NCBI GenBank assembly: GCA_035546535.1
Contig: DASZWQ010000138.1
Location: forward strand, 1-64,000
Direction: 5' to 3'
DNA length: 64,000 bases
Source: Pirellulales bacterium
Lineage (GTDB): Bacteria > Planctomycetota > Planctomycetia > Pirellulales > JACPPG01
In this document: piece by piece, positions 1 to 64,000 of the stretch
Numbering within the stretch: position 1 is the stretch's first letter
Layout: every line of letters starts with the position of its first letter
Made by a program: the position numbers and the translations under genes
The notes under the pieces: generated by a model
Seen by the model: only the letters and a program-made list of their open reading frames with translations
What the model was told of the DNA's origin: nothing
Database searches by the model: none

Positions 1-1
1 G

Positions 2-22
2 CCCCTCCCTGACAGGGAGGGG
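2..22. repeat. 9-bp perfect hairpin at window edge
   Basis: Bases 2-10 and 14-22 are perfect inverted repeats (CCCCTCCCT / AGGGAGGGG) around a 3-nt loop. No T-run follows on the plus strand. It lies 112 bases upstream of the halogenase-like gene. It could be the end of a preceding gene's terminator or a REP-like element; the window edge prevents a decision. Confidence 0.5.
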
Positions 23-134
23 GATGAGATGGAGCTGAGAGGAAGGTTGTTCGCTTCATTTCCCGCCACCGCAACCCACCCATCCATCCTGCCGACCACC
101 GCCGCCAGCCAATTGCAGAGGAGTTCCGACCGCA

Positions 135-1418
135 ATGATCACCAATAACAGCACCTCCGCCGAGCAATCCGTTCCCGTTGTCGTCATCGGGGGTGGTCCC
201 GGCGGCTCGACCGTTTCCACCTTGATTGCCCAGCAGGGATTTGCCGTGCAGCTTTTCGAGCGCGAGCACTTTCCTCGCTTTCACATCGGCGAATCGTTGA
301 TTCCCGAGACCTATTGGGTGCTCGAGCGGCTGAACATGCTCGAAAAGATGAAGGCCAGCCCGTTCGTCAACAAGTACAGCGTGCAATTCGTCAACGCCAA
401 TGGCAAATTGTCCGAGCCGTTTTACTTCGTTGATCACAAGCCGCACGATTGTTCGCGCACGTGGCAGGTGGTCCGCAGTGAGTTCGACAAGATGATGCTC
501 GACAACGCCCGCGAACATGGCGTGCAGGTGCACGAGGGGACGCGCGTCTTGGAGGTGCTGTTCGAGGGCGAACGCGCCGTCGGCGTGCGCTTCGTGGACG
601 ACGCTGGGCAGGAGCGCATCGTACGTGCCCAGGTCGTTGTCGACGCCAGTGGCCAGAGCGCGATGCTGGCCAGCCGGCTCAAACTCCGCGAGATTGACCC
701 GATCTTGAAAAAAGGGGCTCTGTGGACGTATTTCGAAGGCGCCTATCGCGACACCGGCCGCGACGAGGGGGCCACGATGGTCCTGCAGACCAAGGAAAAG
801 AAGGGCTGGTTCTGGTATATCCCGCTGCACAACAACATCGTCAGCGTGGGCGTCGTCTCGGCGTTCGAAGAATTGTTTCGTGATCGCCGCGATTACGAAA
901 CGGTCTACAACGAGCAGCTCGATCTTTGCCCGGCCGCCAAGGAGCGCGTGTCGATCGGCCGCCGCGCGACCGGTTTTTTTGCCACTAAGGATTACTCGTA
1001 CCGCTCGCGCGTCGCCGCCGGCGACGGCTGGGTCTTGGTGGGCGACGCGTACGGCTTTTTGGATCCGCTCTACTCGTCGGGCGTCTTATTGGCGTTGCGC
1101 TCGGGCATGGTCGCCGCGGACGCGATCGTCGAAGGGCTCACGAAAGGCGACACGTCCGCGGCACAACTCGGCAAGTGGGCGCCGGCCTTCAACCAGGGCA
1201 TGGATCGCATGCGCCGCCTGGTGTGCGAATTCTACGACGGCTTCAGCTTTGGCCGCTTCGTCAAGAAATACCCGCACTTTAAAGGGCATTTGACCGACCT
1301 GTTGATCGGCGACCTGTTCAAGGATTCGGTCGACGAAGTGATCGAGCCGATGAACGTGATCCGCGCCGAGATGAAGCAGGCCGCCGAGACCGAGACGATT
1401 TTGCACCGGCCGCAATGA
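135..1418 (+). CDS. Flavin-dependent halogenase-like FAD oxidoreductase
   Basis: A 427-residue FAD-binding protein. The dinucleotide-binding GGGPGG is at residues 19-24, followed by the GESLIPETYWVL stretch usual in halogenases and geranylgeranyl-reductase relatives. A WxWxIP motif (WFWYIP) sits at residues 225-230, and GDAYGFLDPLYSSG around 303-316 forms the second FAD contact. The GxGxxG plus WxWxIP pair is the signature of FADH2-dependent halogenases, which chlorinate or brominate aromatic substrates. The start is ATG with AGGAG about 11 bases upstream. No biosynthetic genes adjoin it in the window, so the substrate is unknown. It could be a non-halogenating monooxygenase of the same clan. 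FAD enzyme is near certain; halogenase is likely. Confidence 0.8.
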   Translation: MITNNSTSAEQSVPVVVIGGGPGGSTVSTLIAQQGFAVQLFEREHFPRFHIGESLIPETYWVLERLNMLEKMKASPFVNKYSVQFVNANGKLSEPFYFVDHKPHDCSRTWQVVRSEFDKMMLDNAREHGVQVHEGTRVLEVLFEGERAVGVRFVDDAGQERIVRAQVVVDASGQSAMLASRLKLREIDPILKKGALWTYFEGAYRDTGRDEGATMVLQTKEKKGWFWYIPLHNNIVSVGVVSAFEELFRDRRDYETVYNEQLDLCPAAKERVSIGRRATGFFATKDYSYRSRVAAGDGWVLVGDAYGFLDPLYSSGVLLALRSGMVAADAIVEGLTKGDTSAAQLGKWAPAFNQGMDRMRRLVCEFYDGFSFGRFVKKYPHFKGHLTDLLIGDLFKDSVDEVIEPMNVIRAEMKQAAETETILHRPQ

Positions 1419-1442
1419 CGGTGCGCCGATGTCGCGCGCTGC

Positions 1443-1865
1443 TTAGACGGCTGGTGCTGGGCCGTGTGCGAGAGCGCGCCGTGCGGTCCGCATGCCCGAC
1501 CAGCATGCCGGTGGGAAGCACATGAGCATCACGAGCTTGAACCACATCGGGTAGGGGAGCATAGCCACGTTGGCGGCCAATGCCGCGTACAGGAATGCAC
1601 CGACCGCGAGCCCTGCACGCCCATCGCCGATGCGCGCGGCGATCCAGGCGGCAACGAAGCCTATCGTGGTCCACGCGATGACGACCGCCGCCAGCACCCA
1701 TTGCGGGTAGCGAGCCACGTGCTCGCACATCTCCTCTTTCGTGCCCGTGAAGTCTGGTGGCGTGGGATGAACGACGGCGCTCGCTGCTTCGACCGCCAGG
1801 ATCAAGGTAAATGCCGACGCCAGTCCGGCCAGCACTCCTAGAATCACGCGAATTGCAGCCGACAT
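1443..1865 (-). CDS. Four-helix integral membrane protein
   Basis: A 140-residue protein starting MSAAIRVILG. Hydrophobic segments lie at roughly residues 7-28, 50-72, 78-98 and 103-120, so it is probably a four-helix inner-membrane protein. I recognise no family. The frame runs upstream of the chosen ATG, but those extra residues lie under the neighbouring FGE-fold gene and look like noise. It ends the minus-strand run after the sigma54-type regulator and the FGE-like gene (37-nt gap), probably as the last gene of one operon. Confidence 0.65.
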   Translation of the reverse strand: MSAAIRVILGVLAGLASAFTLILAVEAASAVVHPTPPDFTGTKEEMCEHVARYPQWVLAAVVIAWTTIGFVAAWIAARIGDGRAGLAVGAFLYAALAANVAMLPYPMWFKLVMLMCFPPACWSGMRTARRALAHGPAPAV

Positions 1866-1903
1866 TAATCCCTGGCTCCTGCCTTCAGAAATTGGCGCAC
1901 TGG

Positions 1904-2806
1904 CTACGGCCGCACGGCCACCACGCGAAAGCCGATATGGTCGTAGCGCCGCTCGGGTTCGAAGCGCAGGCGACACGCGCTGCGGCACGGCCAACCATCG
2001 TCGGTCCAAGCACCGCCGCGGCGCGCGCGTGAGCGATCGCCGTTTCGGCTTCTGGTGGCGGTATCCTTGGCATCGTGCAGATCGGGGTCCTCTCCGCCCG
2101 GCAAGCGCTGGTGGTACCAATCGCGGCACCATTCGAATGTGTTACCGTGCATGTCGTGCAACCCCCAAGCGTTGGCCGGATAATTGCCGACCTTGGCCGC
2201 GTGCCCTAGTGACGGTCCTGGTTCACCGCCGTTATAGGGTTGCCCTTTGAAATTCGCTTGCTTGCTGCTGAGGCTATTGCCGAATGACGTTGCCGTGGTC
2301 GTTCCCGCGCGGCAGGCGTATTCCCACTGTGCTTCGGTCGGCAGGCGAAAGACCCACTCGCGCGATAGCTCGCCCGCGCGGTGGCCGATTTCGGTCAACT
2401 TGTCGCAAAAAGCTTCGGCCTCGGCAAAGTTGACGTTGCCGACTGGCAGTTCGTCTCCGGCGGGCAGCTCTTCGGTCACGGGGCCCGGCAGTGCGCCCAT
2501 CACGCGCCGCCAGTCGGCTTGGGTCGTCTCGTACTTTGACGTCCAGAAGCCCTTGGTCAGCGTGACTTGCACCTGGTTCTCGCCGGGGCGGCGTTCGAGC
2601 TCGCTCGGCGGACTTCCCATCAAGAATCTTCCGGCGGGGCACCAGCAGAGTTTTATGCCAGCGACCGTGCGCTCCTCGCCGGCTTTCGCGCCAACAAACG
2701 AGCCGGCGTCGGCATTCCTGCCGGGCTCGGCAGAAAGAGCCGGCACATTGGCGGACACCGCGAACAACAAAAACAGCATCATGCACAGGCGCGTCGGACG
2801 AAACAT
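1904..2806 (-). CDS. Exported formylglycine-generating-enzyme-fold protein
   Basis: A 300-residue protein with a signal peptide (about residues 1-26) followed by an FGE-sulfatase/SUMF1 fold. Visible hallmarks are CWCPAGRFLMGSP near 54-66, LPTEAQWEYACRAG at 155-168, DMHGNTFEWCRDW at 218-230, RRGGAW at 262-267 and GFRVV at 292-296. True FGE uses two copper-binding cysteines just after the GG[SA][WY] motif. By eye only the second (C274) remains and the first position is Asp, so sulfatase activation is doubtful. Many planctomycete homologues are thought to be structural or to act on other substrates. It lies 48 nt downstream of the FHA-sigma54 regulator, probably co-transcribed. Confidence 0.85.
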   Translation of the reverse strand: MFRPTRLCMMLFLLFAVSANVPALSAEPGRNADAGSFVGAKAGEERTVAGIKLCWCPAGRFLMGSPPSELERRPGENQVQVTLTKGFWTSKYETTQADWRRVMGALPGPVTEELPAGDELPVGNVNFAEAEAFCDKLTEIGHRAGELSREWVFRLPTEAQWEYACRAGTTTATSFGNSLSSKQANFKGQPYNGGEPGPSLGHAAKVGNYPANAWGLHDMHGNTFEWCRDWYHQRLPGGEDPDLHDAKDTATRSRNGDRSRARRGGAWTDDGWPCRSACRLRFEPERRYDHIGFRVVAVRP

Positions 2807-2854
2807 GCGAATCCTGCCCGGCTCCGTGTGATGAGCGAGTCACAAGCGGCCATG

Positions 2855-4864
2855 TCACGCGCGGCGGGGGGCAGCTTCTTGCAGATCGTAACGCTGAATC
2901 TTGCGATCGAGGGTCGAGCGTTCGATCCCCAGCATGCTGGCGGTCTGGCTTTTGTTCCAATTCGTCGCCCGCAACGTGGCCAGGATATGCCGCCGCTCGA
3001 CGTCGGCCAGCGAGCAGGGGACGAATTCGGCCGGCACGCTGGGCACGTCCGTCGTATCGCCGGTGGTGGGCAATTTCGACAGCATGAGATCCTGCTGGTC
3101 GATGTATTCGCCTTCGGCCAGCACGATAGCGCGCTCGATGACGTTTTTCATTTCGCGCACGTTGCCCGGCCAGCGATAGCGCTGCATCTGGTCCATGGCC
3201 CGCTGCGTGTAACCGCGCAGCTTGCGCCCGGTCTCGCCGATAAAGCGCTGAAAGAAGTAATCGGCCAGAAGCGGAATATCCTCGGGCCGCTTGCGCAGCG
3301 CCGGCACCACGATCTCGAGCACGTGCAGGCGGAAATAGAGATCGCGGCGGAAGCGTCCCTCGGTGACGTCCTTCTCCAGGTCGCGGTTCGTGGCGGCGAT
3401 CACGCGCACGTCGACCTTCAACGACTCGCTGCCGCCGACGCGCTCGAACGGGTGCCCTTCCAGCACGCGCAGCAGCTTGGCCTGGATCGTGGGGCTCATC
3501 TCGCCGATTTCGTCGAGCATCAGCGTCCCTTTGTGCGACGCTTCGAACTTGCCGATCTTCTTCTCGACCGCGCCGGTAAAGGCGCCGCGCTCGTGGCCGA
3601 ACAACTCGCTTTCCAAAATGCTCTCGGCCAAAGCCGCGCAGTTGACGCACACGAACGGGCCCTTGCGCCGCGGGCTGGAGAAGTGTACGGCCCGCGCCAC
3701 CAGTTCCTTGCCCACGCCGCTTTCGCCGCGGATCAGCACCGTGGCGTTCGACGGGGCGGCGCGGGCGATCTCTTCGATAATGCGCGTGATCGCGGGGCTG
3801 GTGCCCACGATTTCGCTCTGGGCGCCCAGCCGCTCGCGCAGTTGCGTGTTCTCGTCGCGCGCCTGGTTCAGGTTTTCGGCTAGCTCCTGCCGGCGATGCA
3901 GATTTTGCAAGGCCACGGCCACGGTGTCGGCCACGGCCAGCGTGAACTCCAGATCGTCGGGATCGGGATTGCGCGACGGATTGGTCGAGTACAGATGAAT
4001 CAGCCCGAAGATCGTCCGGCCGCGGCGGATCGGCGCGCAGATGACGCTGGTGGCGTGAATCTCGCCCTTGCTGTCGCGACTGCTCACGGAGCTGTCGCCC
4101 ATGATGTTGCGCGCGAGCACCGCTTCGCCCTCGCGCAGTACAGTCGCGGCCAAGAACGACGACACGCGGTAGTAGGGCAACTCGGTGTCGGTGCGCGAGG
4201 CGATCACCTCGAGCGATTCGGCCGTCGGGCCGGCGCCGCGCTTCAAGAGCAAGAGTGCCCCGGCGTCGACTTGCGTTCCTTCGAACAGTCCGGCGATCGC
4301 CAGCTTGGCCATGGCTACGGCGTCGGGACTTTTTGCCAGTTCAAAGGCCAGTCGGCAGAGCTTGGCGGCCGCGCGGCCGACTTTCGAGACGCTGTTATCG
4401 TCTTCGTCGCGCGGCTCGAGGAATTTCGTCTGGCCGCGGCGATGGGTGATCGTAGTCGGCTCGTGCCCGTCGATGACGTTCACGTCTTGATGAGTTTCCA
4501 GCGCCGCATCCTCGGGCGCTATAGGCGTAGGTCGGGAGGCGCTGCCGCTATCGGGAAACGCCTTGGACAGGTCATCGACAAAGGCCAATTGCGAGCGGCC
4601 AATGTGGATGATGTCGCCCGGCGTCAGCGGATGGTCGCCGCGCACCAGCCCGTCGCCGACGATCGTGCCGTTGCGGCTGTCCAGGTCGCGGAGGGTCCAG
4701 CGTCCTTCAGACTGGAACAACTCGGCGTGGCAGCGGCTGCAGCGCTCGTCCTTGATGACGATCTGGTTCGTGGGGGCTCGTCCCACGGTCACTGTCTGCC
4801 CTGGGACGAGTCGAAAGACGTCCGTCCACTTCGAGCCTTCCCGAATCACCAGATATGCCAGCAT
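2855..4864 (-). CDS. FHA-GAF-AAA+ sigma54-dependent activator
   Basis: A 669-residue transcription activator. An FHA phosphothreonine-binding domain covers about residues 1-100, with GRAP and RNGT loops. A GAF-like sensor spans about 170-320, and the sigma54 AAA+ domain about 355-590. Walker A GESGVGKE is at 380-387, and the sigma54-contacting GAFTGA loop at 427-432 is intact. A Fis-type helix-turn-helix closes the protein (about 625-662). Such proteins remodel RNA polymerase-sigma54; the FHA head suggests input from a Ser/Thr kinase rather than a two-component partner. It is first in a run with the FGE-fold and membrane-protein genes. The assignment is firm; its target genes are unknown. Confidence 0.95.
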
Positions 4865-5217
4865 TAACGCCTCGACGTGTCACACGAATGGTTGGCGTGG
4901 CGGCGGCCGGGTGCGACCGCGGTTTTTTGGGGGCAGATGATGTGTTTCCCCCGATGCCGGCTTGCCGGGCGTTTTTGGCCCTGGCGCGCCGGCGAAAATT
5001 GCGCCAAACATCTACCTACTACTACCTTATCGACCTGCGACGCTCCCCTGCAAGCGGTTTCCGGTGGTCCTCTGCCGGGCGGCGCGGTCGAGAATCATAC
5101 GGTGTCCGTCGCCGGTCGGCAAAGAAAGTGACGAGGTGCGAGGAAAGTTGTGTATCCCCGCTGGCCCGCCGGTCTTGCCATGCGGGTGGCGTTAAGAATC
5201 GGCCAAGACTTCCAGAA
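4865..5217. other. Gene-free stretch upstream of the sigma54-type regulator
   Basis: About 350 bases between the start of the FHA-sigma54 regulator and the stop of the PCMT-like gene. Frames here have no plausible start context or domain. The promoter of the regulator operon must lie here, but I cannot point to a convincing -35/-10 or -24/-12 box. Confidence 0.4.
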
Positions 5218-6462
5218 TTAATTGTCGCCCGAGGTGACAATCATTTGGATGTCGTCGAACGAGACCTCGCCCGTGCCACCGAGAAGGCCGAGGTTGACGA
5301 TCGCTTCGCGGGCGGCCGGGGGGACCTTGAGCTTGCCAGTGACTTTCTGCCAACCGAAGCTGCCACTCCACGGCCCCAGCGTGACGGTTCCGGAGGGGGC
5401 GCGGTTTTCGTTGAGAAACATGATCGACAGCTGCGCGAGTTGATCGGGGGCAATGCCGACCGTCACGTCGCTGGCCTTCACCATGCACGAAACCTGCAAC
5501 TGACGGATCTTGCGGCCATCGATGGCAAAGCCTTGCAGGGCTCGCGCGGGACGCCCCGGCTCCTTGTTGCTGAACGTGGCGATGTTCTTTCCTTCGGGAG
5601 CGTCGGACGCGGGCACGACCTCCATCTGCTTCAAGTAATACCAGCCGGTCGGCTCGCCGCTATCGGGAAGCATCTCCTCGAAGCTGGGGTTGGTCAGCGT
5701 CGGGTGCAGCGGATCGGCTTTGACCTCGCGCGTCGAAGCGGCTTTGCCGGTCATGGGCACGAACAGCGTCGGCCGCAGGGCCTCGCTCGTGATCTCGCCA
5801 TTCTCTTTCTTGAGCAAGTGAAACACTTGCTGATACGGCTCGCCGGTGGGCACGATGATCCGGCCCCCTTCTTTCAACTGATCGATGATCGGCTGCGGCA
5901 CCTTTTCGGGCGAGCAAGTGAAGATGATCTTGTCGAACGGCGCCTTTTCGGGCCAACCTTGAAAACCGTCGCCGATTTTCGTGAAGATGTTGTCGTACTT
6001 CAGCTTCTTCAGTGTTTTTTCCGCGCGCTTGCCGAGTTTGTCGACGATCTCGATCGTATAAACCTCTTTGACCAAGGGGCTGAGGACCGCGGCCTGGTAG
6101 CCGCTGCCGGTGCCAATTTCGAGCACGATGTCCTTGGGCTGCGGATCGAGTTGTTCCGTCATGTAGGCCACCAACAAGGGCGGCGTCAGCGTCTGATGCT
6201 CGCCCAGCGGCAGCGACATATCGAGATAGGCCTTGTCGAAGAGCTTCGCGGGGGCAAATTCGTGCCGCGGCGTATTGCGCATCGCCTGGAGGACGCGCGT
6301 GTTCGTGATGCCGCCGCCGATCAGGTCCTCGGTGACCATGCGCTGACGCGATAGCTCGATCCCTTCCGGCGAACGATCCACGGCGGTCGCGGGCGCCAAA
6401 CCGCACACTGTCGTTACGGCGAGAGCAGCCAACAAGCAAAGGCAGGAAATCCGGACGTTCAT
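5218..6462 (-). CDS. pcm: Exported PCMT-fold methyltransferase with C-terminal domain
   Basis: A 414-residue protein. Residues 1-27 form a signal peptide (AVTTVCGLAPATA). Residues 33-225 match protein-L-isoaspartate O-methyltransferase: the substrate segment RMVTEDLIGGGI, TLTPPLLVAYM, SAM motif I EIGTGSGY at 115-122 and GGRIIVPTG near 199-207. Classical PCMT is about 210 residues and cytosolic; this one is predicted exported. It carries some 160 extra residues (about 250-412) ending in a beta-rich domain (NPSFEEM, TLGPWSGSFGWQKVTG, SFDDIQM) reminiscent of carbohydrate-binding jelly rolls. Two identical 16-bp repeats lie upstream of the start. The methyltransferase fold is firm; substrate and location are inferred. 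Confidence 0.88.
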   Translation of the reverse strand: MNVRISCLCLLAALAVTTVCGLAPATAVDRSPEGIELSRQRMVTEDLIGGGITNTRVLQAMRNTPRHEFAPAKLFDKAYLDMSLPLGEHQTLTPPLLVAYMTEQLDPQPKDIVLEIGTGSGYQAAVLSPLVKEVYTIEIVDKLGKRAEKTLKKLKYDNIFTKIGDGFQGWPEKAPFDKIIFTCSPEKVPQPIIDQLKEGGRIIVPTGEPYQQVFHLLKKENGEITSEALRPTLFVPMTGKAASTREVKADPLHPTLTNPSFEEMLPDSGEPTGWYYLKQMEVVPASDAPEGKNIATFSNKEPGRPARALQGFAIDGRKIRQLQVSCMVKASDVTVGIAPDQLAQLSIMFLNENRAPSGTVTLGPWSGSFGWQKVTGKLKVPPAAREAIVNLGLLGGTGEVSFDDIQMIVTSGDN

Positions 6463-6508
6463 GGATTTGATCCTGATTGCAGCAAAGGGTCGTTACGCTT
6501 TAGTAGCC

Positions 6509-6595
6509 GGGGCGCGCGATAAATTTCCTCTTGCGACCTCGTTCGGCTGCCAACTTCCAGGATAATTTGGGACGATCCTGGGGCGCGCGATAAAT
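6509..6595. repeat. Two identical 16-bp direct repeats upstream of pcm
   Basis: GGGGCGCGCGATAAAT occurs at 6509-6524 and again at 6580-6595, 71 bases apart centre to centre. Both sit in the gap between pcm (start 6462) and the VWA gene. A 7-bp inverted repeat CCAGGAT/ATCCTGG (6557-6563, 6575-6581) lies between them and overlaps the second. They could be operator sites for pcm or a small duplication. Confidence 0.55.
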
Positions 6596-6688
6596 CGAGC
6601 CGGTGGCGTGAAAGTGAACGAAAGTTGACTTCGCAAGCCGTTAAAATCGGTACCGGGCCGCCATTCCAGGCAGGTCCGGGGTATCACC

Positions 6689-8104
6689 TTATTGGTCGAC
6701 GCGTCGATAGGCGCCCCAGTTTTGCCGGGCGAGTGTCGCCAGGAACTGCTCGAAACCCCCGCCTTGTGGGCCGATGCCGATCGTGTAAATCGACATTCGT
6801 TTCAGACGGTTGCCGCGGGTGATCAGCGCCACGATGTCGGCCGGATTATTGATGTTGCCTCCTTGAGGCACACCGTCAGTCAAGAAAAAAATCGCCTCGG
6901 CGTCGAATTGCAGGCCGGCCTCCAGCGCATCGTACGAGGCCGTGTTGGTGCCCGTCTCGAGCGTGGCGACCCAGTGCGCGGCGGTTTCCTTGACGGCGGC
7001 ATTGGCCGGCATCAACTGCTTCCGCCAGGCATAGACCTCGCCGTTAAAGGCCAGCACGCTGAACTGCGCGTCTTCGGTGAGTCCATCGATGGCTTGCAAA
7101 AGCTCTCGCTTGGCGGCGTTCAGACGTCCGCCCTGCACCATGCTCCCCGAGGTGTCGATGATGAAGACCATTTTTTGGGCATGGATCGACAGTCCGTAGA
7201 ACTTCGACTCGCGCCCCAGTCGGCTCATCGAGACGCTGGTTCCGTCCTTGCGCGGGGCGCCGGCCATCTGGAATTCTTTCTTGTTGGCCTTCCACCACTC
7301 GCGCCACGCCGCGACCTCCAGGCCAAAATCCTCGCCCGTCACCGCGATCAGGTGCTTGACGATTTCGGCGCGAATTTCTCCCTGCACTCTTTCCATGAGG
7401 GTCACGAGCTCGCCGACCGCTTCGGGCGCGCCGATTTTCATGAGTGCCTCGGCGATCGCCCGACGCAGGCCGAATTCGGCGGCGAAAACCCGCAATTTCG
7501 TGAGCTTGGCGAGCGGGCTGACATCTTCGACCTGGCCATGTTCGCCGAGTTCGTCGGCGAACGTCTGCACGAAAAGCAGGCCCTCGTGCGAGCTGGTCTG
7601 CTTCTCCAGATAGGTGCCGACCTCGCGCTCGACGTCCGGTGACTTCGAAGCCAACAAGACGGCCAACAACTGAAACGTCGTCGGGTTCACGTCGGCGCGC
7701 CGCCCGTCCTTCTTCACCACCTGAAGCAGGTAGCGGGCAATATCGAGATCGTCGTTGAAGTCGAGAAGCTGATGATAGGCGGCATCGCGGACCGAGGGCT
7801 CGTCGTCCTGGAGTCCGACGGTGACCAGCAGCCTGGCCGCCTCGACGCCGCGATAAACGTTCAACTGGCGCACCGCCGCGATCCGCTCAGGAACTTGCTT
7901 GCTGCGCAGTCGGCCCTGGATTTCGCGCTTGGCGGCGCGGAATTCATCCTTCGCCGCGTCCTCGGCCGTTTTCGTAACCGCCTTGGCGACGGCGACCTTC
8001 TTGCCCGTTCGGGCCTGGTCGTCCGCGCGGACGAAGCCTGTCGTGTCGGCTGCCAGGGTCAGCAGCGTGAGTGCCACGAGAGCGGCTGGTATCCGCACAG
8101 ACAT
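6689..8104 (-). CDS. Exported HEAT-repeat and von Willebrand A domain protein
   Basis: A 471-residue protein from the chosen ATG. An upstream in-frame ATG at 8137 would add 11 residues, but the inner one has AAAGG five bases before it and opens directly into a signal peptide. A helical region of HEAT/armadillo-like repeats (about residues 50-260) precedes a vWA domain. Its MIDAS residues are visible: DTSGS at 317-321, a threonine in ETGTNTASYD near 385 and DGVPQGG near 410. vWA-MIDAS domains bind protein ligands through a metal. This is a periplasmic or surface architecture common in planctomycetes. Partner and role are unknown. Confidence 0.8.
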   Translation of the reverse strand: MSVRIPAALVALTLLTLAADTTGFVRADDQARTGKKVAVAKAVTKTAEDAAKDEFRAAKREIQGRLRSKQVPERIAAVRQLNVYRGVEAARLLVTVGLQDDEPSVRDAAYHQLLDFNDDLDIARYLLQVVKKDGRRADVNPTTFQLLAVLLASKSPDVEREVGTYLEKQTSSHEGLLFVQTFADELGEHGQVEDVSPLAKLTKLRVFAAEFGLRRAIAEALMKIGAPEAVGELVTLMERVQGEIRAEIVKHLIAVTGEDFGLEVAAWREWWKANKKEFQMAGAPRKDGTSVSMSRLGRESKFYGLSIHAQKMVFIIDTSGSMVQGGRLNAAKRELLQAIDGLTEDAQFSVLAFNGEVYAWRKQLMPANAAVKETAAHWVATLETGTNTASYDALEAGLQFDAEAIFFLTDGVPQGGNINNPADIVALITRGNRLKRMSIYTIGIGPQGGGFEQFLATLARQNWGAYRRVDQ

Positions 8105-8519
8105 CAAAGCCTTTCGCCGCGTCGAGATGCGCCACACTTTCGCGTTCGTCTCCCGCTAACCGCGAAGAGCCGAAATCTGCCGTCCATTCTCAGCACGGCT
8201 GGGTACGGGGTCAACGCTGCTGTTGGGGGTACGGGCGAAGGCATTCTCGCCGGCTGGCTAGCGGCGAATTACCACCTGGGGGAACGTTGCCAATGGCCTG
8301 TGGAGCGTAAAAAACCCCTTGCAGCCATCTGTAGTTTGTTACCCGAGATATGGCATTCCTCGGGGGTTGTAAGTACGCTCGGTATTAGGGATTTCGTGCC
8401 CGCCCCGGGAACATGCACGGCATGGCCGGCCGCGGTCTGTACCCGCCCCGGAATCCAGGCAGCGCAAAGGCCGCAGCGAACGTTCAGAGAAGACCCCAAG
8501 TTACGAGAGGAAAGTAATC
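8105..8519. other. Gene-free divergent intergenic region
   Basis: About 415 bases between two divergent genes (VWA, minus; DUF1598-like, plus). No credible coding frame is present. Promoters for both genes are expected here. An AGAGGAAAG Shine-Dalgarno-like stretch precedes the ATG at 8520. No clear repeat or riboswitch-like fold is visible. Confidence 0.4.
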
Positions 8520-9947
8520 ATGCGCCGGACGTCAATGCCAGCTCTCGGAAATGTCGCGCGGGCTTGCGTGCCGATCGTCGTTTGTGCCGTTCTGTTCTGG
8601 GCCAGTGCGAGCCGCGCTCAGCAAGGTCTGGTCACCGGCTTCGGCGGTTTCGTCGGCGCGGTCGGCGGTGTATCGATCGATACCAATGGCGTCTTGGCCA
8701 ATGCCCAGCGCGACAACCTTAACAAGCTGCGCGATCTGCGGGCCAAAGCCTTGGGCGAGGTGCCGGGCGACCTGGCCGTGCCAACCGAGATGCGAAAGAT
8801 ATCTCTGCGCGGCCTGATGGGCGTGATCGAAGAGTGCCGCGTGAATAATCGTCCGCTGCCGGATGAAGTGAACTTCCTGGCCGGTCTGCAGCGGCTGCAT
8901 TACGTGTTTGTGTACCCCGAGCAGAATGACATTGTGCTGGTCGGCTTCGGCGAAGGGTGGAAGATCAGCGATTCGGGCGAAGTCGTTGGCGCGAACACAG
9001 GTCGCGCCGTGCTCCTGCTTGATGATCTTCTGGTGGCCCTGCGCTCGGCCATGCAGGCCGCGCAAGGAGGAATTAGCTGCTCGATCGATCCCACGGCCGA
9101 AGGGCTGCGCCGCTATCAAGAGGCGATGAAGTATCAGCAGACGATTGGCCCGGATCCGCAAGCCACGATCCGCGGCATCGAGCAAGAGCTGGGCCCACAG
9201 ACGATCACGCTGACCGGGGTGCCGCCGACGAGCCATTTTGCCCGCGTGCTGGTGGCGGCCGATTACCGGATGAAGCGGCTGGCGATGAATTTCGATCCGC
9301 CGCCGATCTCGGGCTTGCCCAGCTATTTGCAGATGGTGCGGCCGGGCCAGAAGGGCTCGGCCATGCCGCGCTGGTGGCTGGCCACGAATTACGAGCCGCT
9401 GTTGACCGACGCCGACGGTCTGGCCTGGGAATTGCGCGGGCCGGGCGTGAAGGCCATGACCGAAGAAGACTTTTTGCTGGAAAACGGCAACATCGTACAC
9501 TCCGGCAAGGCCAGCCCCACGGCACAGAAGTGGGCCAACAACATGACGGCCAAGTACGACGAGCTGTCGAAGCGCGATGCGATCTTCGGTCAGTTGCGCA
9601 ACTGCATGGACATGGCGATCGTCGCGGCCCTGTTGTTCAAGGAGAACTTGCCCGGCAAGGCGAATTTGGACCTGGCGCCGCTTACCGGTGAAAACGGCCT
9701 CCCGGTCGCCGCGTTTGCCGCGCCGAAGCAAGTCGACACGCAAGCCAGCTTCATCAAGAAGGGGGATAACTGGATCATCAGCGCCTCGGGCGGCGTATTG
9801 ATCCACTCCTGGGGCGAGGCCGATCGCAAGGAACAAAGCGCGAAACTCGACCCGATCCGCGCGAAGGCCGCGCGTGCTTCGTCGGGCAATGCGGCCGCCG
9901 GCGACAAGGCGACCACGGGCCAGCACGGCAGCTGGTGGTGGAACTAA
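8520..9947 (+). CDS. DUF1598-like exported planctomycete protein
   Basis: A 475-residue protein with an N-terminal signal sequence ending near ASASRAQQG (about residue 35). Recognisable stretches are GVSIDTNGVL, MRKISLRGLMGVIEECR, FVYPEQNDIVLVGFGEGW, CSIDPTAEGLRRYQ and TSHFARVLVAADYRMKRLAM. Together they match my memory of the planctomycete-restricted DUF1598 family. No catalytic motif is evident. ATG is preceded by AGAGGAAAG at good spacing. It converges with the large FtsK-like gene, with a palindrome in the 120-base gap. Function is unknown. Confidence 0.75.
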   Translation: MRRTSMPALGNVARACVPIVVCAVLFWASASRAQQGLVTGFGGFVGAVGGVSIDTNGVLANAQRDNLNKLRDLRAKALGEVPGDLAVPTEMRKISLRGLMGVIEECRVNNRPLPDEVNFLAGLQRLHYVFVYPEQNDIVLVGFGEGWKISDSGEVVGANTGRAVLLLDDLLVALRSAMQAAQGGISCSIDPTAEGLRRYQEAMKYQQTIGPDPQATIRGIEQELGPQTITLTGVPPTSHFARVLVAADYRMKRLAMNFDPPPISGLPSYLQMVRPGQKGSAMPRWWLATNYEPLLTDADGLAWELRGPGVKAMTEEDFLLENGNIVHSGKASPTAQKWANNMTAKYDELSKRDAIFGQLRNCMDMAIVAALLFKENLPGKANLDLAPLTGENGLPVAAFAAPKQVDTQASFIKKGDNWIISASGGVLIHSWGEADRKEQSAKLDPIRAKAARASSGNAAAGDKATTGQHGSWWWN

Positions 9948-9971
9948 AGAGAATGCAAAAGTAAGAATGCA

Positions 9972-10023
9972 AAATGATGAATGGGAGGAATTCGGGGCTC
10001 TGCCCACTCATCATTCATCATTT
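9972..10023. repeat. ATGATGA-type inverted repeat between convergent genes
   Basis: AAATGATGAATG (9972-9983) and its exact reverse complement (10012-10023) flank a 28-base loop between the stops of the DUF1598-like and FtsK-like genes. The flanks carry further degenerate GAATGCAAAA copies. It may act as a bidirectional terminator, or be a mobile palindromic element. A compositionally similar palindrome lies at 48358-48408. Confidence 0.55.
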
Positions 10024-10068
10024 CATTCGGCATTTCTCTCTGCCGCGTGGTGCAATTTCTTCAAACCG

Positions 10069-13000
10069 TCATGGCGGCAGTGTCCGTCGGGCAAGCTGCT
10101 CGGCCGTTTTGGCCAGCCATGATTCACTCGGGGGCGCGTAAGGGCGGAATTTTTCCAGCCGGCCTTCGTCTTCGCGGTGCAACAGCGCCCGGTGCTTACC
10201 CAACAGGCTGGCGGCCGGCGTGTCCATGAGCAGGCTGGAATCGGTGGGGCTCATTTGCAAGAGCACCCGCGTATCGAATTCCTTCAGCCCTTGCCGATCG
10301 AGCATCCGCTGGAAGTTCGTCAGCGAGTCGCACCAGACGATCACGTGGACGCCCACGGCCGCCCCGTCGCGCAGAATGTCGGCGAACTGCTGATCCGGCC
10401 GGCGCGGCGTTTCTTCACTGCTCCGCGAGAAGCTGAATTCCTCCTCCTGCCGGCGCAGCTCGCGAAGCCGCGGCAGGTCGAAGACGAAGAGAAATCTCGG
10501 GCTCTCGTCGCCCGCCGAGGTGTGGCGGCGCTCGATCTCGGCTGCCAATTCCGCCATTACGCTGGCGGTATCGTTCGGCGAGGCCAGTCGCACCCGGCCC
10601 GGCAGCAATCGCGATAACTGGACCAGGCGCGGCATATAGTCGCGGTCCGCCAACCCGCCGTTGAGAATCGTGACCGTCGGCCCCGACTCACCATTGCCAT
10701 TGGCAGGCAACTGGGCGGCAGTCACCTGGGCGGCAGGCACCTGGGCGGCCAGGCTGAGCACGGAGCTGATCAACATGCCGGCTGCTGCTTCGTCGTTCTG
10801 ACCCAGCAAGAGTAGGTTCGAGCCACCACGGCGCGTGAACGTCGTGCTCGTCGCTTCTTGAATCGCCAAGGGCTCGCCGAGCCAGACACGCGGCGCGGAT
10901 GTCGCACTGATGGGCAAGCCGTCGGGGACGCCCGCGGAAGCACTGGTGGGCAAGCCACCAGTGGCACCAGACACCTTCGGAGGGTGGGCGGCAGCAAAGA
11001 GCGCGGCCAGCGTGTCGCTTTGCTCGACGTCGGCCGGGCGGGTTCCCTCGAAAACGATCTGATGCCGCCGCGCGCTCGCGGGGCGCTGCGCGTTGAGCCG
11101 CGTGATCTCGTCGAGGAACACGTCGCGGCGCTCGTCCGGCAGCCAGACGACCTGAAACGGGTGATTTCCTTCCACCAGCCCGTTGGCGTCGTTGTAGATC
11201 GCTTCGCCGGGGCGCGAAAGGAGCCGGGCGGCCGAGTTTTCTTCGCTGAGGATCAAATGTGCGTCGGCTTCGCTGCACTGCAACGCAATCCGCACGGCCA
11301 TTTGACCGAGCGTCGTACGGGCCAGCGAATAAGCCCCGCCCAGCGTTTGCGACCCCAGGTGTACGTGAATGCCAAAAGCACGGCCCTGCCGCACCAGGCG
11401 GTCCAAGAGCAGCGACGCCTCTTGCGCCACCTTGTCGTCTTCGACGAAGAACTCCTGGAATTCGTCGACGATGAACAGGATGCGCGGCAGGCTTTCGCCG
11501 GCGTCGCGGAAGCCTGCGATATCCTGCACGCCGGCCTGTCGAAACCGCTCGCCGCGTTGTTTCATTTCGGCGTCGAGCCTTTGCATCACGCTGAGGCCGA
11601 ACTCCCGCTCGCTCTCGATAGCGATCACGCGGGCGTGCGGCAGCGCGTGCGTGACGTAGGTTTTGAACTCGACCCCTTTCTTGAAATCGATCAGATACAG
11701 CTCAATTTCGTCAGGGCTGTAACGCAGCGCGGCGTTCGTGATCAGGGCGTGCAACAGCGTCGACTTGCCCGAACCGGTTTTGCCGGCGATGAGCACGTGC
11801 TGCGAAGTCCCTTGCCCGAGCCGCAGATGTTGCAGGCGCGTGGCGCCGGCCCGGCCCAAGGGAACGTCGATGCCGCGGCGGCTGTCCGATTTCCAGTACG
11901 CATCGTCCGCCGGCGCGATGGCTTCGAACGGCACTTCCACGCGCTTGGCCGTGTGCGCGGCGGCGCCGACGGTGTTCAGCACGCGCTTGCATTCTTCGGT
12001 GGGCGGGTTTTCGACGGTCAGGGGTAAGTCCTTGAAAGCCGGCTCCTGCCACGACAGCTCGCCGCCCGAGATGTTGAACACGGTGGCGTGCTTTTGCAGG
12101 TCGGCCAGGCTGATGCCCGGCAGCGGCGGCTGCTTGGAATCGACACTGATCAAGACCTGCACGCCGCAGCGCGGGCCGCTGGAGGCGATGCTCAACAGGC
12201 GGCGGGCCGCGGCCTCGGTGAAGCCGGCCGGAAAGTTGGCCACGACCAGCACGCGAAACGCCTCGGCCACTTCGCCCGCGGCTTCGTTGTAGGCCTCGAT
12301 CGTGGGAAATTCGTTGCGCAGATATTTCTGGATGACCGTCTCGATATGCTCGGTCAAGTCGGCCAGCCGCTGCTCGATCTGCACCGGCTCGGTCCAGATG
12401 CGATGGCTGACAAGCGCCTCGTCGTGATCGGCCAGGTGCATGAAGGAAGCAAAATTCTGGCCCAGCCCGACCGGGTCGACGATCGTCAATCGCACTTTGC
12501 CTGGCGGCACCGCGGTGAGCAATCGCAACAACACCAGTTGAAACAGCCCGATCGCGAGTTGGCGCCCCTCGCCGTGCGTCTTGATGAAAATCGACGAACC
12601 GCCGGGAAAATCCAATAGCGCCGGCAGCCGAAACCGCAAGTCGCGTCCGTCCGCATCCGGCGATTGCGCGCGCGAACGCAGATCCAGGTCGAGCTCGCCA
12701 AAACGGATCGCCTTCGGAACGTTATGCGGCGGATGCCACGCGCCGGAGGTGACGAAGCTCCAATCGGGACAGGTTTCGTCGATTTCCTGGTTGATCGCGG
12801 CCAACTCAGCCTGTACGGCCGCGTAGCCAGTCTGCCAGGCAAGCGCGGCGGCGGTGCGGGCCCGTTCGTACTCGGCCTGGTTCGCAGCTAGCTGCCGCTC
12901 CTTGGTGGCTTGTGCCGCGGTGAGCGCCTGTTCGTAGCGCTGACGGGCGTCGGCCTTGAGCTGCGCTTCGATCTCTTGCGATTTGGCAAGCGCTTCGTCG

Positions 13001-14145
13001 AGCTTGCGTTGCAGGACCACCAACTGTTGATCCGCGTCGGCCGTGAGCTTGGGCAGATCGCTTTCGCGCCGCTTGCGGCAGGCCACGAGCATCGGCGTGT
13101 GCTCTTCGGCGGCGCGGGCGTATTCCGCGTCGCGCTGGCGGCGAATCTCACTGCGTTTACGCTTGTAGGCCTTGGCCGACTTGTCGAGGTACCGCCGGGC
13201 TGACGTCTCGGCCTGCCGCACCGCCGCCAACAGTGGGCGGAAGCGCGCCGCGGCTTGCCGGCGAGCCAGCCCGCGCAGCCAGATCGTCAGTCCGACGCCC
13301 AAACCCGCCGCGAACAGCGCGGTGGCCGCCACGGTCGCTGTCAGATTTCCGCCCGTCAACCAGGCGACGAGTGGCGCCACGAGCGCGGCCGTCGCCAAAA
13401 AGACCCAGGCCGCATTCGCGCCGCGCACGGCGTCCGGCAGACGCAGCGCACGCAACGCCTGCAACTCGGTCTTGGCGATCTCGAGGGCCTGATTCAATCG
13501 CTCGCCATGATCACCGTTCTCGTCGTCGTCCGGCGGCGCAACTACGGTCTGATCGACGATCGCGCGATGGCCCCAGCGTTCCAATTCCGCGATGCAATCA
13601 CTCTCGATCGCCCGAGCGGTGCGCAGCCGGCTGCGCAGCTGCTGCTGCAATTCGGCCATGTGCTCGGACATGCGCTTGCGCGCCGCCTCGAACACGGTGC
13701 GCGCCAGCCAGCGCGCTTCGTCGACCGCCTTGTGGGCCGTGCGCTCGGCGCGGTTGATCTCATTGACCAGGCGCTGCACGGCATCCTGGGTGGCGTCCTC
13801 GATCTGCCGCGATTGAGCCTTCCATTGGGCGACATGGCCTTCGCGTTTGGCGCGTTCGCCTCTTTCCGCCGAGCCGGCTTCGCTGTGGAATTGCGCCGTG
13901 ATATCAGCCGCTGCCCGCTGAAAGTCGGAGCTGACGCGCGATTCTCCCTGGCGGAAAGCCTCGTCGGCGGCGCGCTGCGCTTCGAGGCGCTGGTCCACCA
14001 GCGCCACCAGCTGCTCCAGAACGTGCTTTTCACGCTCGACAACGCGCATCAGGCTGCAACGGGTGAAAGGAAACGTGTGGTGGTTGAGGAATTTTGGAAG
14101 GACACGCTCGAAATCGCCGCGACCTTGCCGCGGCCGGCTCGGCAT
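10069..14145 (-). CDS. FtsK/SpoIIIE-type membrane ATPase, type VII secretion-like
   Basis: A 1358-residue ATPase. The N-terminal ~240 residues are charged and coiled-coil-like. Two hydrophobic segments follow at about 248-265 and 270-292, then a second coiled-coil-rich region to about 470. Three ATPase-like modules come next: a degenerate one near 500-600, a canonical one with Walker A GKTGSGKST at 788-796 and Walker B ending in DE at 894-895, and a degenerate C-terminal one (LLLLGQNDEAAAG near 1115). Three tandem modules after a membrane anchor recall EccC/EssC, the type VII secretion motor, rather than the DNA pump FtsK. ATG at 14145 follows AGGAG; a GTG at 14184 would overlap the preceding gene. 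It is last in an operon with a WXG100-like gene. Confidence 0.88.
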   Translation of the reverse strand: MPSRPRQGRGDFERVLPKFLNHHTFPFTRCSLMRVVEREKHVLEQLVALVDQRLEAQRAADEAFRQGESRVSSDFQRAAADITAQFHSEAGSAERGERAKREGHVAQWKAQSRQIEDATQDAVQRLVNEINRAERTAHKAVDEARWLARTVFEAARKRMSEHMAELQQQLRSRLRTARAIESDCIAELERWGHRAIVDQTVVAPPDDDENGDHGERLNQALEIAKTELQALRALRLPDAVRGANAAWVFLATAALVAPLVAWLTGGNLTATVAATALFAAGLGVGLTIWLRGLARRQAAARFRPLLAAVRQAETSARRYLDKSAKAYKRKRSEIRRQRDAEYARAAEEHTPMLVACRKRRESDLPKLTADADQQLVVLQRKLDEALAKSQEIEAQLKADARQRYEQALTAAQATKERQLAANQAEYERARTAAALAWQTGYAAVQAELAAINQEIDETCPDWSFVTSGAWHPPHNVPKAIRFGELDLDLRSRAQSPDADGRDLRFRLPALLDFPGGSSIFIKTHGEGRQLAIGLFQLVLLRLLTAVPPGKVRLTIVDPVGLGQNFASFMHLADHDEALVSHRIWTEPVQIEQRLADLTEHIETVIQKYLRNEFPTIEAYNEAAGEVAEAFRVLVVANFPAGFTEAAARRLLSIASSGPRCGVQVLISVDSKQPPLPGISLADLQKHATVFNISGGELSWQEPAFKDLPLTVENPPTEECKRVLNTVGAAAHTAKRVEVPFEAIAPADDAYWKSDSRRGIDVPLGRAGATRLQHLRLGQGTSQHVLIAGKTGSGKSTLLHALITNAALRYSPDEIELYLIDFKKGVEFKTYVTHALPHARVIAIESEREFGLSVMQRLDAEMKQRGERFRQAGVQDIAGFRDAGESLPRILFIVDEFQEFFVEDDKVAQEASLLLDRLVRQGRAFGIHVHLGSQTLGGAYSLARTTLGQMAVRIALQCSEADAHLILSEENSAARLLSRPGEAIYNDANGLVEGNHPFQVVWLPDERRDVFLDEITRLNAQRPASARRHQIVFEGTRPADVEQSDTLAALFAAAHPPKVSGATGGLPTSASAGVPDGLPISATSAPRVWLGEPLAIQEATSTTFTRRGGSNLLLLGQNDEAAAGMLISSVLSLAAQVPAAQVTAAQLPANGNGESGPTVTILNGGLADRDYMPRLVQLSRLLPGRVRLASPNDTASVMAELAAEIERRHTSAGDESPRFLFVFDLPRLRELRRQEEEFSFSRSSEETPRRPDQQFADILRDGAAVGVHVIVWCDSLTNFQRMLDRQGLKEFDTRVLLQMSPTDSSLLMDTPAASLLGKHRALLHREDEGRLEKFRPYAPPSESWLAKTAEQLARRTLPP

Positions 14146-14161
14146 CGCTCCTGGACGTCGC

Positions 14162-14374
14162 TTATTTGCACTCGTGGTCGACACGCGTCAGCAACTCGGC
14201 CAAACGCTCGATCGCGCGGACCGCGCTAACCAACTTAGGCTCAAAGGGCTCCAGATGCCGGCGCTCGAAGTCGCGCATCACCTGGTCGTTCCACTGCGTC
14301 TGCGTCTGTTCCCAACGCAGCCGCAGCGTGCGCGACGCGTGCAATAGCCGGGCTTTGTTGTCATCGAATATCAA
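14162..14374 (-). CDS. Small helical protein of the FtsK/WXG100 module
   Basis: A 70-residue, charged, almost wholly helical protein with no signal or membrane segment. It starts with TTG inside TTGA, sharing bases with the TGA stop of the preceding 222-residue gene, so translation is probably coupled; GAGGGAAGAG lies just upstream. It ends 16 bases before the ATPase ATG. I recognise no family. Size and position suggest an adaptor or chaperone for the secretion-like ATPase; that is inference. Confidence 0.6.
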   Translation of the reverse strand: MIFDDNKARLLHASRTLRLRWEQTQTQWNDQVMRDFERRHLEPFEPKLVSAVRAIERLAELLTRVDHECK

Positions 14375-15039
14375 GGGTGCTCTTCCCTCTCAATATTGCC
14401 TGATGCGTCGATGGATTCCGCCGCCGGAGCGGCGCGATTTTCGTTCGATTCTTCCGCAGGCGGTGACACGGACGATGTCGACGGCCCCGGTGAGCGCGAT
14501 TCTGCCGGCGGACTCATTGGCTCCGGTGGCGCTTCGAGCACGCTGCCCGAAGGGGGCGCGATGCTCAGATACTCCTCGAGCCGTCGCACCGACGCGTCGA
14601 GAAAGCCCATCGCCACCGGAGTATCGCCCGACAGGGCACTGTCGAGCGGCTGGACTTTCATGCGGTATTCCACCACGGCCTGGCGGACGACGGGAATCCA
14701 GCGCCGCACGACGGCCAGCTTGTCCTCGGCCTCGCGCAAGCGCTTCTTGGCGGCATCGAGAACTTTCTTTTCTTGATAACAACTGGGGGTGCGGTGCGGG
14801 TCGATCGTGGCCGACAGGCAGCGGTGCAGGTCGGCCTTGGCATCGGCCACGTGTTGTTCGCGATTGCGAATCTCGGCCCGCCAGAACTTCATCATGTCGA
14901 TCTCGAGCCATTCGACAAAATCCTGGATCTCGGCTTGAATCGACGCCAGCGCCTGTTCGGCCTCATTCTGAAACAGAGAAAGCGCCGCGCGAAACGCCGC
15001 CAGCGCCTCGATCGATTTGACGTGTGCGCCCGGGCGCAT
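14371..15039 (-). CDS. Coiled-coil protein with Pro/Ser-rich tail, FtsK/WXG100 module
   Basis: A 222-residue soluble protein. Residues 1-140 are strongly helical and charged (QNEAEQALASIQAEIQDF, AAKKRLREAEDKL) and look like paired long helices. Residues 165-222 form a Pro/Ser/Glu-rich low-complexity tail. There is no signal peptide and no WXG at the turn. It starts 7 bases after the WXG100-like gene and shares its stop with the next start, so it belongs to that operon. A secreted partner, a scaffold or a cytosolic adaptor are all possible; no family recognised. Confidence 0.65.
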   Translation of the reverse strand: MRPGAHVKSIEALAAFRAALSLFQNEAEQALASIQAEIQDFVEWLEIDMMKFWRAEIRNREQHVADAKADLHRCLSATIDPHRTPSCYQEKKVLDAAKKRLREAEDKLAVVRRWIPVVRQAVVEYRMKVQPLDSALSGDTPVAMGFLDASVRRLEEYLSIAPPSGSVLEAPPEPMSPPAESRSPGPSTSSVSPPAEESNENRAAPAAESIDASGNIEREEHP

Positions 15040-15046
15040 AAGCGAC

Positions 15047-15319
15047 TCAACGTTGCCGCAGGTATTCTTCCGCGCGATCCGCCTTGCGCAACAAGAACGG
15101 CACGTGGGCGTCGGCCGCCTCGATGAACTTCGACAGGGCCAGCATGGTCTGCTCGAACTCCTCGTTGAACTTCTGCTGTTCCTTGTCGCGCCAGGTCTGG
15201 CCGAGATTCTTCAACTGCCCGTGCAGTGTCATCAACTGGTTCTGCAGGTCGCTGTTGAACCGTTTCAGATTGTGGGCAAAACGACGCAACTGCTCGGGAT
15301 CGACGATGGCTTGCGACAT
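15047..15319 (-). CDS. WXG100/ESAT-6-like protein
   Basis: A 90-residue all-helical protein with no signal peptide. Trp is at residue 43 in the turn between two long helices, exactly where ESAT-6/EsxA proteins carry WXG. Here the turn reads W43-R-D rather than W-x-G. A helix of hydrophobic heptads (FNSDLQNQLMTLHGQL) precedes it and another (EEFEQTMLALSKFIEAAD) follows. No clear C-terminal YxxxD/E signal is present. WXG100 proteins are small secreted helical hairpins exported by type VII systems. It is first in an operon with an EssC-like ATPase, which strongly supports the assignment. The ATG at 15319 gives the family's usual length. Confidence 0.78.
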   Translation of the reverse strand: MSQAIVDPEQLRRFAHNLKRFNSDLQNQLMTLHGQLKNLGQTWRDKEQQKFNEEFEQTMLALSKFIEAADAHVPFLLRKADRAEEYLRQR

Positions 15320-15611
15320 GGCGCACGCTATGGTTAAGTGAGCACTGGCAAAACGGGCGGCACGCCGGGCTCGCCGCGGCCTCGGTGAGACCGGGGCGCT
15401 GGGAAACCGCGTCTGGCCGCTTGCCGAACTTGGAAGAGAAAGGAAATGCCCAACAGGCGCAAACGGGTAGCCACGAAAAGGCCCCCGGGTGGTGACCCTG
15501 TTCCCTGCCGACCACCTAACCTGAAGTTTAGGCCGTAGGCCTCGGCATGTAAATCGGAAGTGTACTTGCAGTCTCTTTATAAATCGGACAATTCTGCCGA
15601 GGGAGCGTAAG

Positions 15612-16061
15612 ATGCGCATCGGAATCGCGTCGGATCATGGCGGCTTCGAGCTGAAACAATTGCTTGCCGACTCGCTGCGCAAAAGCGGATTTGACCTTGT
15701 TGATTTTGGCGCCGAGGTCTTGAACACCGCCGATGATTATCCCGATTACGTGATCCCGCTGGCCAAAGCGGTCGCTGCCGGCGACATCGAGCGCGGTATC
15801 GCCGTATGCGGTAGCGGTGTGGGCGCTTCGATCGCCGCCAACAAAGTACACGGCGCCCGCGCGGCTTTGGTTCACGACGGGTTCTCAGCCCACCAAGGGG
15901 TCGAAGACGACAACATGAACATCCTCTGCCTGGGCGGCCGGGTCATCGGGCCGCTTCTGGCGGAGGAATTCGTGCGCACGTTCCTGGCGGCGAAGTTTTC
16001 CGGCGCCGAAAGGCACCAGCGGCGCTTGGGTAAAGTGGCGGCGCTCGAGCGTGTCGACTGA
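15612..16061 (+). CDS. rpiB: Ribose-5-phosphate isomerase B
   Basis: A 149-residue RpiB/LacAB isomerase interconverting ribose 5-phosphate and ribulose 5-phosphate in the pentose phosphate pathway. ASDHGG at residues 6-11 and the catalytic cysteine C66 in AVCGSGVGASIAANK are present, as is the phosphate loop with DDNMNILCLGGR at 99-110. Length is normal. GAGGGAGCGTAAG precedes the ATG. Transcribed divergently from the WXG100-like operon, with about 290 bases between them. Confidence 0.95.
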   Translation: MRIGIASDHGGFELKQLLADSLRKSGFDLVDFGAEVLNTADDYPDYVIPLAKAVAAGDIERGIAVCGSGVGASIAANKVHGARAALVHDGFSAHQGVEDDNMNILCLGGRVIGPLLAEEFVRTFLAAKFSGAERHQRRLGKVAALERVD

Positions 16062-16165
16062 GTTCTCGTTCGTCGCGCACGGCGTGCATGATTCGCGCCG
16101 CCTTGCGCCAGCGTTCTTCCGAAGCACCCGCCGAACGGATGGCGGATTACGAGCGGAGCCGAGAT

Positions 16166-17071
16166 ATGAGGCTTTCGACTTCTCGACTGCTATGGGCCAG
16201 CTTGCTCATCGTCGGCAGATTGACTTCCGTTCAAGGAGCCGATGACGGGATCGACCTGCGTAGCAACGTCATCTACAGCCAGAACAGACATTGCTCTTTC
16301 GACCTGGCCGTACCGCAATCGCCGAACGGTTTGCGCCCCGGCGTGGTCGTGATCCATGGTGGGGGCTGGGTCGAGGGAGACAAAGCCAGCTTCGCCACGG
16401 CCGAGCACGGCACACCGGGCAATATCGTCGAGTTCGCGGAACTGGGATTTGTCGCTGCCGCGATCAATTACCGGCTCTCGGGCGATGCCCCTTTTCCTGC
16501 CGCCTTGGACGATTGTCGCGATGCGATCCGTTTTTTACGCGCGCATGCGAGGGAATACCGCCTCGATCCGACACGAATTGGCGTGTACGGCAATTCGGCA
16601 GGCGGGCATTTGGCGCTCCTTTTGGCGCTCATGGATGACCCTGCCGAGGCCAAATCGAATGACAATCGAAAGCCGTCGAGCCGAGTGCAGGCCGCTGCCA
16701 GCGACAGTGGCCCCGTCGACCTCGTGCGTCAGTTCGAAGAGAACCGGCTGCGCGAGGTGGTCACTAAATTCATGGGCGGCTCGCCCGAAGGAGAACGGCT
16801 ATCGTCGTACCGGCGCGCCTCTCCGATCAGCTACGTGGCGCACCGGAAGGAGCCGGCTCCGCCGCTACTGCTCATTTACGGCGAGACGGACGAGCAAGTC
16901 GACGTGCGAACGGCCGACCTCCTGGTAGGAGCGCTGGCCAAGGCGGGGCAAAAGGACATCACGTATATCCGACTGGCAAACGTCGGGCATTGCCCGCATT
17001 CGATGCTGCACGTTCCGTACACCAAAACGATCGTCAACGAGTTTTTCACGCGCACCCTGCGGCAACAGTAA
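16166..17071 (+). CDS. Exported alpha/beta-hydrolase (esterase-like)
   Basis: A 301-residue hydrolase. From the ATG at 16166 it opens with a signal peptide ending near VQGADDG; an upstream frame extension exists but hides the signal. The oxyanion-hole motif HGGGW is at about 64-68 and the nucleophile elbow GNSAGG has Ser at about 144. A late GETDEQVD supplies an acid and GHCPH the histidine. The pattern is that of the BD-FAE/esterase-lipase family acting on acetylated sugars, feruloyl esters or similar. A close structural relative lies at 22773-23696. Confidence 0.85.
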   Translation: MRLSTSRLLWASLLIVGRLTSVQGADDGIDLRSNVIYSQNRHCSFDLAVPQSPNGLRPGVVVIHGGGWVEGDKASFATAEHGTPGNIVEFAELGFVAAAINYRLSGDAPFPAALDDCRDAIRFLRAHAREYRLDPTRIGVYGNSAGGHLALLLALMDDPAEAKSNDNRKPSSRVQAAASDSGPVDLVRQFEENRLREVVTKFMGGSPEGERLSSYRRASPISYVAHRKEPAPPLLLIYGETDEQVDVRTADLLVGALAKAGQKDITYIRLANVGHCPHSMLHVPYTKTIVNEFFTRTLRQQ

Positions 17072-17108
17072 GCGGCGCTTGGTAGCGATGGTTCAAGGAG
17101 GAAAGATC

Positions 17109-17462
17109 GTGAGAGTAAACAGGCTGGCGCTGGGTCATCCCTGGAAACTCGCCGGCCACATGCTCGTGCACGCGTCGCTCTTGATCCCGCTAGGATTGGC
17201 GACGTTGGGCGCGGGAATGGCCATCTATCACTGGGTCGAAGGCCTTGCCTGGTCCGACGCGTTTCTCAATGCGGCCATGCTCCTGGGCGGCATGGGGCCC
17301 GTCGACCCCTTACACACCCAGGCGGGCAAGTGGCTGGCCGGCCTGTACGCGATTTTTGCGGGCGTGGTGTTTCTCGTGTTGGCTGGTGTGATGCTCGCGC
17401 CCGTCTTGCATCACGTGCTGGCGCGCTTTCATCTTGACGAGACCGACGATTCTCCGAAGTGA
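17109..17462 (+). CDS. Two-helix membrane protein with potassium-channel-like layout
   Basis: A 117-residue membrane protein. A GTG start at 17109 is preceded by AAGGAGG seven bases away, much better than the ATG at 17079. TM1 spans about 20-40, a re-entrant-looking loop about 48-64 and TM2 about 72-98. The loop, SDAFLNAAMLLGGMGPVD, aligns with the pore helix plus TVGYGD filter of K+ channels. Here the filter would read GMGPVD, so canonical K+ selectivity is not expected. It may be an ion-channel relative or a structural protein. Its end overlaps the histidine-kinase gene by 34 bases tail to tail. Confidence 0.65.
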   Translation: MRVNRLALGHPWKLAGHMLVHASLLIPLGLATLGAGMAIYHWVEGLAWSDAFLNAAMLLGGMGPVDPLHTQAGKWLAGLYAIFAGVVFLVLAGVMLAPVLHHVLARFHLDETDDSPK

Positions 17463-18838
17463 CCGGGGAGTTCGACGATCATTTCCGTGCCACCCCCTGC
17501 GGCTTCGGCAACGCGAATCGTGCCGCCGTGGCCGGTGACAATGCCATAAGCGAGGCTCAGCCCGAGGCCAGTACCGCCCTGCTCATGGCGCGTGGTGTAG
17601 AAGGGATCGAAGATGCGGCCGCGCTGTTCGAGCGGTATGCCGCGACCGTTGTCTTTTACAGTAACGCGCACGCCGGCACCGACGTGTTCGCTGCGAATGC
17701 GCACGTGGGGCGAATCTTCGGCGGCCTCCACACCGTTGCAGATCAAGTTCACGAACACCTGTTCCAGTTCGACGGGATTAAGCTTCACTTTCGGCAAGGA
17801 CGGCGCCAACTCGACCTCGACGACGCCGCCACGACGGGCCACGTAGGTCTGCGTCAGCTCGATCGCGTGCTGCACGACCGAATTGATATCGTCGGGCCAC
17901 CGCGCGGCCGCGTCCTGGCGGGCGAATCGCAGGATGTTCTTGACGATGCGGCCGCAGCGCTTCGTATTGTCGACAATATCTCGCAGCAAAGACCTCAGGG
18001 CGTCATTCCGGCTGTCCGGATCGGCCATCCGCAGCGCTTGTTCGGCCGATAACAGTATCATGCCGATGGGGTTGTTGATCTCGTGCGCGATGCCGGCCGC
18101 CAAGGTGCCCACCGAGGACAGTCGTTCGGCATGGCGCAGCTGTTCGCGCGAAGCATCGAGCTGACGCGTTCGGTCTTCGACAAGTCGTTCGAGATGGTCG
18201 CGGTGTTGCTCCAATTCGGCGGCAGCCGCCAGCCAGCGCGTTTGCAGTCGCTGCCGCGTAACCTGCACTGCGGCGCCGAGTGCCGTCGCCCACACGAGCG
18301 AGAAGCCGAAGTGCAACCATTCGTCGCCGGCGGGGTTCGTAAAAGCAATCGCCAACCACCCGGCCCAAGCGACGGCGACGATGACGGCGGACCAGGCAAG
18401 CGAGAGCGATATAAGGCCCGTCCCGGCGATCAGAATGGCCACGTTCATCGTGTCGCGCGGATTCTGCGCCACGTACAACTGCCCGAAACAGCGCACAAGC
18501 GCCAATGCGGCAATCACGAGCAGCATCGGATAAACCAGATGATCTGGCACACGATACCGGCCCACCAGCCAGCGCAGACCGAAGGCGATCGCGGCCGAAG
18601 CGGTTTCTAGCGCCAACAGCCAAGGCGCCCAGACGCCGAAGCCCAATGAAACCGAACACACAGCAAGAATGACGAAAACGATGCCCATGGCCGTCGTCAG
18701 CGGCCGCAAGCTGTCGCGGACCGACGCCGTCATCGCCGCCTGCAATTGCTCACGGCTCATCGAGGACGGTGGACGGAGAGCCATGAAGGCGCTTTCGGCG
18801 GAACGATTCTTGACACGAGGCGACGAGGCGCTCGCCAT
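17429..18838 (-). CDS. Membrane sensor histidine kinase
   Basis: A 469-residue kinase from ATG 18838; in-frame ATGs at 18973 and 18784 are alternatives and none has a good ribosome site. About six hydrophobic segments (roughly residues 40-190) form a membrane sensor, then a coiled coil. The HisKA H-box GIAHEINNPIG has its phospho-acceptor His near 252. N-box FVNLICNGVEA, G1 DNGRGIP, F-box FDPFYTT and G2 GTGLGLSLAYGIV are all intact. No response regulator adjoins it, so it is an orphan kinase. It is convergent with the channel-like gene. Confidence 0.92.
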   Translation of the reverse strand: MASASSPRVKNRSAESAFMALRPPSSMSREQLQAAMTASVRDSLRPLTTAMGIVFVILAVCSVSLGFGVWAPWLLALETASAAIAFGLRWLVGRYRVPDHLVYPMLLVIAALALVRCFGQLYVAQNPRDTMNVAILIAGTGLISLSLAWSAVIVAVAWAGWLAIAFTNPAGDEWLHFGFSLVWATALGAAVQVTRQRLQTRWLAAAAELEQHRDHLERLVEDRTRQLDASREQLRHAERLSSVGTLAAGIAHEINNPIGMILLSAEQALRMADPDSRNDALRSLLRDIVDNTKRCGRIVKNILRFARQDAAARWPDDINSVVQHAIELTQTYVARRGGVVEVELAPSLPKVKLNPVELEQVFVNLICNGVEAAEDSPHVRIRSEHVGAGVRVTVKDNGRGIPLEQRGRIFDPFYTTRHEQGGTGLGLSLAYGIVTGHGGTIRVAEAAGGGTEMIVELPGHFGESSVSSR

Positions 18839-19008
18839 CGCCGGGGGCAAAAACTCGGCAACGTGCTTGGCAGGAAGGGGGCCTACGGTTGCCGACGGTT
18901 TTTTGACCCTGCGAGTGGATGATACGCAGAGCCGCCTGAAAACATACCGAACAGGTGGATTTTCCACCAGCATGTTACATCAGCACTTACGACGGGCCGG
19001 TGGTACGG

Positions 19009-19485
19009 TCATCGCGAGCTCCGACGCGCGGCGCCTTCGGCCGCGGCCAACATCGCCGCCAGAGGCTCGGGATCGGCCAGGCGATGATCCCGGCCAATTT
19101 CCACGAGCGCTTCAGCCGGCAGGTTGCTGCGGGCGATCAGCTCTTCGCTGTCGGCGAAAGGGATCACTTCGTCGGCGCGGCTGTGCAGAATCACCGTGCC
19201 AGGCTTTACGCTTCGTGCATCGCCCCAGCGCTTCCAGGCCGGGCACAATAGCACGAGCGGCACCGTGGCCGCACGCACGTTCATGGCCACGGCACCGCCG
19301 CGGCTCGACCCGACGATCACTTGCGGACGTTCTCGGTCGCACGCATCTTGCGCGATGCGCACCGCCTCGGCGAAATCCTCATCGGGTAGCACCGGGTTGA
19401 TGATTTCGTGCCCGTGCTCCGCCAGGTACGAGGGCTTTAGCCCACCCGGCCTCGACTGCCAGCCATGAAGGAACAGGATTTTCAT
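19009..19485 (-). CDS. Small cytosolic alpha/beta-hydrolase
   Basis: A 158-residue hydrolase, probably cytosolic as no signal is present. FLHGW opens the fold. The nucleophile elbow GSSRG puts Ser at 61, Asp105 lies in HSRADEVIPF and His134 in GRDHRLAD, giving a full triad. The size and RADEVIPF pattern resemble YqiA/RBBP9-type small esterases. The substrate is unknown. Confidence 0.82.
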   Translation of the reverse strand: MKILFLHGWQSRPGGLKPSYLAEHGHEIINPVLPDEDFAEAVRIAQDACDRERPQVIVGSSRGGAVAMNVRAATVPLVLLCPAWKRWGDARSVKPGTVILHSRADEVIPFADSEELIARSNLPAEALVEIGRDHRLADPEPLAAMLAAAEGAARRSSR

Positions 19486-19499
19486 CGAAGCCGAGGTTT

Positions 19500-21101
19500 T
19501 TATCGCGTGAATGTCAGGCCCGGATCGTTCGGAGCCCCGCCGGCGAGCTTGAATTTTAGCTTGTCGCCTGGCGCCATGGCGACCTGGCCCACCAACGTGT
19601 TCTGGTCGCTGGCGGCGAGGATGAGGAAGTTGTTGGCCAGGGTGTAAGTGCCCTGCAGGGTCTGATCCTTGCCGTCCTGGTTGAACTTCCAGGTGAATTT
19701 GCTGTCCTTGGTCAGGTGCAGCTCAAAAGCCGAGCCATCATCGCGCGACGACTTCCAATCGCCGATGACCTGGCTCGCATCAACCGGCGCGGCCGGCGGC
19801 GCGCTGGTCGCCGGCGTGGCCAACGACGGACCGGGCGTGTCGTCTCCCGGAGTCTTTTTCAAACCCTTCAGCAATTGGGCGGCGAGTTGATCCTTGGGTT
19901 GCAATTCGATCACGGCTTCCAACTCGGTCGCGGCCTCGGCGTCGTGCCCTTCGAGCAGATAATGGTACGCCAGCAGGAAGCGGGCATGCGGCGCTTGCGG
20001 GTTGTCATTGCAATAGCCCTCCAGCGCGCGCAGCTGTTGTGTGTAGGCGTCGGCGTTGGGATAAAGCCCACTGACGGTGGTCCAATCCCAGCCTGGGCCG
20101 ATCGACAGCACCGCGTAGACGGCGGCCGCGGCTTGTTGATAGTCCTTCGTGGCAAAGAGGCACAGAGCGCGGAACTCGTGCATCAGCGTGTCGTTGGGCA
20201 CAAGCGCCACGGCGCGATTCGTTTCGGCGAGCGCCAACTGATAGTCGCCACGCGCGAACAGCGTGCGCGCCTTGTCGAACGAGGCCATGGCTTGTGTCTG
20301 CGCACTGGTCAAGGCGGGCACGGGCGCCGCGCTCGCCGGCGCTGTGCTGCCGGGCGGCCGCGCAGCGGGGGGCGCCGAGACGCCATCCGGCAAGGCCGGC
20401 GTCGGTGGATTGTCAGGATCGCCTTGAGCCGGATACGCGGCACCCGGCGCACCGTATGGCGCCCCTTGCACGGGATACGCACTGGCCGGAGGAGCGACGA
20501 CGAGCGGCTGACCGTAGTTGATGTACGTGACGCTGTTGACCGGCGGGACCCAGTACGGATTGTAGTAGGGGTAATAACCCCAACCCCATGGCGAGCCGAA
20601 GCTCAGGCCGAGGGCCAGCCCACCGCCCAGTCCCAAGCCGAAACCCAGTCCCCAACCCCAACCCCATCCGCCACCCCAATACCAACCGGCGGGACGAAAA
20701 CCCCACGGGTGCGCCCAATGACCGCCCCAGTCGCCGTGGTACCAACCGCCGTGATAGGCCGGGCGATGCCCGTACGCAAAGTTATGCGGCGCGCCATGCG
20801 GTCCGCCGTGTCCGGCGCTCACGGCGTGATAGCCGGGCGCGCTCGGGCCTCGACCGCCTCCGCTCGAAAATCCGCCGTTGCCACCGCTGCGGCCGCCGCC
20901 ACCTCCACTGCCCGAAAAACCACCGCCTCCGGGTGCGCCGCCTCGTCCGCCCGAGAATCCACCGCCGCTCATGCCGCGGCCACCACCACCCCATCCTCCG
21001 CCGCCGCGACCACCGCCGCCACCGTGACCATGTTGGGCAAGTGCCGCGTGCGGGGCGAAAAGAATCGTCGCGATCACGACATGAGCGATAACGGTTTTCA
21101 T
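19500..21101 (-). CDS. Exported Gly-rich protein with TPR-like and lipocalin-like regions
   Basis: A 533-residue protein. ATG at 21101, seven bases after AAGGAAGG, opens a signal peptide ending near AALAQ. Residues ~25-200 are extremely rich in Gly, with Trp/Tyr/His (repeats of GGGG, YWGGGWGWGWG, GLGLGGG). A Pro/Ala linker follows to ~280. Tetratricopeptide-like helices then run over ~285-420 (FDKARTLFARGDYQLALAE). The C-terminus (~440-533) is a beta domain starting VIGDWKSSRDDG, like lipocalin-type stress proteins. It probably works in the cell envelope; function unknown. Confidence 0.75.
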   Translation of the reverse strand: MKTVIAHVVIATILFAPHAALAQHGHGGGGGRGGGGWGGGGRGMSGGGFSGGRGGAPGGGGFSGSGGGGGRSGGNGGFSSGGGRGPSAPGYHAVSAGHGGPHGAPHNFAYGHRPAYHGGWYHGDWGGHWAHPWGFRPAGWYWGGGWGWGWGLGFGLGLGGGLALGLSFGSPWGWGYYPYYNPYWVPPVNSVTYINYGQPLVVAPPASAYPVQGAPYGAPGAAYPAQGDPDNPPTPALPDGVSAPPAARPPGSTAPASAAPVPALTSAQTQAMASFDKARTLFARGDYQLALAETNRAVALVPNDTLMHEFRALCLFATKDYQQAAAAVYAVLSIGPGWDWTTVSGLYPNADAYTQQLRALEGYCNDNPQAPHARFLLAYHYLLEGHDAEAATELEAVIELQPKDQLAAQLLKGLKKTPGDDTPGPSLATPATSAPPAAPVDASQVIGDWKSSRDDGSAFELHLTKDSKFTWKFNQDGKDQTLQGTYTLANNFLILAASDQNTLVGQVAMAPGDKLKFKLAGGAPNDPGLTFTR

Positions 21102-21174
21102 AAGAGGCCTTCCTTGGCGGCACGGAGGGAAATCGTAGGTGGCTCGATCGAACATGTTGAATAGAGCGACTGAA

Positions 21175-21212
21175 GCATGCTTATCCGCCTGCGGCGGAAA
21201 AACATGGCACAC
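21175..21212. repeat. 38-bp dispersed hairpin repeat, copy 1
   Basis: Begins GCATGCTTAT and ends ACATGGCACAC. The core CCGCC-TGC-GGCGG (21185-21197) can fold as a stem-loop, and the outer GCATG/CATGGC ends are also near-complementary. Copies 2 and 3 (21373-21410 and 43659-43696) have the same length and orientation. Confidence 0.75.
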
Positions 21213-21372
21213 CTCTATTCATTTCAGCGTTGCTAGTTCGATCGTGGCTATCGCGGTGCAGAAAAATCGGCAGGCAGCGGGGCGGATTGTAGCCGAGCTT
21301 GCGCGGGCGGGTCTACGCGACTCTCGCGCCAGCACTGCTGGCACGCAGCGCTCGGTTAAGCAGAGCCTTGGA

Positions 21373-21410
21373 GCATGCTCATCCGCCGCCGGCGGAAAAG
21401 CATGGCACAC
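21373..21410. repeat. 38-bp dispersed hairpin repeat, copy 2
   Basis: The same 38-bp element as at 21175, with four or so substitutions. The stem core is CCGCC-GCC-GGCGG. It sits about 160 bases from copy 1 in the same gap and orientation. Confidence 0.75.
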
Positions 21411-21449
21411 ACGTTCCTTGTTTCAGACGAACGTCCCGCTCTCTTTCGC

Positions 21450-22496
21450 TTAGAAACTGAGGCCCGTTTTCAGGCCCACGGTCAAGAGTACCGACGACGG
21501 TTGCACCAGGTCGCGCTCTTCGCCCGATTGACGCCATGTGAAGACTTCGGCGTAGCCGGCCAGAAACAGCCAATCGCCGCGCAGGCCCAACTCAAGCTGC
21601 GCCGTCACGCCGGGCCCGGGAAACAGCGTCGCCTCGTGCAGTGTCAGATGCTCGTAGGTGACGGCAACCAGACCCACGCGACCGCGGCCGTAGAACTCGA
21701 CATCGGCCGATTCATTATGTCGCGACTCGATGCCTAGATAGGGGTAAGTGGTCCACCACGTTTCCTGGTACCCCTGGATAAAGTTGCCGAAGTCGTCGGT
21801 GAAGTCGGGCAGATTGCGCACCCACGCCCGCGTGCCAATGCCGATGAAAAAGTTGATCGGCGGTGGCCAGTCAGGCTGAAACAGATAATCGTATTCGGCG
21901 CGCACGCCCAGGATGTCGGTTTGCGAGGCGATCGGCTCGGTCGTGCCGTCGTTGAACTGCAGCGACGAAGTGTAATGGACCTGGCTGCCGAATAACTCGG
22001 CCCGAAAGCGCTCGGCCCCCACGCGTCGCTGGTAGCCCAAGGTGAAGAGCGGGCCGTTCTCGGTGACGAAATTGGCGCCGCCGATCGTCTCGCTCCAGTG
22101 ATACCAATCGACGCGCGTGTACCAGGTCGATTCCACCGTGCGCGGCGCAAGAACGAAGCTGGGTGCGATCACATTCGCCGTCGGCGGCGGTAGCGCAGGT
22201 GTCGCGGGCGGCGGCTGCCAACTGTTGGCCGTGTAGACGGCCTCGGCCGGCGTGACTGGTTGCCGCGGCAGTTTGGCAGCCGAAGGCTGCGGCGGCCATG
22301 CGGCGATATCCGCCGAGGGGGGTGGTGGCGAGAGGACTGGCCCGGCCAGCACAGAATCGCGCAATGACGATGTTGGTGCCGGTACTTGTGCAGGCGGTGG
22401 GGGGGGCGACGATGCCGTCGTACCATCGTCGGCGCGCACAATCGCACGTGCATAAAAGAAAGCCACAATCGCGATGGCGAGGCGGAGGCGATGCAT
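21450..22496 (-). CDS. Outer-membrane beta-barrel-like protein
   Basis: A 348-residue protein from ATG 22496, starting with a signal peptide that ends near ARAIVRADDG. A Pro-rich linker (about 25-125) precedes a region of alternating aromatic strands such as YTRVDWYHWSETIGG, FRAELFGSQVHYTSS, GVRAEYDYLFQP and GDWLFLAGYAEVFTWR. The final strand ends LKTGLSF, with the terminal Phe typical of outer-membrane barrels. It is probably an outer-membrane porin-like or structural protein. An in-frame upstream extension to 22595 is Arg-rich and unlikely to be translated. Confidence 0.72.
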   Translation of the reverse strand: MHRLRLAIAIVAFFYARAIVRADDGTTASSPPPPPAQVPAPTSSLRDSVLAGPVLSPPPPSADIAAWPPQPSAAKLPRQPVTPAEAVYTANSWQPPPATPALPPPTANVIAPSFVLAPRTVESTWYTRVDWYHWSETIGGANFVTENGPLFTLGYQRRVGAERFRAELFGSQVHYTSSLQFNDGTTEPIASQTDILGVRAEYDYLFQPDWPPPINFFIGIGTRAWVRNLPDFTDDFGNFIQGYQETWWTTYPYLGIESRHNESADVEFYGRGRVGLVAVTYEHLTLHEATLFPGPGVTAQLELGLRGDWLFLAGYAEVFTWRQSGEERDLVQPSSVLLTVGLKTGLSF

Positions 22497-22772
22497 GGCG
22501 AAATCGGCTGAGAGGTCCGCCTCCGCGCGAACAAGGCGGCGGCGTCGTTTCTGGCGCGAAAAACTACCGGCATAGCGCAACGGCCGCAACGTCAATCACC
22601 GCAGCGTGGAAGTTCGCGCAACTTAGGCAGCACGCCACGCTCGGGACGCGACAAGATGCTGGCGTCCGAATGACGATTCTGCAAGGTGCCGGGCCACCGC
22701 AATCAGCGAATCAACAGTGCCGCCGAGGCGGCCACGCAGCAAACGAATCGGCGCTCCACGCCCGCCGGTTAG

Positions 22773-23696
22773 TTACTTACCGTTCGAGGCGGGGGCGGCC
22801 AACAGCTTGTCGAAGAGAAAATCGTTGGCACTGGCGTACTTCTCCGACTTCGAAACGCCGTCGATCAGCAAATGGCACTCTTGCCCGGCGGCGTCGGCCT
22901 TTTCCTTCATCTTTATGCCATAGACCGGGTGATGGATGCCGTGGCCGGCGTCTTGCGAGGGAAGCGTCATGTTGTTGCCGTATGTCATCAACAGCGGCGG
23001 GTCGCGGCCGTCTAAGTGATTGATCGGCGAAAACTCGTGGTACGTCTCTTTATGTTTTTCGTAGTTCGCTAGCGCCGCGGCCATGTCGGGCTCGCCGACG
23101 GCCATCCAGATCATGCGGTGCTTGAGGACGTTCGGCCCGAGCCAGGCTTCGATGACGGGGGGATCGATCGACGTCTGGCCGGCGTTGACGGCCGCGGCCG
23201 CGACGCGCGTCGATTCGCGTTCGACCGGATCGGCCGATTGCGGTTTGGCCAGGTCGTCGTGCAGCAAGATCCACATCGACGTGCAGGCACCGGCGCTCGT
23301 GCCATTCAAAGCGATGCGCGGCTTGTCGATATTCCACTCCTTCGCTTGCGAGCGCAGGAATTGAATGGCCCGGGCCGCGTCGTGTACGGGGGCGGGCAGG
23401 GCATCGGTATCCGTCCGCCGATAGTTGATCGATGCGTAGGAAATTCCGCGGTCGAGAAACGTGCGCACCGCCGCCGCGGAAACTTTCTTGTCACCGGCAA
23501 CCCAGCCGCCGCCGTGAATATGCACAAGCAACGGGCGCGTGCCCGTCCCCTCGGCAGCCCAGAAGTCGAGGACATTCCGCGCGTGGGGGCCATACGAGAC
23601 ATTGGCGTGCGTGGGCTGTAGCGGCTGCGCCTCGTCGTCGGCGCGCGCCGGGCAGGCGAGCATCAGCACGGCAGCGACCGAGAGCAGTTTTCGCAT
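22773..23696 (-). CDS. Exported alpha/beta-hydrolase (esterase-like)
   Basis: A 307-residue protein. The signal peptide ends near CPARADD. HGGGW is at 61-65 and GTSAG has nucleophile Ser134; the oxyanion and elbow pattern matches the esterase at 16166-17071. The acid and His are less obvious, with DAGHGIHHPVYG near 255 supplying candidate histidines. The family hydrolyses short acyl or carbohydrate esters. It is a single gene with its own upstream gap, divergent from the beta-lactamase-like gene. Confidence 0.85.
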   Translation of the reverse strand: MRKLLSVAAVLMLACPARADDEAQPLQPTHANVSYGPHARNVLDFWAAEGTGTRPLLVHIHGGGWVAGDKKVSAAAVRTFLDRGISYASINYRRTDTDALPAPVHDAARAIQFLRSQAKEWNIDKPRIALNGTSAGACTSMWILLHDDLAKPQSADPVERESTRVAAAAVNAGQTSIDPPVIEAWLGPNVLKHRMIWMAVGEPDMAAALANYEKHKETYHEFSPINHLDGRDPPLLMTYGNNMTLPSQDAGHGIHHPVYGIKMKEKADAAGQECHLLIDGVSKSEKYASANDFLFDKLLAAPASNGK

Positions 23697-23863
23697 GGAA
23701 GTTACCTGAGAGGCGTGAAGCAGACGGGCCTGCGCGGGATGGCGGTCGGATTCTAGCAGCGCTCGTTTCCAGCGGCAAACTTGCCAGCCCTTGAATCATG
23801 GAACGGTATAATCCCGGGTCCGTATGTCTGGCGCCGGCACGCAAACCAATCATCGTGTTCGCA

Positions 23864-25036
23864 ATGAGAAGATCCAGCAGGTTCCTGGCATCGCTACTTG
23901 TCGAGGTGGGTGTTCTGTGCGGCTTCGCGCACGAGTCGCGGGCACAAGCCCCGGCCGACGCACCTCAACAGGCTCAGCGCAGACTGGCCGCGCCCAATGT
24001 CGCGGACGACGCATCGATTCCGCAAACCGTGAACGCGGTCATCCGTCCATGGATGGCCAAGTACGAAGCGCCGGGGGTGATGGTCATCGTGCGTCGCGAG
24101 GGGAAGACGCGATTCTTTCCACTGGGCTTTGCCGATCTCGCACGGCGCAAGCCGGTGACGCCCGAGACGATTTTCGAACTGGCCTCGATCACGAAGGTCT
24201 TCGCCACGACGTCATTGGCGATGGAAGTCGAGGCGGGCCGCATGCGGCTTACCGATTCGGTGGCCGATTACATTCCTTATTTGCGCGAGCACGGTGCGGA
24301 TATTCGCAACGTCACGCTCCAGCAGTTGGCGACCCATACGTCGAGCCTGCCGCGCACGCCCGGCGTCAAGGCACCACCGCAGGGTTGGAACCGACAGCAC
24401 GTCGTCCAATGGCTGGCGACGTGGCGCGCCCCCTATCCGCCGGGAACGAAGAGTTTGTATTCGAACGTGGCTGTCGGCGTATTGGGGTTTGCCATTGCTG
24501 ATCGCGAAGAGCGGCCGCTCTTTCAGGTTTGGCGCGAGCAATTCCTGGAACCGCTGGGAATGCACAACACGTTCTTCGAAATCCCGCCGCAAGCACGACC
24601 ACTGGTTGCGCAGGGATATAGCCCGCAGGGGAAGCCCGTGCCGCACGATCCGCCAGGTGGCTGGCCGGCGGGCGGGCGATTGAGCTCGTCGGGGCACGAC
24701 ATGGCCCAGTTCCTCGTCGCCAACATGAACGAAATGCCGAACCGTCCCGCGATCACGCGCGCCATGCAGTTCGCGCAGCAACCCTTTTTCGAAGTTTCGC
24801 CGAAGATGACGCAAGGGCTTGCCTGGCAGCGCGCGCGTGTACAAGACGAACTAGTGATCGACAAGAATGGCGGTCTCGACGGCACCTCGACCTACATCGG
24901 CATGCTACCGGAGCATCATACGGGCGTCGTGGTGATGGCGAATCGTGGCAAATGCCAGGCCACGGCCGTAGGGCGAAAACTCCTCATGGCCTTCATCGCT
25001 CGCGAGCATGACGAGGATACTCCCGACGAGGAATAA
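23864..25036 (+). CDS. Exported serine hydrolase of the class C beta-lactamase family
   Basis: A 390-residue protein. From ATG 23864 it has a signal peptide ending near HESRAQA. The SxxK tetrad SITK places Ser108 and Lys111, YSN is at 199-201 and an HTG triad stands in for KTG near the end (EHHTGVVV). This is the beta-lactamase/transpeptidase-like fold shared by AmpC, esterase EstB and D-aminopeptidases. Environmental bacteria carry many such proteins, most not antibiotic resistance enzymes. It probably acts on peptidoglycan-type peptides or esters in the periplasm. Confidence 0.88.
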   Translation: MRRSSRFLASLLVEVGVLCGFAHESRAQAPADAPQQAQRRLAAPNVADDASIPQTVNAVIRPWMAKYEAPGVMVIVRREGKTRFFPLGFADLARRKPVTPETIFELASITKVFATTSLAMEVEAGRMRLTDSVADYIPYLREHGADIRNVTLQQLATHTSSLPRTPGVKAPPQGWNRQHVVQWLATWRAPYPPGTKSLYSNVAVGVLGFAIADREERPLFQVWREQFLEPLGMHNTFFEIPPQARPLVAQGYSPQGKPVPHDPPGGWPAGGRLSSSGHDMAQFLVANMNEMPNRPAITRAMQFAQQPFFEVSPKMTQGLAWQRARVQDELVIDKNGGLDGTSTYIGMLPEHHTGVVVMANRGKCQATAVGRKLLMAFIAREHDEDTPDEE

Positions 25037-25276
25037 TCCTCGCCGTCTTCAATTTGCCGAGCGATCGTGCGTTTGCTGTCACGGTCCATATGCCGCTTGG
25101 CATATTCGTGGGGCGTCGATCGGACAGGTAAACTCTTGGTGAGGGGAAAGCCGGATCCACGGCGATCATCGGGGGCGCCTGGGCGAGCGACACGGCTCGG
25201 GTGTTGCGCGAGCGTTTGGAACCGCCGCGCTTTCGCCGGTTGGCAGGGAACGCTTTTTTTGGGGGGAGGCAGGGCA

Positions 25277-25603
25277 ATGATGGTTCGCGGGCGGTTTGTC
25301 GTTTTATTGTTAGCGTCGCTCGTGGGAGTTGTGCTGTATCGGCACACGCTCTGGGAGATCACGAGCGGTTGCGGACTGGTGTTTGGCGGCGTCTCGAGTG
25401 CCCGAGCCACGACCGATTCGATGGTCGCCGATCAATTGCGCCAATTGGAAGACAGCGCCATGCTGGCTCGCGCGCTGGTCTATCTCGACGCCCATCCGGT
25501 GAAGCCGGACATGGTCGACCCGCAGCGCGCGGACGAGCACCGCCAGTGGCTCGCCGATCTGGAGCGCCAATTAGCGCAGTGGCGTTCCGCGCACGCGCGG
25601 TAA
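25277..25603 (+). CDS. Small membrane-anchored protein
   Basis: A 108-residue protein starting at the first of two adjacent ATGs after GGGGGGAGG. Residues 3-30 are a single hydrophobic anchor or signal (VVLLLASLVGVVLY). The rest is soluble and helical (QLRQLEDSAMLARALVYLDAH). I recognise no family. An in-frame extension to 25067 exists but lacks a ribosome site. Confidence 0.55.
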   Translation: MMVRGRFVVLLLASLVGVVLYRHTLWEITSGCGLVFGGVSSARATTDSMVADQLRQLEDSAMLARALVYLDAHPVKPDMVDPQRADEHRQWLADLERQLAQWRSAHAR

Positions 25604-25715
25604 AGTTTCGGGATTCCCTTGCCCAAGCGGAACGCGACGGCGACGTGCGTTACCATTGACCGCCGAGTGCGCGCGCGTTTGACATCGCGTGCGCGCAAAA
25701 AGGTGACGCACGCGC

Positions 25716-25752
25716 AAAAAGAGGGCCGCCGAGTGCGTGGTTCTCGGCGGCC
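25716..25752 (-). terminator. Rho-independent terminator, minus strand
   Basis: GGCCGCCGAG (25724-25733) and CTCGGCGGCC (25743-25752) form a perfect 10-bp GC-rich stem with a 9-base loop. Read on the minus strand the stem is followed by CTCTTTTTG. It lies about 360 bases beyond the stop of the PilZ-like gene, the nearest minus-strand gene, and would stop its read-through. Confidence 0.6.
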
Positions 25753-25807
25753 GAAGGGCGTCGGGCCGATCGCGGGGCGGCGACCAAGGCGCGACGCTCG
25801 ACACAGT

Positions 25808-25835
25808 TTGATTAGAAATGGTTGATTAGAAACGG
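25808..25835. repeat. 14-bp tandem repeat
   Basis: TTGATTAGAAATGG (25808-25821) is followed immediately by TTGATTAGAAACGG (25822-25835). A third, poorer copy (CCTGATTCAGAACC) starts at 25836. It is AT-rich in a GC-rich neighbourhood and may be a protein-binding array or slippage product. Confidence 0.6.
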
Positions 25836-26112
25836 CCTGATTCAGAACCTGTCAGATCCTGGAAGCCGCCCGCACGTTGGCATTCGACCGGCGAACAACC
25901 TGTCGGCGGCAATGCAAGCGGCTACGTGCAACTCTATCGAGAATCGACCGTGCGCGGCAATATGCCAATCGGCGGTCCGCTTCTTGCACTTTCGCAAGTG
26001 ACGAGCACTACGCCGTGCGGCAGTGCGAACGTGCGCAGTTTGTGTCGCGCGACAATTTGTCGCACGCGACGAATCGGCACGAACTCCGAGACGGCGCGAA
26101 AAGCCGAATCGA

Positions 26113-26478
26113 TTACGGCTCGTCGACGGTGGGGACGCTGGTGAAGCGACCGCCGCTGATGTACCAGCCTTCGCCGCACGACTGGCACCAGAAAATGCGC
26201 GTCTGTACTTGCAGGCCGTAGCCGCGCGCCGACGAGATGTGGATATCCACCAGGCCCGGCGGCAACTCGACGTTGTGCAACAGCCCGATGCCGCTGGCCG
26301 AGATGTCGCGGCTGAAGGCGTCGTAGTGTTCGCCGTTGGGTCCGGTGATCGAGACGGCGCGGAAGAACGGATAACGAATGCCCCAGCGGTCGTCGCGCTG
26401 ATCATTGGCGCGGGCTTCGACCAACAGCGGATGCAAGGCATTACCGAAGGAACGCAGTTCGTGAAGTTCGAAGGGCAT
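26113..26478 (-). CDS. PilZ-like domain protein
   Basis: A 121-residue single-domain protein. RYPFFRAVSI followed by DISASGIGLLH fits the RxxxR...[DN]xSxxG layout of c-di-GMP-binding PilZ domains, though the first arginine pair (R35 and R40, approximate) is not a textbook RxxxR. GYGLQVQTRIFWCQ then forms the later strands. A stand-alone PilZ protein is usually a c-di-GMP receptor affecting motility, polysaccharide or attachment. Planctomycetes carry many divergent ones. Divergent from the gene at 26815. Confidence 0.65.
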   Translation of the reverse strand: MPFELHELRSFGNALHPLLVEARANDQRDDRWGIRYPFFRAVSITGPNGEHYDAFSRDISASGIGLLHNVELPPGLVDIHISSARGYGLQVQTRIFWCQSCGEGWYISGGRFTSVPTVDEP

Positions 26479-26814
26479 ACGCGGCTTCCGGATCGATGGC
26501 CGAACGATTGGTCGCGGTCGTTGCAGAAAATCTAGCTCACTAAGAGAAGCGTCGCGCTCCGGGCGATGTCATCCCCGAGGAGAGATTCCGGCGGGCTCAA
26601 AAGGGCGGGAAAAACCGTTCCGGACATAGGGTGTGTGCCGGCAAAAGCCGGTCGAAACGTCAAGTTCGCGACTGGGGGTTTGGCCACGATCGACCGCAGT
26701 ACGAGCAGCGGCGCGACGAACAGGCGACGATCGTCTACAATCCGGGAGCGCCCCGGCGTGGCGGGCACCGGACGAGCGCTACGGTGTAGGGTCGCGATTT
26801 CGAGAGAGAGCTTG
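26479..26814. other. Gene-free divergent intergenic region
   Basis: About 335 bases between the PilZ-like gene and the next plus-strand gene. A short hairpin GCCGGCAAAAGCCGG lies near 26637. No coding frame is believable; promoters for both genes are expected but not recognisable. Confidence 0.4.
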
Positions 26815-27420
26815 ATGATGTCGTACCTCCGCGGCGTGCTGACGGCCGTGTTATTCGTGCTTCTGTCGGCGATCGCCATTGCCGCTGCCGTGCGAACGGC
26901 GCGGACAGCGTTACCTGCGGATATGGCCTCGACGGCGACGGCGCTGTTGCAGGCGCTTGTGTCGCAGGACGTGTCGCGCACCTCCGAATCGGACCGGGTG
27001 AAACTCGGCGATCGGGTGCAGCGCGAGTTCTCGGAAGACGTCGACTGGCGCAGCGAGATCGGGGCCCTCACGCCCGAGCAGCGTGACCGGCTGGTGCAGA
27101 ACGTGACCGAGTTGGCGATCGCCTCGTTCGATTCGAAAGTCGATCGATTCTTTCGCCAGCCGGAAAAACGCCGTTCACAATTCATCGATCGGCAGATCGA
27201 CGAAATCATTCATTGGGCCATCGTGCTCGATCGCGTCACCCGCACCGAAGGAGAGGCCCTGGTCGGCCCCGCCGCGCTGGCGGGGCTGATGGGACGCATC
27301 GGTCAATGGTACAGCGGCGCCAGTCCCGAGAAACTGGCGCGGCTGCAAACCTTTCAAAAGGCGGTTGCTGAGCAGATGCCCAAACGCCTCATGCGCCGGC
27401 TACGGCCGAACGAGAACTAA
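26815..27420 (+). CDS. Membrane-anchored protein of unknown function
   Basis: A 201-residue protein. The first of two adjacent ATGs (26815) follows AGAGAGAG. Residues 4-28 are a hydrophobic anchor, then a soluble, helical, charged domain with EQRDRLVQNVTELAIASFDSK and RRSQFIDRQIDEIIHWA. No family recognised. It is tail to tail with mfnB, the two stops overlapping by three bases. Confidence 0.65.
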   Translation: MMSYLRGVLTAVLFVLLSAIAIAAAVRTARTALPADMASTATALLQALVSQDVSRTSESDRVKLGDRVQREFSEDVDWRSEIGALTPEQRDRLVQNVTELAIASFDSKVDRFFRQPEKRRSQFIDRQIDEIIHWAIVLDRVTRTEGEALVGPAALAGLMGRIGQWYSGASPEKLARLQTFQKAVAEQMPKRLMRRLRPNEN

Positions 27421-28157
27421 TCGGCCGTTGCCCTGGCATGTGGGCGAGACGTCGCGGACGCGGCGCCGTTCTGTCCGTGGCGAACGATGGCGGCCAGCTC
27501 GCGCACCCGGTCGAACGACAATCGTCCGGCACGATCAGCATCGCACGCGGCACCGCGCACGGCGAGATAATCGGGCGCGATGGGCAACAAGCGCCGCAGC
27601 CCGTCGACCGTCAGCGAGCCGCCGATCACGGCCATGAGCCGTGCTTCATGTACCTGGGCTACGAAACTCGCGCACCGCTCGACCGTCCATAAGTCCAACA
27701 GGCCGCCGGCGCCTTTTTGCCATGTGTCGACGAGCACCGCTCGACAGCCGAGGCGCCGGGCGACATCGAGAACCTGGTCCGGCGCGGGCGCATCGGCGCG
27801 GCCGCCATCCGCATAAGCCACGGCGACGGCCTGCACTCCTTCCGGCAAGCGCCCGATGGCGTCGGCAAGTCTGTCGGGCCAATTGGTCTGCGCGGAGCAA
27901 CCGGCCAGGCCCAGCTTGGCCAGTTGAATGCCCGGCGGCACGTCGGCCAGCGGCGGATTGTCGAGCAATTCCCCCAGTGCCGCGCTGACGGGTGCGCGGC
28001 CGGCAACCGCGGCAACGACTTCGCGCATGACGTGCGGTTCGACGGCGCCCAGCGAGCCACGGCGCGGCTCTTTAAGGTCGATCAGATCGGTGCCGGCGGC
28101 CAACGCGTCGACCGCTTCGCTCGCATCGCGGACGCTGACGAGCAATTTGGTTTTCAT
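27417..28157 (-). CDS. mfnB: (5-formylfuran-3-yl)methyl phosphate synthase
   Basis: A 246-residue TIM-barrel protein of the MfnB/DUF556 family. MfnB condenses two glyceraldehyde-3-phosphate into the furan precursor of methanofuran. The catalytic residues known from the Methanocaldococcus enzyme are all in place by eye: Lys29 in DLIDLKEP, Lys81 in QLAKLGLAG, and Asp144 and Lys148 in VLVDTWQKG, keeping the D-x3-K spacing. Planctomycetes carry archaeal-type H4MPT-linked C1 genes, so the enzyme fits formaldehyde/formate handling. Its ATG overlaps the stop of the upstream membrane-protein gene (ATGA), implying translational coupling. Confidence 0.9.
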   Translation of the reverse strand: MKTKLLVSVRDASEAVDALAAGTDLIDLKEPRRGSLGAVEPHVMREVVAAVAGRAPVSAALGELLDNPPLADVPPGIQLAKLGLAGCSAQTNWPDRLADAIGRLPEGVQAVAVAYADGGRADAPAPDQVLDVARRLGCRAVLVDTWQKGAGGLLDLWTVERCASFVAQVHEARLMAVIGGSLTVDGLRRLLPIAPDYLAVRGAACDADRAGRLSFDRVRELAAIVRHGQNGAASATSRPHARATAD

Positions 28158-28699
28158 GGCGCGGCTGCTTGCTTCTTGAGCGCCGCCTGGGCTTCGGCCA
28201 ACCGGGCGTTCAGGCGGTTGACCAGCGCCAAGGACAAGGGCTCGCACCAGGTGCCACGGATCGTGACGTAGTGATTGCACCACGAGCCGAGTGCGGGCTT
28301 CACGTCGCGCTGGGCAAATTCGGTGGCGCGATCGGCCAGACGAATGACCACCGTCGAGACTTGCGACGCGCCCGGCTCACCGGGACGCAGAAAGCTGGCC
28401 CCCTGGCCCATCAAGAAGCCTTCGACATATTCCAGGGGGACGCGGAAGGGCGAACCAGAGCGCAGGTAGAACAACATCTCGCCGCCGCGGCTGGCGATGC
28501 GCGGCTGGCGCAATTGCAGGGCCAGCGCCGCAGCAAAAAATGCCGAGATCACGGCGATCGCCAGCCCCAGCCAGCCTACCCACGCCGCCAGCGAGCGCGA
28601 CAGGGCGCAGATGACGATGCCGATCGCGAGGCCCACGATGGGAAACGCCAGCGCAAAAGCGATGGCGCGGCGGTTGGAATGGAGCCAGACGTCGGGCAT
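28154..28699 (-). CDS. Two-helix membrane protein coupled to mfnB
   Basis: A 181-residue protein. From ATG 28699, two hydrophobic helices (about 12-33 and 38-60) precede a soluble domain. Its strands (GGEMLFYLRSGSPFRVPLEYVEGF, VSTVVIRLADRA) look like a small beta-rich or PH-like fold, and the C-terminus is helical. No family recognised with certainty. The stop TGA lies within the mfnB start (ATGA), so the two are one operon; whether it serves the same pathway is unknown. Confidence 0.68.
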   Translation of the reverse strand: MPDVWLHSNRRAIAFALAFPIVGLAIGIVICALSRSLAAWVGWLGLAIAVISAFFAAALALQLRQPRIASRGGEMLFYLRSGSPFRVPLEYVEGFLMGQGASFLRPGEPGASQVSTVVIRLADRATEFAQRDVKPALGSWCNHYVTIRGTWCEPLSLALVNRLNARLAEAQAALKKQAAAP

Positions 28700-28808
28700 T
28701 GCAGATCGAGGGAACGGGGTTCGAGGTCGGGAGCCGGCAGGCCGGAGTCGCTGATCGTAGCAAATCAGCCACTGCTTCGCCCAGCGGTCGTCCTGGTATG
28801 ATGGGGCG

Positions 28809-28985
28809 ATGGTGCGATTAGGTTTCGTTACCCGCGGAGCGGTCATTGGCGGAGCGATCGCGCAACCCGCGGTCCATTCGGGGCCTGAAGAACCAAGCTT
28901 GGTTCCCGCCATTCTCGGCACAATCATTGGTGCGTATCTTGGGATTGCGATATATAGCGCCTTCCGCGGCGGCTCGATCGCGTAG
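28809..28985 (+). CDS. Possible 58-residue small membrane protein
   Basis: A short ATG-to-TAG frame encoding a Gly/Ala/Ile-rich peptide with one likely membrane segment (LVPAILGTIIGAYLGIAIY) and a glycine-zipper-like TRGAVIGGAIA. There is no clear Shine-Dalgarno. It is divergent from the membrane gene upstream of mfnB. It is listed because composition is protein-like; it may be chance. Confidence 0.35.
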   Translation: MVRLGFVTRGAVIGGAIAQPAVHSGPEEPSLVPAILGTIIGAYLGIAIYSAFRGGSIA

Positions 28986-29104
28986 ATTTCTCCATACGTA
29001 GTCGCTGCTGCGTGGCTCCCGGCTCACTGCGGCTGGTCTTTTTTGCGGCACGGAGTATCGTGATGAGCCAACCTGAACGACGCTGGCACCGGCACGGTCC
29101 TTGA

Positions 29105-30736
29105 ATGGGCATAACCGACGACTCCTCGACCAGCCCGAGTTCCTCGCGCGGCGTCGTAATCACAACCACGGTGATCCTGGTCGGTTATCTCGTGGCCGCA
29201 GCGCTCGGGCTGCCGCAGCGCGGCACCGAACTGACGCTAGGAGAACCCGACTACCCGGTGGGCGACCCTAGCGTCGTTACATTGGATACGGTCAATGCTC
29301 CAGAACAGCCGGGCATCGCCAACGACTCACCGCCCGCCGACCTGGCACAAAGGCCGCACGTTCCGGCCGAGCCGCCGAGTTTCTTGATGGTGCTACCCTT
29401 TGCCCTGTTGCTCGCGGCGATCGCCGTGTTGCCGCTCAGCCACTGGACCGAGCATTGGTGGGACAATAACCTGCACCGCTTTTACGTAGCGGCGGGTCTG
29501 GGCCTCTTTACGCTCGGCTATTACGCGCTTGTACACGCCCACCCGGTGGATCGGCACTTTCTGGGGCATGCGGTGATCGCGCCCTCGAGCGGTGGCGTGT
29601 CGCTGGGTGTGCCCTGGGCCGTCTTTCAGAACGCCATCTTCAACGAGTTCGTGCCGTTCGTCATCCTGCTGTTTGCCCTGTACACGATCAGCGGCGGCAT
29701 TCGCATCGAGGGGGACCTGCCGGCCCATCCGCTCACGAATTCGCTGTTCATCGGCGTGGGCGCGGTGCTGGCGAACCTGATCGGCACGACCGGCGCGGCC
29801 ATGCTGCTGGTGCGACCGCTTTTGGAGACCAATAGCGAACGTCGGCACGTCAAGCACACGGTCGTCTTTTTCATCTTCGCCGTGTGCAATTGCGGCGGTT
29901 GCCTGCTGCCGATCGGCGACCCGCCGTTGTTCCTGGGTTATTTGCAGGGGGTCGATTTCCTGTGGACGCTCGCCCTTTGGCCGCCTTGGCTGTTGGTCAA
30001 CGGCGCGCTGGTGGTGATCTATTACGCGTGGGATTATTTCTGGTGCTATCCGCACGAAGCCAAAGCGGACCTGGTCAAGGACGAAGCGCGCGTGCGCCGC
30101 TTGCAGTTCAGCGGCGTGTGGCCCAACGCTCTTTTGCTTCTCGCCGTGGTCGTGGCGGTGGCGATTCTGGATCCGAGCAAGCCCTTTCCTGGCAGCGACT
30201 GGCATCCCTGGTTGTTCCTGCGCGAGGCGGTGCTTCTGGCGCTTGTCGGGTTGTCGCTGGTGCTCGGTCGCGCCGACGTGCGCCGCGCCAATCAGTTCAA
30301 TTACGGCGCCATCATCGAAGTGGCAGCCTTGTTCTTCGGCATCTTTTTGTGCATGCAACCGGCGCTGCAGATTCTGGAAGTGAAGGGAAACGAGCTGGGC
30401 ATCGACGTCCCCTGGAAATTCTTCTGGAGCACCGGCGCGCTCTCGAGCGTGCTCGACAACGCACCCACCTACCTGGTGTTTTTCAAGGCCGCGCAGTCGC
30501 TGCACAGCACGGGCGAAACGATGGCGGGCGTCAACGTCGACATTCTCGCGGCCATCAGCCTGGGCGCCGTCTTCATGGGCGCCATGACCTATATCGGCAA
30601 TGGGCCGAACTTCATGGTCAAGTCGATCGCGGAAAAGGCGGGCGTGAAGATGCCCAGCTTCTTCGGCTACATGCTGTACAGCCTGGGCGTGCTGTTCCCG
30701 CTGTTCGTGATCGTGACGCTCGTGTTCTTCCGCTGA
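29105..30736 (+). CDS. NhaD-like sodium:proton antiporter / CitMHS-type permease
   Basis: A 543-residue transporter with about a dozen membrane helices. A first helix (20-38) is followed by a polar loop (40-95). Diagnostic stretches are FNEFVPFVILLFALYTISGGI, GTTGAAMLLVRP, CNCGGCLLPIGDPPLF and SSVLDNAPTYLVFFKAAQ. The internal GTTGAA and DNAPT pair marks the two inverted halves of the ion-transporter superfamily, and the arrangement matches the sodium:proton antiporter branch common in planctomycetes. It exchanges Na+ for H+ at the inner membrane. Ion specificity is from family knowledge. Confidence 0.85.
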   Translation: MGITDDSSTSPSSSRGVVITTTVILVGYLVAAALGLPQRGTELTLGEPDYPVGDPSVVTLDTVNAPEQPGIANDSPPADLAQRPHVPAEPPSFLMVLPFALLLAAIAVLPLSHWTEHWWDNNLHRFYVAAGLGLFTLGYYALVHAHPVDRHFLGHAVIAPSSGGVSLGVPWAVFQNAIFNEFVPFVILLFALYTISGGIRIEGDLPAHPLTNSLFIGVGAVLANLIGTTGAAMLLVRPLLETNSERRHVKHTVVFFIFAVCNCGGCLLPIGDPPLFLGYLQGVDFLWTLALWPPWLLVNGALVVIYYAWDYFWCYPHEAKADLVKDEARVRRLQFSGVWPNALLLLAVVVAVAILDPSKPFPGSDWHPWLFLREAVLLALVGLSLVLGRADVRRANQFNYGAIIEVAALFFGIFLCMQPALQILEVKGNELGIDVPWKFFWSTGALSSVLDNAPTYLVFFKAAQSLHSTGETMAGVNVDILAAISLGAVFMGAMTYIGNGPNFMVKSIAEKAGVKMPSFFGYMLYSLGVLFPLFVIVTLVFFR

Positions 30737-30929
30737 GGAAGCCGTCTTGCCGCTCCGGGGTGCGCCCGCGGCGCGGCGCTTGGCCGAACGCGCAAGGGAC
30801 ATTAAGATAACCCCGCCATTTCCCCGCGGACGCCGGCGGCAGGGATGACCGTCGTCAACGAGCACCGGGCGGCTCCAACGCAGGTTCGGCGCAGGCGAGC
30901 GCCCGACGAACGCTCCCCCTTTTTGCAGG

Positions 30930-32117
30930 ATGCACGTGAAGCACGAGCTGATCACGACCGATCGAGAGCTGGAAGAGTTGTGCCGCGCGCTCGCCGGCGC
31001 AGAGCGCATCGCCTTCGATACGGAATTCGTCTCCGAGGACACCTATCGACCGCAACTCTGCCTGGTGCAGGTCGCCGCGGCGGGCCGGCTGGCCGTGATC
31101 GACCCGCTCAAGGTGCAAAACCTCCAGCCGTTTTGGGCGGTGCTGGCCGAGGGAGGGCACGAGACGATCGTACACGCGGGCCGGCAGGAAATCGAATTCA
31201 GCCTGGCCGCCATCGGGCGGCTGCCCAATCGACTGTTCGACGTGCAGATCGCGGCCGGCATGGTGGGGCTTGAGTATCCGGCCAGCTACGGTTCGCTTGT
31301 CTCGAAGCTGTTGGGCCTCACGCCACAAAAGGGAGAAACCCGCACCGACTGGCGGCGGCGCCCTCTTTCCGAAAGACAGATCGAATATGCGCTGGCCGAC
31401 GTCGACCACCTGGGCGAGATGCGCGACAAGCTGGGGCAGCGTTTGGCCCGCCTCAAGCGCACCGCCTGGTTCGAAAGCGAGATGGCCGATTGGCTCACGA
31501 GCGTTCAAGAAGCGCAAAATCGCGAGCGCTGGCGCAAGGTGGCCGGCAGCTCGGGCCTGCCGCCGCGCGGTCTGGCGCTGGTGCGCGAAATCTGGACGTG
31601 GCGCGAGTCCGAGGCTTCGCGGCGCAATTGTCCGGTCAAACGCGTGCTGCGCGACGATTTGATTGTCGAGCTGGCCCGGCGCCGCTCGACCGATCCGAAG
31701 CAGATCCGCGCCATCCGCGGCATGGAACGGGGGGACCTGGCGCGGTCGATTCCGGAACTTTCGGCGGCGATCGATCGCGCTCTGAAGATTTCCGATGCCG
31801 ATTGCCCACGCGTGGTGCGCACCGACAACAATTCCCAATTGAATTTGCTGGGACAGTTCCTTTCGTCGGCGCTCGGGAGCATCTGCCGCGCGGCCGAGGT
31901 GGCGCCCAGCATCGTGGGCACGGCTTCGGACGTGCGCGAGCTGGTCGCCTTTACACTGGCCGGCAAGCGCGGCGAGCCACCGCTGTTGGCCCATGGCTGG
32001 CGGGCGGACGTCGTGGGGCAGGTCTTCGAAGACCTGCTCGAAGGCAAGCTGTCGATCCGCATTCGCGATCCCAAATCGGACCAGCCGCTGGAATTCGAGC
32101 GGGCGGAGGTGGAATGA
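30930..32117 (+). CDS. rnd: Ribonuclease D
   Basis: A 395-residue 3'-5' exoribonuclease trimming tRNA and other stable RNA precursors. The DEDDy exonuclease motifs are visible: FDTEF at about 29-33 (Exo I), VHAGRQEIEF (Exo II) and YALADVDHL (Exo III). A helical HRDC-type region follows (LALVREIWTWRESEA and RRSTDPKQIRAIRGM), and a C-terminal extension reaches 395. Length fits the family (about 370-400). Confidence 0.93.
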   Translation: MHVKHELITTDRELEELCRALAGAERIAFDTEFVSEDTYRPQLCLVQVAAAGRLAVIDPLKVQNLQPFWAVLAEGGHETIVHAGRQEIEFSLAAIGRLPNRLFDVQIAAGMVGLEYPASYGSLVSKLLGLTPQKGETRTDWRRRPLSERQIEYALADVDHLGEMRDKLGQRLARLKRTAWFESEMADWLTSVQEAQNRERWRKVAGSSGLPPRGLALVREIWTWRESEASRRNCPVKRVLRDDLIVELARRRSTDPKQIRAIRGMERGDLARSIPELSAAIDRALKISDADCPRVVRTDNNSQLNLLGQFLSSALGSICRAAEVAPSIVGTASDVRELVAFTLAGKRGEPPLLAHGWRADVVGQVFEDLLEGKLSIRIRDPKSDQPLEFERAEVE

Positions 32118-32222
32118 GGAACGCCTCATCTGCGTCTGTCTGGCGAGGCGTCGGCATTCGGCAGCTCGGGGCAAGGTACAATACGGTGTCGCTAGCTTCC
32201 CTTGCTTGCCAGTGGTGTGTTG

Positions 32223-32576
32223 ATGAAGAATCGCATGCGGAAATCGGCCGATTGGACGTGCGGTCTGCGTGTGTGGCTCGAAAACGACGGGCACGTGGTG
32301 CTGGGACGCGGACGCGTGGCGCTGCTGGCCGCGATCGAAGAGCAGCGCAGCATCCGCCAGGCCGCCATGAGCCTGGAAATGTCGTACCGCCGCGCTTGGC
32401 TCTTGGTGCGCAGCATGAACGAAGCGGCCGGTCGGCCACTGGTCGAGGCGAGCAAAGGAGGGAACGCGCGCGGCGGCGCCATCGTCACTCCTTTCGGCAA
32501 GGAGGCGATCCGCCGCTTCAACAAGCTCGATCGCGCGCTGCAAGCCACCGCGGCGCGCGTCGTGCGTCATTTCTGA
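32223..32576 (+). CDS. ModE-like winged-helix regulator
   Basis: A 117-residue DNA-binding protein resembling the N-terminal LysR-type winged helix of ModE: LAAIEEQRSIRQAAMSLEMSYRRAWLLVRSMN, then a wing with GGxxGGxxxLTxxG (here GGNARGGAIVTPFG). It lacks the molybdate-binding TOBE domains, as many short ModE homologues do. No mod or molybdopterin genes are nearby. The ATG at 32223 is preferred over a frame extension. Its last ten bases overlap the end of the sugar dehydrogenase gene. Confidence 0.82.
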   Translation: MKNRMRKSADWTCGLRVWLENDGHVVLGRGRVALLAAIEEQRSIRQAAMSLEMSYRRAWLLVRSMNEAAGRPLVEASKGGNARGGAIVTPFGKEAIRRFNKLDRALQATAARVVRHF

Positions 32577-33871
32577 GAAGCACCGCTCGCCGCGGCCGTG
32601 CCCGCCGGCAACAGGCGGTACACGCCTTGGCCCTCGGGTGAGTAGGTGGTGAAGTACAGCTCACCTTGCTCGTCTTCGCCGAACGACATCACAGGGATGC
32701 TCTTGGGCAGCGGAATCTCGCGATTGGCGGTCACCTTCTTCGCGTCGGCGTCGTACCACAACGCCCACAACTTGCCCGAGACGTAATCGGCATACAAATA
32801 GGCGCCATCAAGCTCGGGCAGTTTCTTGCCGCGATAGACGGCGCCGCCAGTGATCGACTTGCCGATGTCGTGGTGATACTCCCAGATGGGATCGACCAGG
32901 TCGGCGCGTTTTTCATCTTTTTCGGGCGGCTTGGCCCCTTTCTTGACGAAGGGGTGGAGCCCCTCGCGAATGTTCCAGCCGTAATTGCCCCCTTTTTCGA
33001 TCAGATCGATCTCTTCCCACGTGTCCTGGCCGACGTCGCCGGCCCACAGAACTTTGGTCTTGGGGTCGAAGGCCAGCCGCCACACGTTGCGCAGGCCATA
33101 GGCCCAAATCTCGCCGCGGGCATCCGCTTTGCCGACAAACGGGTTGTCTTTGGGAATCGCATAGGGCAGATCGCCGTCGGTGTGATCAACGTCGATGCGC
33201 AAGATCTTGCCCAGCAGCGTGGAAAGCTTTTGTCCATTGCCAAACGGATCGGCCGCCAGCCCACCGTCGCCGATGGCGATATAGAGATAGCCGTCGGGGC
33301 CGAAGGCCAGCGTGCCGCCGTCGTGATTCCAGAAGGGCTTGTCCAACACGAGCAGAATCTTTTCCGATGCCGGATCGGCCTTCTTCGGATCGTCCTTGCT
33401 CACGCGGTAACGGGCGACGATGTTTTGGCGCTTCTTCTCCTTGTTCGTGTAATAGACGAAAAACTCGCCGTTCTCGCGAAACTTGGGATGAAAGGCGAGG
33501 CCGAGAAAACCTTCTTCGTTCGTCTTATCGTCGTACTGCACCTTCGCCAAGATATCGAGGAACACTTCGGCGCTGGTCGCCTGTTGATCGTTCGGCAGCA
33601 CGTAGATCACGCCCTGCTGCGTAGGGATAAAGACGCGATTCGAACCGTCGCCGGCGCTGGTCACCAAGATGGGGCGTAGCGCGTTAAGGACGCCCGTTTC
33701 TTCCGAGCTGGCCCAACCAGGCCACTTGACGTTGGGAAAGGCGATTTGCACTTCCAAGGGCAGCGGTCGAGTGTCGATTTCCGCGGCCGAAAGCCCCACG
33801 GTGAAAAGTGCAAGTGCGCAGAAAGCGATTGCACGACGAAAGACCAGGTCGTAGCGCGCCCAATGAATCAT
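32567..33871 (-). CDS. PQQ-type glucose/sorbosone dehydrogenase family protein
   Basis: A 434-residue exported beta-propeller. The signal peptide ends near VGLSAAE. Hallmarks of the soluble glucose dehydrogenase fold are EEGFLGLAFHP, NHDGGTLAFGPDGYLYIAIGDGG, LLGKILRID, WAYGLRNVWRLAFDP and GDVGQDTWEEID. These proteins oxidise sugars or aldoses in the periplasm with PQQ, although planctomycete versions are often uncharacterised. Convergent with the ModE-like gene. Confidence 0.9.
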   Translation of the reverse strand: MIHWARYDLVFRRAIAFCALALFTVGLSAAEIDTRPLPLEVQIAFPNVKWPGWASSEETGVLNALRPILVTSAGDGSNRVFIPTQQGVIYVLPNDQQATSAEVFLDILAKVQYDDKTNEEGFLGLAFHPKFRENGEFFVYYTNKEKKRQNIVARYRVSKDDPKKADPASEKILLVLDKPFWNHDGGTLAFGPDGYLYIAIGDGGLAADPFGNGQKLSTLLGKILRIDVDHTDGDLPYAIPKDNPFVGKADARGEIWAYGLRNVWRLAFDPKTKVLWAGDVGQDTWEEIDLIEKGGNYGWNIREGLHPFVKKGAKPPEKDEKRADLVDPIWEYHHDIGKSITGGAVYRGKKLPELDGAYLYADYVSGKLWALWYDADAKKVTANREIPLPKSIPVMSFGEDEQGELYFTTYSPEGQGVYRLLPAGTAAASGASQK

Positions 33872-34007
33872 GGTTGATGTCCCTGAAGTGCTCTGGCTGA
33901 CGTTGTTGTTAAAAGCCCTGCAAGGCGCGGATGAAACCGTGAGCTGCAGCCAACGGTATGATCGCGCGGCCCCTGCAGGGCCAAGGGTGTCTCGATCGTT
34001 AGCTTGG

Positions 34008-34889
34008 TCAGTTGTCTGGCGTCACGGCGGTCAGCGTGCCTGCCTTCATGTCCGGCACCAGGAGCTTGCCGGTCTTGGCATCGAAGGCGACGTCGGCGGC
34101 GGCCTGAAATCCGTCGACAAAAAGTTGCGCCTGATTGTCGCCCGCGGCGAGCACGAAGACGCGTCCTCCCTTCCAATCGCTGACATAGACGCGCCCTTGG
34201 CCGTCGCGGGCCAGGCCATCGGCGCCGCCGAAGCCGGAGGCCAGGGCGGTCAGCTTTCCATCGGTTAGATCGGCGCGATAGAGCTTGCCGGCCGTAAAGT
34301 CCGCAACCAGCAGGTTGTCTTTACCATCGATCAACAGGCCGTTGGGGGCCTTGAGCTCGGGCGCGGTCTTCTGGCTGACGACGACCGTGATCTCCTTCGT
34401 TGGCTTGATGCGGAACACCGCACCGTCCGAAACGAACGTGCCGCAATCTGAAACAAAGATGTCGCCATCAACGTCTGCTTCGATGTCGTTGAGGAACTTG
34501 GGCTTAACCGGGAAGTCTTCGGCCGCGGCGTAGACGGTCGCATTGCCGGTGTTGTCGATCTTCCAGACGCGGGTCTTGTCGGCCACGAACAGATTCTCGC
34601 CGTGCGCGACCAGCCCCTTCGGGTCGTCCAGGCCGCGGGCGAATGTCTTGGCCTTGCCATCCTCGAGCACGGCGACCGTGCCATCGCCGTCGGTGCCCGA
34701 CTTGCCGATCACCGTGACGTACAGCCGGCCATCGTGGCCGCGCGCCACCGATTCGGGATTCTCAAGACCCGAGGCCAGCATCTCTTTGTCGGCGCCACGG
34801 ACCGCGTCGGTGGTGCATGCGGCGAGCGCAGCGATGACAAGTGAAGCGGCCCGGTAGCGGCACAACCGCAGCGATCGCTGGAAACGCAT
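34008..34889 (-). CDS. SMP-30/NHL-like beta-propeller lipoprotein
   Basis: A 293-residue protein. From ATG 34889 the N-terminus is a signal with lipobox LAAC (Cys25), though cleavage near VRGADKE is an alternative. The rest is a repeated propeller (GLVAHGENLFVADKTRVWKI, GLLIDGKDNLLVADFTAGKL, GLARDGQGRVYVSDWKGG), like SMP-30/gluconolactonase and NHL proteins. It could bind or hydrolyse a sugar lactone; no catalytic assignment is possible. It lies 136 bases upstream (same strand) of the sugar-dehydrogenase gene, so the two may be co-expressed. The frame continues far upstream but those residues are shadow of the region before the ALDH gene. Confidence 0.78.
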   Translation of the reverse strand: MRFQRSLRLCRYRAASLVIAALAACTTDAVRGADKEMLASGLENPESVARGHDGRLYVTVIGKSGTDGDGTVAVLEDGKAKTFARGLDDPKGLVAHGENLFVADKTRVWKIDNTGNATVYAAAEDFPVKPKFLNDIEADVDGDIFVSDCGTFVSDGAVFRIKPTKEITVVVSQKTAPELKAPNGLLIDGKDNLLVADFTAGKLYRADLTDGKLTALASGFGGADGLARDGQGRVYVSDWKGGRVFVLAAGDNQAQLFVDGFQAAADVAFDAKTGKLLVPDMKAGTLTAVTPDN

Positions 34890-35096
34890 GACCTGATTTC
34901 TCAATGCAGGGGAGTCGTGATATAAGCGACAAATATTCCGCGCGAGGGCTGCGCGCCCCCTTGACGAGTCCCCGTTATATCCGCTCAGATACAATGGTGC
35001 CAGCAAGTGCCATGATGGTGTCAGTCTTCGGCGGCCGCCACAATGCGTCGGCCTGTACCTGCCCCGTTTTAGTGCCTTATTCCCGGGAGACCGATC

Positions 35097-36575
35097 ATGA
35101 CGACCGCCACCGCCCGCAGTGCCAAGAAGTCTCCGGCTATCGAGCAAACCAAGCTGTTGATCGATAACAAATGGGTCGATCCGGTCGAGCGGGGCACGTT
35201 CGAAACGCTCAACCCGGCCACTGGCGAAGTGATCGCCGAAGTGGCCGCGGGCACGGCCGCCGATATCGACCGCGCCGTGCAGGCCGCACGCCGCGCCTTG
35301 GAAGAAGGCCCCTGGCATACGATGGATGCCGCTGACCGCGGACGGCTGCTGTCGAAGTTGGCCGACCTGGTTGACGCCAACGCTCAGGACCTGGCAGCGC
35401 TCGAATCGCTGAATTCCGGCAAGACCATCAACGACTCGGCCGGCGACATGGTGGGGGTGGCCAACACGCTGCGTTATTACGCCGGCTGGGCCGATAAGAT
35501 CGAAGGTCGCACCGTGCCGGTACGCGGCAGCTTCCTGTCGTATACGTTGCGGCAGCCGGTGGGCGTGGTTGGTCAGATCATCCCCTGGAACTTTCCGTTG
35601 CTGATGCTGGCCTGGAAGTGGGGCCCGGCGTTGGCCTGCGGCAACACGATCGTGATGAAGCCGGCCGAGCAGACGCCGCTCACGGCGCTGCGGATCGGCG
35701 AGTTGGCGATCGAAGCCGGCTTCCCGCCCGGCGTGGTCAACCTGATCAACGGTTTTGGCGAAACGGCGGGCGCGGCGCTGGTTACGCATCCTGACGTCGA
35801 CAAGATTGCTTTTACCGGCCATGTCGACACGGCAAAGATCATTCAGAAGGCTGCGGCCGATTCACTGAAACGCGTCACGTTTGAATTGGGCGGCAAGAGC
35901 CCGAACGTGATTTTTGCCGATGCCGATCTCGACGAAGCCGTGGCCGGCGCGTTCCATGCCATTTATTTCCACGGCGGCCAATGCTGCACGGCCGGCAGCC
36001 GGTTGTTCGTCGAAGACAAGATCCGCAAGGAGTTCGTCGAGCGCCTGGCGGAAAAGGCGAAGCAACGCCGCGTCGGCAATCCCCTCGAAGCGACGACCGA
36101 GCAAGGCCCACAGGTTTCGCAGGAGCAGATGGACAAGATCCTGGGCTACGTCGAGATTGGCAAAAAGCAAGGCGCCAAGCTGGTGACGGGCGGCAAGCGC
36201 AGCGGCGAGCAGGGCTTCTTTGTCGAGCCCACGATCTTCGACAATGTGGGGGACGAGATGGCCATCGCGCGGGACGAAATTTTTGGTCCGGTTGTGAGCG
36301 TGCTGCCGTTCCGCAGCTTCGGCGAAGTAACCGAGCGCGCCAACAAGACGAACTATGGATTGGCCGCGGCCGTGTGGACCAAGGATCTCGACAAGGCTCA
36401 CTTGTACGCCAAACGCGTCAAGGCGGGTACCGTGTGGGTGAATTGCTACCACGTGGTCGACAGCACCACTCCGTTCGGCGGGTTCAAGCAATCGGGCCAG
36501 GGACGCGAAAACGGCGAAGCCGCCCTGGAACATTACACCGAGTTGAAGACGGTGACCGTCAAGCTCAACGGTTGA
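35097..36575 (+). CDS. NAD-dependent aldehyde dehydrogenase
   Basis: A 492-residue aldehyde dehydrogenase oxidising an aldehyde to the acid with NAD(P)+. PWNFPLLML near 161 begins the cofactor fold, Glu263 lies in FELGGKSPN, and catalytic Cys297 follows GQC (GGQCCTAGS). The C-terminal [15 protein letters not shown] is typical of the betaine-aldehyde/retinal ALDH group. Length is normal. ATG follows GGGAG. The substrate cannot be set from sequence. Confidence 0.95.
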
Positions 36576-36591
36576 AACTGCAGGTCCGCAC

Positions 36592-36900
36592 GTGCGAATC
36601 ATCTTCGAGTTCGTGGGAGGACCACGCGACGGAGAGCGGCTGCTCGGCAATGCCGACGAAGAGACGTTCACCGAAGCAGGTGGCTACTATCGGCACACCA
36701 GCGGCGCGACCGTCGGGGGACGCTTCTGGTGTACGTGCGAGTACACCGTCGCGGCCTTGCAATCGATACCACTTGCGGACATCGAGCAGCTGGAACTGGC
36801 GGGATATCGGTTTCGCGGCCACGTGTACGAGATCGTGGCGCGGCGAAACTACCGTGGCATGCTCGTGGCGCGGGCCCAACATCGACATGCGGCCGAGTGA
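36592..36900 (+). CDS. Small 'FVGGPxDG' protein
   Basis: A 102-residue soluble protein with a GTG start, 16 bases after the ALDH stop and probably co-transcribed with it. The N-terminus (FEFVGGPRDGERL) shows an FxGGPxDG motif, which recurs in the otherwise different protein at 61233-61622. The rest has YRHTSGA and two Cys (CTCEY). The family is unknown; the motif is common in small planctomycete proteins as far as I recall. Confidence 0.6.
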   Translation: MRIIFEFVGGPRDGERLLGNADEETFTEAGGYYRHTSGATVGGRFWCTCEYTVAALQSIPLADIEQLELAGYRFRGHVYEIVARRNYRGMLVARAQHRHAAE

Positions 36901-36922
36901 GCAGGTCGTTGGCAGCTCTGCC

Positions 36923-37963
36923 TTACTTCTTTAGCGTGCCGAAGAGTCCCTGACTGTCGCCCAGCGCATTGAACAATCCGGTCGTGGCAACCGGCGCCGG
37001 CTGATCGAGTACGACGCTCGGTGGCGGCGGTGGGGCTGGCGCGACCGGAGGCGGAGCCGCCGGAGGTGTGGCCGGTTTGGCGCCGGCCGACGCATTTGGC
37101 GGCGGCGTGATTGCAAGCGGAGCATTGGCTGCCGGCTTGTCGTCTTTGATGTCCGGCTTACTTGCCACTTGCTCCGCGGGTTCGTCAAAGACCGCTTCAG
37201 CTGTAACGGGGATGGCCGACTTGGCGCTGGCCGCGATGCTTTCACCGCGGAAGCTCAGCAGGCCGCGCTCGTTCGTGCCGCGCGCGTCGCCGTAGATCGA
37301 GCCGCGCTGATAGGGACCGGCGCCAAAGAACCAGGTGTTCTTGGCGTCGGCAACGACCGGGAAGGTGCCCGACTGCCATATCGGCTTACCCGTTTGCTGG
37401 TTGTAGGCAAACAGCGCAATCTTGGCGATGCCCGCCTGGTTAGTCGTCTTGGCGAAAGGAATTTCCGGAATGGCCGACGGCACGCCCGGCGTGCCCAGAT
37501 TCGGCAGATTCGTGGCGGGGATGCCGATCATCACGCTACTGCTATTGGTCCCCAACACGCCGGCGCGGGCCTCGACAATGTATTTCGCCGAGGCGCGGTC
37601 GGGCTTCAATTGCACGCCGTTGGAGAGCATCGCCTGTCGCAGCGTGCCGATCAGGTAGTGCTGATCGGCAAAGCCGGTGAGCCGATCGGTATCGAGATAG
37701 ATTTCCTTGCCGGCAAGCGGTTGCAGATTGATCTCGTTGACGGCGCGGTCGATGGCCGAGGACATCAACATCTGTTCGGTCGCCGTGCGGGCCGAATCCG
37801 AGCTGCGCGTGGCGCCGCAGCCGACCAGGAGCGCCAGGCCGAGGGCCACCGCCGGGCAAAGGCTCGCGCGAGCGAATGCGCATGACGCCGGACGCGCGCA
37901 GCGCACGGCGTTACGCGCAGAGCATTTCGCACGCTCGGATTGGATCGGATCCGATGGCATCAC
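36923..37963 (-). CDS. Lipoprotein with Pro/Ala-rich C-terminus
   Basis: A 346-residue protein whose hydrophobic signal ends in LALLVGC (Cys49). The N-region before it is unusually long and basic, so translation may begin further in. A compact domain (about 60-240) has SAIDRAVNEINLQPLAGKEIYLDT and RQAMLSNGVQLK, reminiscent of LpoB/curli-assembly-like lipoprotein folds. A Pro/Ala-rich disordered tail follows (270-330). It is probably anchored in the envelope. Function unknown. Confidence 0.7.
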   Translation of the reverse strand: MMPSDPIQSERAKCSARNAVRCARPASCAFARASLCPAVALGLALLVGCGATRSSDSARTATEQMLMSSAIDRAVNEINLQPLAGKEIYLDTDRLTGFADQHYLIGTLRQAMLSNGVQLKPDRASAKYIVEARAGVLGTNSSSVMIGIPATNLPNLGTPGVPSAIPEIPFAKTTNQAGIAKIALFAYNQQTGKPIWQSGTFPVVADAKNTWFFGAGPYQRGSIYGDARGTNERGLLSFRGESIAASAKSAIPVTAEAVFDEPAEQVASKPDIKDDKPAANAPLAITPPPNASAGAKPATPPAAPPPVAPAPPPPPSVVLDQPAPVATTGLFNALGDSQGLFGTLKK

Positions 37964-38207
37964 GGCCTCAAGGGGTTGCTCGAACCGATCAACGCGCTCA
38001 GATCGGTCACGAGTGGGCCGCGGATTCTAGCCGATGCCTTGCACGGTCAGAAACCCGAGTTCGCGCCGCCGGCGCGCGAATGGGAAAGATATTCAAAGGT
38101 GGCAATCGAGAGTTGCCGGCCACCCTGGGGGTTGGCGGCAAAACGGCGCCTGAACCGTCGTTTGCTGAAGTCGGCAACGCCAGCGCGCCAGCAATGCTAT
38201 GCCGGCG

Positions 38208-40136
38208 TTACTCCGCGTCGGCTGCCGGATCGTCGTAGAAGTGCGTGGTCTCTTCTTCGGTCAGCTTCGTATCGAGCGAAGGGCAATTGAGCTCGGCGCG
38301 GAAGCGGTGCGTGCCGGGCGTTTCGGCGCGGGCCTTGATCTTGTAGATCATCTCGCGCCCCATCTCCAGAACCGGAATCGTCTTGATTACCACGATGCCG
38401 GGCTTCAGCTCATGCGCTCCGCCTTCGACCGCAACCGGTTCGATGCCGTTGGAAAAATAGGCCGTGACGTCGATCGCATCGGCGCTCTTCGAGCCGCGAT
38501 TGCGCACGTGAACCTCGTACACCATGTCCACGCCGGTGGGGACCGGCCCCGAAGGATCGACCACTTCCAGCGTCAGGTCGGCCACGGCCTCGACCATGGT
38601 CTTGGCGATGGCCGCTTGCTGCACTTCACGATCGGCCACGCACTGCACTTCGAGCTGGTTCGAGCCCGAGGCTCGCAAGATGCACTTCAAGGTCAGCGTG
38701 GCTTCGCCGTTGGCTTCCAGCGAACCGACGTTCCAGTTGACGGTCTTGGTTTCTTCCGCCAGATGGCCCGATGAATTGCAGGAAACGAACTCGGCCCCCT
38801 GCGGCAGGCGGGCGCTGACTTTGAGATTCTGCGCCGCCGCGTTGCCCGTGTTCTTCACGTGTACGTCGAACGACGTAGGCGTGCCGGCGAATTGCATCTT
38901 CGGTCCCTTGGCGGTGACGGTGAGCGCTGCGCGGCGCACCGTGACTTCTTCTTCCAAGGTGGCCGAGATGTCGCCCGTGGCCTTGGCCTCGGCATGGATC
39001 GACACCTGTCCGGCCTGGCGAGCGATGAGCTCGATTTCGATCGTCTTGCTTTCGCCGGCGCGCAACACGCCCAGTGGATGGCTGGCCGGCGCGCCGTCAC
39101 CCGGATTCAGCGGCATGAGCGTGATCAACACGTTTTCGGCGTCGCCGGTGCCGGGATTCGACAAATGCAGTTTGTAGGTCGTGCGTTCGCCGAAGGCGAC
39201 TTCACGCGCGCCATCCAGGCTCAGGGCCAGCTTCGGTTCCTGCACTTCGACCATCGTCTGGCTGGCGACCGGAGCTTGCGTCCAGCGCACCGCCAACTCG
39301 AACGGCTGGCTCTTGCGCGGAATGATATTGATCGATAGCTCTTCCTTGCTCTGCGCGGCCAGCGTTCCCAGCTTCCAGCACATGCCGTCCTGGCTCGCGG
39401 CGGGCTCGGTCGAGCCGCTCGTGCCTTTCGCGTCCACGACTTCGGCGAAATCGGGCACGACGATCGTCACGACCACGTCCTGCGCCGACATGGCGCCCGT
39501 GTTCTTCAACACCAGCTTGTACGTGGATTGCTTGCCGACGGAAATCTTGCGCGGGCCGACGGTTTCGACGCTGATGCTCGGACTGCTCGCGCCGTGGACC
39601 ACCGTGGCGTCCGCCGCGGCGGCGGTCGGGGCCGGAGTCGTGGGCGAAATGTCTTCGTCCTCAGCCGTGATCGCGCGGGCCACGCGCGGCACGCCGTCAC
39701 TCGCCGAGGCATCCTCATCGGCCGCGGTGGGCTGCTGCGGTTTGCGGGTCGCCGCGCCCAGCGGCGGGGCATGCGCGGTTGCCGCCTCATCGACCACGCG
39801 GCGCTTGCTGGGCTGCACGTCGCGCGGTGCCCCGCCACGCTGCGTCATTTGCGAATTGCTCGGGCGCGGAGCCACGCCATCATCATAGTAGGCGCCCGTG
39901 CGCTGCTGCGGACGGCGCTGCTGTGCTTGTTGCTGAGGACTGCGCGTCGGACGCTGATTCGTCGGGCGGCCGTCGCCGCGGTAGCCGCCGACCAGCGAAC
40001 GACCGAACTGCTGAAAGCGCTGCTGGATGCTCGAGCCGTCATCATCACCATCGCCGTTTTGTGCCTGCGCGGTGACGGGCGGCAGCATCAATCCTGCGAC
40101 GCACAAAATGGCCGATACGCGGAATCTGGAGAACAT
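38208..40136 (-). CDS. OmcB-like DUF11 repeat surface protein
   Basis: A 642-residue exported protein. The signal peptide ends near VTAQAQ. Residues ~30-190 are low complexity (poly-Gln/Arg, Pro and Asp/Glu). Four Ig-like DUF11/CARDB modules follow, each with a KLxLxNxG-type strand: YKLVLKNTGAMSAQDVVV, YKLHLSNPGTGDAENVLI, FDVHVKNTGNAAAQNLKV and YEVHVRNRGSKSADAIDV. This architecture resembles the large outer-membrane cysteine-rich proteins of PVC bacteria, but Cys are few here. Likely a cell-surface structural or adhesive protein. Confidence 0.85.
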   Translation of the reverse strand: MFSRFRVSAILCVAGLMLPPVTAQAQNGDGDDDGSSIQQRFQQFGRSLVGGYRGDGRPTNQRPTRSPQQQAQQRRPQQRTGAYYDDGVAPRPSNSQMTQRGGAPRDVQPSKRRVVDEAATAHAPPLGAATRKPQQPTAADEDASASDGVPRVARAITAEDEDISPTTPAPTAAAADATVVHGASSPSISVETVGPRKISVGKQSTYKLVLKNTGAMSAQDVVVTIVVPDFAEVVDAKGTSGSTEPAASQDGMCWKLGTLAAQSKEELSINIIPRKSQPFELAVRWTQAPVASQTMVEVQEPKLALSLDGAREVAFGERTTYKLHLSNPGTGDAENVLITLMPLNPGDGAPASHPLGVLRAGESKTIEIELIARQAGQVSIHAEAKATGDISATLEEEVTVRRAALTVTAKGPKMQFAGTPTSFDVHVKNTGNAAAQNLKVSARLPQGAEFVSCNSSGHLAEETKTVNWNVGSLEANGEATLTLKCILRASGSNQLEVQCVADREVQQAAIAKTMVEAVADLTLEVVDPSGPVPTGVDMVYEVHVRNRGSKSADAIDVTAYFSNGIEPVAVEGGAHELKPGIVVIKTIPVLEMGREMIYKIKARAETPGTHRFRAELNCPSLDTKLTEEETTHFYDDPAADAE

Positions 40137-40382
40137 GATTGCTTCCTGCTTTTGCGCCCGGTTCAGGCAGTTCGTCGAATGTATCGGCCAGGTGAACTTG
40201 GCGAGTTTAATCGGTTTCTCTCAACGAACTGAGGAAGCCGACGGTAGCGAGGCGCGATAGCAGGCGGGCTGCAAGCATCCATGCGCGCATTGCATCGCAT
40301 CGCATCGTTAAAGAGGAACGCCGCAGAGGCGAGCTAACAGATCGGTAAAACGTCCTTCAGTCGCGCGAGCAGGCGCCCGGTC

Positions 40383-40946
40383 TCAGACGGATTTGGCCAC
40401 ACTGTGCCGTTCTTGCGCGGCGGCCTCGCGAAACGAGCGCGTGGCGACCATGACGAAGCTGCCGCCGACGAAACCGAGAAAGCCGCCCAGCACCGCGGCC
40501 GAGAAACTGCCCAGGACGATGCCCGCCAGGTTGGCCGGCACGACGAGCACTAGCGCCGCGCTACCAAGCAGCAGTCCGGCCAGGGCGGCACTTGCGGTAA
40601 TGATGACCAACCTTCGGCCAAAGCCACGCTGATCGCGCAATGGCGTTGCTGGCGCGTAACGGATCATGGGATCGCTGCCTGGCGACTCGCGCGGCGGGCG
40701 CGGCGCCTGCGCCGTCTGGCGCGTGCCGAACGCGTTTCCCGCCACGTGTGCTGCGGCGAGAATGAGAAACCAGACGAGCGACACCCCGGCCGTGGCGCCA
40801 AAGCGCTGAAAAACCAGTGCGATCAAAGCACAGCCAGCGGTGCCGATCAACACAGAGCGGGTGCCAAATTGCAGCGATTTGTGCAACCGCCGATCGCTGT
40901 CTCGTTGATCGCTGTCTCGTTGATCGCCGTCTCGTTGGTCACTCAT
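40383..40946 (-). CDS. Membrane protein with repeated acidic/basic N-terminus
   Basis: A 187-residue protein with a hydrophilic N-terminus encoded by three 15-bp tandem repeats (DQRDS repeated). Hydrophobic segments follow at about 25-45, 50-70 and 112-165. The last is Gly/Ala/Leu-rich. No family recognised; it is likely an inner-membrane protein. Confidence 0.6.
   Translation of the reverse strand: MSDQRDGDQRDSDQRDSDRRLHKSLQFGTRSVLIGTAGCALIALVFQRFGATAGVSLVWFLILAAAHVAGNAFGTRQTAQAPRPPRESPGSDPMIRYAPATPLRDQRGFGRRLVIITASAALAGLLLGSAALVLVVPANLAGIVLGSFSAAVLGGFLGFVGGSFVMVATRSFREAAAQERHSVAKSV
40892..40936. repeat. Three 15-bp tandem repeats inside a coding region
   Basis: GATCGCTGTCTCGTT occurs exactly at 40892 and 40907 and with one change at 40922. 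Fifteen bases is a whole number of codons, so the encoded DQRDS unit is repeated in frame. A slippage-prone variable site in the N-terminus of the membrane protein. Confidence 0.8.
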
Positions 40947-41237
40947 GCAGAAGCCTGTCTCGGTGCTCGTGCATCTGTATGGTATCACGCCACCGGGAAA
41001 CTTACAGCACAATGTGTGCCGATTGGTGCTCCCGGTATCTGCGCGGCCAAGCGACACACATCACAAGAGCCTGGTGCTTTGCGGCGCGCCCGTGCCGCGG
41101 GAGGCCACGCGGCGTCGACGAAGTTGGTCGAGCCACAAGAATTACCTTTACATCCGCGCACCATTCCGTTAATGTCGGCGGGCGTGTGGGGACCATGGAA
41201 GGGTGACGTATTCTCAGTTTGGGGAGACCCCTTGGTC

Positions 41238-41573
41238 ATGAAGACCGAACTTCGAGAGGCGATGACTTCCGGCGTATACGTCGAATTTCGGGACGCCTCG
41301 GGCAACACTGTCGGTCAAGCCCTGTACACGGATTGGCGAGGGCAGCCGGTGCCGGCCGTGGGCGACATGATCGCCAGCGACGTGCAAGCGCCCGGAAGCA
41401 ACACGACCGAAAAATTATGCGGTCGCGTGGTTTCGCGCCAATTCGAGTTGCAGTGCGAGCTCGATGGCACTCCCTGCGTGTGGGTGCAGTTGATCGTGGC
41501 TGCCAATTATCCGGTGCGCGAAGGACGCCGCGGCAACGCGAGCCGGCACGATGCGCGGTTTTCGCGCAATTAG
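41238..41573 (+). CDS. Small protein of unknown function
   Basis: A 111-residue soluble protein. ATG 41238 follows GGGGAG; an in-frame ATG at 41172 lacks a ribosome site. The sequence alternates short strands (VYVEFRDASGNTVGQALY, FELQCELDGTPCVWVQLIVAA), suggesting a small beta protein, and has a basic C-terminus. No family recognised; flanked by a membrane-protein gene and bioB. Confidence 0.5.
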   Translation: MKTELREAMTSGVYVEFRDASGNTVGQALYTDWRGQPVPAVGDMIASDVQAPGSNTTEKLCGRVVSRQFELQCELDGTPCVWVQLIVAANYPVREGRRGNASRHDARFSRN

Positions 41574-41672
41574 CCGCGCGCCGGCGCGGTCGAGAAGGGA
41601 ACTGTGATGTGCACTGGTGGACGAGTCACCCGTGGCACGCGCGCGTAAAGAAAAACGACGGTCAGCCGCACC

Positions 41673-42707
41673 TTATTTCGCGCGGTAGGCGGCTTCTTCG
41701 CCACGGGTGATCTCGAAGCCCATTTCTTCGATCATCCGATAGTCGGCCTCGGGCGCTTGCCCTTTGGTCGTGAGATAGTCCCCCACGAACAGGCTGTTGG
41801 CGATGTACAGCCCTAACGGCTGCAGACTGCCCAGGTGCATTTCGCGGCCGCCGGCGATGCGCAGCTCGCGCGATGGATTGACGAAGCGGAACATCGCCAG
41901 CACCTTCAGGCAGTAGCGCGGATTGAGGTCTTGCCGGCCGGCCAGCGGCGTGCCGTCGATCGGGTTGAGGAAATTCACGGGAATCGATTCCACGCCCAGC
42001 TCGCGCAGGTGCATGGCCATTTGCACGATATCGCGGTCGCGCTCGCCCATGCCGATGATGCCGCCCGAGCACAGTTCCATGCCGGCGTTGCGCACGGCCC
42101 GCAGCGTGGCCACGCGATCGGCGTAGGTGTGCGTGGTGCAAATGTCGGCGTAATGCTCTTCGCCGGTGTTGAGGTTGTGGTTCACCTTGTCGACGCCGCA
42201 GTCCTTTAACTGCTGAGCCTGGTCAGGCGTGAGCAGGCCCAGGCAGGCGCAAATCTGCAGGCCGTACTTTTCCTTGATCTCGGGCACGATCTTGGTCACG
42301 GCGGCCATTTCGCGTTCGTTCGGGCCGCGTGCCGAGATGACGATGCAGTACGTCTTGGCCCCGCGCTCGGCGGCGATCCGCGCACCGTCCAGCATCTTGT
42401 CGCGCGACAGCAGGTTGTAACGCGGAATCTCGGCTTCGGAAACTTTCGACTGCGAACAGTAGGAACAGTCCTCGGGGCACAGCCCGCTTTTCGCGTTCAT
42501 CAGGAAGTAAAGCTGCACGGTCTTGCCGAACCAGCGGCGTCGGAGGCGGTAGGCGGCCGAGATGATGTCCAAGATCTCGTCATCGCCGGCGTGAATGATT
42601 CCCAAGGCCTCGTCGAAGGTGACCTCGTGGCCCGCGAGCACGCGTTCGGCCAGTTGCTGCCAGCGGCTCGCATTGTCCGTGGTGGTATGCGGGGCAAGAT
42701 CGAGCAT
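41673..42707 (-). CDS. bioB: Biotin synthase
   Basis: A 344-residue radical-SAM enzyme inserting sulfur into dethiobiotin, the last step of biotin synthesis. The [4Fe-4S] motif is C77-x3-C81-x2-C84. Further landmarks are RYNLLSRDKMLDGA, HNLNTGEEHYADI, GGIIGMGERDRDIV and NFLNPIDGTPLAG. ATG 42707 lies eight bases after AGGAG. No other bio gene is near, so precursor supply is encoded elsewhere. The longer upstream frame is not supported. Confidence 0.97.
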   Translation of the reverse strand: MLDLAPHTTTDNASRWQQLAERVLAGHEVTFDEALGIIHAGDDEILDIISAAYRLRRRWFGKTVQLYFLMNAKSGLCPEDCSYCSQSKVSEAEIPRYNLLSRDKMLDGARIAAERGAKTYCIVISARGPNEREMAAVTKIVPEIKEKYGLQICACLGLLTPDQAQQLKDCGVDKVNHNLNTGEEHYADICTTHTYADRVATLRAVRNAGMELCSGGIIGMGERDRDIVQMAMHLRELGVESIPVNFLNPIDGTPLAGRQDLNPRYCLKVLAMFRFVNPSRELRIAGGREMHLGSLQPLGLYIANSLFVGDYLTTKGQAPEADYRMIEEMGFEITRGEEAAYRAK

Positions 42708-42971
42708 TCGTCGAACTCCTGAGATCCGGTGGCGGCCGGCCGAACGGCCGATTGGCCTAAGTATCGCCGAGAAAGCGGATTTCACAAGCCGTGCTGGTGC
42801 GGCACGCACCACGTGGTCGATATCCAAGGAGCGGGCCCGCGGCCGGCTTCGGCTTGGCACCAGGCCTGTTTCGACCCACAATAGAAATAGAGCGGCACTG
42901 AGAGATAAGAGATACGGAGCTGGCCATGCACTCATCGCCGAGGGCCGCTCGGAAATCGCCGAGGAATTCGC

Positions 42972-43529
42972 ATGTCGCGATTGCATCTAGTGCGCGTGGG
43001 AACCATGGGCGTGGTCGGTCGCTTCGACGCGGCCGAGGCGGGCCGGTACGCGCGCCATACGCGGGTCGTGGTGCGAACCGCGCGAGGCATGGAAATCGGT
43101 GAGGTGCTCAGTCCGCCCGACGAGTTGGGTTCGACCCACGACCACGAGGGAACCATCCTCCGCGCGATGACGATCGAGGACCGGCTGTTGGAAAGTCGGC
43201 TTGCGAAAAATTCGCATGCTGCCTTCGCCGCCTGTCAGCAGCGTTTGAACGAACGTGGGTTGTCCGCGTGCCTGATGGACGTCGAGCATTTGTTCGACGG
43301 GCGGACGCTCGTATTTTATTTCCTGGGGGACGTGCCGGCCGAAGTCGAGCACGTCACCGGCGAACTGGCCGAGGTCTACGAGGCAAAAGCGCAGTTTCGC
43401 AACTTTGCCGACACGCTCACCAACGGTTGCGGTCCCGACTGCGGCACCGAATCGGCCGCGGGACATGGCTGCACCAGTTGCGCGACGGGCTGCGCCGTGG
43501 CAAGCGCCTGCTCGACGCGGCGAAATTAA
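42972..43529 (+). CDS. PSP1-domain protein with Cys-rich tail
   Basis: A 185-residue protein. GAGG lies seven bases before the ATG. Residues 1-145 fit a PSP1/YaaT-type domain: VVVRTARGMEIGEVLSPP, LNERGLSACLMDVEHLFDGRTLVFYF, EVYEAKAQFR. The last ~35 residues hold seven Cys (GCGPDCG, HGCTSCATGC, ACSTRR), a pattern suited to a metal or Fe-S site. YaaT-like PSP1 proteins take part in phosphorelay control and RNA processing complexes in firmicutes, where related proteins carry Fe-S clusters. Role in planctomycetes is unknown. Confidence 0.82.
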   Translation: MSRLHLVRVGTMGVVGRFDAAEAGRYARHTRVVVRTARGMEIGEVLSPPDELGSTHDHEGTILRAMTIEDRLLESRLAKNSHAAFAACQQRLNERGLSACLMDVEHLFDGRTLVFYFLGDVPAEVEHVTGELAEVYEAKAQFRNFADTLTNGCGPDCGTESAAGHGCTSCATGCAVASACSTRRN

Positions 43530-43560
43530 TTCGGGCCGGTCGGCGAATGGGCTACTTACT

Positions 43561-43629
43561 AGCCCGACGCGCCAGCGAGGGATGTTCGTCGGTCAACTTC
43601 CTGATCATCCCTCGCTGGCGCTTCGGGCT
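43561..43629. repeat. 24-bp-arm inverted repeat (LARRASEG type)
   Basis: Bases 43561-43584 and 43606-43629 are inverted repeats with 23 of 24 positions paired and a 21-base loop. Arms begin AGCCCGACGCGCCAGCGAGG. Translation of one arm gives LARRASEG, a peptide often seen in spurious planctomycete ORFs, so this looks like a genome-wide repeat. No tail of T follows. It lies 31 bases after the PSP1 gene stop. Confidence 0.85.
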
Positions 43630-43658
43630 GGTGTGACACGCCTGCCGAACTGCTGGAC

Positions 43659-43696
43659 GCATACTTATTCGGCTGCGCCGAAAAAGCATGGCACCC
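43659..43696. repeat. 38-bp dispersed hairpin repeat, copy 3
   Basis: Same length and plan as the copies at 21175 and 21373. The stem here is TTCGGC-TGC-GCCGAA, so both arms have changed together relative to CCGCC/GGCGG, which keeps the pairing. It lies 29 bases after the 24-bp-arm inverted repeat. Confidence 0.75.
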
Positions 43697-43718
43697 TTAC
43701 GGCGCGCAAGCGGCGGAA

Positions 43719-44243
43719 TTACACGCGTCGCGCTGCGGCGTATTCGCGGGCGTTGTGTACGTAGTGTTCGGCCGACAGATGATTGCCAGCGATCTCGGCC
43801 TCGGTCAGCTCGCGCTTGATCTTGCCGGGCAGGCCCATCACGAGCGAGCCGGGCGGAATCTCCACGCCCTCGGTAACGACGGCGCCGACGCCGATGATGG
43901 AATTGGCCCCGACTTTAGCGCCGTTCATCACGACCGAGTGCATGCCGACGACGACGTTGTCGCCGATCTCGGCTCCGTGGACGATGGCGGTGTGACCGAT
44001 CGTGGCGCCGTCGCCGATTGTGCACGGAAAGCCGGGATCGGCGTGGATCACGGCGTTGTCCTGGATGTTCGTCCGCCGGCCGATGCGGATCGGGGCACAA
44101 TCGCCGCGGATCACGGCGTTGAACCACAGGCTCGAATCCTCGCCGATCGTGACATCGCCGGCGATGCGCACTCCTTCGGCCAGGTAGACGCTTGGATGGA
44201 TCTGTTCGCTGCGAAATCGGGCGGAGTCTGAATGCTCGGACAT
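43719..44243 (-). CDS. Gamma-class carbonic anhydrase family protein
   Basis: A 174-residue left-handed beta-helix protein. The zinc-type histidines are seen as His67 (VIHAD), His84 and His89 (GHTAIVHG), with Arg46 and Gln61 as in the Cam/CaiE/YrdA family. Hexapeptide repeats (IGDGATIGH, IGDNVVVGM, VGANSIIGV) run along the chain. Members hydrate CO2 or are of unsettled activity. It starts at ATG 44243; the longer upstream frame is not needed. Confidence 0.9.
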   Translation of the reverse strand: MSEHSDSARFRSEQIHPSVYLAEGVRIAGDVTIGEDSSLWFNAVIRGDCAPIRIGRRTNIQDNAVIHADPGFPCTIGDGATIGHTAIVHGAEIGDNVVVGMHSVVMNGAKVGANSIIGVGAVVTEGVEIPPGSLVMGLPGKIKRELTEAEIAGNHLSAEHYVHNAREYAAARRV

Positions 44244-44329
44244 GAGGGGCCTGCTCTGCGCTTCTTGTAATCTGGTCGCAAGCAAGCGTAACGGCGTTCA
44301 ACGACCAGGGCTAGATACCGCACGCAACT

Positions 44330-44653
44330 TTACCCTGACTTCGCCGCCTCGCTGGGGCGACCCGGCGCCTGATCACGCAAGCGACTTGATACGACCAGGC
44401 TGACCATCTCGGCAACGACGGCTAGCCCGCCGAGCGCGCCGCCACACATGATGCCGCCAAACGCGCCAAGCACAATGGCCGCCCGCTGAGGCTCGACATC
44501 GTGCAGCATCATATCTTGAAAAATGCCCGGCGATATCTTTCCGGCGGCCGCACCGAATGCTCCCCCCAGCACCATCCCAAACAAGGCCACGATCGTAACC
44601 GTGACGACGACCGACACGGCTGTGAGTCGAGTTCTTGCGGACGGATGAGGCAT
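44330..44653 (-). CDS. Small membrane protein
   Basis: A 107-residue protein with two Gly/Ala-rich hydrophobic segments (about 12-38 and 58-90). GAGG lies eight bases before its ATG. No family recognised. It lies 86 bases upstream of the carbonic-anhydrase-like gene on the same strand. Confidence 0.6.
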   Translation of the reverse strand: MPHPSARTRLTAVSVVVTVTIVALFGMVLGGAFGAAAGKISPGIFQDMMLHDVEPQRAAIVLGAFGGIMCGGALGGLAVVAEMVSLVVSSRLRDQAPGRPSEAAKSG

Positions 44654-44839
44654 GGCATGATCCTCGCGGAGAAACGGTCAACAAGCCCATATCGGCCGCG
44701 CAGCGCAGCTTGCCCGGCCATAAACGGCATTTTACACTAGGAACTTGATATGGCCCGCCGCGGCGCCGGTCTTTGAATCCCCGCCCCCGTTCCGGCGTTT
44801 TGAATTCTGCCGGGCTCCCTCACGCTGTTGGAACTCCTC

Positions 44840-47800
44840 ATGCCGCGCTCTTACTGTGCTGTTTGGTTGGCGGGGTGCATCGTGGCGTTGGTCGCGTCGA
44901 CGACGGCGGCCGCCGATAAGCTTTCGGACTCGCCGCAACTGGTCGCGCCGACCGAGGCGATTTCTGCCGCCGAGCAGCAGAAGAAATTCCGCTTGCCGCC
45001 GGGCTTTTCGATCCAGCTCGTGGCGGCCGAGCCCGAGATTCGCAAGCCGATGAATCTCAATTTCGACGTGCATGGCCGGCTGTACGCCACGCAGTCGGAG
45101 GAATATCCGTTTCCGGCCAAGGAGGGGGAGCCGCGGCGCGATGTGATCAAACGCTTTGACAACATCGGCGCCGACGGTAGGCCAGCGAACGTTGTTACCG
45201 TGGTGCAGGGTTTGAACATCCCGATCGGCCTGCTGCCGCGCGAAGATGCGCTGATCTACTACAACATTCCCGAAATCTATCGCGCCGCCGACCCGCAGCA
45301 CGACGGCCACTACCAGCCGGGGCAGCCGATCTACAGCAGCTTCGGTTTTCGCGATACGCACGGCATGGCCAGCAGCTTTACCCGCTGGCTCGATGGCTGG
45401 GTTTACGCCTGTCACGGTTTCTCGAACGATTCGAATGTAAAAGGGGCCGACGGCAAAGCCGTGAAGATGAACTCCGGCAACACGTATCGGTTTCGGCCCG
45501 ACGGCTCGCACATCGAGCAGTTCACGCACGGCCAGGTGAACCCGTTCGGCCTGGCGATGGATCCGCTGGGGAACCTGTACTCCTCCGATTGCCATACAAA
45601 GCCGATCTACATGCTATTGCGCGGCGCGTGGTATCCCAGCTTTGGCAAGCCGCACGACGGGCTGGGCTACGGTCCGGAAATGATCGAGCATTTTCACGGC
45701 TCGACCGGTATCGCCGGGGTCGTCTATTACACGGCCGACCATTTTCCCGCCGAATATCGCGACACGGTGTTCATCGGCAACCCAGTGACGGGCAAGATCA
45801 ATCACGACCGTTTCGAGCAGCACGGTTCGAGCTACAAGGCGATCGAGCAGCCTGACTTCATCGCCTGCGACGATCCTTGGTTTCGGCCCGTCGATATCAA
45901 GCTCGGCCCCGACGGCGCACTGTACATCGCCGATTTCTACAACTGTATCATCGGGCATTACGAGGTGCCGCTTACGCATCCACGCCGCGACCGCAGCCTG
46001 GGGCGCATTTGGCGCGTGGTGTACACGGGAACTGAGAAGACGCCGGCAGCGCCGCCTCGCTCCATGCCTGACCTGACCGGATTGCGGGCGGAACAGCTGA
46101 TGGATCTGCTCGGCGATCCGAACCTGACGGTGCGCGTGTTGGCCAGCGAGCGCTTGACGACACTGCTCGGCACCGGCGAGAGCGTGGCGACGAGCCATCG
46201 CGATTTGCTAAAGGCAGCGATCGGCTCGACGGCGACCGACGACGCCATCGCCGCGCGCAGGGCGCACGCCTTGTGGCTCGCGGAACGAGCTTTGGCCGAC
46301 GGCTTGCCGCGTGACGCTGTCGAACGGTTGGCGAACGATCCGTCGCGCCTGGTGCGCGTGCACCTGGTAAAAGCCCTGGCCGAGCGCGACGATTGGAGTC
46401 GCTCAGGCGATTGGTTCGCGCTGGTGCGCGAGAAGCTCAAAGATACCGATCCGTTCGTGCGCCGCGCGGCCGCTGATGCCCTGGGCCGACATCCGGCAGC
46501 TGAGAACGTCGAGCCGCTTTTGGCCCTGTGGGCTGAAACGCCTGGGGACGACACGCACTTGATCCACACCGTGCGGATGGCGCTGCGCGATCAACTGCTG
46601 CTGCCGGGTAGCTATGGTTCCCTGGCGGCTCTTGTTGCGGCAAAGCCTGAATATGCGGCGCGGCTGGCGGACGTGAGCCTGGGCGTGCGTAACGGCGAAT
46701 CGGCGGCTTACCTGCTTTCGTTTGCTGAAACACACGCGCTTGACGATGGGCCGCTGGCCGAGTACTTGCACGACGCGGTGCGCTATACGACCGACGAGCA
46801 ATTTGCCGACGCCATGCGTCGCGCTCAGGCCGTCGCGGCCGGTTCGTATTCCCGGCAGCAAAGTTCGCTCTTGTCGCTGGCTCGGGCCGCGCAAGAACGC
46901 GCCAAGCCGGTGCCGGCATTTACGAGCGATTGGGCGGCGCGTGTGGCGACGGTTCTGCTCGCGCAGTCCGATCGACCGAGTGTCGACCGTGGCATCGAGC
47001 TTGCGCGGCAGTTGCACGTGGCGCCGGCGTTCGATGCGCTGGCGGTGCTGGCCGGGCGCGAATCGAAACTGCCCGAGGCGCGCGGCGCGGCGCTTGATGG
47101 CTGTGTGGCCATTGATGGTGGCCGCGCTTTGCCGATTGCCCGCACGATCCTGACCGACGCGGCGGAAGGGATGCCGATGCGGCAGAAGGCGGCGACGGTG
47201 CTGGCGGCCATGAACCTGCCGGATGGCCGCGCGGCGCTTGCCGAACAATTGAAGGCCGCGCCCGATCGCCTGGCCATTGAAATCGCCCGCGGCCTGGCCG
47301 GCACGGCCGACGGGGGCGAGGCGCTTCTGGCCGAAGTGGCCGCGGGACGTTGCTCGCCGCGACTGCTCAAGGACGCGGCCGTGGAACAAAAACTCGCCGC
47401 GGCGAAGCTGCCCGAGCTTAATGATCGGCTGGCGAAACTGACGGCCGATCTGCCCCCGGCCGATGCGCGCCTCGCGGAACTGGTCGACGCGCGTCGCGCA
47501 GGCTTTGGCAAAGCACAGGTCGATGCCGTTGCTGGTCGGCAGGTGTTCACGAAAATCTGCGCCGCCTGCCATCAATTAGGCGGCCAGGGAGCTAAGATCG
47601 GGCCGGGGCTCGACGGCGTCGGCCTGCGGGGGCTCGATCGCTTGCTCGAAGACACGCTCGACCCGAGCCGCAACGTCGATCAGGCATTCCGCACCACGCT
47701 CATCAATACCACCGGCGGCAATGTGATCTCGGGATTGCTCTTGCGCGAGGAAGGCGAAGTGCTGGTGCTGGCCGACGCCCAAGGCAAGGAAATCCGCCTG

Positions 47801-47950
47801 CCGCGGGGCGAAGTCGAAGAACGCTCGTTGAGCAAGCTTTCGCCCATGCCGGCTAACGTGGTCGACTTGATCCCTGAGGCCGATTACTACAATCTGCTGG
47901 GATTCTTGCTCGAGCAGAAACAAAAGACGGAAACGGCGAGCAGTAATTAG
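44840..47950 (+). CDS. PVC-type haem-binding CxxCH dehydrogenase-like protein
   Basis: A 1036-residue exported protein. ATG 44840 is preferred to the TTG at 44828; the signal peptide ends near TTAAAD. A beta-propeller resembling sugar dehydrogenases spans about 35-400 (RLPPGFSIQLVAAEPEIRKPMNLNFD, NPFGLAMDPLGNLYSSDCH). HEAT-like helical repeats follow to about 880. A PVC-type cytochrome domain ends it, with C907-A-A-C910-H911 and the following GPGLDGVG. This large architecture is very typical of planctomycetes. It probably oxidises a sugar or polyol and passes electrons to the haem. Substrate unknown. Confidence 0.93.
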   Translation: MPRSYCAVWLAGCIVALVASTTAAADKLSDSPQLVAPTEAISAAEQQKKFRLPPGFSIQLVAAEPEIRKPMNLNFDVHGRLYATQSEEYPFPAKEGEPRRDVIKRFDNIGADGRPANVVTVVQGLNIPIGLLPREDALIYYNIPEIYRAADPQHDGHYQPGQPIYSSFGFRDTHGMASSFTRWLDGWVYACHGFSNDSNVKGADGKAVKMNSGNTYRFRPDGSHIEQFTHGQVNPFGLAMDPLGNLYSSDCHTKPIYMLLRGAWYPSFGKPHDGLGYGPEMIEHFHGSTGIAGVVYYTADHFPAEYRDTVFIGNPVTGKINHDRFEQHGSSYKAIEQPDFIACDDPWFRPVDIKLGPDGALYIADFYNCIIGHYEVPLTHPRRDRSLGRIWRVVYTGTEKTPAAPPRSMPDLTGLRAEQLMDLLGDPNLTVRVLASERLTTLLGTGESVATSHRDLLKAAIGSTATDDAIAARRAHALWLAERALADGLPRDAVERLANDPSRLVRVHLVKALAERDDWSRSGDWFALVREKLKDTDPFVRRAAADALGRHPAAENVEPLLALWAETPGDDTHLIHTVRMALRDQLLLPGSYGSLAALVAAKPEYAARLADVSLGVRNGESAAYLLSFAETHALDDGPLAEYLHDAVRYTTDEQFADAMRRAQAVAAGSYSRQQSSLLSLARAAQERAKPVPAFTSDWAARVATVLLAQSDRPSVDRGIELARQLHVAPAFDALAVLAGRESKLPEARGAALDGCVAIDGGRALPIARTILTDAAEGMPMRQKAATVLAAMNLPDGRAALAEQLKAAPDRLAIEIARGLAGTADGGEALLAEVAAGRCSPRLLKDAAVEQKLAAAKLPELNDRLAKLTADLPPADARLAELVDARRAGFGKAQVDAVAGRQVFTKICAACHQLGGQGAKIGPGLDGVGLRGLDRLLEDTLDPSRNVDQAFRTTLINTTGGNVISGLLLREEGEVLVLADAQGKEIRLPRGEVEERSLSKLSPMPANVVDLIPEADYYNLLGFLLEQKQKTETASSN

Positions 47951-48007
47951 TCGGCAGAGGGCAGCAGGCAGCGGGCGGCAGACAGAACGTATTCGGAGAT
48001 ACCGAGG

Positions 48008-48337
48008 ATGATCCCTTATTTCGTTGATAAGTCGCAGTGCTCGAACCACCAGATCTTTCCTGGTGTGCAGATCTTTACCACGCACGGCGATCACTTGATG
48101 CTGTCGCTGGTCGAGTTCGAGCCGCATTCCGTGGTCGAAGCGCACAGCCATCCGCACGAGCAGATGGGGCTGATGCTCGAAGGCGAAGCCGAATTCATCG
48201 TCGGCGGCGAATCGAAAATCGTGCGGGCCGGCGAGATGTGGCGCATCCCCGGCGGCGTGGTCCACAAGGTGATCGCCGGCGATAAGCCCGTGAAGGCGCT
48301 CGATGTGTTTTATCCGATCCGCGACGATTACAAATGA
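48008..48337 (+). CDS. Small cupin-domain protein
   Basis: A 109-residue single-cupin protein. The metal motif EAHSHPHEQMG gives His46, His48 and Glu51, and His86 (GGVVH) is the fourth ligand; all four are intact. GAGATACCGAGG precedes the ATG. Stand-alone cupins of this size are metal-dependent isomerases, dioxygenases or sugar-binding sensors. It lies 57 bases downstream of the PVC cytochrome gene on the same strand. Confidence 0.88.
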   Translation: MIPYFVDKSQCSNHQIFPGVQIFTTHGDHLMLSLVEFEPHSVVEAHSHPHEQMGLMLEGEAEFIVGGESKIVRAGEMWRIPGGVVHKVIAGDKPVKALDVFYPIRDDYK

Positions 48338-48357
48338 AGCGCGGAGTGATGAGTGCT

Positions 48358-48408
48358 GAGTGATGAACTAAAAGACAGGCATGTTCTAATCTCTTTCGTT
48401 CATCACTC
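48358..48408. repeat. GAGTGATGAAC inverted repeat between convergent genes
   Basis: GAGTGATGAAC (48358-48368) is exactly complementary to GTTCATCACTC (48398-48408) with a 29-base loop. Additional GTGATGAGTG units flank it at 48345-48357 and ATCACTCCTCGCTCATCAC follows to 48427. It sits between the stops of the cupin (plus) and cardiolipin-synthase (minus) genes, as does the palindrome at 9972-10023. Confidence 0.6.
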
Positions 48409-48427
48409 ATCACTCCTCGCTCATCAC

Positions 48428-49897
48428 TTACAAGAGCGGGCTCAAGAGCCGCGCCGCGTTGTCGACGAAGCGGACGGCGAACGACCGTTTCTCCCAGCGC
48501 TTGCGGTCCATGGCCGCGGACTTGTCGACGTACGAATTCTGCAGCGCCCGCAGCCGGCCTGTGAAATCGGGGTCGTAGAGCGCCATCGTGATCTCGAAAT
48601 TCAGCTGCAGGCTGCGCGGATCGAGATTCAAGCTGCCAAAAAGCGACAGCCGGTCGTCGACCGTCACCGATTTGGTGTGCAATAGCCCGCCCTTGAAGAG
48701 CATGATGCGCACGCCGGCGGCCAGCAATTCTCCTTTGTGCGCCTGGCTGGCCATCCGCACCAATCGAGAGTCAACGCGCTCGGGCAGGATAATCGTCACC
48801 TGCACGCCGCGCCCCGCCGCCGACAATAGCGCGGTCAGCAAAAGCTCGTCGGGCACGAAATAGGGCGTCGTCAGCACCAACTCGCGCCGCGCGCTGTAGA
48901 TCGCCGACAGCAGGACGGCTTGGATCGCCTGCACGGGCAGCACAGGCCCTGATGGAATCACCTGCACCGCCGAGGCGCCGGCATCGGCCACTTCGTGAAC
49001 GTCGCCCGTCTGTTGAAGCTGTTCGATTCCCTCGCCTGTTTCGAGTTCCCAATCTTCGAGAAACGTGACGCCGAGCGCCTCAACCGCAGGGCCGCGCATG
49101 CGGACCATGGCGTCGACCCACTGACCGACGCCGGCGTTTTGCTTGAAGAAACGCGGATCAACCAGGTTCTGGCTGCCGGTATAGGCAATTTCGCCGTCGA
49201 TCACGACGATCTTGCGATGCATGCGCAGGTCGAGGCGATAGAAGAGCATCCGCAGCAGATTGGCCGGCAGCGCCGCGTGCAGCGCAACGCCGCCGTCCTT
49301 CAAACGTCGGCACGGCTCGCTTGCGAGGAATTCCTTGCTGCCGACGGCGTCGACCAGCACCCGGCAGATCACGCCGCGCGCCGCGGCGCGGAGCAAAGCT
49401 TCGACGACCAGGTCCGCGTCGCCACCCGCGGCCCAGATGTAGAACTCGAGGTGTACGGTGCGCCGTGCGGCATCGATATCGGCCACCAGCGAGCGGAAGG
49501 TCGCCCCGGCGTCGGTGATCAGCTGCACGTCGTTGGCCGGCATGGCGGGAATGCCGACAGCGCGATCGCAAAGCGTCGACAACGATTGACAGGCCGCGCC
49601 CAGGGGTTCCCAATCGACCTCTCGGCGCTGGTTGAGATCGGCCAGCCATTGGCGGTATGGCCCGTGAATGCGCGCGGCCCATTCCGCGCGGCGGCGCCCC
49701 AGGCGCAGCTCGCCGAACATCAGGTAGAGAACGGCGCCGCCGATCGGAAAGATCAAAACCACGGTCAGCCAGGCGAGCGTGAAGCCAACCGGCCGGCCGC
49801 GCATGATGACGCGCAAAGAGAGCCCCAGCCGGATGAGCCAATCGGCGATGAACAGCGTCGTCGACCAGTCGATCGATTCGAAGAAGTCGAACATCAA
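48428..49897 (-). CDS. cls: Cardiolipin synthase (PLD type)
   Basis: A 489-residue membrane enzyme making cardiolipin from phosphatidylglycerol. Two N-terminal helices (about 13-32 and 39-63) precede two HKD phospholipase-D motifs: HRKIVVIDGEIAYTGSQN and HTKSVTVDDRLSLFGSLN. Both are complete. Length is the standard for ClsA (about 480). A second, shorter homologue is at 54269-55480. Its gene is convergent with the cupin gene. Confidence 0.92.
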   Translation of the reverse strand: MMFDFFESIDWSTTLFIADWLIRLGLSLRVIMRGRPVGFTLAWLTVVLIFPIGGAVLYLMFGELRLGRRRAEWAARIHGPYRQWLADLNQRREVDWEPLGAACQSLSTLCDRAVGIPAMPANDVQLITDAGATFRSLVADIDAARRTVHLEFYIWAAGGDADLVVEALLRAAARGVICRVLVDAVGSKEFLASEPCRRLKDGGVALHAALPANLLRMLFYRLDLRMHRKIVVIDGEIAYTGSQNLVDPRFFKQNAGVGQWVDAMVRMRGPAVEALGVTFLEDWELETGEGIEQLQQTGDVHEVADAGASAVQVIPSGPVLPVQAIQAVLLSAIYSARRELVLTTPYFVPDELLLTALLSAAGRGVQVTIILPERVDSRLVRMASQAHKGELLAAGVRIMLFKGGLLHTKSVTVDDRLSLFGSLNLDPRSLQLNFEITMALYDPDFTGRLRALQNSYVDKSAAMDRKRWEKRSFAVRFVDNAARLLSPLL

Positions 49898-50071
49898 TCT
49901 CGATCCGCCGAACTCAGGATGTCAGTTGCGTGTCTGGACTATAGAATTCGCGGCCGTGACCGCCAAGCAAGAGTAGCTCGCGGGGTGAATCGCCGTGGCC
50001 TGGCGGTCGGCCCCGCGTACAATGGGGCAGCGAAGCGAGATTCCGATCGCGAAACAAGGCAAGGACGACAC

Positions 50072-50302
50072 ATGTCTCAAGAACGCGGCTGGATGACGGG
50101 ACGGGCGATCGGCATCGTAGCCGAAGACAAAATCCTGGCCGCGCAGGCCGCCGGACACTTCGATCACATGCCCGGCTTCGGGAAACCGCACCCGATTTTT
50201 GATGAGGAATACGACCCTCACTGGTGGATTCGGCGCAAGCTCGCGCACGAGGGGCTCACCGGACCGGAACAGGTCCGCGCCCTGCGGCCCGATGGCAGCT
50301 AA
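50072..50302 (+). CDS. DUF1992 (DnaJ-C28-like) small protein
   Basis: A 76-residue protein. AAGGA lies nine bases before the ATG. IVAEDKILAAQAAGHFDHMPGFGKPH, with a later WWIRRKLAHEGL, matches the conserved DUF1992/DnaJ homologue subfamily C member 28 domain (usual pattern AExKIxxAxxxGxFDNLPGxGKP). The role is unknown, possibly with chaperones. Its last four bases overlap the end of the GT87-like gene. Confidence 0.85.
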   Translation: MSQERGWMTGRAIGIVAEDKILAAQAAGHFDHMPGFGKPHPIFDEEYDPHWWIRRKLAHEGLTGPEQVRALRPDGS

Positions 50303-51711
50303 GCCGCTGACGCGAAGGCTGGCATGCCTGGCAATGGTTCCGAAACAATGGTCGGCACGCGCTGATGCTGACGCGCAATCATCGGAAATGACGGCAACCG
50401 CCAATCTCTCGCGTATTCGAGCAACCAGCCAGCGAAAACCATAATGCCCAGCGGGTGCAGGGCCGCGGCCAGTGGAAACATCGGCTGCAGGGCGCGCTCG
50501 ACCTGTCCCAGCCCGCCGAGCACGGTGAGGCCGAAGGCCAGGAGCATCAACGACCGGCCGCGCTCGATCGAAAAAGCGGTGATGAGTCCCCAGGCCGTGA
50601 GCGGGGCAATCAGTCCGAAGGTGGCGCGTTCGGTGCCTGGGCCAAACGACAATTGCCACGCCGCCCAGATACCGAGTAAGAACGTCGACATCTGCTTGGT
50701 CGAAGCGCCTCGCTGTTTCTGCCACAGGCACGAGGCGAGCACGAGAATGCCAAAGGAAACTTGCCAGATGGCGTAGGCGGTCGTATCGGGGCGTTGAAAT
50801 ACTTCGAGCAGCGTCCACATATCGTGGTAATCGTGGCGAATTTGCATCTTTCCCGTCAGTGCTCGATGCCAATCAGCGTAGCGGGCCCACACGAGCCAAG
50901 GCCACTTGATAGCCAGCGGCAGCGCCGCCACAGCCACGAGCGCTGCTACGAAGCGCGCCGTCAATGCTCGCGGCCAGCAGGCAATGATCAATAGCGCCGC
51001 CGCGGCTGGCCAGACCTTGATGTGCACCGGCACAGCCAAAAACAGTGCTGCCACCGCCCAGCGACGCTGCGCCACGGCCAATAGGGCCGCGACCAGGCAC
51101 GTGAGAATTAGCATGTTCGTTTGCGCGGTCCAAAAGCCGCGATAGGTCGCTAATAGCACCAAGATCAGGAAGGCTCCTTCCTGGTTGGGACTCCACCGGC
51201 CGGGCAAAATGTCGCGCACCAGCGCGCGCAGCGCCCATGCGAATGCCGCCAGGTTGAACCACATCCAGAGAAGCGAGCCCAACCACATCGGCAAAAGCGT
51301 CAAGGGCGTAAAAAGGAAGGCGAACGTTGGTCCGTAACGAAACTCGTAGAATGAGCCCTGGTACATATTGAGATCGGCCAGCCACAACTCGGCACCCGTT
51401 TCGAAACTTGAGTAACTGTTGTGCTTCACGGGCGACACGACGGCCTTTCCCCCACACACGACGAAGAACACGATCCACAGCGATACCGCCAACTGAAACA
51501 ATCGTGTCGGCTTTTCGCCGCGGACCGGCAGAATTTCCCACCAGTTCGTCGCGTCGGACAATCGATAAACGATCGTCGACACCTCTGACGTCCGACCCGC
51601 AGACCGCTGCGGTGCGGCACCGTCTGGCTGAAGGGGCGGCGCATTGATCGGAAGAACGAGCCGATGGCGAAGACCCTCACGGGGATCCTTTAGCAGGTTC
51701 GTGTTCGGCAT
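50299..51711 (-). CDS. GT87-family (DUF2029) membrane glycosyltransferase
   Basis: A 470-residue polytopic membrane protein with about ten hydrophobic segments after a 70-residue cytosolic N-terminus. SSFETGAELWLADLNMYQ, YGPTFAFLFTPLTLLP and PVHIKVWPAAAALLIIACWPR, with the early acidic loop, match the DUF2029/GT87 family, which uses polyprenyl-phosphate mannose-type donors. It lies 35 bases after the YdjC-like gene and downstream of a GT2, which could make the lipid-linked donor. Confidence 0.85.
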   Translation of the reverse strand: MPNTNLLKDPREGLRHRLVLPINAPPLQPDGAAPQRSAGRTSEVSTIVYRLSDATNWWEILPVRGEKPTRLFQLAVSLWIVFFVVCGGKAVVSPVKHNSYSSFETGAELWLADLNMYQGSFYEFRYGPTFAFLFTPLTLLPMWLGSLLWMWFNLAAFAWALRALVRDILPGRWSPNQEGAFLILVLLATYRGFWTAQTNMLILTCLVAALLAVAQRRWAVAALFLAVPVHIKVWPAAAALLIIACWPRALTARFVAALVAVAALPLAIKWPWLVWARYADWHRALTGKMQIRHDYHDMWTLLEVFQRPDTTAYAIWQVSFGILVLASCLWQKQRGASTKQMSTFLLGIWAAWQLSFGPGTERATFGLIAPLTAWGLITAFSIERGRSLMLLAFGLTVLGGLGQVERALQPMFPLAAALHPLGIMVFAGWLLEYARDWRLPSFPMIARQHQRVPTIVSEPLPGMPAFASAA

Positions 51712-51746
51712 GGTTCCGCCCGCTCTTCTATTGGTTGTCTGCTATT

Positions 51747-52718
51747 TCACGCCGCGGCGCGACGAATCTGTCGATGAAGATCGGCCAAGCGCCCTAAGGT
51801 GACTCGACGGGATTTCAAGCGTTCGGCCAGTCGCGGCGATTCGAGAAGCGCGAGCTCTTCCGGTCGCCGCGCGCTCAAGGGGTCGTGCCAACCGTCGCTG
51901 ATTTCGTTGGGACGGACCCGTTCGTCAGCCAGGCCTGGATGCATGCCGATTTCCACGGTTTGGTCGCTTCCTGCGCGCGAAAGAAACAGATCGATCGTGC
52001 GCAGATTCAAACGTCCGGCGTGCGCCGTGCCAAAGAAACATTGCGGCGCGGCGGCTATCGCCGTGGCGGGACTGGCCGCGAACTGCCGCGCGTAGTAGTG
52101 TTTCACGCGCGCCAGCATCCATTCGCGCAATCGAAAACCGTGGGCGAGGGTCGTTCTGGCCAGCGCTGGTTCAAGCGCCACGCGCACCGTGGGTATCGCG
52201 AACCGCGAGAGCAACTCGGGCAACAGGCCGGAGACGACCGGCAACAACTCTACATATTGATGGCCGTTGAGATGTGTTGGCTGCACACCGTGATCGACGG
52301 TCCAGGCGATCTGCGCGGCTAGCTCGTCGCGAACCTGTGGAGCGTAGCGCTGGCCTTGACTGCGCCGCAGAGTCGCGTAGAGCGCGAAAATCCCAGGGAA
52401 TCGACCTTCACGGTCTAAAAGCGCTGCGGGGTATTTTTCGCCCGTCAGCGGCCGCCCTTGCGTGAGATTCAGATGCACGCCCATGTCGGCGGGGCGTCGC
52501 GCGTCGTCCAGCTCGCGGCGCAATGTGAGTGACGGCCAGTTGTCGGAGCCGCGTCGGGCGAGCTGCTGCCAGGCGGCCAGCGCCGGCGCAGCATAAGGCG
52601 CATTGGCGAGCACCGACGTACTGGTCAATAAGCCGTGCGTGAATCCGCGCAGGATTCCATCCGTCACCGCCTGGTTCAGGCCGAAATCATCGGCGTGTAG
52701 CACAACGGTCAGGGCCAC
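51747..52718 (-). CDS. ChbG/HpnK (YdjC) family carbohydrate deacetylase
   Basis: A 323-residue deacetylase of the YdjC family. HADDFG (8-13), GVHLNL near 79-84, THLNGHQ and EIGMHPG carry the metal-binding Asp and His residues. These enzymes remove N-acetyl groups from chito-oligosaccharides, and HpnK homologues sit in hopanoid clusters. Neighbours are a GT87 and a GT2, suggesting glycolipid or lipid-linked sugar modification. No hopanoid genes are visible. Confidence 0.9.
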   Translation of the reverse strand: MALTVVLHADDFGLNQAVTDGILRGFTHGLLTSTSVLANAPYAAPALAAWQQLARRGSDNWPSLTLRRELDDARRPADMGVHLNLTQGRPLTGEKYPAALLDREGRFPGIFALYATLRRSQGQRYAPQVRDELAAQIAWTVDHGVQPTHLNGHQYVELLPVVSGLLPELLSRFAIPTVRVALEPALARTTLAHGFRLREWMLARVKHYYARQFAASPATAIAAAPQCFFGTAHAGRLNLRTIDLFLSRAGSDQTVEIGMHPGLADERVRPNEISDGWHDPLSARRPEELALLESPRLAERLKSRRVTLGRLADLHRQIRRAAA

Positions 52719-52955
52719 GCTTCGTCCCCGAACAATGGTCCTCGCTGGGCGCGAGGTCGACGAAAGATCACGGACGCCGCAACGACCACGGCGACCCTGA
52801 GAACGTGGTGGATATAGTCGATTGACGCCGTTGTGACTACGTCAGATTGACGTTCGGCGAATTGGGTTCGGCGCGATGCGTTTGCCGTCGGCGCGCGACT
52901 TGATCAGGTCCGGGGTTAAAAGCATTAGCCCGGCGACGCCCAATGATTTAACCGC

Positions 52956-53783
52956 TTACGCCGCGCGGCGGGCCGGCGGCGCCGACAAACGCCCCCAATC
53001 GGCCGGTAGTTCCGGCGACAGTTGCAACTGATCAAGGCGGGCACGCATTTTCACGACGTCCAACAGCATCGGCAACGCGTGTCGCGCGAGCGATACCGTC
53101 GAGGCCATTTCATTCACCAGCGTCACCGGCAGGCAACGATGCGCGAGTTTCAGACGACGCGCTAGCAATACCACTTCGGTGTCGAACGCAAAGCCATCGA
53201 CGGTCATTCGTGAGAATATCTCCACGGCCGCGCGCCGGCTGAACAGCTTCAGCCCGCATTGGGTGTCCGTGACATCGGTCGACACCAGGCATTTCACGAC
53301 TCCGTGAAAAGCACGCGAAGCAATGCGACGCATCAAGTTCCGCCTGGCGACATTAGCCGACTGTGCCATGTGCCGGCTGCCGAAAGCGATCTCGCATTGG
53401 CCCTGGGCGATCAGATCGTAGCCCTGCCGCAGTGCGGTCAAGCGAAACGGCAAATCCGCGTCGGTAAAGGCGACGACCTGGCCCGTGGCCGCTAGCATTG
53501 CGGTGCGGATTGCGCGGCCTTTGCCGCCATTCTGCTCTAATCGCACCGTCGAGAATCGCGAACCGAAGCCATCGGCCAGCTCGGGCGTGCGGTCGCGGCT
53601 ACCGTCGTCGGCGACGATCACGCGGTAATCGAGCCGCGTGGCATCGAGGAATTGCCCCAGCTCTTCGAGCGATTTAGGCAAGCGTCGCTCTTCGTTGTAC
53701 GCCGGGAGGATGACGGTGAACTCGTGATCGGTCGCCGGCAGCGAATCCGCCAGATTCCCGGCGCGCAATCGCGGACGCGCCAT
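52956..53783 (-). CDS. GT2 polyprenyl-phosphate sugar transferase (dolichyl-P-glucose synthase-like)
   Basis: A 275-residue family 2 glycosyltransferase. FTVILPAYNEERRLPKSLEE begins the fold, VADDGSRDRTPELA follows, FTDADLP is the metal/nucleotide DxD site and DTQCGLKLFSR matches the dolichyl-phosphate beta-glucosyltransferase/DPM-like group. No membrane segment is evident. ATG 53783 follows AAGGA at short spacing; ATGs at 53840 and 54119 extend the frame without domain support. It would load glucose or mannose onto a polyprenyl phosphate for the GT87 enzyme; inference from context. Confidence 0.88.
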   Translation of the reverse strand: MARPRLRAGNLADSLPATDHEFTVILPAYNEERRLPKSLEELGQFLDATRLDYRVIVADDGSRDRTPELADGFGSRFSTVRLEQNGGKGRAIRTAMLAATGQVVAFTDADLPFRLTALRQGYDLIAQGQCEIAFGSRHMAQSANVARRNLMRRIASRAFHGVVKCLVSTDVTDTQCGLKLFSRRAAVEIFSRMTVDGFAFDTEVVLLARRLKLAHRCLPVTLVNEMASTVSLARHALPMLLDVVKMRARLDQLQLSPELPADWGRLSAPPARRAA

Positions 53784-54268
53784 GCTTCCTTGCAGAGAAG
53801 CTGCCGAACGTATTGCACGACTTTCGTCGGCGACTGGCATCGTTCCGACCACGCGAAAGAGGGTTGACTGCAGGTGGCTTGCATGCGTCAAAGGACTTGC
53901 CTGCCTTTCCCGAACTGGACGCCATGCCGGCGGAACTATACTCCAAAGGGCGTATGCGCGGATACTACAATTGCGCGCGGACCTTGGGCTCTGTTCCGTG
54001 CGAAGCGTTCTTGGCGTGGGTGGTGGCGCGCGCCGTTGTGCTAAGGCCGCCGCGGTGATCGACGCGCGGGAGGGATCTTGTCGCGTTTTCGCGCTGGCTG
54101 GTGGATGTTGTGGCGACAAAACGCCGCCAGCATTGCTGGTATCGGCAGTTCCAGGCGCGCCGCTCGACGAACGAATGCCTGACGAATTCGAGAGGGTCGT
54201 GCTAGCATGCCGTGCTGGTTCACGAGATGCGATCAGCGCGTTGTGCGCAGCTCACGCTTGCCAGAGAC
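53784..54268. other. Gene-free stretch between GT2 and PLD genes
   Basis: About 485 bases. The GT2 frame stays open on the minus strand up to 54119 but the encoded residues are Pro/Arg-rich and domain-free. If the 53840 ATG is used, the GT2 gene extends 57 bases into this region. Nothing else is recognisable. Confidence 0.4.
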
Positions 54269-55480
54269 TCACAACCAGCGTCGCAAGAGATACGCGCAGC
54301 GATCCAGAAACCGCTGCCACGGACCGTGCCGGTCGAGATCGGCCAGTGTCACGCCATGACTTTCTGCGATTTCGGCCTCGCAAATGGCCGCGACCGCCTG
54401 TGCCATCGCCGCCGAACGAATGACGGCGACGAATTCGAGATTGATCTCGAGGCTGCGTGGGTCGAGATTGCACGAGCCGACTACCGTGTAGCGATCGTCG
54501 ACGACCATGGCCTTGCTGTGCAGCATCGAGCGCTGGCGCTCGTAGATCTCGACGCCCCGCTCGAGCAGGCGAGAATAGAGAAAACGTGTTGCCCGTTGCA
54601 CGAGCGGTACGTCGCTTGCCCCTGGTACGATCAGAGTCAAGCGCGCACCGCGATGCCCTACGCGGTTCAATGTCCGCAGCACCCTTCCGGTGGGCAAGAA
54701 ATACGCCATGGACATGACCACGCTCCGGCGTGCCAGGCCGATGATGCGCGTGAATACGCGCTCGGCGCGCGAAAAGTTCAAGCCTGGGCCGCTGTCGTAA
54801 AAGCGGATGAAATCGCGCTCACCGCGCGGGAGACGCACGCGGCGATAAGACCGCGGCCGGCGATCGATCGGCTGATGATGGGCCCGTAGCCAGGAACGCT
54901 CGAAGCTTTCCGCCACGTCGGCCACCTGTGCCCCCGTCATGCGCACGTGTACGTCGCGCCAGCCGCCGGCCTCGGCCAGGTCGCGTCGCTGCTCGCGGCG
55001 CGTGGGCGGCGGCCTGGTATCCACGACGTTCATTCCACCGAAGTACGCCACGCGATCGTCGACCACCAGCAGCTTGCGGTGATTGCGGCGGTTGAGGATC
55101 TCGAAGAACGACAGGTTGCGCAGCGCGTACAAGAACGAATGAAAGGCGTGAACTTTCACGCCCGCCGCGTGCATCATTTTCAATAGTGCCGTTGACGTTC
55201 CCTGGCTGCCGATGGCGTCGTAGAGTAGGCGCACGTCGACGCCGGCCTTCGCGCGCTGGATCAAAGCTTCGGCGATCAGGCGGCCCGCCGTATCGCTGGC
55301 GAAGGTGTACGATTCGAGCCACACGCGCGTCTGGGCGCTACGAATGTCTTCGGCCATGCGCGCAAGCATCGGCGCCGACTCGACGAACAGAGTCAGCTCG
55401 TGGCCGGCGACGGAAATCACGGGCGGCTCGTCAATGTCAGCGGCCGGGGCGACCGCCTGATGCGTGGACACATGGCTCAT
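54269..55480 (-). CDS. Second cardiolipin-synthase-like PLD protein
   Basis: A 403-residue phospholipase-D family protein. It has two complete HKD motifs, HRKLLVVDDRVAYFGGMN and HSKAMVVDDRYTVVGSCNLD. Unlike the homologue at 48428 it lacks the two N-terminal membrane helices and resembles ClsB/ClsC-type synthases. It starts at ATG 55480; the longer frame upstream is non-coding in character. Two Cls-like genes within 7 kb suggest redundancy or different substrates. Confidence 0.88.
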   Translation of the reverse strand: MSHVSTHQAVAPAADIDEPPVISVAGHELTLFVESAPMLARMAEDIRSAQTRVWLESYTFASDTAGRLIAEALIQRAKAGVDVRLLYDAIGSQGTSTALLKMMHAAGVKVHAFHSFLYALRNLSFFEILNRRNHRKLLVVDDRVAYFGGMNVVDTRPPPTRREQRRDLAEAGGWRDVHVRMTGAQVADVAESFERSWLRAHHQPIDRRPRSYRRVRLPRGERDFIRFYDSGPGLNFSRAERVFTRIIGLARRSVVMSMAYFLPTGRVLRTLNRVGHRGARLTLIVPGASDVPLVQRATRFLYSRLLERGVEIYERQRSMLHSKAMVVDDRYTVVGSCNLDPRSLEINLEFVAVIRSAAMAQAVAAICEAEIAESHGVTLADLDRHGPWQRFLDRCAYLLRRWL

Positions 55481-55807
55481 GCCTCTATCGTAGACAGAAG
55501 GCGGCCGATACCGAGCGCGGGAGGATGCCGGATGCCTGAAACAAGTGCGTATCAGGCGGCGCAGCCCGCATATTCTGTATGCGCGACACGGCGTGCGATG
55601 AGAATCGGGGCGGCCGGTTCCGGCCACGGCCGGCTCACTGCGAAGCCACGGAGCCATGAAGCCGCGGAGGCACGGACAAAATGCGGACCGATAGCAACGG
55701 AACGTCGTAGTCCTGTCCTTGCTGGTTTGGGATGGAGCGCGAGCTATGAGAGGCGTTACCATTCGAGCAGTCAGCCCGTCGTTCCGATCGAGGCAAGGAG
55801 GCCTGCA
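55481..55807. other. Gene-free divergent intergenic region
   Basis: About 325 bases between divergent genes. It has a degenerate repeat of AGCCACGGAGCCATGAAGCC / CGCGGAGGCACGG type near 55640-55680, similar in composition to the palindrome at 56266. Nothing else is recognisable. Confidence 0.4.
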
Positions 55808-56188
55808 ATGCCGCGCCGAAAGAAATTGGCCGCTGCGACGATTCTTATCGCCTGTCCTTTGACTTGGATCGGCTACCAAGTGAATTGGGTGCGCGAGCGC
55901 AGGGCCGTGCTCAATGCGCCCGAGAAATACAATGTCTTCGAGGGAATCCAAACGGCCATTTCGCGCTCGGGAGAAGAATTCATCGTCGAGCCCTCTACGG
56001 ACGACGCACCGTGGCCGCTCGGTTGGCTGGGCGAAAAGGGGCAGTTCGTGCTGGGGATGAATGCGAGCAAGCCGGCCGCACAGATTTCTCGCATCAGGAA
56101 GCTATTCCCCGAGGCCAAGATCGAGCTAGTGCCCGAGGAAGACATCGATTTTGAATCCCTGGCGCAAGCGGCATCTGCCCGTCGATGA
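55808..56188 (+). CDS. Small membrane-anchored protein
   Basis: A 126-residue protein. AAGGAGG is seven bases before the ATG, the strongest ribosome site in this area. A basic start (MPRRKK) and one hydrophobic helix (about 8-25) suggest a type II membrane anchor or signal. The soluble part (WPLGWLGEKGQFVLGMNASKP, ISRIRKLFPEAKIELVPEED) looks like a small alpha/beta domain. No family recognised. Confidence 0.68.
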   Translation: MPRRKKLAAATILIACPLTWIGYQVNWVRERRAVLNAPEKYNVFEGIQTAISRSGEEFIVEPSTDDAPWPLGWLGEKGQFVLGMNASKPAAQISRIRKLFPEAKIELVPEEDIDFESLAQAASARR

Positions 56189-56265
56189 CACCTTGATGCC
56201 GCGCAACATAAAGAACGATAAACCCGAGCTTGACTTTCGACATGCGCCGTGTGAAAGAGTTCAGT

Positions 56266-56340
56266 CACAGAGATCGCAGAGGGCACGGAGAAAGAAGTAT
56301 TGAGCTATTTTGCATCTCTGTGTTCTCGGTGATCTCTGTG
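56266..56340. repeat. CACAGAGATC-type inverted repeat
   Basis: CACAGAGATC (56266-56275) pairs exactly with GATCTCTGTG (56331-56340), and the next 16 bases inward pair at 11 positions. The whole is an imperfect 26-bp-arm palindrome of the ACAGAGATCACAGAG kind often dispersed in environmental bacterial genomes. It ends 33 bases before the GTG of the MfnE-like gene. Confidence 0.6.
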
Positions 56341-56373
56341 GCTACGAATTCTTGTTCTATGTGGTGAGTCCTC

Positions 56374-57003
56374 GTGTTGCGCGTTGTAAAACTTGGCGGC
56401 AGCTTGCTCGACATGCCGGATCTCGCCGCGCGGCTGCGGGCGTGGCTGGCAGCGCAAACGTCGGGCAGGGCGATCCTGGTCATCGGGGGCGGGGCGCATG
56501 TCGATGCGATCCGCCGTGCCCAAGGAATTCACCACTTCAGCGATAGCGCGGCTCACTGGCTAGCGATTCGCGCGATGGCCCTGCAGGCCGAAATGATGCG
56601 CTCAATTCTGCCCGAGGCGGAGTTTTTGGTCGACGTGTCGATGCCTCAACCGCGGGGGCCTGCCGCCGGCACGCAGCTTGGGATTCTCGAGCCGTGGCGC
56701 TTCATGCGCGAAGTGGACGCCCACCGCAAAGCGCCGCTACCTGAATCTTGGGACGTGACGAGCGATTCGATCGCGGCCCGGGTTGCCGAGCTATCCGCGG
56801 CCGATGAGCTTATCCTGCTGAAAAGCGCGCTTGCGCCCTCGGCGTCGCTCGAAGATTTGGCCGCGGCCGGCTACGTCGACCGGTTCTTTCCGCAAGCCGC
56901 GAAAAAGCTGCAAGTCGTTCGCCTGGTGGACCTGCGGGCGAATCCGGCGCGCGAGTGCGTGTTCCGTCTTGCCGAGAGTGGTTCTAGATCGCCGGTCAGA
57001 TGA
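56374..57003 (+). CDS. MfnE-like amino-acid-kinase family protein
   Basis: A 209-residue protein of the amino acid kinase fold. VVKLGGSLL (4-12) is the phosphate-binding loop, VIGGGAHVDAIRR (36-48) the second glycine-rich strand, and SAADELILLKSAL near 146 the nucleotide strand. The size and the short KLGGSL...GGG pattern match the archaeal aspartokinase-related group that includes MfnE, which phosphorylates aminomethylfuran phosphate in methanofuran synthesis. mfnB is in this window at 27417, which supports that reading, but other small kinases of the fold are possible. GTG start. Confidence 0.75.
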   Translation: MLRVVKLGGSLLDMPDLAARLRAWLAAQTSGRAILVIGGGAHVDAIRRAQGIHHFSDSAAHWLAIRAMALQAEMMRSILPEAEFLVDVSMPQPRGPAAGTQLGILEPWRFMREVDAHRKAPLPESWDVTSDSIAARVAELSAADELILLKSALAPSASLEDLAAAGYVDRFFPQAAKKLQVVRLVDLRANPARECVFRLAESGSRSPVR

Positions 57004-57006
57004 ACA

Positions 57007-57771
57007 CTAGCGATCGAGCGCGGCCAGCGATTCCTTTGCACCGCGAATGATAAGGCCCGTATCCGAGGCCACGCCCAAGAGGCGAAATCCTTGATCGCGC
57101 CTTTGTCGCGCGTTGTCGACGCTCTTGGCCATGACACCACATGCCAGGCCGCGCGCCGCGGCGCGATCCTTGATAGCCAGCACCATTTCGGCGACGCCCG
57201 GCCCTTCCCATTGTCCCAGGTGCCCGGCCGAGGCCGACAGATCGGCCGGCCCGATGAAGAGGGCGTCGACGCCTGGCACGCTCATGATTTGATCCAGCGA
57301 CTGATAGGCTTCGACGGTTTCGATGAGCGGGATGACCAACGTGCGATCGTTCGCGCCGGCGGTCGCCTCGGCCAGGTGCATCGACCAGCCGGTGGCCCGC
57401 TCGCCTCCCACGCCGCGAATGCCTTGCGGCGGATACTTGGCGAACCGCACGGCCCGGGCGACTTCCTCCGCGCCCGTGACTTGCGGCACGATGATGCCTG
57501 CGGCGCCGATATCGAGAACGCGTTTGATCAAGCCTTGCTGAATTTCGGCAATCCGCACCAGCGGCGTCGTCTCGCTGCCGCGCGTGGCGCGAATGTGCTC
57601 CAGAAGGGCTTTGAAGTCGAGATGGCCATGTTCGGCGTCGATCACGACCCAATCGAAACCCAATTCGACGGCAATCTCGGTAATCGTGGCCGCCTCGAGC
57701 GTGACCCACAGGCCGCGCGTGAACTGCCCGGCGGCGAGTTTCTCCTTAAGCACGTTGCGATAGGTCGCCAT
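57007..57771 (-). CDS. HpcH/HpaI-family aldolase
   Basis: A 254-residue class II aldolase of the HpcH/HpaI family. VVIDAEHGHLDF, GIIVPQVTGAEEVARAV, GIRGVGGERATGW, VIPLIETVEAYQSLDQI and VDALFIGPADLSAS are the family's active-site and metal strands. Members cleave 2-keto-3-deoxy sugar acids, 2,4-dihydroxy-heptenedioate and similar compounds to pyruvate plus an aldehyde. A GTG at 57816 would add 15 residues; the ATG at 57771 matches relatives. It is tail to tail with the MfnE-like gene. Confidence 0.92.
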   Translation of the reverse strand: MATYRNVLKEKLAAGQFTRGLWVTLEAATITEIAVELGFDWVVIDAEHGHLDFKALLEHIRATRGSETTPLVRIAEIQQGLIKRVLDIGAAGIIVPQVTGAEEVARAVRFAKYPPQGIRGVGGERATGWSMHLAEATAGANDRTLVIPLIETVEAYQSLDQIMSVPGVDALFIGPADLSASAGHLGQWEGPGVAEMVLAIKDRAAARGLACGVMAKSVDNARQRRDQGFRLLGVASDTGLIIRGAKESLAALDR

Positions 57772-57963
57772 GAGTCGACGTTCCTGGCCTTTGAGAACAG
57801 TAATTTCCGAATCCACTTGATATACTGCGAGTTTGCGACATTCTAGTGAACGGACCGCGCTCCAGCGACACCTGCAATGAATCGTTTGGCGCGAGCTTTG
57901 GCCCGCACCACGTGGACCTGCAAATAACCAGCCAAGAAACCAGGAACAAAGAGCAAGCCGCTA

Positions 57964-59022
57964 ATGAGAAGACAACATGACGTTCGGTTTAAAGCAATAC
58001 TCCAGGGATCGGTAGTAATCCTATTCCTCTTGCAGCTACCAGCTCGCGGAGATTCGCCCTATACGCTCACCGACTTGGGCGTGGTGCAAATCACGGGGGG
58101 CGGAGCCAAAGACATTAACCAGTCGGGCCAGGTCGCACTAAACCTTGCTGGCACCGGCTATGTTTGGACCAACGGCGTTCTTACGCCTCCCGGCGGCGTC
58201 TTCAACAACAATGTTTCGTTCGCGATCAACGACTCGGCCCACCTTGCCTGGACGCAGAATCTGAACGCCGTGTATTGGAACGGGACGACGACCATCCAGT
58301 TGCCCGACCTGGAGCAAGACGGCGCCTCGGCCCAGGACATCAATGATTCTGATCAGGTCATCGGATACTCTTACCGTCCTAGCATCCTGCAATATCGCGC
58401 GGTGCTTTGGAACGGAACAACCGCGACCGATCTCGGCGCGCTGACGCCCAATGGGGGGAGCTACGCGTACGGAATCAACAACGCCGGCACGATCGTCGGT
58501 CAATCGAATAACCTGCCCGTGCAATGGATCGGTGGCGCGATCGGCCAGCTTGGATTGCCTGCTGGAATGACCATCGGCGCGGCATACAGCGTCAACGAAG
58601 CGGGACAATCCGTCGGCTATTCGACACCCTCTTCGCCGTTCACCTTGACGGCCACTCTTTGGAATGGAACTCAGCCGGTGCTGCTCCCCAGCCTGGGCAC
58701 GCGAACCGATACGGAAGCGTTCGGCATCAACAATTCGGGAGTGGTCGTGGGCATGGCCGAATTCGGATTTCAGAATTCACCCCGCGCGTTTATCTATAGC
58801 GGCGGCACCATGCAAGATCTCACGACGCTGGTCAATCAGCCCGGTTGGGTCTTGCAGCAGGCCAATGCCATCAATGACGCCGGCGACATCGTGGGTATCG
58901 GGACTTTGAACGGCCAGACGCACGCCTTTGTTTTGCGAACGGTACCTGAACCCTCGACCGGTTTGCTCGTGGCATTCGCGATGACGATCTGGCTTGCCCG
59001 TCGCCGAATCCGCAATCGATGA
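57964..59022 (+). CDS. HAF-repeat PEP-CTERM secreted protein
   Basis: A 352-residue protein. The signal peptide ends near LPARGDS. The chain is a repeated beta-propeller-like array of HAF units (YTLTDLG; AFGINNSGVVVGMAEFG; ANAINDAGDIVGIG). The end is a PEP-CTERM signal: VPEPSTG, a hydrophobic helix and a basic LARRRIRNR tail, expected to be cut by an exosortase and anchored or released at the surface. Secreted; role unknown. It is divergent from the aldolase gene. Confidence 0.9.
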   Translation: MRRQHDVRFKAILQGSVVILFLLQLPARGDSPYTLTDLGVVQITGGGAKDINQSGQVALNLAGTGYVWTNGVLTPPGGVFNNNVSFAINDSAHLAWTQNLNAVYWNGTTTIQLPDLEQDGASAQDINDSDQVIGYSYRPSILQYRAVLWNGTTATDLGALTPNGGSYAYGINNAGTIVGQSNNLPVQWIGGAIGQLGLPAGMTIGAAYSVNEAGQSVGYSTPSSPFTLTATLWNGTQPVLLPSLGTRTDTEAFGINNSGVVVGMAEFGFQNSPRAFIYSGGTMQDLTTLVNQPGWVLQQANAINDAGDIVGIGTLNGQTHAFVLRTVPEPSTGLLVAFAMTIWLARRRIRNR

Positions 59023-59077
59023 TGAGGCGGTCCGCTGGCCCAGTACCGATCGGAAACGTGGTTGTCCGATCTTTGTA

Positions 59078-60121
59078 TTAAACGTAATCGCTTGTCGAGA
59101 CGTTCAGCGATTTTGCCACGTCGTTGATCTGTCCCCAGGTCATGTCATCGAGCTCAATGCCGCGAGCTGTGCGGGCGAAACGGGTGCGCTCTTCGGGCTC
59201 GCCGGGCATGAGGATTTCGCCGTCGGGCGTGACGGTGCGCGAGCTTTTTACGAAGTCGATGTATTGTTGCACTTCCTTCGCGAAGGCATCCTCGGATTGG
59301 AAGCGATGCGGATCGATCGTGATCGTGAACATGGCCTGTTCCAGCCGCGGTACGTTCGATCGCGAGCAGCCGCCGCCCGTGAGCGCGCCGGCCAGCATCT
59401 CGACCATGACGCCCAGGCCAAACCCTTTGTGACCGCCGACCGGTAGGATCGCCCCCGGCGGATCGGCGTAGAAAACCCGCGGGTCGTTCGTGGGCCGCCC
59501 CTGGGCGTCGATGATCGCATTGTCGGGCACGAGCTGCCCCTTGTTGAACGCGACGCGAATTTTCCCTTCGGCGATCGCGCAGGTCGACATATCGACCAAG
59601 AGCGGCTTTCCGCCGCGCACCGGTACGGCGATGGCGATCGGATTGGCCGACAGCCGGCGGTCGATACCACCCGTCGGAGCGACGAGGATGCCACCTCCCG
59701 AAGTGTTCACGAAGCAGAGCGAGACCAAACCCGCTTGGGCTGCCATTTCGGCCCAGGCGCCGACGCGACCCACGTGTCCCGAGTTGAACAGCGCGACGGC
59801 CGCGATCGCGTGTTCCTTGGCCAGCTTGATAGCGAGGTCCGTGGCGTGCCGGGCCATCACCTGGCCGTAGCCGAGTTGCCCGTCGAGCACGCCGATCGAG
59901 CCGGCGTTGATCACCGTACGAGGCAGCTGATTCGGAACCAGCTTCTTCTCGCGCACCCAGTTGATGTAGGGGGCGATGCGAATAACGCCGTGCGAATCAT
60001 GCCCGACCAGGTTGGCCTCGACCAGATGCTCGCCGACGGCGGCGGCTTCGGCCGGACCGGATCCGGCGGCTTCGAAAATGGCGGCGGCGAGCCGCTCGAG
60101 AGGAGCTTTTTGGACGAGCAT
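59078..60121 (-). CDS. Ldh-family malate/L-lactate-type dehydrogenase
   Basis: A 347-residue NAD(P)-dependent oxidoreductase of the malate/L-sulfolactate/L-lactate family. VGHDSHGVIRIAPYI, FNSGHVGRVGAWAEMA, SANPIAIAVPV and GGHKGFGLGVMVEML are diagnostic. The internal ATG at 60121 has GAAGGA nine bases upstream and gives the family's normal length and N-terminus (LVQKAPLERLAAAIFEAAG), so it is probably translated from here. The substrate is unknown. Confidence 0.88.
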   Translation of the reverse strand: MLVQKAPLERLAAAIFEAAGSGPAEAAAVGEHLVEANLVGHDSHGVIRIAPYINWVREKKLVPNQLPRTVINAGSIGVLDGQLGYGQVMARHATDLAIKLAKEHAIAAVALFNSGHVGRVGAWAEMAAQAGLVSLCFVNTSGGGILVAPTGGIDRRLSANPIAIAVPVRGGKPLLVDMSTCAIAEGKIRVAFNKGQLVPDNAIIDAQGRPTNDPRVFYADPPGAILPVGGHKGFGLGVMVEMLAGALTGGGCSRSNVPRLEQAMFTITIDPHRFQSEDAFAKEVQQYIDFVKSSRTVTPDGEILMPGEPEERTRFARTARGIELDDMTWGQINDVAKSLNVSTSDYV

Positions 60122-61117
60122 CGGGCAGATTCCTTCATCGGGGCCGGCATCGATTGACCGCGCAAAGCGCGACAAGTTCGCCAGTGTAGCGGTTGCCGGA
60201 GGCCGGGCCAACGACCGCGATGCGGTGGATTGCTCGCGTCGTGCGTAGACGCTCCAGGCGCGCTCCAAGGCGGCCACGTTCTCCAGTGCGTAGCACGATG
60301 CCAGTGCGCGGTCGTAGCCATCACGCAGAGCCGCCGCGGCAAAGTCGACGAACTTGCGACGATCGCCCCGCTCGATCAGGAATTGCAGCAACGACAGGCT
60401 TTGTCCGTAGAAGACTCCTAGCCGGTCGCGTTGCGGATAGTCGGCAAGCGTCAGCAGGTCCGCCAGGCGGAACTGCTCGCCGCGCGCGAGCGCACGATGA
60501 AAGACCTGCAAATGGGCTGCCTGCCGCGCGGCAGGATCAGCCGTCACGGCCATTCCCTCGTCGATCCAGCGAGGCAGCTCGCCCGTGGTAAGTCGCCCGT
60601 CGATGATCAGATGCACCAGCTCATGGGGCAAGTGGTCGAGCCATACGGAGCGGTCGGCACGCACATCAATGCGTCGTTGCACCTTCGCGCCATCGGCGTG
60701 AATCGTACATGCCGCAAACGTGCAGTCGGCCATGGCTCCGACGGCCGCGCGATAGCCAGTCAAATGCGGATGCAAGACGAGCGCACATTTTGGGTGCCAG
60801 CATTCGTCGTTCTTGGACCCGAACCATGTCCGCAAAATCTCTGTGCGCATCGTCTCGCAGCGCTCGGCAATCTGCGGACCGACGGCAGTCGCGCCGAACG
60901 AGTAGATACGAAAATTGGCGGTCTCGGTTGCATGCCAACGGGCGGGGCGCGATCGGCATGGCCCGGAATTACCGGCGCCAAACGCGGGCACGTAGCTGGC
61001 GCTGGCCATGATGAAAAGTGCCGTGCAGATCCGGCCGAGCCGGGCTCGCCGCGTGGAAACTACAGCACGCCGCGCAACCCAAGCTGCGTACGTTCCGAAG
61101 AGTCTGGAGGGGGGCAT
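59078..61117 (-). CDS. In-frame exported metallopeptidase-Ldh frame (possible fusion)
   Basis: One open frame of 679 residues with no stop between two unrelated domains. The first 332 residues have a hydrophobic signal near 28-47, and HELVH (165-169, a HEXXH zinc motif) followed by WIDEGMA with Glu187, as in gluzincin/Peptidase_MA proteins. At residue 333 (60121) the frame enters a complete Ldh oxidoreductase with its own ribosome site. A translated fusion would export an NAD enzyme, which is unlikely. So either the peptidase gene has lost its stop or it relies on the Ldh ORF for its end. The peptidase portion is 60122-61117. Confidence 0.65.
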   Translation of the reverse strand: MPPSRLFGTYAAWVARRAVVSTRRARLGRICTALFIMASASYVPAFGAGNSGPCRSRPARWHATETANFRIYSFGATAVGPQIAERCETMRTEILRTWFGSKNDECWHPKCALVLHPHLTGYRAAVGAMADCTFAACTIHADGAKVQRRIDVRADRSVWLDHLPHELVHLIIDGRLTTGELPRWIDEGMAVTADPAARQAAHLQVFHRALARGEQFRLADLLTLADYPQRDRLGVFYGQSLSLLQFLIERGDRRKFVDFAAAALRDGYDRALASCYALENVAALERAWSVYARREQSTASRSLARPPATATLANLSRFARSIDAGPDEGICPMLVQKAPLERLAAAIFEAAGSGPAEAAAVGEHLVEANLVGHDSHGVIRIAPYINWVREKKLVPNQLPRTVINAGSIGVLDGQLGYGQVMARHATDLAIKLAKEHAIAAVALFNSGHVGRVGAWAEMAAQAGLVSLCFVNTSGGGILVAPTGGIDRRLSANPIAIAVPVRGGKPLLVDMSTCAIAEGKIRVAFNKGQLVPDNAIIDAQGRPTNDPRVFYADPPGAILPVGGHKGFGLGVMVEMLAGALTGGGCSRSNVPRLEQAMFTITIDPHRFQSEDAFAKEVQQYIDFVKSSRTVTPDGEILMPGEPEERTRFARTARGIELDDMTWGQINDVAKSLNVSTSDYV

Positions 61118-61232
61118 AGGTATTGCTTAGTGCGAGGTGCGAAAGAGCCGACTCGAGCGCTGCGGTTTGTCGAGCGCTCGAGCCGGCGGCCCTGGCTGAG
61201 GCGGCAGCCAAGAGCATGTCCCTCGAATCGTT

Positions 61233-61622
61233 CTAGGGCATGCGTGTGAAGTGTGGGGCAGGATGCGGTTCGAGCCAGTCCCAAGCCGCGTGCCAGCACC
61301 GTTTCCACCACGGGGAGTAGCGCGAAGCTGGTGCGGAAATGGTGCCGCAGTATTCGTAGCCACAGGCCACGACGGGCGTCGCGCAGTTCACCAGGCGCAC
61401 CGACTGCAGTCGGTATCGCGCTTGCCGTGGCAGGACGACCAGACCGCTGCGCGTCGCGCAATTGGCGGGACCTGACGCCAGTTCCAGGCAAGGCTCGGGC
61501 AGGTCCGACGAATCGATCGCGGCTCCGTCCAGTGGGCCTCCGACGAATGACAGTCGATACAGGCTGACGCCTTCCGGCGTCTGGATCATTTCAGGCGGCA
61601 GTAGAATTAAAGAGTGTTTCAT
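61233..61622 (-). CDS. Small 'FVGGPLDG' Cys-containing protein
   Basis: A 129-residue protein. LYRLSFVGGPLDGAAID shows the same FxGGPxDG motif as the protein at 36592-36900; the rest has six Cys and a Trp-rich end. Starts ATG 61622, six bases after the upstream 43-residue gene, so the two are an operon. No function is known. Confidence 0.62.
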   Translation of the reverse strand: MKHSLILLPPEMIQTPEGVSLYRLSFVGGPLDGAAIDSSDLPEPCLELASGPANCATRSGLVVLPRQARYRLQSVRLVNCATPVVACGYEYCGTISAPASRYSPWWKRCWHAAWDWLEPHPAPHFTRMP

Positions 61623-61628
61623 GGTCGT

Positions 61629-61760
61629 TTACCCCAGCAGGCATGCGACGACGAGGTATGTCGCGATACTCACCACACCGGCGATGGGATAGAAATCGGC
61701 CAGCATGAATCCGTCCGACTCGGGGATTCTGTCTGGAGCTGGCACTTGCGTGCGAAACAC
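61629..61760 (-). CDS. 43-residue single-helix membrane protein
   Basis: A small gene with a strong ribosome site: AAAGGAGG, six bases, GTG. The product begins MFRTQVPAPDR and has one membrane helix (IAGVVSIATYLVVACLLG). It is co-oriented with the FVGGPLDG gene six bases on. It may be a subunit or regulator of a membrane complex; kdp lies nearby in the opposite direction. No family recognised. Confidence 0.6.
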   Translation of the reverse strand: MFRTQVPAPDRIPESDGFMLADFYPIAGVVSIATYLVVACLLG

Positions 61761-62230
61761 GACGAGCCTCCTTTGGTTTTCTGCATGCCTCGTCCGCTCG
61801 CCTCGGACGTTGCACTCTTGCGGTTCTCACTCAACGAAATTCTACGCGAGCGTCATCGATTTCGAGCGCAGATATGTCGTCAAATCGAACCTCCGCCGCG
61901 TCTACAAAGCGCAAACGCAGGCTGCGGTGCGGCATCGCGCGCCAGCGCGACGGAAACACCCATTGCCCTGAAAGCACGGGCGACAACGATGGTTGAGAAA
62001 AATGTTTGCGCGTTGTTGATGCGGAGCCAACGACTATTTACAGAGCGTTTGCGCCATAGCAGCCGAAAAAGCGGTACAATTGCCGACAGAAGCAACCTGC
62101 CACGATGCACTTCCATTGCAACGCCCGCCGAAGAACGCTGCTCACGATGGAGCCGCAAAATATTTTGTCGGCGCGTGTGGACACGCCATGTGCGTTTCAT
62201 CAGGCAGTTCGGCACGGGGAGCCATAAGAA
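61761..62230. other. Gene-free divergent region upstream of kdp
   Basis: About 470 bases between the divergent small operon and the kdp genes. Long frames on both strands exist but show no signal, domain or start context. The kdp promoter and any sensor-controlled operator should lie here, but I cannot identify them. Confidence 0.45.
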
Positions 62231-62317
62231 ATGGACGCCATGTATTTGATTCTCGGCACGGTCTTCTTCGCACTGTCGTGGGGATTGGTCGTGCTCTGCG
62301 ACAAGGTTCGTAGCTAG
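62231..62317 (+). CDS. 28-residue kdp-associated membrane peptide
   Basis: A 28-residue single-helix peptide (YLILGTVFFALSWGLVVLCD) with GGGGAG ten bases upstream. It is 54 bases before kdpF and co-oriented with kdpFA. Small proteins of this type are found ahead of kdpF in various Kdp operons. An inner ATG at 62240 could also be the start. Confidence 0.6.
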   Translation: MDAMYLILGTVFFALSWGLVVLCDKVRS

Positions 62318-62370
62318 GCTGCGTTCGCAACGAGAGAGTGCTCGTAGCTAAAGGCACTGGAGTTAACGCC

Positions 62371-62463
62371 ATGAATCCGCTGTACGCGGCCGGCGCGGTC
62401 ATCTCCGCGCTGTTGATGATCTATCTGACGATTGCGCTTTTGAAGCCGGAGTGGTTCTCATGA
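62371..62463 (+). CDS. kdpF: KdpF, small subunit of the potassium-transporting ATPase
   Basis: A 30-residue single-helix protein, of the family's usual length (about 29), starting MNPLYAAGAV and ending LLKPEWFS, which is the standard KdpF tail. It stabilises the KdpFABC pump. Its stop overlaps the kdpA start (ATGA), so the two are translationally coupled. Confidence 0.88.
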   Translation: MNPLYAAGAVISALLMIYLTIALLKPEWFS

Positions 62464-64000
62464 GCTTGTTTACCATCGGGCAAATCCTGCTGTTTCTGTT
62501 CGTGCTCGTGGCACTGGCCAAGCCGCTCGGCCGATTCATGACCCGCGTCTTCGAAGGGCGCCCCTGCGGACTGGACGTCGTCCTCGGCCCTGTCGAGCGC
62601 TTGATCTATCGCCTGGCCGGCGTGCGCCCACAGGAAGAAATGACGTGGAAGGTCTACGCCGGCGCGATGCTGCTGTTCAACTTCCTGGGCTTCCTCGTCG
62701 TTTATCTTCTGCAGCGCACTCAGCAGTGGCTGCCGTTGAACCCGCAGAGCTTTGCCAACGTCTCGCCCGATTCGTCGTTCAATACGGCGACGAGCTTTGC
62801 CACGAATACCAACTGGCAGGGCTACGGCGGCGAATCGACGATGAGTTACCTGACGCAAATGTTGGGGCTGACGGTGCAGAATTTCGTGTCGGCGGCGGCC
62901 GGACTGGCCGTACTGGCGGCGCTGATTCGGGGATTTCGCAGCCGGCCGGCGCCCAAGGCTGGCGAAGAGAAGGCCATGACGCACGGCGAAGGATTGATCG
63001 GCAACTTCTGGGTCGATCTGACGCGCAGCACGCTCTACATATTGCTGCCGCTATCGATCGTGCTGGCGGTGTTCCTCGTCTCGCAGGGCGTGGTGCAAAA
63101 TTTCGCCCCTTATGAGACGGCACAACTCGTCCAGCGCACCAAGGACGCCACCGGTCAGGAAGTGGCCGAACAACTGTTGCCGCTGGGGCCGGCGGCCTCG
63201 CAGATCGCCATCAAGCAATTGGGCACCAACGGAGGCGGATTCTTCAACGTCAATTCCGCGCACCCTTACGAAAATCCCACCCCGCTGGCGAATTTCTTTG
63301 AACTCCTGGCGATTCTCGTGATCTCGGCCGCGCTGTGCTATACGTTCGGCGAGATGGTCGGCGACACACGGCAGGGCTGGGCGATCCTGGCCACGATGCT
63401 GCTGATCTTCGTTCCGCTCGTGTTCCTGTGCGCGGGCTTGGAGGAGCATGGCAATCCGGCTTTCGCCGCGCTCGACGTCGACCAGCAGCCCAGCGATCAG
63501 CAGCCGGGGGGCAACATGGAAGGCAAGGAGGCCCGCTTCGGTATCGGCCCTTCGGCATTGTGGGCCAGCGCCACGACGGCCGCCTCGAACGGCAGCGTCA
63601 ACTGCATGCACGATTCGCTGACGCCGATGGGCGGTTTCGTCCCGATGTGGCTGATGCAATTGGGCGAGGTGATTTTCGGCGGCGTCGGCAGTGGTCTCTA
63701 CGGCATGCTGGCGTTTGCCATCATCACGGTCTTCGTGGCTGGCCTGATGGTCGGCCGCACGCCGGAATATCTGGGCAAGAAGATCGAAGCCTATGAAATG
63801 AAGATGGCTTCGCTGGTCATTCTGTTTCCGCCGCTGGTCGTGCTCGTGGGTGCGGCGATTGCCGTGGTGACGCCGGGAGGGCTCGTGACTCCGGCCGGCA
63901 CGCCCACGATTCCCAATCCTGGGCCGCACGGCTTCAGCGAGGTGCTCTACGCATTCTCGTCGGCCGGCAACAACAACGGCAGTGCCTTTGGCGGACTGAG
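62460..64000 (+). CDS. kdpA: KdpA, potassium-binding subunit of the Kdp ATPase (cut by window edge)
   Basis: 513 residues are visible and the frame runs off the window (the family is about 560-600). KdpA forms the K+ channel-like subunit of the KdpFABC pump for high-affinity uptake under K+ limitation. Four filter-like repeats are visible: GGESTMSYL, TNGGGFFNVN, SNGSVN and GNNNGSAFGG, and about ten membrane helices. Co-oriented with kdpF, with kdpB presumably following beyond the edge. Confidence 0.97.
   Translation, partial: MSLFTIGQILLFLFVLVALAKPLGRFMTRVFEGRPCGLDVVLGPVERLIYRLAGVRPQEEMTWKVYAGAMLLFNFLGFLVVYLLQRTQQWLPLNPQSFANVSPDSSFNTATSFATNTNWQGYGGESTMSYLTQMLGLTVQNFVSAAAGLAVLAALIRGFRSRPAPKAGEEKAMTHGEGLIGNFWVDLTRSTLYILLPLSIVLAVFLVSQGVVQNFAPYETAQLVQRTKDATGQEVAEQLLPLGPAASQIAIKQLGTNGGGFFNVNSAHPYENPTPLANFFELLAILVISAALCYTFGEMVGDTRQGWAILATMLLIFVPLVFLCAGLEEHGNPAFAALDVDQQPSDQQPGGNMEGKEARFGIGPSALWASATTAASNGSVNCMHDSLTPMGGFVPMWLMQLGEVIFGGVGSGLYGMLAFAIITVFVAGLMVGRTPEYLGKKIEAYEMKMASLVILFPPLVVLVGAAIAVVTPGGLVTPAGTPTIPNPGPHGFSEVLYAFSSAGNNNGSAFGGL

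What the first reader, a model, noticed from the sequence alone, without database searches (positions are those of the whole stretch)
10069..15319. Compact type VII-secretion-like module in a planctomycete
Four tightly spaced minus-strand genes encode a WXG100-like hairpin protein (90 aa), a 222-aa coiled-coil protein, a 70-aa helical protein and a 1358-aa membrane ATPase with three FtsK/SpoIIIE-like modules. The gaps are 7 nt, a 4-nt overlap and 16 nt. Seen in sequence: Trp43 turn, membrane helices, Walker A and B in the middle module only. Known: type VII systems pair WXG100 proteins with EccC/EssC motors. No EccB, D or E-like gene is present, and the two small helical proteins have no recognised family. 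It may be a minimal planctomycete-specific secretion or envelope machine.
Basis: partly seen in the sequence, partly recalled or inferred. Interest (0 to 1): 0.82.

Follow-up and report, generated by a model that had tools for sequence, protein, structure and literature searches.

The report
Planctomycete WXG100–EccC-like four-gene machine
Many planctomycetes, which are Gram-negative-type bacteria, carry one copy of a four-part set: a membrane motor resembling the one that drives type VII protein secretion in Gram-positive bacteria, plus three small hairpin proteins, which makes it a good candidate for an unstudied export machine.

Summary
The 90-aa protein is WXG100 (PF06013, 43 bits). The 1358-aa ATPase has two membrane helices and three FtsK-like modules, with a P-loop only in the middle one; its best sequence and fold relatives are EccC/EssC. 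The order WXG100–coiled-coil–70 aa–ATPase recurs in 50 of 63 related loci with enough upstream sequence. In 199 planctomycete genomes, the same 24 have the ATPase family and the WXG100; 23 of them have the coiled-coil protein. This holds in six genomes where the genes have scattered. The WXG100 is in 224 of 297 genomes of the class, nearly always single copy.
Corrections: the 70-aa protein is probably a second, shortened WXG100-type hairpin (W-x-D turn). The coiled-coil protein is a long two-helix hairpin with only weak WXG100 similarity. The turn is always W-x-D, never W-x-G. The YxxxD/E signal is absent in 64 of 64, and the motor appears to lack EccC's fourth NTPase domain.
It works like a type VII core but is not a filed T7SSa–j member. 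H. pylori HP0062/HP0066 is the nearest published parallel. Secretion itself is inferred. New variant of a known kind.

The parts
15047..15319 (-). WXG100 family hairpin protein, 90 aa, W43-R44-D45 turn
   Evidence: PF06013 43.2 bits; 24/24 co-occurrence with the ATPase; W-x-D in 63 of 63 relatives with a readable turn
14371..15039 (-). 222-aa long helical hairpin (helices 10-77 and 88-160) with a Pro/Ser-rich tail
   Evidence: AlphaFold2 model, helices at pLDDT about 96; conserved in the same genomes; no Pfam family
14162..14374 (-). 70-aa hairpin with a W28-x-D30 turn and invariant C69; probable shortened WXG100 relative; TTG start overlapping the preceding stop by 4 nt
   Evidence: alignment A4; hhalign 84-89% with WXG100 against controls; Pfam WXG100 is its most frequent weak hit
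10069..14145 (-). EccC/EssC-like membrane ATPase, 1358 aa
13357..13413 (-). membrane helix 1 of the ATPase (residues 245-263)
   Evidence: hydropathy, conserved in relatives
13276..13332 (-). membrane helix 2 of the ATPase (residues 272-290)
   Evidence: hydropathy, conserved in most relatives
11926..12762 (-). module 1, degenerate FtsK-like domain without P-loop
   Evidence: A5 alignment; one P-loop per protein; model
11131..11913 (-). module 2, the only module with a P-loop, closest in sequence to EccC ATPase 1
   Evidence: A8, 76% mean column identity; best solved match EccC ATPase 1
11758..11784 (-). Walker A GKTGSGKST (residues 788-796)
   Evidence: invariant K794, S795, T796
11461..11490 (-). 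Walker B LPRILFIVDE (residues 886-895)
   Evidence: invariant D894, E895
10096..10908 (-). module 3, degenerate FtsK-like domain, closest in sequence to EccC ATPase 2
   Evidence: A7; matches to EccC5 and 4nh0 ATPase 2 regions

Best explanation
It is a single-copy, mostly vertically inherited, type VII-like machine of Planctomycetota made of one motor and three helical hairpins. Shown here: the motor is an EccC/EssC-type membrane ATPase with one P-loop module; the 90-aa partner is WXG100; the 222-aa partner is predicted as a long two-helix hairpin; and the sets of genomes carrying the parts coincide. Likely but not proven: the 70-aa partner is a shortened WXG100 relative. Inferred: the hairpins pack into hetero-oligomeric four-helix bundles, like EsxA-EsxB or LXG-Lap complexes. 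That bundle docks on the motor and switches on ATP hydrolysis in the middle module. The hexameric motor then threads or pushes the bundle, and possibly cargo bound to the long hairpin, through the inner membrane. The bundle must engage the motor differently from known systems, because the C-terminal YxxxD/E signal and, by sequence correspondence, the last EccC ATPase domain are both missing.
For: WXG100: 13 of 13 members match PF06013; solved relatives are HP0062 (E 1e-12) and EsxB/EsxA. Motor: EccCa 106 bits against FtsK 17; middle domain 160 bits to EccC; three-domain fold best matched by EccC, Foldseek E 2e-32, 739 residues aligned to 4nh0. Conserved order in 50 of 63 loci and in 13 loci of a second sample. 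The same 24 of 199 genomes have ATPase and WXG100, 23 of them also the coiled-coil protein, including genomes where the genes are unlinked. 224 of 297 in the class. 70-aa protein: reciprocal HMM hits in 14 of 14; hhalign score 31.7 against a maximum of 17.2 in 60 column shuffles and 14.1 reversed. The ATPase tree broadly follows taxonomy.
Against: No secretion or physical interaction has been shown. YxxxD/E is absent in 64 of 64 WXG100 proteins. No YukC above cut-off in 24 genomes and no LXG above cut-off; YukD in only 4 of 24. No recognisable cargo: the targeting-type hairpins occur essentially once per genome. The similarity of the coiled-coil protein to WXG100 is weak (hhalign 31-46%). A single-domain structural alignment scores FtsK slightly above EccC for the middle module. 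The assignment of the three modules to EccC domains differs between the sequence evidence and the fold alignment.
Confidence: 0.6

Rival explanations
1. The hairpins are permanent cytoplasmic adaptors or regulators of a membrane FtsK-family motor that does not secrete protein but moves DNA or remodels the envelope. The WXG100 fold is used only to assemble or gate the motor.
For: No YxxxD/E signal (0 of 64), no YukC found, no recognisable cargo. The middle module is structurally as close to FtsK as to EccC. Housekeeping-like single copy.
Against: Sequence profiles favour EccC/EssC over FtsK. The tandem three-module architecture is EccC/EssC-like. The genome has a separate FtsK-type protein (G000:C128). 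Known WXG100 partners of such motors are secreted (PMC11217815).
Confidence: 0.22
2. A type VII-like weapon that delivers polymorphic toxins, with the long hairpin as the LXG-like carrier.
For: The long hairpin has LXG-like size. Six extended copies from Phycisphaerae-type genomes carry a C-terminal Imm33-like domain, and one Anaerolineae-labelled record has a different C-terminal extension without a Pfam match.
Against: One copy per genome, no expanded set of carriers, no LXG above cut-off, no toxin gene recognised beside the cluster, near-vertical inheritance. Most copies end in a short tail.
Confidence: 0.08
3. An anti-phage defence system of the Ssp or MADS type, since PADLOC links the ATPase to SspH and mad8.
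For: SspH 93 bits and mad8 76 bits.
Against: The matches cover only the FtsK-like domain. WXG100 and the other small proteins hit nothing in PADLOC. Defence genes are usually patchy, whereas this is in 224 of 297 genomes of the class and broadly tracks taxonomy.
Confidence: 0.04

Closest known systems
Type VII secretion systems T7SSa/T7SSb and T7SSc-j (Garrett et al. 2024, PMC11217815)
   Same: A WXG100 hairpin plus an FtsK-family membrane ATPase with two membrane helices and tandem NTPase modules; extra small helical partners as in EsxA-EsxB or LXG-Lap.
   Different: Three NTPase modules instead of four; a long coiled-coil N-terminus instead of FHA or nothing; W-x-D instead of W-x-G; no YxxxD/E; no consistent ubiquitin-like TsxB; no EssB/YukC found; found in Planctomycetota, a phylum not mentioned in that paper.
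Helicobacter pylori HP0062/HP0066 pair, called a minimal type VII set (PMC4978471; HP0062 review PMC3397514)
   Same: HP0062 is the closest solved relative of the WXG100 family (E 1e-12), has W-R-D in the turn, and its gene clusters with an FtsK/SpoIIIE-domain protein, in a Gram-negative.
   Different: The planctomycete set has two further conserved small helical subunits and a long coiled-coil N-terminus on the motor.
DNA translocase FtsK
   Same: Same P-loop fold; middle module structurally similar (Z 31).
   Different: FtsK has one motor domain; here there are three tandem modules, sequence scores favour EccC/EssC, and FtsK has no WXG100 partner (established knowledge).

Membership tests
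Type VII secretion system (T7SS core) | WXG100-family protein (TsxA/EsxA) | tested here: met
   PF06013 over cut-off; 13 of 13 members match at E <= 0.001
Type VII secretion system (T7SS core) | W-x-G motif at the hairpin turn | tested here: not met
   W-x-D in 63 of 63 with a readable turn
Type VII secretion system (T7SS core) | EccC/EssC-type membrane ATPase with two membrane helices ahead of the NTPase modules | tested here: met
   the helices follow about 240 residues of mostly coiled coil instead of lying at the N-terminus
Type VII secretion system (T7SS core) | four C-terminal NTPase domains in the ATPase (PMC11217815) | tested here: not met
   three modules in the model and alignment; by sequence modules 2 and 3 correspond to EccC ATPases 1 and 2; the fold alignment is ambiguous on which domain is missing
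Type VII secretion system (T7SS core) | C-terminal secretion signal YxxxD/E on a WXG100 partner | tested here: not met
   0 of 64 WXG100 proteins; a loose HxxxD/ExxhxxxH pattern in 22 of 64 was not calibrated against chance
Type VII secretion system (T7SS core) | ubiquitin-like TsxB/EsaB/YukD partner (almost universal) | tested here: not met
   PF08817 absent from the window's genome and from 20 of 24 genomes, not beside the cluster where present; the B. subtilis control rings
Type VII secretion system (T7SS core) | ATPase-dependent export of WXG100 | not testable with these tools
   needs an experiment
T7SSb | EssB/YukC membrane protein | tested here: not met
   PF10140 above cut-off in 0 of 24; the B. 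subtilis control rings
T7SSb | LXG substrates | tested here: not met
   PF04740 above cut-off in 0 of 24; the B. subtilis control rings
T7SSb | EssA and EsaA membrane proteins | not tested
T7SSa (ESX) | EccB | tested here: inconclusive
   PF05108 in 0 of 24, but no control genome rang
T7SSa (ESX) | EccD, EccE, MycP | not tested
   no dedicated genome-wide search was run
WXG100 family (for the 70-aa protein) | recognised by the WXG100 profile | tested here: inconclusive
   3 of 14 members hit PF06013 weakly, best E 0.0022; family-to-family comparison positive; EsxA in the PDB only at E 0.09
WXG100/LXG family (for the 222-aa protein) | recognised by WXG100 or LXG profiles | tested here: not met
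   the window protein matches neither in Pfam, and neither is among the 25 of 30 weak families listed for the 14 members; hhalign to WXG100 31-46%
Ssp/MADS anti-phage systems | partner proteins of the system besides the FtsK-like ATPase | tested here: not met
   the three small proteins hit nothing in PADLOC

The most novel reading that the evidence does not exclude
A class-wide, probably housekeeping export machine of Gram-negative-type bacteria: the founding example of a type VII-like subtype that uses a three-hairpin bundle with W-x-D turns, without the C-terminal signal, the last motor domain, or any known EccB/D/E or EssA/B-type partner.
Probability: 0.42. Interest if true: 0.82.

Novelty: new variant of a known kind. 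Interest (0 to 1): 0.67.

Why it matters
Type VII secretion is described in the papers found here for Gram-positive phyla (T7SSa-j), with one side remark on an H. pylori WxG/FtsK pair. A four-part set kept in single copy by about three quarters of the Planctomycetia-class genomes sampled, and lost or retained as a unit even when its genes have scattered, implies a conserved function in an envelope with two membranes. It gives a small, testable model for what the irreducible core of a WXG100-driven motor is, and for how such a motor can work without the known signal and partner proteins. It also adds two protein families without assigned function to that core.

Tried and rejected
Iterated HMMs of the three small families merged into one; this was profile drift, so I rebuilt each family from position-defined members and compared them without iteration. 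Only the 70-aa/WXG100 link survived well; the link for the 222-aa protein stays weak.
Fold search with the 222-aa model returned generic coiled coils with no hit at E <= 0.001.
'Solo' ATPases looked like a counter-example to the four-gene set, but whole-genome searches found the missing genes elsewhere in the six genomes checked.
Conserved neighbours of the dispersed genes: none recognised by eye.
A defence reading from the SspH and mad8 hits was rejected because the hits cover only the motor domain.
EccB absence could not be counted because the control was silent.
Three extra hits of the 222-aa profile in the phylum (E about 1e-4, residues 72-134 only, inside long ORFs) were judged coiled-coil noise.

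Full report
Observation. The four genes are present exactly as described. The 90-aa protein is a WXG100 family member by Pfam (PF06013, 43.2 bits, cut-off 27.3) and the only PF06013 hit in the whole 6.36-Mb genome. The ATPase, read from the ATG at 14145, has 1358 residues: a mostly coiled-coil N-terminal region of about 240 residues, two membrane helices at 245-263 and 272-290, and three FtsK-like modules. Only the middle module has a P-loop, and this is so in 21 of 21 relatives.

What the motor is. NCBIfam profiles score EccCa at 106 bits, EssC at 92, EccCb at 78 and the DNA translocase FtsK at 17. With a profile of the middle module alone, the best solved structures are EccC (160 and 130 bits) and YukB (112 bits); FtsK reaches 64 bits. 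These matches lie in the region I take as ATPase 1 of EccC. The profile of module 3 matches EccC5 and 4nh0 in what I take as ATPase 2. Module 1 has no significant sequence match. The assignment of EccC residue ranges to domains rests on my knowledge of those proteins. AlphaFold2 on residues 440-1358 gave a good model (pLDDT 85, pTM 0.80). Foldseek ranks EccC/EssC entries 1 to 8 (best E 2e-32). A structural re-alignment covers 739 residues of 4nh0 but also gives FtsK a slightly higher Z for the single middle domain. So the tandem architecture is EccC/EssC-like, one domain short of the four described for EccC/EssC (PMC11217815). Sequence suggests that the missing one is the last domain; the fold alignment, which pairs three with three in order, does not settle this.

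The set is real and co-inherited. Fetching relatives of the ATPase from unnamed planctomycete genomes showed the same order, WXG100 - coiled-coil - 70 aa - ATPase, in 13 loci counting the window. A scan of GTDB contigs with a profile of module 1 found at least 438 relatives. The best 80 are nearly all labelled Planctomycetota; one is labelled Anaerolineae and three carry only 'bacterium' in the title. Of 63 loci with at least 1.5 kb upstream, 50 have all three small genes, 4 have some and 9 have none. The 4-nt overlap between genes 2 and 3 recurs in 31 of 52 loci. In a sample of 199 planctomycete genomes, full-family ATPases occur in 24, and the WXG100 profile hits exactly those 24 and none of the others. 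By counting alone the chance is about 1e-31 by genome and 1e-23 by genus, but relatedness is not corrected for. The coiled-coil protein is in 23 of the 24. In the six Planctomycetaceae-type genomes of this sample (family f4) whose ATPase stands alone, the WXG100, coiled-coil and 70-aa genes are present elsewhere, in one case together, in others split. Three other genomes of that family lack the ATPase, WXG100 and coiled-coil protein. In the class as a whole, 224 of 297 genomes have the WXG100, nearly always one copy. The ATPase tree broadly follows taxonomy, which points to mostly vertical inheritance; the Anaerolineae-labelled record groups with one long-branched planctomycete and could be transfer or mis-binning. 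One genome, G107, has only WXG100 and ATPase.

The small proteins. The turn of the WXG100 protein is W-x-D in all 63 sequences with a readable turn, never W-x-G, and none of 64 has YxxxD/E in its C-terminal part. The 70-aa family has an invariant W28-x-D30 and, in the first alignment, C69. Built separately and compared without iteration, the 70-aa and WXG100 families hit each other in 14 of 14 members. With larger alignments hhalign scores 31.7 one way and 26.2 the other, against at most 17.2 in 60 column shuffles and 14.1 reversed. In whole-genome searches with the 70-aa profile, a weak further hit is the WXG100 gene itself in five of 16 genomes (E 0.02-0.05). Pfam WXG100 is the family that most members hit, though weakly (3 of 14, best 0.0022). 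I therefore take it as a probable shortened WXG100 relative. The 222-aa protein is predicted as two helices of 68 and 73 residues, about the size of an LXG domain. Its sequence link to WXG100 is weak (31-46%) and it has no Pfam family. Most copies end in a short tail; six of the seven extended copies scanned carry a C-terminal Imm33-like domain (PF24719).

What is missing. No YukC above cut-off in the 24 genomes, with the B. subtilis control ringing. No LXG above cut-off, same control. YukD occurs in 4 of 24, not beside the cluster and not in the window's genome. EccB was not found, but no control rang, so this does not count. EccD, EccE, EssA and EsaA were not tested. The WXG100 and 222-aa profiles each find essentially one gene per genome, so there is no sign of an expanded family of cargo carriers.

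How it most likely works. Shown: the parts, their kinship and their co-inheritance. Inferred: the hairpins form a hetero-oligomeric bundle, as EsxA-EsxB and LXG-Lap pairs do (PMC11217815). The bundle engages the hexameric motor, ATP is turned over in the middle module, and the bundle with or without cargo is moved across the inner membrane. Because both the C-terminal signal and, probably, the last motor domain are absent, engagement must differ from the EccC/EssC scheme. The absence of both is suggestive but not proof. The main rival is a non-secreting motor gated by hairpin adaptors.

Known or new. Garrett et al. 2024 describe T7SSa to T7SSj in Bacillota and Actinomycetota only, and do not mention planctomycetes. 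Poulsen et al. 2014 found WXG100 proteins almost only in those two phyla plus some Chloroflexi. The closest solved relative of our WXG100 family is H. pylori HP0062, which also has W-R-D in the turn and clusters with an FtsK/SpoIIIE-domain protein (PMC3397514). HP0062/HP0066 have been called a minimal type VII set (PMC4978471). So a WxD-hairpin plus FtsK pair in a Gram-negative is not new. The four-part planctomycete set, its phylum-wide single-copy retention and its two extra subunits were not found in the papers searched. That library lacks most subscription journals, including Sutcliffe 2011 on the distribution of WXG100 systems, which I could not read.

Verdict. The finding stands as a type VII-like core with two further conserved subunits. 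It works like a type VII core by anatomy, but fails several tested membership features (four NTPase domains, W-x-G, C-terminal signal, TsxB), so I do not file it under a named T7SS subtype.

Noticed in passing
window 2855-4864 (-): FHA-GAF-sigma-54 activator-Fis regulator about 5 kb from the ATPase. In G107 (L033:5787-6740) a sigma-54-type activator, read from its sequence, lies just upstream of the WXG100 gene; a link is untested.
   Followed up: no
window 6689-8137 (-) and 8520-9947 (+): VWA + HEAT protein (best NCBIfam hit a sortase-target VWA model, below cut-off) and a DUF1598 protein, next to the cluster in this genome.
   Followed up: no
L066, L090, L095, L101, L109, L123 (gene 2 of the cluster): Phycisphaerae-type copies of the long hairpin carry a C-terminal Imm33-like domain (PF24719).
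   Followed up: partly
L127:826-6595: Anaerolineae-labelled record with the cluster, a 3.2-kb stretch with WD40 repeats between the 70-aa gene and the ATPase, and an extra C-terminal domain without Pfam match on the long hairpin.
   Followed up: partly
L033 (G107): A genome with only WXG100 and ATPase; the other two small proteins were not found, so the two-gene form may suffice in some lineages.
   Followed up: partly
L036, L046, L047: DksA/TraR-type zinc-finger-like gene upstream of the lone ATPase in Planctomycetaceae-type genomes (read from the sequence, not scanned).
   Followed up: no
G188, G110, G141, G056 (L178-L180): YukD-like ubiquitin-fold genes over the Pfam cut-off, on other contigs than the cluster; context not examined.
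   Followed up: no
window 17429-18973 (-) and 15612-16061 (+): Ordinary neighbours: a sensor histidine kinase and an RpiB/LacAB sugar isomerase; the isomerase is divergent from the WXG100 gene.
   Followed up: no
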